Source of the DNA: a virus
DNA: 23,741 nt
IMG/VR virus record: IMGVR_UViG_3300036792_000085
Location: 1-23,741 of that record
Direction: 5' to 3' (one strand)
A model generated the notes under the pieces. The model did no database searches and was not told where the DNA came from. It was given only the letters and a program-made list of their open reading frames with translations. A program made the position numbers and the translations under genes. Below are positions 1 through 23,741 of this stretch, piece after piece. How positions within the stretch are numbered: the first letter of the stretch is position 1; the number at the start of each line of letters is the position of its first letter.

Positions 1-40
1 GGGCTGCGTGGCGGGCTAGGATCAGCCGTTTTACGTCGCG

Positions 41-159
41 CCAAGACTGGTATAGCTTTGCGACCAACATTCGAATAATGGTCTGTTATTCCTTTTATGG
101 TTTTCCAAGACTCGCGGCGGCTCGCTGCAACCTGTTATAATTGTGTCTAATCAAAGACT
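41..159. repeat. Short direct repeats upstream of the integrase, possible arm-type sites
   Basis: The octamer CCAAGACT occurs at 41-48 and again at 105-112, and a one-mismatch copy CAAAGACT lies at 152-159. A 6-bp inverted repeat, GAATAA/TTATTC, sits between them at 73-78 and 86-91. In many temperate phages the DNA next to the integrase gene carries the attachment site with short repeated arm-type integrase sites, so that role is inferred here. The repeats are short and the att core cannot be identified without the other prophage end. Confidence 0.3.
136..141 (+). promoter_or_regulatory. Perfect sigma70-like -10 hexamer for the integrase gene
   Basis: TATAAT at 136-141 lies in the most AT-rich part of the window's left end and 124 bp upstream of the preferred integrase ATG. 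No good -35 hexamer is seen 16-18 bp upstream, where the DNA is GC-rich (CTCGCGGCGG at 111-120), so the promoter may be weak or activator-dependent. It argues against a GTG start at 143, which would lie upstream of the expected transcription start. Confidence 0.35.
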
Positions 160-265
160 TACATGTGTTATTCACTCGCTGAACCTCGTTGCGCCGCGTC
201 TGAAGCCGCCGTCTGATGGCGGGCTCCGTGGCGGGTTGGCGGGACCGATTTCTCTGGACATTCTG

Positions 266-1516
266 ATGCCAACCAAACTGACCGATATCGCGCTGCGCAA
301 CATGAAACCGGACGACAGGCCGCTGACTGACGATATCGTAACGGGCCTGATCGCGACGCCGACAAGAACGGGAGCGAAGTGGAGCGTTCGTTATGTGTCG
401 CCAGTAACGGCAAAGCGGCGCGAAGCCGGGATTGGCGTGTACCCCGATATCAAACTCGCCGAAGCGCGCGAGCGCGGCAAGCAGATGCGCCGGCTGATCG
501 ACGCCGGCAAGGACCCGCTCATCGAACGTGAGAGCGAGCGCGTCGCCGCCACGAAGACCGTCGCGAAGCCGACCTTCGGCGAAGCCGCGAAGTCGTGTCA
601 CGGTGAGAAAAAAGCCGGCTGGAAAAAAACCAAGAATGTCGCGCACTGGCTCGCGAACGTCGAAATGTATTTCAAGCCGATCCTCGCACGGCGGGTCGAT
701 ACGCTGACGCCCGCCGACTTCGCGGAAGCGCTGCGTCCGGTCTGGCTCAAGTATCCGCGTTCAAGCGAGGATGCGCTCTCTCGCGCGAAGATCATCCTGC
801 AATGGTGTTTCGCGAAGGGCTATATCGACCACGTGACCGTCATGGCGAGCCAGTTTGTGCGACCGCTGCTGCCGGGGCGGAAGGTCGAGGTCGCCTCGCA
901 CAATCCGTCGATGCCGTGGAAGAAAGCGCCGGCGTTCGTCGCGAAGCACCTGGCTGGTATCAAGCCGACCGAGCCGATACGCGCCTGCGTGTTCGTGATC
1001 ATCCATGCCGCGTGCCGTCCCAGCGAGGCGCGCGGCATGCGCTGGAGCGAACTCGATCTCGATCACGCGATCTGGACCATACCGGGCGGCCGCATGAAGA
1101 TGAAGAAGATGCACAAGGTTCCGCTCGCCCCTGACGTTGTCGATCTGCTGCGCGCGATGTCCGAGGCACCCCTGCATCCCGAGTACGTGTTCCCGAATAC
1201 GCAGGGCAGAAACTTTATCAGCGACGTGCGGCTGCACGAATTCATGCGGGCGGCCAATGCGCCGAGCGACGTGGAAGGCCGCGGCGCGGTACCGCACGGC
1301 TGGCGCGCGACGTTCAAGGACTGGGCCATCGATCACGGTTATGACGAGCGCGTGGCGGACCGGCAACTCGCGCACGGACCGCGCGGCGAGACCGGTCAGG
1401 CGTACGAACGCACCACGCAGCTGCCAAAGCGCACGCGCCTGATCCACCTCTGGGCCGACTATCTGCAGGGCCGCGCAGTCGCGGAGAACGTGATACCGCT
1501 GACCGCCGCCCTCTGA
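266..1516 (+). CDS. int: Tyrosine site-specific recombinase (phage integrase, P4-like)
   Basis: A 416-residue integrase that would catalyse prophage integration and, with an excisionase, excision. The first 90 residues resemble the DUF4102 arm-binding domain of P4-type integrases, with a KWSVRYVSP strand and a GIGVYPDIKLAEAR helix. A SAM-like core-binding region follows. The catalytic domain shows the family residues Arg251 (in HAACRPSEARG), His344 and Arg347 (HGWR), His370 and the nucleophile Tyr380 (AYERTT). The ATG at 266 is preferred because it begins exactly at the family N-terminus (MPTKLTDIALR). The frame is open back to a GTG at 143, but that lies against a TATAAT hexamer and adds non-conserved sequence. 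No strong ribosome site precedes 266. It stands alone, followed by a structured element ending in T7. Confidence 0.95.
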   Translation: MPTKLTDIALRNMKPDDRPLTDDIVTGLIATPTRTGAKWSVRYVSPVTAKRREAGIGVYPDIKLAEARERGKQMRRLIDAGKDPLIERESERVAATKTVAKPTFGEAAKSCHGEKKAGWKKTKNVAHWLANVEMYFKPILARRVDTLTPADFAEALRPVWLKYPRSSEDALSRAKIILQWCFAKGYIDHVTVMASQFVRPLLPGRKVEVASHNPSMPWKKAPAFVAKHLAGIKPTEPIRACVFVIIHAACRPSEARGMRWSELDLDHAIWTIPGGRMKMKKMHKVPLAPDVVDLLRAMSEAPLHPEYVFPNTQGRNFISDVRLHEFMRAANAPSDVEGRGAVPHGWRATFKDWAIDHGYDERVADRQLAHGPRGETGQAYERTTQLPKRTRLIHLWADYLQGRAVAENVIPLTAAL

Positions 1517-1544
1517 GTCCTGCTAAGTCATTGCGCAATTAATC

Positions 1545-1643
1545 GCGCGCGCCCGGTCAGATCGGCGTAAACCCCGAGCCCGTCTGGAGAACTCCGGCTG
1601 GTATGGGTTTCCCGTCGCCTGCCAGCGGCGCGCGCCTTTTTTT
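1545..1643 (+). ncRNA. Nested-hairpin element ending in T7: structured RNA candidate or complex terminator
   Basis: Four nested inverted repeats can be read downstream of the integrase stop. GCGCGCGCC (1545-1553) pairs with GGCGCGCGC (1627-1635); GGCG (1564-1567) with CGCC (1616-1619); AAACCC (1569-1574) with GGGTTT (1605-1610); CTGGA (1584-1588) with TCCGG (1593-1597), including one G-T wobble. The outer right arm runs directly into TTTTTTT (1637-1643), a typical intrinsic-terminator end. The least that can be said is that this terminates integrase transcription. A processed RNA, or a 3' control element like the lambda sib site, is possible. Confidence 0.5.
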
Positions 1644-1768
1644 ATGGTCAGACGGTTGATTTTCCCTGTCGGAAAACTTACCGTTCCTAAGACGATTCGA
1701 AGCGGCAGCCAATAGCCGGGGTCCATGCGATCAGGGGTTCGTGCGCTGTTCCATCGATAACGGAGTCG

Positions 1769-2128
1769 CTGACCAATGACCAGCACGCAGTCTTCCAGAC
1801 CCAGACATTCAACCTCGCGGCGATCAGCGATATTGGTTCGCACAACGAGACAAGAACCGTCACCAACGATATCGAACACGTCCTCGCCGCGCTCGTCGAG
1901 GCGGGTAGTCTGGTCGTGGACCATCCGTACCAGCGCGTGATCTATCGCGACAGCGAGCACATCTGGGATCAGGTCGTGATCGATGACGCGTGTCGCTTCG
2001 TGCGCTTCGCGCCGCTCAAGGAAAAGCCCGAGGATCTCCGGCCCGAGCCCGCGGCCGATCCACGCGCGCTGTTTGCGCTACTGCTTCTGCACGAGTGCTA
2101 TGCGGGGATTCCGGGAGGCACGTCGTGA
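1769..2128 (+). CDS. Phage hypothetical protein, possibly winged-helix; start codon lost or non-standard
   Basis: The reading frame is open from 1691, after a TAA at 1688, to the TGA at 2126. From about 1769 onward its third positions are mostly G or C, as in the neighbouring genes. The first ordinary start in frame is the GTG at 1916, which would leave 70 residues and discard clearly coding sequence such as NDIEHVLAALVEAG. A CTG at 1769, three bases after GGAG (1762-1765), would give 119 residues. An ATG at 1776 with a better-spaced site is in another frame, so a one-base indel near the start is also possible. The segment ISDIGSHNETRTVTNDIEH followed by a strand-rich region looks like a winged helix, but this is a weak guess. 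The end overlaps the next gene (GTGA). Confidence 0.55.
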   Translation: MTNDQHAVFQTQTFNLAAISDIGSHNETRTVTNDIEHVLAALVEAGSLVVDHPYQRVIYRDSEHIWDQVVIDDACRFVRFAPLKEKPEDLRPEPAADPRALFALLLLHECYAGIPGGTS

Positions 2129-2406
2129 ACAGAAAACTACTCTTGGCGCTCTGCGTGTCCGCGCTGCTTGGCGCGTGCCAGACCGTTCCTGACCAGTACA
2201 CCACTCAGTTCCAGAAGGAAGGCAAGCCGCAGCCCTATATCGATGGTCACGGCGACGGATGCCGCAGCGGGTATAACGCGGCGGGCAATCCGTACTTCAA
2301 GATGACGAAGGACCCCGCACGCTTCGCCAGCGATCCGATGTACGCACAGGGCTGGACCGATGGCTATAACACCTGCAAGTCGCGCTATGAATCCATCGAC
2401 AAGTAA
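2125..2406 (+). CDS. Small lipoprotein
   Basis: A 93-residue protein with a lipoprotein signal: MNRKLLLALCVSALLGAC, with lipobox LGAC and lipidation expected at Cys18. The mature part is hydrophilic and rich in Gly, Tyr and Asp (YIDGHGDGCRSGYNAAGNPY, then QGWTDGYNTCKSRYE), and its two later cysteines could form a disulfide. The GTG start at 2125 is set by GGGAGG (2113-2118), six bases upstream, and by overlap with the preceding stop. It is probably membrane-anchored in the periplasm. Prophage lipoproteins of this size often modify the lysogen surface or exclude other phages, but nothing in the sequence fixes the role. Confidence 0.8.
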   Translation: MNRKLLLALCVSALLGACQTVPDQYTTQFQKEGKPQPYIDGHGDGCRSGYNAAGNPYFKMTKDPARFASDPMYAQGWTDGYNTCKSRYESIDK

Positions 2407-2500
2407 GGCACTCAATGTCCGTGCCGCGCTGCTGCTCGTGCTTGATTACGTCGCCGCGCATGTCGTCTGGTCCGCGCCGCGTCCCGGAGACAGGTCATGA
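2387..2500 (+). CDS. 37-residue hydrophobic peptide gene, coupled to its neighbours
   Basis: This small frame starts at ATG 2387 inside the end of the lipoprotein gene and stops at TGA 2498-2500, which overlaps the next start (ATG 2497) as ATGA. The peptide begins MNPSTSKALNVR and has a hydrophobic middle (AALLLVLDYVAAHVVW) long enough for one membrane segment, then a short charged tail. Third positions are strongly G or C through the part beyond the lipoprotein stop, as in a real gene. It fills a 90-bp gap that would otherwise be empty in a fully overlapping cluster. No clear ribosome site is seen, so translation would depend on coupling. Function unknown. Confidence 0.55.
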   Translation: MNPSTSKALNVRAALLLVLDYVAAHVVWSAPRPGDRS

Positions 2501-2934
2501 ACGCGCGACAGGCACTCGCCATGAGCCTGATGTTTTTCGCGGCCGGCGCAACGGCGCAAACCAGTGCGCAGGAGATCGATGCGGCGAACAAGGCATGGCG
2601 CGACAGCCTGCCCGAGGCGACGGCCGACTATGGTGCCTATCCCTCCAACTACGAAACGATAGTCAGGGCGTATCTGGGAAAATCGCTGAAGGACCCCGAG
2701 TCCGCGCGCTACGGCGAGTTCACGAAGCCCGAAAAGGATCAGGCCATCGAGAGCGTGGGCCAGCGACGCGCGCTCTATGGGTACGTGACCTGCGTCGATG
2801 TGAATGCGAAGAACAGTTATGGCGGATACACGGGCGCACAGCGCTACTGGTTTCTCATTCGCGACGACAGCGTGGTGCGCTATGGTACGGGCAACATGTA
2901 CATCGATCATGCGCCGAAGTGTCTGACGCGATGA
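2497..2934 (+). CDS. Exported hypothetical protein with an LKDPESARY segment
   Basis: A 145-residue protein with a cleavable signal peptide (hydrophobic MSLMFFAAGATAQ, predicted cleavage after the AxA-type ATA near residue 20) and no lipobox. The mature part contains SLKDPESARYGE, a segment recurring in small exported proteins of proteobacteria and their prophages, followed by an aromatic, Gly-rich stretch (YGYVTCVDVNAKNSYGGY). Two cysteines, at the TCVDV segment and near the C-terminus, may form a disulfide. GGAG (2486-2489) lies seven bases before the ATG, and both ends overlap neighbours by four bases. It is probably periplasmic with an unknown role, perhaps at the envelope with the lipoprotein upstream. 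Confidence 0.8.
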   Translation: MNARQALAMSLMFFAAGATAQTSAQEIDAANKAWRDSLPEATADYGAYPSNYETIVRAYLGKSLKDPESARYGEFTKPEKDQAIESVGQRRALYGYVTCVDVNAKNSYGGYTGAQRYWFLIRDDSVVRYGTGNMYIDHAPKCLTR

Positions 2935-3347
2935 CTTCCACACCACTTCTGATCGGTCCGGTCGAGCGCGCCACGCTTCACGAACTGCGTATCCGCGCGA
3001 ACCGTCATCCCGTCGATGCGGCCACGCTTCAGGCGAGGGTCGATACACCTGACGGCAAGGCCGCGCATCGCGCGCAGATGACCGAGCAGAGCGTCGCCAT
3101 CCCGGCCGCGTTCCTTGTGACGTTTAGCATCGAGACGAATCACCCGAGAGGCACGTACCGGCACATGAGCGTAAGCGTGCAGCGCGAGGGGCGCGTACCG
3201 AGCCGCGAGAGCGTCTGGATGATCGCGCAGGCACTCGGCTTCACGGGCACGCTCGATGACTGCATTGCGTACATGGAAAAACTCGACGGCCACGGGGAAG
3301 CCGTGAATGTCCTGCAGCTGGTGACACCCGCCGAGGCGCGCGCGTGA
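2931..3347 (+). CDS. Phage hypothetical protein
   Basis: A 138-residue, soluble, cytoplasmic-looking protein with no signal peptide or membrane segment. I do not recognise a domain. A mixed C-terminal half contains SRESVWMIAQALGFTGTLDDC, which could be two helices. The start at ATG 2931 is chosen because it overlaps the preceding stop as ATGA. The same frame stays open further upstream, to 2415, but there it only shadows the preceding gene. The end overlaps the next gene as GTGA. It sits mid-operon between the exported protein and a DUF3846-like protein. Confidence 0.75.
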   Translation: MTSTPLLIGPVERATLHELRIRANRHPVDAATLQARVDTPDGKAAHRAQMTEQSVAIPAAFLVTFSIETNHPRGTYRHMSVSVQREGRVPSRESVWMIAQALGFTGTLDDCIAYMEKLDGHGEAVNVLQLVTPAEARA

Positions 3348-3673
3348 ACCTCGACTATCCGACGCGGCGCCTGCTGCGCACCGATGGCACGGTGATCGAA
3401 CTCGACGGTCCGAAGGACATGGCCGAGATCGAGGCGCTGATTGGTGGCGACTGCGAGGCAACCGATGTCGTGATGTTGCGCGACCGGCTGCACGTGATGA
3501 TCCTCGACGACACGGGCGCATCCAGGAACCTGCCTGTCAATCCCGCGGCGACCGCGCTCTATCACGAGATCTGCGTCGCCGGTACCACGTGGCCGATTCG
3601 CGGTGACGTGGTGATCCTGCCCGACACCGACTTTGCACGCGAGCCGCTGAACAATCCGGCGCTGCGCTTCTGA
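3344..3673 (+). CDS. DUF3846-like protein
   Basis: A 109-residue protein whose layout matches DUF3846 proteins found in phages and plasmids. It opens with a short strand region (LLRTDGTVIELDGP), continues with an EIEALIGGDCEATDV segment, then NLPVNPAATALYHE, and closes with IRGDVVILPDTDF, corresponding to the family's usual 'N-A-T-L ... I-x-G-D-V-v-v' ending. The biochemical role of the family is not known to me. The GTG start at 3344 overlaps the preceding stop (GTGA), and only two bases separate its stop from the next ATG. The protein is soluble with no export signal. Confidence 0.75.
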   Translation: MNLDYPTRRLLRTDGTVIELDGPKDMAEIEALIGGDCEATDVVMLRDRLHVMILDDTGASRNLPVNPAATALYHEICVAGTTWPIRGDVVILPDTDFAREPLNNPALRF

Positions 3674-3675
3674 CC

Positions 3676-3924
3676 ATGAATACGAACCCGGTCTCATGCC
3701 GCCGCTGCGGCAAGTCCAACGAGGACCAGACCTATACGGGCAGTGTGCTGCGCGTGCCGCACGATGGCGACTGGAGCCTGTGCGGGTACTGCGGTCTGTG
3801 GTCGGTGTTCGACGGCGGCGCGCTGCGCGAACCGACGCCTGACGAGGCGGACGAGATCGCGACGAATCCCGAGGCTATGGAAGCGGCGCGAATCGTCGCG
3901 CAGATAGCGGGTGGACCCCGCTAG
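3676..3924 (+). CDS. Small zinc-ribbon protein
   Basis: An 82-residue protein with two CxxC knuckles, CRRC near residue 9 and CGYC near residue 37, the usual Zn(Cys)4 ribbon arrangement. The C-terminal half is acidic and helical (PTPDEADEIATNPEAMEAARIVAQ). Such phage proteins often bind nucleic acid or a protein partner, but no specific function can be assigned. It is the last gene of the first rightward block, with two hairpins immediately downstream. The ATG at 3676 lies two bases after the preceding stop, so translation is probably coupled. Confidence 0.75.
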   Translation: MNTNPVSCRRCGKSNEDQTYTGSVLRVPHDGDWSLCGYCGLWSVFDGGALREPTPDEADEIATNPEAMEAARIVAQIAGGPR

Positions 3925-3936
3925 TCCCGTGTAGCA

Positions 3937-3969
3937 ACGCGCCGGCGCAGCCCTCACTCGCCGGCGCGT
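3937..3969 (+). terminator. Perfect 11-bp hairpin, first of a tandem terminator pair
   Basis: ACGCGCCGGCG (3937-3947) and CGCCGGCGCGT (3959-3969) are perfect complements around an 11-base loop. No T-tract follows directly; the palindrome CTTTCGAAAG (3970-3979) bridges to the next hairpin. It probably reinforces the terminator downstream or protects the 3' end of the transcript. Confidence 0.6.
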
Positions 3970-3975
3970 CTTTCG

Positions 3976-4006
3976 AAAGCCCGCTCCCTCGTGCGGGCTT
4001 TTTTTT
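3976..4006 (+). terminator. Rho-independent terminator of the first rightward block
   Basis: AAAGCCCGC (3976-3984) pairs with GCGGGCTTT (3993-4001) around an eight-base loop, followed by T-rich DNA to 4006. Position and polarity fit termination of the operon ending with the zinc-ribbon gene at 3924. Confidence 0.9.
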
Positions 4007-4019
4007 CGGGTGCGTCAGC

Positions 4020-4057
4020 CAGTCAGAGTAAAGACTCTGACTGTTTTCGTGTACACG
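4020..4057 (+). promoter_or_regulatory. 10-bp hairpin with TTTT, abutting the palindrome CGTGTACACG
   Basis: CAGTCAGAGT (4020-4029) and ACTCTGACTG (4034-4043) form a perfect 10-bp stem with loop AAAG, followed by TTTT at 4044-4047. The next ten bases, CGTGTACACG (4048-4057), are a perfect palindrome. The hairpin could be another terminator and the palindrome an operator for the second block, but no matching promoter elements are clear. Confidence 0.45.
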
Positions 4058-4135
4058 GGTTCGTCACCCTGACACTATGGATTCCGTAGTAACGCAGTAC
4101 CCGAAACGAACGACCCGCAGGACAGAACAGCGCTT

Positions 4136-4156
4136 CCCGCCTCTGGCGGGTTTTTT
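4136..4156 (+). terminator. Rho-independent terminator with no protein gene upstream
   Basis: CCCGCC (4136-4141) pairs with GGCGGG (4145-4150) around the loop TCT and runs into TTTTTT (4151-4156). It lies 130 bp after the preceding terminator and 31 bp before the next start codon, with no credible coding frame between. It therefore ends either a small RNA or a leader transcript (attenuator) of the following operon. Confidence 0.85.
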
Positions 4157-4187
4157 ATGGGCGCTCTAATTAGTCAGGACAACATAG

Positions 4188-4385
4188 ATGAAACTTGGAA
4201 ACGATGCGCGCCAGCTGTACGAAGCGATCAGGGCGCTATGCGAACCGGGCGAAACGGACACGTACCTCGACCTGGCCGAATCGCTCGCAGAAATCTACGG
4301 CGCGCGCTCTCGCGCGGCCTGCGATGAACTGGTGCGCGCTGGCTATATCACGCTGCACGAAACGTATGTCTCGATCAACAAATGA
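4188..4385 (+). CDS. Small helical, possibly HTH, protein
   Basis: A 65-residue protein that opens the second rightward block. It begins MKLGNDARQLYEAIR and continues with two or three helices (LAESLAEIYGARSRAACDELVRAGYIT) and a short closing strand pair, an arrangement resembling a small winged helix in which a recognition helix precedes AGYI and a strand. The resemblance is by eye only. AGGA at 4176-4179 lies eight bases before the ATG. It may regulate the antirestriction gene next door, but this is inference from position. Confidence 0.65.
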   Translation: MKLGNDARQLYEAIRALCEPGETDTYLDLAESLAEIYGARSRAACDELVRAGYITLHETYVSINK

Positions 4386-4410
4386 GACCGATTTTTAAAG
4401 GAGTAACGAA

Positions 4411-4827
4411 GTGAGCAAGACCATTACCGCGCAAGCCGTCCCGACTGTTGACCGGCTGCGCTTTCTGCCCGAGATGTTTGGAACCGGACTGATGATGCGC
4501 GCCGAATCGCTGCTGTACCACCAGGCGAGCCAGCTGTCGGTCGACTACACAGGCGGCTACTGGGCGTTCTATCGCCTGTCGAACGGCGGCGGCTACGCCG
4601 CACCCGATACGGCAAAGCGCTTCACGGTGTATGTGCCGGGTAACGACTTCGAGGGCGAGGTGAGCGCCGATGCGTTTGGCGTGATCGTCACGCTGTTCGT
4701 GTTCGGCGCGCTCTGCTGGATCGAGAACGAAGCGCTGCGCGAGAAGTTCAACGACCACTACCACCAGCTGCGCGACTTCGCCAGGGACCACGCCGAAGCC
4801 GGCGCGATCTTCCGCGCGATTGACTGA
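4411..4827 (+). CDS. ArdB/KlcA-family antirestriction protein
   Basis: A 138-residue protein of the ArdB/KlcA antirestriction family, which relieves type I restriction of incoming DNA, apparently without the DNA mimicry used by ArdA. Family landmarks run the full length: RLRFLPEMFG near residue 16, MMRAESLLYH, then the signature YTGGYWAFYRLSNGGGYAAPD (about residues 47-67), YVPGNDFEGEVSADAFGVIVTLF, a FNDHYHQLRDFARDH helix and the terminal HAEAGAIFRAID. Length matches the usual 135-145. The GTG start is fixed by AAAGGAG (4397-4403), seven bases upstream. A T8 run follows just after its stop. In a prophage it would protect against host restriction on entry or transfer. Confidence 0.92.
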   Translation: MSKTITAQAVPTVDRLRFLPEMFGTGLMMRAESLLYHQASQLSVDYTGGYWAFYRLSNGGGYAAPDTAKRFTVYVPGNDFEGEVSADAFGVIVTLFVFGALCWIENEALREKFNDHYHQLRDFARDHAEAGAIFRAID

Positions 4828-4848
4828 TTTTTTTTGAGGACTGAAACC

Positions 4849-5361
4849 ATGAACACGAAGACCACGAAGACCGCTGGACAAATCGAGTGCGGTATCTGCA
4901 AGACGCACTTCGCGCCGCTCAACACGAAACAGAAGTACTGCTCGGACGAGTGCAAGGCCGAAGCCAAGCGCGAAGCGAACCGCCGTTTCTATGCGGTGCA
5001 CGGCGGAGCCAAAGCCGACCCAAAGAACCAGATGCGCGCGCAGATCGAGCAGTACCTCTGGGCGCGGACCGGCCAGACGCTGGCCGCTGGCTGGACCGGC
5101 AACGGCGCGGGGCTCGCCTTCACGCGGCGCACCGATGCGCAGCTGGAACGGCTCGGCTCGATGAACGCGGACGCGAAGCGCCTGCTGGCCGATGCCGAGA
5201 AGATCGTCGTCATGCTGAACGTGCGCGCGCTGTGCAACGGCCGGTACAAGGAACTGACGACCATCGGGCAGAGCGAAGCGACGTTGCGCGAAGCGCTCGC
5301 CGTCGCGATTGATGGACTGGCGGAATCGATGACGAACAACGAAGGGGTGATCGCAGCATGA
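4849..5361 (+). CDS. Zinc-finger hypothetical protein
   Basis: A 170-residue protein with a Cys4 motif near the N-terminus: ECGICKTHFAPLNTKQKYC continuing SDEC, that is CxxC then CxxxC, followed by a basic helix (KAEAKREANRRFYAVH). This resembles the short treble-clef fingers that bind nucleic acid. The rest is helical and without a domain I recognise. The ATG at 4849 is preferred because GAGGA at 4836-4840 lies eight bases upstream; an in-frame TTG at 4834 lies before that ribosome site. It follows the antirestriction gene by 21 bases and overlaps the lipoprotein gene downstream by ATGA. Confidence 0.75.
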   Translation: MNTKTTKTAGQIECGICKTHFAPLNTKQKYCSDECKAEAKREANRRFYAVHGGAKADPKNQMRAQIEQYLWARTGQTLAAGWTGNGAGLAFTRRTDAQLERLGSMNADAKRLLADAEKIVVMLNVRALCNGRYKELTTIGQSEATLREALAVAIDGLAESMTNNEGVIAA

Positions 5362-5585
5362 AAGCGTTGTTTGCCCTGGCGCTGGCCGCCTCACTGTCGG
5401 GCTGCGCCGCGTTCTGCGATTCGAACGACACCGGCTGTATCAACAAGGCGAACGCCTTCGCGGCCGGTGTCGCTGCGGCGGGTGTCGCGACGCTCGGCGC
5501 CGCGGCTGCGGTCGAAGCGTCGCGGCCGGTCTACTACTACGCGCCGCCGCCCGTGGTCTATGTCTGCCGCTGGCCTTACTGCTAA
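5358..5585 (+). CDS. Small alanine-rich lipoprotein
   Basis: A 75-residue protein with a lipoprotein signal (MKALFALALAASLSGC; lipobox LSGC, Cys16). After a short Cys-containing segment (AFCDSNDTGC) comes an Ala/Gly/Val-rich hydrophobic stretch (AFAAGVAAAGVATLGAAAAV), then a Tyr/Pro-rich tail ending VCRWPYC. The hydrophobic stretch might lie in or against a membrane. It starts four bases inside the preceding gene (ATGA) and lies 21 bases before the superinfection immunity gene, suggesting an envelope role with it. Function unknown. Confidence 0.75.
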   Translation: MKALFALALAASLSGCAAFCDSNDTGCINKANAFAAGVAAAGVATLGAAAAVEASRPVYYYAPPPVVYVCRWPYC

Positions 5586-5606
5586 ACCTGTTTTTCTGGA
5601 ATCAAG

Positions 5607-5777
5607 ATGACTGTCCAATCCATTGTTTTCGTGTCGCTGCTGCTGTACTTCGTGCCGTCCATCGTCGCCTGCAGACGGAAGAATCGCGCCGCGATCTTCG
5701 TGACGAACCTGCTGTTCGGCTGGACCATGCTCGGCTGGGGGATCGCCCTGATCTGGGCCGTCAAGACTGACGCATGA
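5607..5777 (+). CDS. Superinfection immunity membrane protein (Imm family)
   Basis: A 56-residue membrane protein of the superinfection-immunity family typified by T4 Imm, which sits in the inner membrane and blocks DNA entry by later phages. The first helix (IVFVSLLLYFVPSIVAC, about residues 6-22) carries the family's Pro-Ser-Ile-Val-Ala motif. A basic turn RRKNRAAI follows, and the second helix contains the diagnostic TNLLFGWTMLGWGIALIWAV (about residues 33-52), matching the family's 'N-L-x-x-G-W-T-x-x-G-W-x-x-A-L-x-W'. Only a weak ribosome site (TGGA) precedes the ATG. The stop overlaps the next start as ATGA. The gene is easily missed because of its size. Confidence 0.9.
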   Translation: MTVQSIVFVSLLLYFVPSIVACRRKNRAAIFVTNLLFGWTMLGWGIALIWAVKTDA

Positions 5778-5872
5778 GCGACCTTGTCCTCGTGGTGCTG
5801 GCCGTCATTCCGGCCGGCATCGCGCCCGGCGCTGGCGTCGCGTACCTCTGGTCGCGCTGTTTCGATCCCTAA
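5774..5872 (+). CDS. 32-residue membrane peptide
   Basis: A small frame starting at ATG 5774, overlapping the stop of the immunity gene (ATGA) and ending at TAA 5870-5872, whose last bases begin the terminator stem. The peptide has one hydrophobic segment (LVLVVLAVIPAGIAPGAGVAYLW) and ends SRCFDP. Third positions are nearly all G or C, as in the genes upstream. Coupling to the immunity gene suggests it may be an accessory membrane partner. No family is recognised and it is too short for homology by eye. Confidence 0.6.
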   Translation: MSDLVLVVLAVIPAGIAPGAGVAYLWSRCFDP

Positions 5873-5895
5873 AGCCCGCTTCGGCGGGCTTTTTT
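5871..5895 (+). terminator. Rho-independent terminator of the second rightward block
   Basis: AAAGCCCGC (5871-5879) pairs with GCGGGCTTT (5884-5892) around a TTCG tetraloop, followed by T to 5895. It overlaps the stop codon of the 32-residue peptide gene. Its stem is nearly identical to that of the terminator at 3976-4006. Confidence 0.93.
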
Positions 5896-6061
5896 GCGTC
5901 TGGACGTCCTGCGTGACGATTCGCGCCGGCGCGGATAGCGCCGGGGATCGCCAGAATCGCCCACGGGACGCCCGCGCGTGCCGGCCGCTATGGTAGTAGC
6001 GGCCCCCCGGTGCGCGAACGCCCCTGCGGCGCCAGAATCACGACACGCGAGTCAGTTCATC
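5896..6061 (+). other. Gene-free hairpin-rich stretch between two terminators
   Basis: No credible coding frame is visible. CCGGCGC/GCGCCGG form a 7-bp stem (5926-5932, 5938-5944) and GGCCGCTA/TAGCGGCC an 8-bp stem (5983-5990, 5997-6004). CGCCAGAATC occurs twice as a direct repeat (5949-5958 and 6030-6039). With its own terminator at 6062-6091 this could be a small RNA gene, though no good promoter is seen. Confidence 0.35.
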
Positions 6062-6091
6062 GCCCGCCCTGTGACAGGGGCGGGCTTTTTT
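6062..6091 (+). terminator. Strong rightward terminator at the convergence point
   Basis: GCCCGCCC (6062-6069) pairs with GGGCGGGC (6078-6085), followed by TTTTTT (6086-6091). The T-tract is on the + strand, so it stops rightward transcription before it runs antisense into the late operon. Read on the - strand no T-tract follows the stem, so it is not a good terminator for the late genes. Confidence 0.9.
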
Positions 6092-6107
6092 GTCTCTGGC
6101 GCCCGCG

Positions 6108-6305
6108 CTAGTGATGTTCTTCGTCGACCTCACCGGCTGTCGCGCTGTCGTCCTCGACCGTCTCCAGTTCGCGCAGTTCGATGATGCCGCCCGTCGCCTC
6201 GAGTTCGGCCTCGTCGCCCGCCTCGATCTGCGAGTCGTTCACGGTGTCGTGGTCGATGATCACGCGGATCGGGTGGGCTCCCGTGTTGCTGATGGTCACG
6301 TTCAT
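6108..6305 (-). CDS. Small acidic hypothetical protein
   Basis: A 65-residue, strongly acidic protein, the last visible gene of the leftward operon. It begins MNVTISNTGAHPIRVIIDHD and continues with beta-like, Glu-rich sequence (EAGDEAELEATGGIIELRELE), ending in an acidic tail with EEHH. The fold may be a small beta-sandwich or hairpin; no family is recognised. The start at 6305 has AAGGAG a few bases upstream and overlaps the stop of the preceding gene (ATGA). No clear leftward terminator follows. Being late and beyond the fibre genes, it could be a decoration or accessory virion protein, but this is a guess. Confidence 0.75.
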   Translation of the reverse strand: MNVTISNTGAHPIRVIIDHDTVNDSQIEAGDEAELEATGGIIELRELETVEDDSATAGEVDEEHH

Positions 6306-6601
6306 TTGCTGTCTCCTTGGGTTGAACGGTTCGGGACTGGCTGCGGTATTGATGCGGGTTGCGGTGTCGATGCAGGCGGCGGAAGTCCTTTCCGCGGCCT
6401 CGGCGGCAGCACTGGCCGGATCGAGGCATCGCTCGCCTCGACCCGCGCGAAACACAGGATGAAGCAGGACGGCTGCCACGCGCTCGCGTGCGGCGGCGCG
6501 TGATCGCCCGCGCAGCTGGTCAGCACAAGCATGAGGAGGAGCACGCCGAAAACGATCACCATGGCGAGATAGAACACGCGGCGCGCGGTCTGCGGGTTCA
6601 T
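6302..6601 (-). CDS. Proline-rich lipoprotein or membrane-anchored protein
   Basis: A 99-residue protein with a long hydrophobic N-terminus (VFYLAMVIVFGVLLLMLVL) leading to a lipobox-like LTSC at residues 27-30. The rest is extracytoplasmic and proline-rich towards the end (PVLPPRPRKGLPPPASTPQ, then PASIPQPVPN). Outer-membrane spanins of the Rz1 type are short proline-rich lipoproteins, so a role in lysis is conceivable, but no Rz-like partner or other lysis gene is nearby. It could equally be a surface-modifying lipoprotein. The start at 6601 overlaps the chaperone stop (ATGA), and the stop overlaps the next start in the same way. Confidence 0.7.
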   Translation of the reverse strand: MNPQTARRVFYLAMVIVFGVLLLMLVLTSCAGDHAPPHASAWQPSCFILCFARVEASDASIRPVLPPRPRKGLPPPASTPQPASIPQPVPNRSTQGDSK

Positions 6602-7002
6602 GGCTTCACCGGCCATTGCACGGACGCCGGAAAGCCGGGTTGCTGGGGTACGTCGCGCAGCGCCTGCCGGTAGGCGCGCGCTTTCTTCTCTGCTTCGATA
6701 TCGCCGGTATCGCTCGCACGCGCCACCATATGATCGGCTTCCTGAAGCATCAGATAGCGCCTGTCGCGTGCGGCCTTCGCGGCTTCGTCCGTGAGGCACG
6801 CGGTGCCGTGCTTTGCCCATAGCGCCGCGATCTCGTCGGCGGATGGCTGCGGCCTGTCCGTCTCCCACTTCATGATGAAGGCTTCATCGGCCTGTTCGAA
6901 GGTCTTGCCATGCACCGGGTGCCCGGCCAGAAAATCGCGCCCGTGCTGCAGGTCCGGGTAAAGCTGCCGGATGCAATAGATCAGTTGATCGCCTGAAAGC
7001 AT
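6598..7002 (-). CDS. Tail fibre assembly chaperone-like protein
   Basis: A 134-residue protein directly downstream of the tail fibre gene. The C-terminal part has the look of phage tail-fibre assembly proteins (XkdW and DUF4376 types): a helix AARDRRYLMLQEADHMVARA, then KKARAYRQALRDVPQQPGFP and the terminal VQWPVKP. The 'YRQALRD-P-QPGFP-W-P-KP' ending recurs in that group. The N-terminal part (MLSGDQLIYCIRQLYPDL) is less familiar. It would help fold or attach the fibre and act in the cytoplasm. The start lies nine bases after the fibre stop, with only a weak GGCGG ribosome site. Confidence 0.8.
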   Translation of the reverse strand: MLSGDQLIYCIRQLYPDLQHGRDFLAGHPVHGKTFEQADEAFIMKWETDRPQPSADEIAALWAKHGTACLTDEAAKAARDRRYLMLQEADHMVARASDTGDIEAEKKARAYRQALRDVPQQPGFPASVQWPVKP

Positions 7003-7011
7003 GATGGCCGC

Positions 7012-7992
7012 CTATCCGTTATAGGGGTCCGCTACAAAGACCTTGATGCTGGTCCATTGCCCGTCGCCGCTACCCTGCAATCCACCCAGCACCCACGGGC
7101 TCGAAGCCATCCCCGTATTCGCGCCGATGGTGCCGATCTGGATCAGCCCCGCGCCCCAATAGGTAGATGCGCCGCGATAGGACTTGTTGCTCAGGTCCGA
7201 ATACAGATTCTTGCCCGGCACGCCATTGCCGACATGATTTCCATCGTTGTTGATCGTGGTGTAGCCATTCCCGATGCTCAGCCCGCCCACGAGACTGATA
7301 GAACCCGTATCCGAGATAAAGCATGGAACCGAGTTATAGGCATTGTTGACGAACTCGACGCCGCCGTTGCCGGCCGAGCCACCGCGAACAAACATGCGGT
7401 AACCACCCGCACCGCTAAACACGGTTTCACCGCATCCGGCTTGCGGGCACCCGGGCCCGTAGTTGAGATACACCCGGCCGTTGTGCGTAAAATCGCTGTT
7501 CGCATCAACGTGCCCGGTAAGTGTTGTCGCGCCGGTTTTCGGATTGACCGCGAGCACCCATTGATTGCCGGCCGTATTGGTGAAGCCTATGTAGGGGGTA
7601 ACCGGGTCATTGCTAAGGAAGCCGACGGTCTTCGCGGCCGAATCGGTGAAGGTGACATTCGCGCCGCCCTGCAGGACCAGATTGCCCGTCATGGTGTCGC
7701 CGGTCTTGCTCACCTTGGTGTTGGCGTTCGTGTTGGCGTTGCCGACCGCGGTGCGAAGGTCCCCAAGGAAGTCATCGAGCGGCCCGATATTCACCCACGC
7801 ATCGTTGGCATTGGTGCGGCGCTTGAGCCGGTTCGCGGTTGTGTCGCCCCACATCATGCCGGGATACATCTCGGCCGGCTGATTGGGTCCGCAGTTGTCC
7901 CCGAGGATGGCGAGCACGATGGCGTTCAGCTGCGTGCGCATGTCCAGCCCTGACGGATGGGCCGGAACCTGATAGCTCAGAACCTGTGTCAT
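7012..7992 (-). CDS. Tail fibre / receptor-binding protein
   Basis: A 326-residue protein between the J homologue and a fibre chaperone. The N-terminal 75 residues (from MTQVLSYQVPAHPSGLDMR) contain MMWGDTTANRLKRRTNANDAWVNIG, a small segment common in fibre N-termini. SKTGDTMTGNLVLQGG near residue 95 is the classical tail-fibre repeat motif preceding beta-structured shafts. The C-terminal 200 residues are Gly-, Asn- and Ser-rich and beta-like, the part expected to bind the host surface. Cysteines in GCPQAGCGET are unusual for such a shaft. GGGAG lies seven bases before the start at 7992, and the start overlaps the J stop (ATGA). No intramolecular chaperone domain is seen. Confidence 0.85.
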   Translation of the reverse strand: MTQVLSYQVPAHPSGLDMRTQLNAIVLAILGDNCGPNQPAEMYPGMMWGDTTANRLKRRTNANDAWVNIGPLDDFLGDLRTAVGNANTNANTKVSKTGDTMTGNLVLQGGANVTFTDSAAKTVGFLSNDPVTPYIGFTNTAGNQWVLAVNPKTGATTLTGHVDANSDFTHNGRVYLNYGPGCPQAGCGETVFSGAGGYRMFVRGGSAGNGGVEFVNNAYNSVPCFISDTGSISLVGGLSIGNGYTTINNDGNHVGNGVPGKNLYSDLSNKSYRGASTYWGAGLIQIGTIGANTGMASSPWVLGGLQGSGDGQWTSIKVFVADPYNG

Positions 7993-10900
7993 GTTTCCAC
8001 TCCCGTGATCAGTTCGCGCGTGCTCAATACCGCGTCGCTGTCGAGGCCGAGCAGCCTCATATAACCCAGGCCGTCGAGGTCGGTATGCTCGTATCCATAG
8101 CCGCGTGCGATCCAGTCACAGGTCTTGCCGATGCCCGTGCCGGACGAGTTCTGGAACTGGATCGTGAAGCCGCGTGCGCTCTGGTTCGTGATCGCCCACT
8201 TGTCGCCGCTCGCGAGTCCCTGGGCAACGATGCTGATGGCGGGCGCATCCTTGAACGGCACCGTGAAGGTGATGACGGTACCGCCCGTCGCAATCGTGAC
8301 GTTGTTGCGGCTCTCGATGCGGTCGGGCACATCGACGGTCGCCCCCAGCGAGACGATACCTATGCCGGTAATATCGTCGGGCACCTGCACCAGCAGCGCG
8401 AACTTCGCGGCGCGGAACGTCAGGTCCGCCACCAGCAGCCGCGTCCATGGCGACCAGTCGCTGGCGGTGGCGCTCGCCGGGTCGACGTTGGTCTGCGTCA
8501 CCATCACGACCGCGCCCCCTTCGTCGATCTTGCTGCCGTCCACGTCGACCCGCGCATCGAAGTCGGGCCACTCGTCCACATCGTCCAGCAGGTTGTACAC
8601 CGCGCCGTCGATAAAGGACGTACAGCGCACCGTGTACACCTTGCCCATGTCGATGCCATGGTCAAAGTAATACGCGCCCTGTGTCGAGACAGCGTGTCCG
8701 GTGCCGGGGTCCTGTGCGAGGTAGAGCACGCCCGTACGCACCACCATGTTGACCTTCTGGCCGGCATAGCCGGGGTCCTGTTCGAGCGTGGCGATCAGGT
8801 TGTAGTCGCGCAGCGGCCCGGTCGTGCTGACGATATAGGCGGGATTGACCGAGTAGGCCCCGGACGAGTTGACGAACTTGCCGAGGTACGTGCCCTTCAT
8901 CAGCACCACATAGCCGTTACTCTGTCCACCGGGAAAGCGGGCGATCTCGTTGCATTCTTCCCACGTCAGCAGCGTGGACATCTTCGCGTTGTAGCGCACC
9001 ACCACGTTACCGCCCACGATCACATCGAGGTCGGTCGCCGGCAGCCATGTGAGATTCGCGCTGTCGCTGATGATGTCCAGCTGGAACCCGCGCATGTCGC
9101 CGGGCGGCATGTTCAGCGCGCGCAGCTGCGCCGTGATCGAGGCGGGACCGCTACGCACGCCAATGCTGTTGAAGGCCCACACCGTGAAGTACCACACGCC
9201 CTCCTGCGTCGGCTGGATATCGATGCTGCTGGAGAACACGTTCTCGACATAGACCGGCGTGCCCGCCTCGAACTGCCACGAGACCGCGTAGCGCACGGCA
9301 CCGAGTGGGGCAAGCCACGAGAAAGTGGCGCGCGCGCCGATCACCACGGGACTCACCTGATACTTCGACTCGGTGATATTGAGTTCGGTCGGCGGGCTGA
9401 TCGAGAACGGATCGATGATCGAGACAGGCGGCAGCTGGAGCGCGATGTCCTGCTCGATGGCCGCGAACTTCGACGGGTTATAGGCAATGCCCGAGATCTC
9501 GATGTTGCCGTCCTCGTCCTCGGCCACGCTGATACAGCGCCACTGTTCCAGTTGCAGGTTAGAGCCCGCGACCGCCCACGGTCCCATCACCATCGGCGGC
9601 AGGCTGAAGGGCGGCGAGACCATCAGCGAGGTCTGCACGCCGCTGGCGTTATTCACGGTGCGCGATTCCCATGCGCCATCGACACGCATGATCGCGAGCG
9701 TATAGAACACGCCACTCTGAAACGTAATCGGCGCATCGATCCCGATCTGGTTCACGTCGCCGCCCGTGATCCGGCCGCCGTAGCGCACGCCCGCGCGCAC
9801 GGGATCGGTCGTATAGAAGATGTCGCCCGGCCGCGCGAAGGCGGCATTGATCCCCGTCCTGAAGGTGACGGTCTCGCTCAGGAACTTCTCGGTGAGCAGC
9901 GCCCACTTGCCGATGCGGTGCGCCTGTCCGCGCGAGGTACAGCCGAAGGCCGTGATCTGCAGTTCGCGGATGCCCCATTGCGTGATCGCGTCCGCGTCCT
10001 CGACGTACTCGATCTCCTGCTGGTAGCGCGTGGCCGGATTGTTCCACGTCACCAGCGCGGTCGTGTGCCGCTGGTTCAGCGGCGTGCCCGTATAGCTGAA
10101 AGCCCCGTCGACCACGTTCGCGGTGTTGTAGATCGTGACCGGATCATCCGGCATGTCGGCACTGAAGGTGAGCGTGCCGCCGCTCCAGAAGATCAGCCCG
10201 TTGAAGATCGAGGCGAACTGCTGGAGCAGCGCAATCGCGTCACTGCGTGCCTGGATGTAGCAGTTGCAGGTATAGCGCGGTTCCCAGCCGCCATAGCCAT
10301 CCGGCACCATCGCATCGCAGTACTGGCCGATGGTGTAGAGCGTCCACTTGTCGACCAGCGATGGCGACAGGTACGCACCCAGCCCGAAGCGCTCGGTCGT
10401 CGCGAGATCGAAGATGATCCATGCCGGGTTGTCGCTCCACGCGATTTTGAACGTGCCATCCCAGATGCCGCTATAGGTGCGCGAGGCCGGATCATAGTTC
10501 GAGGGCACCTGGATGCGGCGCATCCGGCAGTCGAACGAGAGTTTCGGAATCGACTTGAAAGTCGAGGCGTCGATCTGCACCCCGCACACGGCCGAGTACG
10601 GATACATGAGGGTGGAATCGACGATCTCGGTCAGCGACTCCCAGTTGAACTTGTCCTGCACGTTCACGGTGGTCGAGTCGGGCGTGAGCCGCCGTACGCG
10701 GATATCGTACGTGCCGCCCACGATGCCGAAGCGCGCCAGCGAGAGCCGGTACGAGCGCTGGTAGCGGCTGGTGGTCTTGCCGCTCACGGTATCGACGTAC
10801 ATCTGCACCCAGCCGCCGCTATTGCGCTGCAGGTCGATAGCCAGCTGCACGGTGGTGCCGTTGATGTCGCCCGTGGTCGGGTTCGTGCTGGTCATCACCG

Positions 10901-11312
10901 GAAAGCCGAGCGTCACGCGGATCGCGGTCACGTTCGGATTGGTGATCGTGCGCACCACGGGCGCGGCCGCGGTCACGGCGACACCGACCGGGCTCTCGTC
11001 CTCGGCCGCCGAGAAGCCAGGGATCGGCGTCTGGTTCGGCAGCCCCGTGCGCCAGTCGATGCCCGCGCCGTTGAAGTTCCACGTGCCGTCCGCATTGGCG
11101 AGGGGCGTGTCGTCGCAATAGATGCCCTGTGCGCCGCCCACGATGGCATCGATCTCGCCCTCGCACAGCACGTTGATCACCCGCGCGTACTGGACCGACA
11201 CGAGCGAGTCGGGTGCCTCGACCGGCGCGCGCGCCGAACCGCCACCGCCGCCGCCCTTGCCACCACCGCCGCCCGAGCCGGTGACGAACGGAATCAGGTC
11301 GCGTGTGCCCAT
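7989..11312 (-). CDS. J: Tail tip / host specificity protein, lambda J-like
   Basis: A 1107-residue homologue of lambda gpJ, the trimeric central tail-tip protein. After a flexible Gly-rich segment (GSGGGGGKGGGGGG) comes the typical J N-terminus: SVQYARVINVLCEGEIDAIV, YCDDTPLANADGTWNF, then ITNPNVTAIRVTLGFP and RYQRSYRLSLA. The middle holds LQQFASIFNGLIFWSGGTL, typical of the J baseplate-like domains. Fibronectin-III-like repeats follow from about residue 650 (ATFSWLAPLGAVRYAVSWQ, WYFTVWAFNSIGVRSGPAS), as expected for the family. The C-terminal 150 residues differ from lambda and may carry the receptor contact or fibre attachment. Its ATG overlaps the I stop by one base. Confidence 0.95.
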   Translation of the reverse strand: MGTRDLIPFVTGSGGGGGKGGGGGGSARAPVEAPDSLVSVQYARVINVLCEGEIDAIVGGAQGIYCDDTPLANADGTWNFNGAGIDWRTGLPNQTPIPGFSAAEDESPVGVAVTAAAPVVRTITNPNVTAIRVTLGFPVMTSTNPTTGDINGTTVQLAIDLQRNSGGWVQMYVDTVSGKTTSRYQRSYRLSLARFGIVGGTYDIRVRRLTPDSTTVNVQDKFNWESLTEIVDSTLMYPYSAVCGVQIDASTFKSIPKLSFDCRMRRIQVPSNYDPASRTYSGIWDGTFKIAWSDNPAWIIFDLATTERFGLGAYLSPSLVDKWTLYTIGQYCDAMVPDGYGGWEPRYTCNCYIQARSDAIALLQQFASIFNGLIFWSGGTLTFSADMPDDPVTIYNTANVVDGAFSYTGTPLNQRHTTALVTWNNPATRYQQEIEYVEDADAITQWGIRELQITAFGCTSRGQAHRIGKWALLTEKFLSETVTFRTGINAAFARPGDIFYTTDPVRAGVRYGGRITGGDVNQIGIDAPITFQSGVFYTLAIMRVDGAWESRTVNNASGVQTSLMVSPPFSLPPMVMGPWAVAGSNLQLEQWRCISVAEDEDGNIEISGIAYNPSKFAAIEQDIALQLPPVSIIDPFSISPPTELNITESKYQVSPVVIGARATFSWLAPLGAVRYAVSWQFEAGTPVYVENVFSSSIDIQPTQEGVWYFTVWAFNSIGVRSGPASITAQLRALNMPPGDMRGFQLDIISDSANLTWLPATDLDVIVGGNVVVRYNAKMSTLLTWEECNEIARFPGGQSNGYVVLMKGTYLGKFVNSSGAYSVNPAYIVSTTGPLRDYNLIATLEQDPGYAGQKVNMVVRTGVLYLAQDPGTGHAVSTQGAYYFDHGIDMGKVYTVRCTSFIDGAVYNLLDDVDEWPDFDARVDVDGSKIDEGGAVVMVTQTNVDPASATASDWSPWTRLLVADLTFRAAKFALLVQVPDDITGIGIVSLGATVDVPDRIESRNNVTIATGGTVITFTVPFKDAPAISIVAQGLASGDKWAITNQSARGFTIQFQNSSGTGIGKTCDWIARGYGYEHTDLDGLGYMRLLGLDSDAVLSTRELITGVET

Positions 11313-11887
11313 CAGTTCACCACGATCTCGTTATTGGTCGAGAAGCCCACGCTGATCACCTGCGAGCCGATGATCATGCGCCCGTAACCGAGCGGCACGG
11401 GTCCGCCCTGGCCCATCGTGTTGACCGCGCCATCGAAGGCGAGGTTCGGCGTGTTGCCGGCCTGCTCGGGCGTGGCGTTGCCTGGCTGGCGCGGCGCGAG
11501 CAGCTGGGCGACGCCGCCCATCGTGAGCGCCAGCCCCATGCTGATCATCGCGGGGCCGAAGGCCGCGAACGCGGTGCCGCCCGTCAGGATGCCGACCGCC
11601 ACGAGGCCGATACCGGCAATGATCTTGCCGAATGCGCCCGCGCCCCCGATCAGCGGGACCACCTTCAGGATGCCGCCTGACTGCGGATAGCCGATGTCGT
11701 CGAGGTCGTAATCCTGATGAGGCCCGCGCACGAGAAACGGCTGCATGGCGTGCCGCTGGAAAAACGCGCGCAACCCCCTGATCTGCACACTCAGCGCGTG
11801 GATGGCTTCGGCCGGCGAGCGCACGTCGAGCACGAAGCGCCGCCCGAACTGCCGCCGCAGTTCGCCGTAGAAAATGACCGTGAGCAT
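11312..11887 (-). CDS. I: Tail assembly protein, lambda I-like
   Basis: A 191-residue protein of the lambda gpI family, needed for tail-tip assembly. The first 80 residues form a compact alpha/beta segment (VIFYGELRRQFGRRFVLDV, then GGILKVVPLIGGAG). A hydrophobic Gly/Ala-rich segment follows (IAGIGLVAVGILTGGTAFAAF, MISMGLALTMGGVA, about residues 89-127). The C-terminal part holds the conserved GPVPLGYGRMIIGSQVISVG shared across this family. AGGA lies about eight bases before the start at 11887. It sits between K and J as in lambda, with a 13-base gap to K. Confidence 0.92.
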   Translation of the reverse strand: MLTVIFYGELRRQFGRRFVLDVRSPAEAIHALSVQIRGLRAFFQRHAMQPFLVRGPHQDYDLDDIGYPQSGGILKVVPLIGGAGAFGKIIAGIGLVAVGILTGGTAFAAFGPAMISMGLALTMGGVAQLLAPRQPGNATPEQAGNTPNLAFDGAVNTMGQGGPVPLGYGRMIIGSQVISVGFSTNNEIVVN

Positions 11888-11900
11888 GGACGTGTTCCTC

Positions 11901-12647
11901 TCACATCAGGGACCGGTGCCGCAGCACGCCGGTCGTGCGGCGCTGGTAGAACTCCTGATACGCCTCGCGGCGCGACAGCTGGCCGATCAGGTGATGCAGC
12001 AGCACGCCATCGCCGAGATACACGGCCATGTGGTTTTCACGCGGCGCGCGGATATTCATCAGCACGAGGTCGCTCGCGCGCAGCGCATGGCGCGCATCCT
12101 CGAATGACGAGGCGATCTGCACGAACCCTTCGACCTCGAAGTTCTGCCGGTACAGGTCCGGCCCGTTCGCGCCTTCCCACCAGCCCCACGAGCGCGTGTA
12201 GTCGTTCAGGTGAATGCCGAGCGTCGCGTAGTAGTCACGCACCAGCGAGTAGCAGTCGTGGACGCGATGCACGAACGGGCGGCCGGTGAGCGGCGCGACA
12301 AAGCCGCTCGGGCCCGTCACGCACCACGTGCCGACCGGGTGGTTGACGATCAGCCACGGCAGGCCGCTCGCCTCGATGCCGGTAAGATCGGCCATCGACG
12401 GCTCGGGCGGCTCGAACACGTGCGAATGCACGATGGCGACGATTTCGCCCGCATCCTCGCAGCGCGCGTAACCGGTCGGGTCGATCACGAAGTGCTCGGT
12501 CTCGCGCGCAAGATTTTTACAGGCGAAGTAGGTCAGCTGGTGATCCGGCTCCTCGCGCACGGCGAGCCCGCATGCTTCGCGCGGCGCTTCGGCCTCGGCA
12601 TGAATGCGCACGTAGGGCACCAGCGGCGAAAGATCGGGCGTGTTCAT
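11901..12647 (-). CDS. K: Tail tip protease/hydrolase with JAMM and NlpC/P60 domains, lambda K-like
   Basis: A 248-residue two-domain protein of the lambda gpK family. The first domain is a JAB/MPN metalloprotease with Glu24 (EACGL) and a perfect zinc motif His74-x-His76-x7-Ser84-x2-Asp87. The second is an NlpC/P60 cysteine peptidase with nucleophile Cys132 (HDCYSLVRDYY), His206 (ENHMAVYLGDG) and a nearby histidine pair LLHHL as possible third residue. It probably trims tail proteins or opens peptidoglycan during DNA entry. The ATG at 12647 (MNTPDLSP) is chosen by family N-terminus and by overlap with the L stop (ATGA); the frame runs on upstream only as a shadow of L. Confidence 0.95.
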   Translation of the reverse strand: MNTPDLSPLVPYVRIHAEAEAPREACGLAVREEPDHQLTYFACKNLARETEHFVIDPTGYARCEDAGEIVAIVHSHVFEPPEPSMADLTGIEASGLPWLIVNHPVGTWCVTGPSGFVAPLTGRPFVHRVHDCYSLVRDYYATLGIHLNDYTRSWGWWEGANGPDLYRQNFEVEGFVQIASSFEDARHALRASDLVLMNIRAPRENHMAVYLGDGVLLHHLIGQLSRREAYQEFYQRRTTGVLRHRSLM

Positions 12648-13336
12648 CGATATTGCCCCGCGCCGGGGAATCCCCCATACGGCAGCCAGCCCGCGCCGAA
12701 ACGCAGCGTGCAGGACCTGAGCCGCTTGCCGCATGCGTCCTTCGCGGGGTCGCCGGTCGGGTTGTCGTTGATGTCAGCCACCGGCCCGCCCGCGTAGCCG
12801 CAGCCGTCGCCGCGATAGCGCCACGGGCACGAGTTGGTGATGACCTGCCGGCGCGGCAGCTGCACGCCCTGGACGTCGAAGGCGACGGCTAGCTCGAACT
12901 CGATCACGTCGAGCGATTCGTGGGTCTTCTGGTTGATGTAGAACACATCGTCCGCGAAGTGCTCGTTAGGGTTCGCGAGCGGATTGCCATCGGGAAAGTT
13001 CGCCGCATCGAGATAGCGGGCGAGCGTGCGCTTGCGGATCACGGCCGCGCCGACCATATCGCGATAGAGGCGGCACATGGCGCTGATGATGCCGGTGACG
13101 TTCGAGACGGCGAAGTGCGGGCGCGGCAGCGTGCCCTGCGCCTTCCACTCGAAGCCGGTCGCCTGCACCGGATAGCGCTGGTATGTAATGCCCTGCCAGA
13201 TCACGTCGGACGCGAGTGCGTTGGTGCCGGCGTGAAAGTACAGCACCGGCGCGCCGAACCGCGAGAGGTCGAGCACGAACAGTTCGATCACGGCACCGGG
13301 CGAAAGCTCCTGGATCGCGGCGACGAGCGTGCTCAT
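12644..13336 (-). CDS. L: Minor tail protein with Fe-S cysteine motif, lambda L-like
   Basis: A 230-residue homologue of lambda gpL, part of the tail tip. The N-terminus (LVAAIQELSPGAVIELFVLDL) and the following YFHAGTN, VIWQGITYQRYP and FEWKAQGTLPRP segments are typical. The C-terminal domain has four cysteines, at 170, 179, 202 and 209, with spacing C-x8-C-x22-C-x6-C. To my knowledge this equals the spacing of the 4Fe-4S ligands of lambda gpL. The start at 13336 has GAGGAGG seven bases upstream and overlaps the M stop (ATGA). The frame extends upstream to 13417 only as a shadow of M. Confidence 0.95.
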   Translation of the reverse strand: MSTLVAAIQELSPGAVIELFVLDLSRFGAPVLYFHAGTNALASDVIWQGITYQRYPVQATGFEWKAQGTLPRPHFAVSNVTGIISAMCRLYRDMVGAAVIRKRTLARYLDAANFPDGNPLANPNEHFADDVFYINQKTHESLDVIEFELAVAFDVQGVQLPRRQVITNSCPWRYRGDGCGYAGGPVADINDNPTGDPAKDACGKRLRSCTLRFGAGWLPYGGFPGAGQYR

Positions 13337-13848
13337 ACGAACGCCTCCTCGAACTTCATGGTGATGCTGTAGAGCAGCGAGCCGTCCTCGATCATGTCGC
13401 CATAGGCGAAGTTCCACGAGGAACAGATGACGTTCTCCGCTTCGGTCGAGCGTGGCGGGGTCCAGCTGAACACCTCGACCCCGTTGCGGGCCTTCACGAA
13501 GGCGAGCACGTCATTGGCCGTTTGTGCGATCACGTTCTTGATGTCGACCGTCCACATGCGTGCCTGCGTGTTGATGCCGGCCGGGCGGCGCTGCGCGTAG
13601 CCGTCGCCGAACTGCGCCTTGATCACGGACGGTTCGAGGTCGTAGCTGGCACTGGTCACGCACCAGTCGAATATGAGCCCCGACGCGACAAGCGGCACGG
13701 GCAGCCACTTCATTGTGCGCAGCGACTCCCACGGCGGCTGCACCGGCAGCGACACCGGCAGCGGCAACGGCGACGGCGAATGGAACGCGGGCGGCCAGGA
13801 CGGCGCGAGCGGCTGGGCCGGAAAGTCGGCAGAGACGGGATCGCTCAT
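13333..13848 (-). CDS. M: Minor tail protein, lambda M-like, with proline-rich N-terminus
   Basis: A 171-residue protein of the lambda gpM family, which joins the tip to the tape measure. The conserved part begins near residue 60 (FDWCVTSASYDLEPSVIKAQ, then FGDGYAQRRPAGIN) and ends ITMKFEEAFV. Lambda gpM is about 109 residues, so about 60 N-terminal residues are extra; they are proline-rich (FPAQPLAPSWPPAFHSPSP, LPLPVSLPVQPP). The start at 13848 overlaps the tape-measure stop (ATGA) but lacks a ribosome site; a later ATG (Met46, MKWLPVPL) also lacks a well-spaced one. G/C-rich third positions support translation of the extension. Confidence 0.9.
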   Translation of the reverse strand: MSDPVSADFPAQPLAPSWPPAFHSPSPLPLPVSLPVQPPWESLRTMKWLPVPLVASGLIFDWCVTSASYDLEPSVIKAQFGDGYAQRRPAGINTQARMWTVDIKNVIAQTANDVLAFVKARNGVEVFSWTPPRSTEAENVICSSWNFAYGDMIEDGSLLYSITMKFEEAFV

Positions 13849-16004
13849 GGTGAAGTCGGGGCCAGCAGCCCGCCCGTGCGCTTCTCGTTGGCGATGGTCT
13901 GCTTGACCACGGCCGAGATACGTTTGCCGAGTTCGATGGCGCGCTGGCTGTCGCCCTTCGTGTCCTCGCTCGTATGGTCGTTGTGCAGGTGAACATTCAC
14001 GGCGACACTGGTACCGCCGCCCATGCCACCCGCGCCGGCGTCGGTGACGATGTTCCCCGCCACGCTCGGGATGAAGTACTCCTTGCGTCCCGGCAGTTCG
14101 TTGACCGGATAGATGAAGCCTGGCGAGACGGGGCCGCCCGACATCCTGCCGCCGCCGATCAGGCCGGCGAGACCACTGATCCAGCCCGTCGCGCCGCCGC
14201 CGCTGACGGCCTTGAACAACGGCGCCATCACGTTCTGGTAGACCAGCATCTTCGCCATGTCCGCGAGCATGTCGCTGATCATCTGGCCGAACGATTCGCT
14301 CGCACCCTTGGTGGCGAAAATGAAGTCGACAAAGGCATCAGTCGCCTTCTTGCCGAAGCCTTCGACCGCTCTCTGAAGGTCTTCAAGCTGGCTCTTGAGC
14401 GTGCTGGTGTCGCTCTTGGACAGCGCCTGCTTCAGGGTGTCCGACGCCCTGGCCTGCGCTTTCTGCAGCTGGTCGAAGGTCAGGAAGCCCGCCTCGTAGG
14501 ATTCGGCCAGCTTGTCCATCTCGTCGGCCCATACCTGCGTTGGATCGATGGCGTCCTTCACGGTCTTGGCGTACTCGCGCAGCGTCTCGATGTGCTGCAC
14601 CCATGCCTTGTCGGCCTCGTCGATCACCTTCTGTTCGGCCTGCTTCTGGTCGGTCTGCTGCTTCTGCGCAGCGGTGAGCCTGACGTAAGCTGTCGTCAGG
14701 TCCATCAGGTTCTGCTGCTGGTCCTTCGTCATCTTCGCGAACTTCGGATCGGTCATCAGTTCCTGCATCACGTCGCCGTTGGCGGCCGCCTTGCGCAGCT
14801 GCTCGGACAGCGATTCGAGCATGCGCTCGTAGTCGCTGACCTTTTCCGTCGCCTTGCGGTGCGCTTCCGCGTTGGCGTCCAGCTGGCCGGTGTAGTCCAG
14901 CACCGCCTTGCCCGTCGATGCGGCGCGCTGCGCGACCTTGCCCCACGCGGCATCCTCACCGGCCACGCGTTCTTCAAGCGACTGCTGGTGGGTGCCCATC
15001 AGCCTGTCGATCTTCGTGTTGGCGTCCGCGATCTGTCCCGCACCTTTCTGCCATGCCGCACCGATCTGCTCGCCGGCGTCCTTCATGCTGATCTGGCCGG
15101 TAACGAGTTTGGTCATCGCGCCGTCGAGCGCCACGAGAAACTGGCCCGCCGAGCCGACAGCGGTACCGAGCCCGTACACCACCGCGATAAAGGACCTGAT
15201 GGTTTCAGCGACCACCTTCAGGGTGGAATTCAGCGCCGTGCCTTCCGTGCTGAAGTCGCGCATCACGTCGATCACGAACTCGAAGGCCGGTTCAAGCTGC
15301 TGCGCCAGCTGCGCGGCTGCGCCCTCGGACATCACGCTCATGCGGTGCATGTTGTCGCTCAGTTCGCCCATCGCGTCGGCCGTGTCCTGCGAGATCACGA
15401 GCCCGAGCTTTTCCGCCTCGGCGGTCGCGGCGTTCAGACCGGCCGCGCCCTGGTTGAGCAGCGGGATCAGGTTCACGCCCTGCTTGCCGAAGACCTCGGT
15501 GGCGACCGCCGCTTTCTGCGCACCGTCCTGAAACTTGCTGAAGGCGGTCGCGATATCCTTGAACGCGTCGGCCGGGTTCTCGGCCTGAAGATCCTTGACA
15601 TTGAGCCCGAGCGCGCGGAATGCCGCGGCCGAATTCGACAGCGGATCGCGGGCATCGAGCAGCGATTTTTCCAGCCCCTTGAAGCCAAGCGCGAGATCGT
15701 CCATCTGCACGCCCGCGAACTGGCCCGCGTAGGCAAGCCCCGACAGCGCCTCGGTGGATGCGCCGATCTTCTGCGCCATCTTGCCCATCGCGTCGGCCTG
15801 CTCGATGGCCTGAGCGATCTTTTCGGCGAAGCCCTTGGCGAACTCGGTGGCGTACTCCATGCCGGTCATCACGGCTTCGGCCAACGTCGATTCCTGGATC
15901 GACTTCAGCGACTCCGAGATCGTGCCCTGCGCCTTCTGCATGTCGGTGCGCAGCTGCGACACATCGGCGGCCAGCTGGAAGATCAGGGTTCCTGCGGATG
16001 CCAT
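13845..16004 (-). CDS. H: Tail tape measure protein, lambda H-type
   Basis: A 719-residue protein that sets tail length and is ejected with DNA. It opens MASAGTLIFQLAADVSQLRTD, a typical tape-measure start, then shows long helical heptad-like stretches and Gly-rich turns. FIAVVYGLGTAVGSAGQFLVA (about residue 280) and the MAPLFKAVSGGGATGWISGL region near residue 620 are candidate membrane-interacting segments. The C-terminal part (about residues 580-620, FIFATKGASESFGQMISDMLA) resembles the lambda-type tape-measure end. At about 0.15 nm per residue, the tail would be near 108 nm. GGAGGT lies a few bases before ATG 16004. The GT frameshift product ends just upstream. Confidence 0.93.
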   Translation of the reverse strand: MASAGTLIFQLAADVSQLRTDMQKAQGTISESLKSIQESTLAEAVMTGMEYATEFAKGFAEKIAQAIEQADAMGKMAQKIGASTEALSGLAYAGQFAGVQMDDLALGFKGLEKSLLDARDPLSNSAAAFRALGLNVKDLQAENPADAFKDIATAFSKFQDGAQKAAVATEVFGKQGVNLIPLLNQGAAGLNAATAEAEKLGLVISQDTADAMGELSDNMHRMSVMSEGAAAQLAQQLEPAFEFVIDVMRDFSTEGTALNSTLKVVAETIRSFIAVVYGLGTAVGSAGQFLVALDGAMTKLVTGQISMKDAGEQIGAAWQKGAGQIADANTKIDRLMGTHQQSLEERVAGEDAAWGKVAQRAASTGKAVLDYTGQLDANAEAHRKATEKVSDYERMLESLSEQLRKAAANGDVMQELMTDPKFAKMTKDQQQNLMDLTTAYVRLTAAQKQQTDQKQAEQKVIDEADKAWVQHIETLREYAKTVKDAIDPTQVWADEMDKLAESYEAGFLTFDQLQKAQARASDTLKQALSKSDTSTLKSQLEDLQRAVEGFGKKATDAFVDFIFATKGASESFGQMISDMLADMAKMLVYQNVMAPLFKAVSGGGATGWISGLAGLIGGGRMSGGPVSPGFIYPVNELPGRKEYFIPSVAGNIVTDAGAGGMGGGTSVAVNVHLHNDHTSEDTKGDSQRAIELGKRISAVVKQTIANEKRTGGLLAPTSP

Positions 16005-16008
16005 GACG

Positions 16009-16538
16009 TTACCTCCACGCGGCGATCTCGTCCTCGACACTCAGTTCGAGGGGCTTCGATTCAGGGGGCGCGGCGGGCTTCGCGGCCTGCGCCAGCAGAT
16101 GACCCCAGCACATCAGTTCGAACGCGCTCATACCTTTCCTGACCGCGCCGGCCGTCATATGCAGATGGGCGGCCACCGCAAAGACGAGGCGCGTTACCGG
16201 AGCGGTCAGGCTTTTCCCACGTCATCGGCGCTGACGCCATTCACGCGCGCGACGGCGTTCAGCAGGTTGATGCGATCCTGAAAGGCACGCGCCGGCAGAC
16301 GCGCGAGCAGATCCGGCGTGAAGCGCTCGCCGTTCGCGCCGGTGGCCGCCTCGCACAGCAGGTCGGCCATCATGGCGCGGATGTCCTTCAGGTCCGCGCT
16401 CCGGGTGGCGATGCGCTCCAGCGTGTCGGCGCCCACGTCGCGCACCGTCACGTCGCCAAAGCAGCGCGTCTTGACGATCTCGCTGTGAAACTCGAGATCA
16501 AAGCCCGATGGCGAGGCCGGTTGGGAAAGATCGGTCAT
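16009..16538 (-). CDS. Tail assembly chaperone GT, made by -1 ribosomal frameshift
   Basis: Reading G from 16538 to the heptamer GGGAAAA (16218 to 16212) and slipping back one base opens a second frame from 16212 to the TAA at 16011-16009, with no stop in between. This adds 67 residues after GK, beginning SLTAPVTRLVFAVAAHLH and including MSAFELMCWGHLLAQAA and a VEDEIAAW end, giving about 176 residues. In lambda the GT product binds the tape measure and recruits the tube protein. The T frame fills the whole gap between G and the tape-measure ribosome site. An internal ATG at 16131, with AGGA upstream, could give a 40-residue T-only peptide. Confidence 0.88.
16206..16538 (-). CDS. Tail assembly chaperone G
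   Basis: A 110-residue acidic-helical protein between the tail tube gene and the tape measure, the standard position of the lambda G-type chaperone. It begins MTDLSQPASPSGFDLEFHSE, includes VTVRDVGADTLERIATRSADL, and ends NAVARVNGVSADDVGKA just after the slippery site. It coats the tape measure during tube assembly and is not expected in mature virions. AGGAG lies eight bases before the start at 16538 and overlaps the upstream tail-tube stop. Most ribosomes would end here, and a fraction would make the GT product. Confidence 0.9.
   Translation of the reverse strand: MTDLSQPASPSGFDLEFHSEIVKTRCFGDVTVRDVGADTLERIATRSADLKDIRAMMADLLCEAATGANGERFTPDLLARLPARAFQDRINLLNAVARVNGVSADDVGKA
16212..16218 (-). 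promoter_or_regulatory. -1 frameshift slippery heptamer GGGAAAA
   Basis: On the - strand the zero-frame codons are GTG GGA AAA GCC TGA, so the heptamer reads G GGA AAA, allowing both tRNAs to re-pair as GGG AAA. It lies two codons before the G stop. Lambda uses GGGAAAG at the same place. A small stem, ACCG/CGGT (16206-16203 and 16199-16196), follows five bases downstream and may assist. Confidence 0.88.
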
Positions 16539-16548
16539 GGGCGGGCTC

Positions 16549-17481
16549 CTACGAGGCGGTGACCTGTGCCGACGAGATCACGGAACCGGGGATACCCTTG
16601 AAGTTCGGCGTCACTGTCACGGTGTAGCTGCCGGCCGTCGCATACGTGTATTCCTTCGTGACCGTGCCGGCCGGTAGCGTGTCGGTCGTTTCGTCGCCGT
16701 AGTCAATCGCGAAGTTCGAGGCATGCCCGCCCGTCTCGGTGAGGGTGACTGTCACGGCGAGCGGCGACGGACCCGAGAGCGGCGCGACGGCCACCGTCAG
16801 CACATACGGACAGGCCGCCGCCTGCGACGGCTGCGTGAGGATCGGCTTGCCCGTGATCTTGAGCGTCGCGGCACCATGCACCGCCTGATCGACCCCGCCC
16901 GTCTCGTTGATGGACTGCACGATCACCGGCAGCGTGCGCACCGCGCCGTTGCGATAGATGATCTCGAACATGCGTTCCTCGCCATCGTCGTAGGCTTCCA
17001 GCAGGGCGAGATAGTCCGGGTCGGTCGGATCGATGAAGAAGTCGAAGGTGAGCGTGCCCGGATCGCGGAACCCGACGAGCGAGGTTTTTTCCTCGTCGCA
17101 CAGGGTCGTGGTGTCGATGCTGGTCGCCGGCGTCTGGTTGATCTGGTAGGACTGTGCGCATACGTCAGCGAACGCGTTGATGGTCCACGCGGCATCCTTG
17201 CCGAGGGTCGCGGTCTCCGCCGACGTGTCGCTCTGCGCGAGCGATGCGGCCTTGGCATCCTTGTCGAGGTTCTGGATCACCCACTCCTGATTGTCAATCG
17301 AGGTCCAGCCCGAGCCCGTGATATAGACCGGCGCGCCGTTGGCGACCTTCGACACGTCATCGAACACGACCACGCACGGCGTCGAGGCGCTGGCGCTCGT
17401 GAGCTTGCCGCTCGCGACCGGCGCGGCGTTCGGGTTTTCCAGATACATCTTCGTGTTCTGCGCGCTGATGGCCTTTTTCAT
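16549..17481 (-). CDS. Major tail tube protein with C-terminal PKD/Ig-like domain
   Basis: A 310-residue tail tube subunit, the equivalent of lambda gpV by position and build. Residues 1-220 form the tube domain, with a strand-rich section (SLVGFRDPGTLTFDFFIDP, then YLALLEAYDDGEERMFEIIY) and GAATLKITGKP near its end. The last 85 residues form an Ig-like fold of PKD type (FAIDYGDETTDTLPAG, then KEYTYATAGSYTVTVTPNF), whose 'Y-x-A-G-x-Y-T-V-T-V' strand is diagnostic. Lambda gpV also carries an Ig-like domain at this end, displayed on the tail surface. An extra Ig-like region (TSASASTPCVVVFDDVSKV) lies near the N-terminus. GAGGTG precedes the start, which overlaps the DUF3168 stop (ATGA). Confidence 0.9.
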   Translation of the reverse strand: MKKAISAQNTKMYLENPNAAPVASGKLTSASASTPCVVVFDDVSKVANGAPVYITGSGWTSIDNQEWVIQNLDKDAKAASLAQSDTSAETATLGKDAAWTINAFADVCAQSYQINQTPATSIDTTTLCDEEKTSLVGFRDPGTLTFDFFIDPTDPDYLALLEAYDDGEERMFEIIYRNGAVRTLPVIVQSINETGGVDQAVHGAATLKITGKPILTQPSQAAACPYVLTVAVAPLSGPSPLAVTVTLTETGGHASNFAIDYGDETTDTLPAGTVTKEYTYATAGSYTVTVTPNFKGIPGSVISSAQVTAS

Positions 17482-17846
17482 TGCGACACCTCTTCAGGTT
17501 GCGGTGGCTGGGTCCAGGTGGTGATGTCGATCATCGTTCGATGAAGACGTGTGTCCTGCTCGTAGAGGTCCTGTTCGTTCTCGACAAGCGGTGGATCGGG
17601 ACAGGCGCGCAGCGCGGCGATGGCGGTTTCCATGTTGGCGAGCGCGTCCTTGTGGGTCTTCGCATAGCTGTCGATGCGATAGCGCACCTGATCGGCCTGC
17701 TGATAGCCGCAGATCGTGTTCACCGGCCCCTGCCAGATGCGCTGGAACACGAGATACGGCTCGGGTGTGCCCTGCGCCACGAGCATTAAAAAAGCCCTGT
17801 CGGGCAGGGCCTGGTTCAGTGCGGCGGCGATCTCGCTCTCGGTCAT
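17478..17846 (-). CDS. Tail terminator / completion protein (DUF3168)
   Basis: A 122-residue protein of the DUF3168 tail-completion group, which caps the tube at the head side. It begins MTESEIAAALNQALPDRAF; LVFQRIWQGPVNTICG and YRIDSYAKTHKDALANMETAI follow the family pattern of 'Y-x-F-x-x-i' then 'r-i-q-i-d-x-y-a' and a helix. The start at 17846 is preferred over more upstream codons because GGGAGG lies just upstream and it overlaps the preceding stop (ATGA). Codons 14-19 encode a hairpin running into T6, annotated separately. The AGG and TTA codons used there are unusual for these genes. Confidence 0.88.
   Translation of the reverse strand: MTESEIAAALNQALPDRAFLMLVAQGTPEPYLVFQRIWQGPVNTICGYQQADQVRYRIDSYAKTHKDALANMETAIAALRACPDPPLVENEQDLYEQDTRLHRTMIDITTWTQPPQPEEVSQ
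17788..17810 (-). terminator. Intragenic terminator-like hairpin in the late operon
   Basis: On the - strand, GCCCTG (17810-17805) and CAGGGC (17799-17794) form a 6-bp GC-rich stem around CCCGA and run straight into TTTTTT (17793-17788). This has the form of an intrinsic terminator, yet it lies inside the DUF3168 coding sequence. It could end untranslated or non-antiterminated late transcripts, or be silent when ribosomes follow polymerase closely. Confidence 0.6.
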
Positions 17847-18367
17847 AGCGGACCTCCCGGCTCGTACCTGACACCGTTCTTCTTGCACCACGCGGCGATG
17901 CGCTTCTGCAGGGACGCGTTCATCGCCGTGCCCGCTGCGGTCTGCTGCGCGAGCGCGGCCGGCTGGAGCCACGGTTTCGCTGCCATCTTCGAGGTGCCTT
18001 TCTCAAGGAAACGTCCATAGAACGGGTCCCAGCCGTAAGGCTTCCTGACGCCGTGGATGGTCTGCGGCGTGCTGTCGACTCCCTTGGTCTTCAGCTGCAC
18101 GTTCACGGTGACCGCGTAATAGCCCTTGACCTTGGCCGTGCGCATGCCGGCTGCGAGCACGCCCGAATAGCGGTTCGGCTTGCCGTTCGCGCCGGGATGG
18201 TTGAACAGCAGCGAGACGTTGGTCTGCGCCTGCTTGAGGATCGGGGCGGCGGCGGCCTTCAGGGCGCTGGTGAGCATCGAGCGCTGCATCTGGTCGGGCA
18301 GCGTCCGGAGAAACTGTTCGAGTTCGGCCAGACCTTCGACCTTCGAATCGACGGTGATCCACTTCAC
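17843..18367 (-). CDS. HK97 gp10-like minor tail / neck protein
   Basis: A 174-residue protein of the HK97-gp10 family, which works at the head-tail junction or tail terminus. It has the family helix pair (VEGLAELEQFLRTLPDQMQR, then ALKAAAAPILKQAQTNV), a beta-rich middle (YYAVTVNVQLK) and the conserved PFYGRFLEKGTSKMAAKPWLQPA, the family's 'F-E-x-G-T-x-k-m-x-a-x-P-f-l-x-p-A'. The start is GTG at 18367, supported by AAGGAGG seven bases upstream and overlap with the preceding stop (GTGA). The stop overlaps the DUF3168 gene (ATGA). Confidence 0.9.
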   Translation of the reverse strand: MKWITVDSKVEGLAELEQFLRTLPDQMQRSMLTSALKAAAAPILKQAQTNVSLLFNHPGANGKPNRYSGVLAAGMRTAKVKGYYAVTVNVQLKTKGVDSTPQTIHGVRKPYGWDPFYGRFLEKGTSKMAAKPWLQPAALAQQTAAGTAMNASLQKRIAAWCKKNGVRYEPGGPL

Positions 18368-18705
18368 GGCGAACCTCCTTCAGTGATGACACCCGAGCCG
18401 CACATGATCTGCGCCTCCCTGTGAAGTCCCTGCACGGGCAGGATGGCGTCGATGTTGTAGATCGTGCCGGCGCATACGATGCGCAGCGACGGATCGAGAT
18501 CATCGCGCCAGCGCACGCGGATGCGCGTGGTGATGCCCGCGCGGAATTCAGAGGCGGTCAGATACTCGCGACCGCTCACCGGCTCGATAGAACCCCATAC
18601 CCTGAACGCCACGACCCATTCATCGACGATGATCTCGCCCGCGTCGTTCTTCAGCTTCACGGCACGCTCGAAGGTGAGGCGATAACGTATCCGGCCGGCC
18701 TGCAT
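18364..18705 (-). CDS. Head-tail joining protein (SPP1 gp16 / HK97 gp7-like stopper)
   Basis: A 113-residue beta-barrel-type head completion protein. Family marks are GRIRYRLTFERAV at the N-terminus, VWGSIEPVSGREYLTA in the middle and RIVCAGTIYNIDAIL followed by a HREAQIMCGSG end, corresponding to the 'W-a-x-i-x-x-l-s-G-r-E' and 'r-i-x-x-x-g-r-x-y-x-I' pattern of the Phage_H_T_join family. It seals the connector and provides the tail docking site. GGAGT lies eight bases before the start at 18705. It overlaps the gp10-like gene downstream and lies two bases after the connector gene. Confidence 0.9.
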   Translation of the reverse strand: MQAGRIRYRLTFERAVKLKNDAGEIIVDEWVVAFRVWGSIEPVSGREYLTASEFRAGITTRIRVRWRDDLDPSLRIVCAGTIYNIDAILPVQGLHREAQIMCGSGVITEGGSP

Positions 18706-18707
18706 GA

Positions 18708-19283
18708 TCAGACTCCGAACGTGAGGCGGAACGGGTCCATCAGACGCACGGCGCGCGGATTCTCGTTCAGCCCGTACTGGCTCTGCTGCGCTTCGCGGTT
18801 CTCGTAGGCGTCGCCCACGTATTCGAGGATCGCCAGCTTCAGGTTCGGCGGACAGGTATCGTCAGCAAAGCCCGTCGCATACGTCACGCGGTAGAGCGTG
18901 GCTGACGGCAGCGCCTTCGTGCTGAGTACCAGCTGTTCGGTACCGGGTATGAAGGTGGTCACGGTGATGCCGTACTCGACGGGATCGAGCACGGTCTCGG
19001 TGCCCTCGCTGTCGATGGCGCTCAGTGCCGACACCGACGCGACCGGTTGCACGGGCACATGAATCGCATTGCGCGCGACCTCACACCCGCACACCATCAC
19101 CGTGACCTCGCCCGCCAGTAGCGTAAGCCCGGTGTACTGCTCGACACTCTGGCGCGAGGATGGCAGGTAGACCGCTTCGAGCAGGCCGTCATCATCGTCC
19201 GTGTCGATGCGGCAGTGCTGCTTGGCGAGATCGAGCGGAACAGGTTCGGCCGCATCTTTCGCGGCGATGACGACGGCTTCCAT
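18708..19283 (-). CDS. Head-tail connector (HK97 gp6-like adaptor)
   Basis: A 191-residue connector protein of the gp6-like family, forming a ring under the portal. The N-terminus has the family pattern VPLDLAKQHCRIDTDDDDGLL, then VYLPSSRQSVEQYTGLTLL. A middle strand region (HVPVQPVASVSALSAIDSEG) and VTYATGFADDTCPPNLKLAI follow, ending in a helix (LEYVGDAYENREAQQ). GGAGG (19288-19292 on the - strand) precedes the ATG at 19283. It starts 12 bases after the capsid gene stop, and its product is placed between portal and stopper. Confidence 0.92.
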   Translation of the reverse strand: MEAVVIAAKDAAEPVPLDLAKQHCRIDTDDDDGLLEAVYLPSSRQSVEQYTGLTLLAGEVTVMVCGCEVARNAIHVPVQPVASVSALSAIDSEGTETVLDPVEYGITVTTFIPGTEQLVLSTKALPSATLYRVTYATGFADDTCPPNLKLAILEYVGDAYENREAQQSQYGLNENPRAVRLMDPFRLTFGV

Positions 19284-19295
19284 GATGCCTCCGCG

Positions 19296-20492
19296 TTACG
19301 AGGACGACTTCGCGCTGCGGGCTGCCTTGGTTTCGCTACCCGGCGCGGCCACCGTGAGCGAACCGGTGGCGAACGCCAGTTGCGAAAATACCGAGAGGCC
19401 GAGCCGTTCCTCGACGAGGATCGTCACCATGTTGCGGCGGAAGTTGTCCACGTCCTCGCGCGACACCTCGACGTTGACCGCCTGACGGTCCCATACCATC
19501 GCCTGACGTGCATCGCCCGTGAGGAACTGGCCCTGCGGCATCGCATAGGTCGAGGCGATGTTCATGTTCCACAGCCGGGGCGACACCGGGGCGAGCGGCG
19601 TGCCGAACAGGTACGAGCCCTGTTCGTTCTTCATCAGCTGGATCGTGGCCCAGTCGAGCGGATTGAGCACGGCGAAAGTCGGGTTGTAGTAGTGCGCCTG
19701 TACTGCCGCCATACCCAGGCGGATGACGTCCACGCTGTTCCAGTCGCCATTGGGTGCGACGAACGCCGCCGCCTGATGGATCAGCCCGTTGATATGACCC
19801 GTCGCGCCGTCGCCGGTGAGCAGTTCGCGGTCCTCTTTCATCCGCACGCCATAGGTCATACGCGTGTTGATGTAGGACTGGAGCATCGGCACGTCATCGA
19901 GCACCTGACGGCTCGCGAGCAGCCAGTGTGCAATCGTGACAACAGGCGCCTGCGCCATCTCGAACTGGAGATCGCTCTGTTTCTTGAGTTGCCCCTCGGT
20001 CTGGTAGTCGGCAATGATGTCGCCGCCTTTCTCACGTGGATACTCGACCATGTTGCTGGTGGTCGTGCCGCCCGGCAGCAGGTCGCGAATCCAGACATCG
20101 TTCATGCCCGGCGCGATGATGTTCGGGCGGATGTCGGGCGCTACCGGGTACTGGTTCGGATCGATCGTCTCGAAGATCGGCGCGACCGCCTTCAGCTGCT
20201 CGCCTTCGAGCGTGACCCGCGCGCGTCCCGCATTACCGCCACCGATCATCGCCTTGAATGCATCGGACTTCACGAAGTACTCGCCGATGGTCTCGGCACG
20301 CGCGCTCTTGCGCCCGACATCCGACAGGCCCGCGTATTTCTGGCACAGGTCGATGATATTGATATCGTGTTTCTGCAACCGTTCTTCGAGCCCCTTGAGT
20401 TCGGTGCGGATTTCTTCGGCGGTCTTGGTCTGCGCGTCGCGCACCTGTCCGAACGTTTCTTCAAGCGCGCGCTTGATTTCTGTCATATCCAT
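19296..20492 (-). CDS. Major capsid protein, HK97 fold
   Basis: A 398-residue HK97-type capsid protein. Residues 1-65 are charged and helical (IKRALEETFGQVRDAQTKT, IRTELKGLEERLQKHD), fitting the scaffolding delta domain cut off by the prohead protease. The mature part follows: IRDLLPGGTTTSNMVEYPRE (E-loop region), then ADYQTEGQLKKQSDLQFEMA, HWLLASRQVLDDVPMLQSYI (spine helix), ELLTGDGATGHINGLIHQA and FAVLNPLDWATIQLMK. These match the family's P and A domains in order. The exact cleavage site and any crosslinking residues cannot be set by eye. AAAGGAG precedes the start at 20492, and the gene follows the protease gene by 12 bases. Confidence 0.95.
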   Translation of the reverse strand: MDMTEIKRALEETFGQVRDAQTKTAEEIRTELKGLEERLQKHDINIIDLCQKYAGLSDVGRKSARAETIGEYFVKSDAFKAMIGGGNAGRARVTLEGEQLKAVAPIFETIDPNQYPVAPDIRPNIIAPGMNDVWIRDLLPGGTTTSNMVEYPREKGGDIIADYQTEGQLKKQSDLQFEMAQAPVVTIAHWLLASRQVLDDVPMLQSYINTRMTYGVRMKEDRELLTGDGATGHINGLIHQAAAFVAPNGDWNSVDVIRLGMAAVQAHYYNPTFAVLNPLDWATIQLMKNEQGSYLFGTPLAPVSPRLWNMNIASTYAMPQGQFLTGDARQAMVWDRQAVNVEVSREDVDNFRRNMVTILVEERLGLSVFSQLAFATGSLTVAAPGSETKAARSAKSSS

Positions 20493-20504
20493 GATGACGC
20501 TCCT

Positions 20505-21224
20505 TTAAGCCTTGATCTGCAAACCACGAATCAGCGACATCACCTCGGCCGCTTCCTCGGGTCCGGCCTTTACGACTACTTCTAGGTCGGGCTTGTCATC
20601 ACCTTTGCCTGCATCACGCAGGACGAGATCGCGCACCCGTGCGATCATCGACTTGGCTTCGATGCGGGTCATGCCTGCTTCACGCAGGATCATCTCCACA
20701 TCTGCGAGGGATTCCAGTTCGTCGGGATCGAAGTCAGCCTTCAGCGAGCCGAGATCGGCCCGCGCGAGCTTGTTGGCCGGCGCGATCACCATCGAGATTT
20801 CCATCAGGTCGAGGTCCGACAGCTTGCGGATCTTGCCGTCCATGTCCGCGCCGCCTGGCTGCACACGGTAGCCAATCGACACGCCATCGAGCGCGCCGGC
20901 CTTCATGTGCTGGTAGACGTCATTGGACATCGACGCGCCAGGCGTGAGCCGCCCGGTAAACTTCAGGCCCACGTCGTCCTCTTTCATGTCGGCGGCCTTG
21001 CCGATCAGGTTGTCCATGAAGTGATTGAACAGCATCGGTACCTGCTGCTTCTTCGCGAGCGACTTCTCAAACGCACCGGGCAGGACGATATCGCCCCACG
21101 AATCGACGTTATTGAACACCGACGCATAGCCCTCGAAGCTGCCCTGACGCGTGGCATCGAACTTGACCTCGATAGTGCTGATGACCGCACCATGCACAAC
21201 GTCTCCGAACTGTTTGCGGCTCAT
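20505..21224 (-). CDS. Prohead maturation protease (HK97 gp4-like)
   Basis: A 239-residue serine protease of the HK97 prohead protease family that cleaves the capsid delta domain and itself. The catalytic His68 (MLFNHFMDNLIG) and Ser116 (LDGVSIGYRV) are at nearly the HK97 positions, with Glu142 (LMEISMVIAPAN) as probable third residue. SFEGYASVFNNVDSWGDIVLPGAF is the family N-terminal signature. The C-terminal 80 residues (LADVEMILREAGMTRIEAK and beyond) are helical. The ATG at 21224 is chosen over upstream codons because AAGGAG lies about seven bases before it and the family begins there. Four bases separate it from the portal stop. Confidence 0.93.
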   Translation of the reverse strand: MSRKQFGDVVHGAVISTIEVKFDATRQGSFEGYASVFNNVDSWGDIVLPGAFEKSLAKKQQVPMLFNHFMDNLIGKAADMKEDDVGLKFTGRLTPGASMSNDVYQHMKAGALDGVSIGYRVQPGGADMDGKIRKLSDLDLMEISMVIAPANKLARADLGSLKADFDPDELESLADVEMILREAGMTRIEAKSMIARVRDLVLRDAGKGDDKPDLEVVVKAGPEEAAEVMSLIRGLQIKA

Positions 21225-21228
21225 GGCA

Positions 21229-22560
21229 TCACTCCTTGATGGGTTGCGTGGGGACCTTCGCGCCCTGTTGCTGGCTGCCCGGTTGCGGCGGCTCGTCGCC
21301 AAGTTTCTGCAGCGGCGTGAGATTCAGCTGGACCGTGAGATCGTCGGCCCCCTGGCGCGCGTCGAGGTTCTCTTTCGCGCGGCACTCGTTACGCGACATG
21401 AGCCCGTTCTGCACCATCGTCGAGTAGTAGGCGCTGCGCGCCGCGCTGTCCGAGCGCAGCAACGATTCGAGATTGAACTCGACGTAATAGCGCAGCTGCT
21501 CGCTGGGCTTGAGCAGCCACCGGTTCATCGACGATTCGAGCCGCGTCACGTACGGCTGAAGCGTGTACTTCGAATAGCCGAGGTCCATCTGCTCGATGCC
21601 GCTGCCCCATGTCGTGTTGCGTTCGTACTGGTTAACAAGGAACGAAGGCACGCGGAACACCCGGCAGATGTCATCCACGCCGAACTTCAGCTGCTCCAGC
21701 ATCTGCGCGTCGGCCGGCGAGATCGATAGCTGCTGGTACGTCATGCCGGCTTCGAGCACGAACAGGCGGGAGGCCGCCGAGCCGCCCGCTTCGAGGTCCG
21801 CGAAGTTCCCGCGCACCGCCGCGCGCTGCTCGGGCTTGAGCACGTGATCGATCATCAGCACGCCGGCCGGTTTGCCGCCCTTGGCGTTAAAGCGCAGCGC
21901 GTTTTCCGAGAGCGCCAGCTGGTTCGCAATCGCGCGCCTCGCGTAGCCAAGCGGCGACAGCCCCTTCATGCCGTTGCCCATCAGCTTCGAGTGAAAGATC
22001 TGTGCCGGCTGGTAGGTGATCTGCTGGCCGCCGAACTCGTATTTGTAGAAGTACGAGTTATCTTCCTGCTCGGTGAGCGTCATCTGCTGGCTGGCGCGCG
22101 GCTGCAGGCTCACCACATCGCCGCTGCCGTCGCGCAGCACGCGCGCGTAACAGTTGCCGTCGATGGCGAGATTCATGCCGAACGATTCGAGCAGTTCAAC
22201 CGGCGTGTTGCGGTCGTTGGGCGCGACGTTCAGGACGTAGTTCAACGGGTGACTGCGCACGAGGTTGCGACCGGTGGCGGTGCGCTCGTACACGTTCACG
22301 CTCAGCGTGCCGATGGTCTCGGTGATCAGGCGGATGCAGGCCCACACGGTCGAAACCTGCATCGCCTGCGTCTCGCTGCCGGCGTAATAGTCGCCATAGG
22401 GTGTGTTGATCTGCTGGCCGGGCTGGTCGACGTTACCGCCACCGAACCAGCCGCCGAGCCACGTGAGCGCCTGGTTGAACGCGCGCGGCAGCCACCCGGC
22501 CGGATCGAGCAGCGATAGTTCCATCTGCCGCTGCGGGGTGTTGTAGCGGATATCGGCCAT
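21229..22560 (-). CDS. Portal protein (HK97-type)
   Basis: A 443-residue portal subunit, the dodecameric DNA gate at the capsid vertex. Family marks in order: QAMQVSTVWACIRLITETIG near residue 60, HPLNYVLNVAPNDRNTPVE, then GNCYARVLRDGSGDVVSLQ, MGNGMKGLSPLGYARRAI, FGVDDICRVFRVPSFLVNQ and the stem-clip region through RLESSMNRWLLKP. The C-terminus is Gln/Pro-rich. The start at ATG 22560 (MADIRYNTPQRQM) has AAGGA seven bases upstream; the longer frame to 22776 only shadows the terminase gene. It lies 20 bases downstream of terminase. Confidence 0.94.
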   Translation of the reverse strand: MADIRYNTPQRQMELSLLDPAGWLPRAFNQALTWLGGWFGGGNVDQPGQQINTPYGDYYAGSETQAMQVSTVWACIRLITETIGTLSVNVYERTATGRNLVRSHPLNYVLNVAPNDRNTPVELLESFGMNLAIDGNCYARVLRDGSGDVVSLQPRASQQMTLTEQEDNSYFYKYEFGGQQITYQPAQIFHSKLMGNGMKGLSPLGYARRAIANQLALSENALRFNAKGGKPAGVLMIDHVLKPEQRAAVRGNFADLEAGGSAASRLFVLEAGMTYQQLSISPADAQMLEQLKFGVDDICRVFRVPSFLVNQYERNTTWGSGIEQMDLGYSKYTLQPYVTRLESSMNRWLLKPSEQLRYYVEFNLESLLRSDSAARSAYYSTMVQNGLMSRNECRAKENLDARQGADDLTVQLNLTPLQKLGDEPPQPGSQQQGAKVPTQPIKE

Positions 22561-22580
22561 GTCGGGTCCTTCGGGGGGAA

Positions 22581-23741
22581 TCAGGCGACGAACAGCGGGT
22601 CGTTCAGGAAGTCGTCGATGTCCTGTTCGCCTTCGGCATCGTTGAAGGCGTAGCCAATCGCCATCACGAGCGCCACCAGCGCATCGATCTTGCCCGTGCT
22701 GCGGCGCTTGGTAAAAATGCGGTTGTTCTTCGAATCGGCCTCGATGATCGCGCTCGCCGTGTTCCATCTCAGGCACGGGTTGAAGATCACGCGCAGCCGG
22801 CCGTCGAGGATCAGCCGCTCGGCCAGTTCAATCGAGTGCGGCATCCACAGGCCCGATTCGGTCGAACGCGCGAAGCCCTGGCCGTGCGGGATCATGTTCA
22901 GCACCACGCCCGCATCGTCGAGCTTGCCGGTCAGGTACTTGATGCGGTACGGGTCGAACGCGACGCCCTCGATATCCATCATCGCCATCAGGTCCTGAAG
23001 CCGCTCGACAATCGCGCCTTCGTCGATGGCCCGTTTGCCGATGGCGTACACGTAACCGTCGCGCGCCCATTCGACGAGGTGCGTTTTCTGCATGCGGTCG
23101 CGCTCGACCATCGTCTCGGCCGGCGTGAAGATCTGCACGAACGCGTCGCACGTGTCGTCCTCGTTGCGCCGCGCCGCGGCGAACGCGGTCAGGTCACGCG
23201 TGCCCGACAGGTCGAGCCCGCCGTACACGGTCGCGCCGCGAAAGTCCTCGACGCTCAGGGTCGTGGACTCGCACGCGCGCCACAGGTCGCCATCGATCCA
23301 CGGATCGGCCGCGTCCACCCACTGACAGAAGTTCAGGCGGCGCACCGTCGATTCGAGCGACGGCATGCCGCGCGCCTGCCGCACCTGTTCGTCGAGGTAG
23401 CTTTTCTGGATCGTGTAGCCGAGCGACGGGTTTACCTTGATCCAGCACGTCTCGTCTTCGAACGGATCCTCTTCCTCGTCGAGTGCGCAGATATAGGCGA
23501 AAAACGCATCGTCTTCGAGCGAGCGGGCGGCGATCTTCGTACCGTACTCATGTTTCTCGTAGCACAGGCTGGTACGGTCGATGCCGCTATTGGTGATCAG
23601 GAAGATCAGCGGCTGGCGCCGTCCCTTCTTGCCGGCCTGCATGATGTCGATCACGGTCCGGTCGCGGTGTTCGTGAATCTCATCGATCAGCGCACAGTGC
23701 GGACGCGGCCCGCTCTGTCCGTCCTTGTCCGACGCGATAGG
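22581..23741 (-). CDS. terL: Terminase large subunit, 5' part cut by window edge
   Basis: The last 386 codons of the packaging ATPase/nuclease that cuts and pumps phage DNA into proheads; the start lies beyond 23741. The fragment enters at the Walker B region, CALIDEIHEHRD, with Asp-Glu at visible residues 20-21, followed by PLIFLITNSGIDRTSLCYEKH (motif III/coupling region). The RNase H-like nuclease has its acidic residues in VYGGLDLSGTRDL, VAFDPYRIKYL and GKIDALVALVMAIGYA. Walker A is not in the window. HK97-type order (terminase, portal, protease, capsid) supports the call. An apparent GTG at 23654 is internal, since the Walker B precedes it in frame. Confidence 0.95.
   Translation of the reverse strand, partial: PIASDKDGQSGPRPHCALIDEIHEHRDRTVIDIMQAGKKGRRQPLIFLITNSGIDRTSLCYEKHEYGTKIAARSLEDDAFFAYICALDEEEDPFEDETCWIKVNPSLGYTIQKSYLDEQVRQARGMPSLESTVRRLNFCQWVDAADPWIDGDLWRACESTTLSVEDFRGATVYGGLDLSGTRDLTAFAAARRNEDDTCDAFVQIFTPAETMVERDRMQKTHLVEWARDGYVYAIGKRAIDEGAIVERLQDLMAMMDIEGVAFDPYRIKYLTGKLDDAGVVLNMIPHGQGFARSTESGLWMPHSIELAERLILDGRLRVIFNPCLRWNTASAIIEADSKNNRIFTKRRSTGKIDALVALVMAIGYAFNDAEGEQDIDDFLNDPLFVA

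Follow-up and report, generated by a model that had tools for sequence, protein, structure and literature searches.

Do the 12 small genes between the integrase and the tail genes of an integrating phage act together, or do they merely share a place? The question is raised by virus DNA from record IMGVR_UViG_3300036792_000085, positions 1 to 23,741 (the window, that is, the whole stretch of 23,741 nucleotides analyzed), in which the genes occupy positions 1769–5872. A reading made earlier from the letters only (the sequence-only reading) had proposed that the partners of unknown function may form a system for exclusion or anti-defence located in the envelope. We consider it probable that the locus is a phage defence/counter-defence hotspot of a Burkholderiaceae temperate siphophage lineage, in which an antirestriction operon is resident and the other cargo is exchanged.

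The anatomy was observed directly and bears out the earlier description of 12 small rightward genes in two blocks split by terminators. A check of open reading frames for place and strand gave 12 small ORFs on the + strand at 1769–5872, in two blocks (a1–a6; b1–b6) separated by terminators. The cassette is flanked on one side by a tyrosine integrase (143–1516, + strand; PF00589, E 3.4e-16; start at 266 more likely) and on the other by the 3′ end of a convergent tail operon (6108–11312, − strand), which includes tail protein J (7989–11312, − strand), the anchor for comparison with sibling phages. In every ORF, G+C peaks at codon position 3 (0.70–0.84), so the 12 ORFs are probably real genes. 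Overlaps of 4 nt (ATGA/GTGA), earlier said to link the genes mostly, are present at only half of the within-block junctions (5 of 10: a1/a2, a3/a4, a4/a5, b3/b4, and b5/b6). Homologues were found for 10 of the 12 genes: those of a1, a2, a3, a5, a6, KlcA (b2), b3, and b5 in other genomes or phages, those of b1 and b4 in sibling phages; none were found for a4 and b6. Concatenated-protein searches score few candidates per genome, and absences there are not proof of absence. NCBIfam matches for the cassette proteins were at chance level only and were discarded.

Block 1 ends in a terminator at 3976–4001 and block 2 in one at 5871–5892 (both + strand; 9-bp stem, T run); own terminators are as expected of a moron. 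Terminator-like sites in the region number 9, against 3.2 in shuffles (sd 2.1; both strands). The inter-block leader (4020–4150, + strand) holds two hairpins, a perfect 10-bp one at 4020–4043 and a terminator-like one at 4136–4150, 37 nt 5′ of b1; the fold z for 4010–4187 is −2.8. The inter-block palindrome was considered as a conserved operator and rejected, as every other locus compared lacks a copy. An Rfam scan of the cassette gave no family at threshold (best E 0.075, all far below gathering), and a sigma-70-like promoter scan, covering one promoter type, gave no match, with 0.9 expected by chance.

The constant gene of the cassette is b2 (4411–4827, + strand; 138 aa; GTG start), by its sequence a sound ArdB/KlcA antirestriction homologue. 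Family membership, which the earlier reading had recognized, is directly established: the protein scores E 2.7e-33 against PF03230 (114 bits vs. a cut-off of 25), matches PHROG 10132, and aligns with PDB 2kmg (KlcA; E 5.6e-34) over residues 4–138. Its final residue, Asp138, is invariant in 9 aligned phage KlcA; a C-terminal Asp (D141 of ArdB R64) is required for ArdB activity (PMC12429846). With known ArdB/KlcA (PF03230; 2KMG) it thus has in common full-length homology, the C-terminal Asp, and carriage by a mobile element; the window copy, a putative antirestriction protein, differs in residing in an integrating siphophage lineage and not on a plasmid. A homologue, AcrIC11, acts against a type I-C CRISPR system (PMC10810201), so restriction may not be the sole target.

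The window was compared with 13 sibling prophages (14 in total), anchored on tail genes. The constant position of KlcA and the turnover of its partners were both observed directly: KlcA is present in 14 of 14 prophages, at the same place in a cassette convergent with the tail operon, these counts not being independent, since the siblings are related to each other. Imm (b5) occurs in 6 of the 14 cassettes, always together with KlcA and either in front of or behind it; a1 and the DUF3846 gene (a5) occur in 3 each; b1, b3, and b4 in 2 each; a2, a3, a4, a6, and b6 in the window only (1 of 14), absences on the block-1 side being partly lower bounds, as several sibling contigs are incomplete. Reversed-sequence decoys gave no match in these counts. 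A terminator lies 0.7–1.7 kb 5′ of KlcA in 8 of the 13 siblings (9 of 14 with the window). In a tree of 67 rows, one branch (support 77/46) separates the 14 lineage KlcA proteins from all others, a grouping found in 79% of bootstrap trees; the tree fits inheritance within the lineage and gives modest support to a single origin of the sibling KlcA. At 40 KlcA loci outside the phage lineage, none of the other 11 genes was found within about 8 kb. By this comparison, the cassette is an accessory region whose content varies, and its genes are not inherited together as one system.

The cassette would be an accessory (moron) hotspot, bounded by the integrase/attachment end on one side and by the tail operon's 3′ end on the other. 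Block 2 would be the resident counter-defence operon, with a small DNA-binding-type gene, KlcA/ArdB, and then exchangeable genes for small membrane proteins and lipoproteins; block 1 would be a separate transcription unit in a more variable slot. The activities and the timing of expression of all cassette genes are those that we infer: as the likeliest mechanism, KlcA would be made in the cell that the phage enters, perhaps also in the lysogen, and would relieve type I restriction, allowing phage DNA without modification to survive. The remaining genes would be independent cargo: b4 and b5 may act at the envelope to hinder superinfection, b1 may be a regulator of the block 2 operon, and the lysogen may gain protection or some unrelated benefit from block 1.

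In mobile elements, genes for antirestriction and for anti-CRISPR proteins are found clustered (PMC7648647), and anti-phage systems are carried in prophage hotspots that lie between conserved genes (PMC9122126). The locus shares with the hotspots of P2-like phages and P4 satellites (PMC9122126) and with anti-defence islands (PMC7648647) a length of a few kb, fast-turning small genes, a fixed place between conserved phage genes, and defence or anti-defence genes among its contents; it differs in that the constant part is an antirestriction gene and in that the defence cargo of relatives may lie outside the prophage. We read it as one more case of an established class of phage hotspot, not as a new machine. 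If this is right, a defined site in a phage lineage of Caballeronia-type hosts is available for reading the exchangeable small genes of each new prophage, and candidate defence and counter-defence genes can be listed cheaply beside a constant antirestriction gene; a direct question follows, namely which exchangeable KlcA neighbours alter infection.

Block 2 could instead be chiefly a superinfection-exclusion or lysogenic-conversion operon, in which an Imm-type peptide and a lipoprotein would act at the envelope; its expression would be mainly lysogenic, and KlcA would be just one among several independent functions. We hold this reading to be somewhat unlikely. In its favour are the lipoboxes of b4 and a2 and b5 (5607–5777, + strand; 56 aa), a hydrophobic peptide of the Imm_superinfect family that passes the curated cut-off of PF14373 (E 1.9e-16; 60.1 bits vs. 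27.9) and is annotated in PHROG as 'immunity to superinfection'. The Imm-family gene of the sequence-only reading is therefore there, and recurs, but since members of the family are widespread in hosts (about half of 399 Burkholderiaceae genomes), its name is weak evidence for a superinfection role, and membership alone does not show one. The gene that stays constant, moreover, is KlcA, not Imm. The predicted lipoprotein b4 (5358–5585, + strand; 75 aa; lipobox LSGC; ATGA overlap with b3) is 57% identical to its homologue in L207, whose gene sits immediately 3′ of KlcA. It resembles Cor superinfection-exclusion lipoproteins (PHROG 1119) in being a short lipoprotein of similar length, but the match (E 0.014) spans residues 1–31, the signal peptide, and leaves the mature part unmatched; a Cor-like identity was rejected. 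The lipoboxes of b4 (LSG-C) and a2 (LLGA-C) and the signal peptide of a3 were read by eye; the two lipoproteins and one exported protein noted earlier hold as predictions. The last gene, b6 (5774–5872, + strand; ATGA overlap with b5), encodes a hydrophobic peptide of 32 aa without homologue in the sibling cassettes. Imm and lipoprotein family names near KlcA do not make a system.

Directly 5′ of KlcA lies b1 (4188–4385, + strand; 65 aa), with a 64% identical homologue at the same position in L203. Its AlphaFold model (H-H-H-E-E; pLDDT 71) has many winged-helix matches, every one at E > 0.1, and b1 is a possible small winged-helix DNA-binding protein. The HTH_17 match in siblings is below cut-off. 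An HTH gene upstream of KlcA common to unrelated phages was rejected, the matches (L222, L226, L227, L229) being in Ala/Lys/Pro-rich low-complexity proteins.

Were the cassette an early lytic takeover or counter-defence region, its genes would be transcribed upon infection, not during lysogeny. Antirestriction has to act on entry; KlcA and DUF3846-type relatives are among the small genes of Pseudomonas phage Luminis and Achromobacter phage CF418P1; and b3 (4849–5361, + strand; 170 aa), of which a homologue lies directly 3′ of KlcA in L151, has an N-terminal NinG/HNH-type Cys finger (PF05766, E 9.3e-5, under cut-off). An accessory locus nevertheless better fits the position beside the integrase and the presence of signal-peptide genes, and each block has its own terminators; we regard an early lytic region as unlikely.

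In the hotspot reading, block 1 fills the more variable slot. Gene a1 (1769–2128, + strand; 119 aa) has no in-frame ATG/GTG/TTG before 1916; because homology reaches upstream of 1916, CTG at 1769 is its likely start. Both in the window and in two sibling phages, it is the cassette gene on the integrase side; homologues occur in Burkholderiaceae mobile elements and in siblings L153 and L207, and single-protein scans of phages and plasmids gave nothing. An identity as SduA was rejected (padloc E 0.0058; short, weak match). The predicted lipoprotein a2 (2125–2406, + strand; 93 aa; lipobox LLGAC; GTGA overlap with a1) has homologues only outside the siblings. The predicted exported protein a3 (2497–2934, + strand; 145 aa; PHROG 2320, E 1.1e-26) is a homologue of phage ES18 gp20, annotated as 'possible moron' and with terminators on both sides, which differs in sitting inside the ES18 tail genes; a predicted structure of a3 was discarded (pLDDT 52). 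Next are a4 (2931–3347, + strand; 138 aa; ATGA overlap with a3), an orphan for which single-protein scans of phages and genomes gave no convincing homologue, and the DUF3846-like a5 (3344–3673, + strand; 109 aa; GTGA overlap with a4), which is under the cut-off of PF12957 (E 2.3e-5; 24.9 bits vs. 27.5) and matches PHROG 3777 (E 9.5e-10); the DUF3846 genes at a comparable place in L153 and L207 exceed the PF12957 cut-off. The block closes with a6 (3676–3924, + strand; 82 aa), a Cys-pair protein of zinc-ribbon type with a homologue at the integrase end of the G004 record. The Cys pairs of a6 and b3, previously called zinc-binding proteins, are present in the sequence and suggest, rather than demonstrate, zinc binding.

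Block 1 might form an undescribed protection system, with a2 and a3 at the envelope, a4–a6 acting intracellularly, and incoming phage DNA shielded by the KlcA operon, in a slot where relatives adjoin type III restriction or TIR genes; we think this quite improbable. In three relatives the KlcA operon has defence genes beside it on the block-1 side, in line with the hotspot reading: L209 has a type III Res plus the C-terminus of a Mod, L210 the same Res, and L203 a ThsB-like TIR gene, in all three beyond the terminator that precedes the operon. Because these genes are at the edge of predicted proviruses and a search for attachment repeats or tRNA genes marking the prophage ends found none convincing, they may be host flank rather than prophage cargo. 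On the reading first proposed, the genes would cooperate in the lysogen as a single exclusion or anti-defence system at the envelope, which we think very improbable: Imm and KlcA do recur together in 6 of 14 siblings, and KlcA is followed in both L207 and the window by a lipoprotein and a TM peptide, but most cassette genes are not co-inherited (five in no sibling cassette, most others in 2–3 of 14), no partner accompanies KlcA outside the lineage, Imm is found now on one side of KlcA and now on the other and belongs to a family that many host genomes carry, and there are two transcription units.

Conservation of the blocks as units in other prophages held for layout in L207, which repeats the two-block anatomy of the window (a1-like gene; DUF3846 plus Cys-pair gene; terminator; KlcA; b4 lipoprotein; small TM peptide; terminator); most of the genes are scattered and unlinked in related phages, the outcome that the sequence-only reading had named as refuting it. 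Functional links between some of the a and b genes are still conceivable, since their order is kept where they recur.

The window, an IMG/VR virus record of 23.7 kb, runs from a tyrosine integrase at its left end (143-1516; PF00589) through a rightward cassette of 12 small genes (1769-5872) to leftward tail, head, and terminase genes, the structural genes being cut at the right end; apart from tail protein J (7989-11312, minus strand), their roles are assumed from gene order. Positions and strand of the 12 cassette genes agree with those of the sequence-only reading, and all 12 carry the codon-position signature of coding DNA (position-3 G+C 0.70-0.84). Block 1 (a1-a6) is closed by a strong terminator (3976-4001), block 2 (b1-b6) by another (5871-5892), with two further hairpins between the blocks; 4-nt overlaps occur at 5 of the 10 within-block junctions, and a sigma-70-like scan recognised no promoter of the cassette. 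The inter-block leader (4010-4187) forms a more stable fold than shuffled sequences (z -2.8) and is a possible attenuator or small RNA; it has a perfect 10-bp hairpin and, 37 nt upstream of b1, a second, terminator-like one.

The cassette partners had been proposed to form one envelope exclusion or anti-defence system of the lysogen; this claim failed in a co-inheritance test, most genes not being kept across related prophages. J served as the anchor for finding relatives in collections of genomes and of viruses (the L003 protein is 65% identical), and further ones were added via the KlcA alignment, b1, and family-wide genome searches. This gave 13 distinct siblings (L005, L006, L007 from Caballeronia, L008, L009, L151, L153, L203, L207, L209, L210, L212, L217), marked by J or adjoining tail genes; the L207 and L209 stretches contain downstream tail genes only. 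A profile for each cassette gene was run against six-frame ORFs of all 14 prophages, reversed-sequence decoys giving no match. KlcA (b2) was found in 14/14, Imm (b5) in 6, a1 in 3, and b1, b3, and b4 in 2 each; a2, a3, a4, a6, and b6 were found in the window only and in none of the 13 siblings; DUF3846 is also present in L153 and L207 (Pfam). Outside the lineage, 40 KlcA loci were compared over about 8 kb, and no further cassette gene (of 11) was found at any of them; many of these loci adjoin, by eye, ParB-like, DUF932-like, or toxin-antitoxin-like genes. Integrase type also varies among siblings despite matching tail modules: set against the window (143-1516), G004 (a genome record with an a6 homologue at its integrase end) has a distant tyrosine integrase and L207 a serine recombinase.

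Although gene content turns over, the anatomy is kept. Nine of the 14 prophages (window counted) have a terminator upstream of KlcA at a distance of ≤1.7 kb. In L207, an a1-like gene beyond the serine recombinase and an XRE-type regulator is followed by overlapping DUF3846 and Cys-pair genes, then by a terminator, a protein rich in Ala/Lys, and KlcA; 3' of KlcA stand a homologue of b4 (57%), a TM peptide, and, facing the tail operon, another terminator. In L203, a b1 homologue lies directly 5' of KlcA, preceded at once by Imm.

Identification of b2 (4411..4827, plus strand) as KlcA/ArdB is secure: PF03230 matches with E 2.7e-33, the PHROG assignment is antirestriction, and PDB 2kmg matches over the full length. 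The C-terminal Asp, on which activity of ArdB R64 depends (PMC12429846), is invariant across the phage set aligned. KlcA was found in 44/399 Burkholderiaceae genomes; in a 67-row tree, a branch with modest support separates the 14 phage KlcA from the other rows. Ala/Lys/Pro-rich, histone-H1-like proteins are encoded just 5' of KlcA in L163, L207, L221, L222, L226, L227, and L229, a set that includes different kinds of phage.

Peptide b5 (5607..5777, plus strand) is a member of the Imm_superinfect family. A concatenated query including b5 had matches in 204/399 Burkholderiaceae genomes, the b5 part taking nearly all matches listed; the Imm name is therefore weak evidence for exclusion. Imm_superinfect peptides occur in about half of the sampled Burkholderiaceae genomes, including small ones of ~2 Mb, which usually have a single copy. 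The peptides may have a role in the cell, and the name of the family could mislead. As for the other genes, a5 is DUF3846-like (score slightly under the cut-off); b3 has a Cys finger of NinG/HNH type; a3 falls in PHROG 2320 and is similar to gp20 of phage ES18, a gene annotated as a "possible moron" and flanked by two terminators; b1 is predicted, with middling confidence, to be a small winged helix. No named family was found for a1, a2, a4, a6, b4, or b6, and Padloc and NCBIfam searches of the cassette proteins added nothing solid. Genes with an ATP-dependent DNA ligase domain adjoin an a1 homologue (L148:2840-3948, by resemblance) and lie at the distal end of the cassette in one sibling (L217:222-830; PF01068, E 1e-26).

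Defence genes adjoin the KlcA operon in three siblings. Beyond the pre-KlcA terminator, L209:1-3402 holds the C-terminal portion of Mod, then a type III Res gene; L210:340-2955 (= L230:3925-6540) holds the same ResIII helicase, 96% identical. The RM DNA of these two is 94% identical, the adjoining phage genes 86-88%. L203:1-1511 encodes a 234-aa TIR protein (full-length match to the PADLOC ThsB model, E 3e-127), adjoined by half an HsdS gene, beside the KlcA operon and likewise past the terminator that precedes it. These genes may be phage cargo or host flank, since attachment repeats were searched for around them and not found.

The cassette is a real feature, well read and ordinary in kind. 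Most likely it would consist of two transcription units that combine a resident counter-defence operon, including KlcA, with small exchangeable genes. From type I restriction, KlcA would shield the phage as well as other DNA entering the cell, and the envelope genes may hinder superinfection. The target of KlcA may be wider, because the related AcrIC11 inhibits the nuclease of a type I-C CRISPR system (PMC10810201). Anti-phage systems occupy few-kb hotspots between conserved genes in P2-like phages, P4 satellites, and prophages of other species (PMC9122126), and antirestriction genes of mobile elements cluster with anti-CRISPR genes amid many small unknown genes (PMC7648647). The locus is a further example of such phage hotspots, and a useful place to look; unlike in those described, its constant part is the antirestriction gene.

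Amid the tail genes, a Cys-containing, proline-rich, lipoprotein-like ORF (6302-6600, minus strand) is possibly an Rz1-type spanin; a motif like that of this ORF (PACLxFCFAEVRSSID) recurs in siblings.
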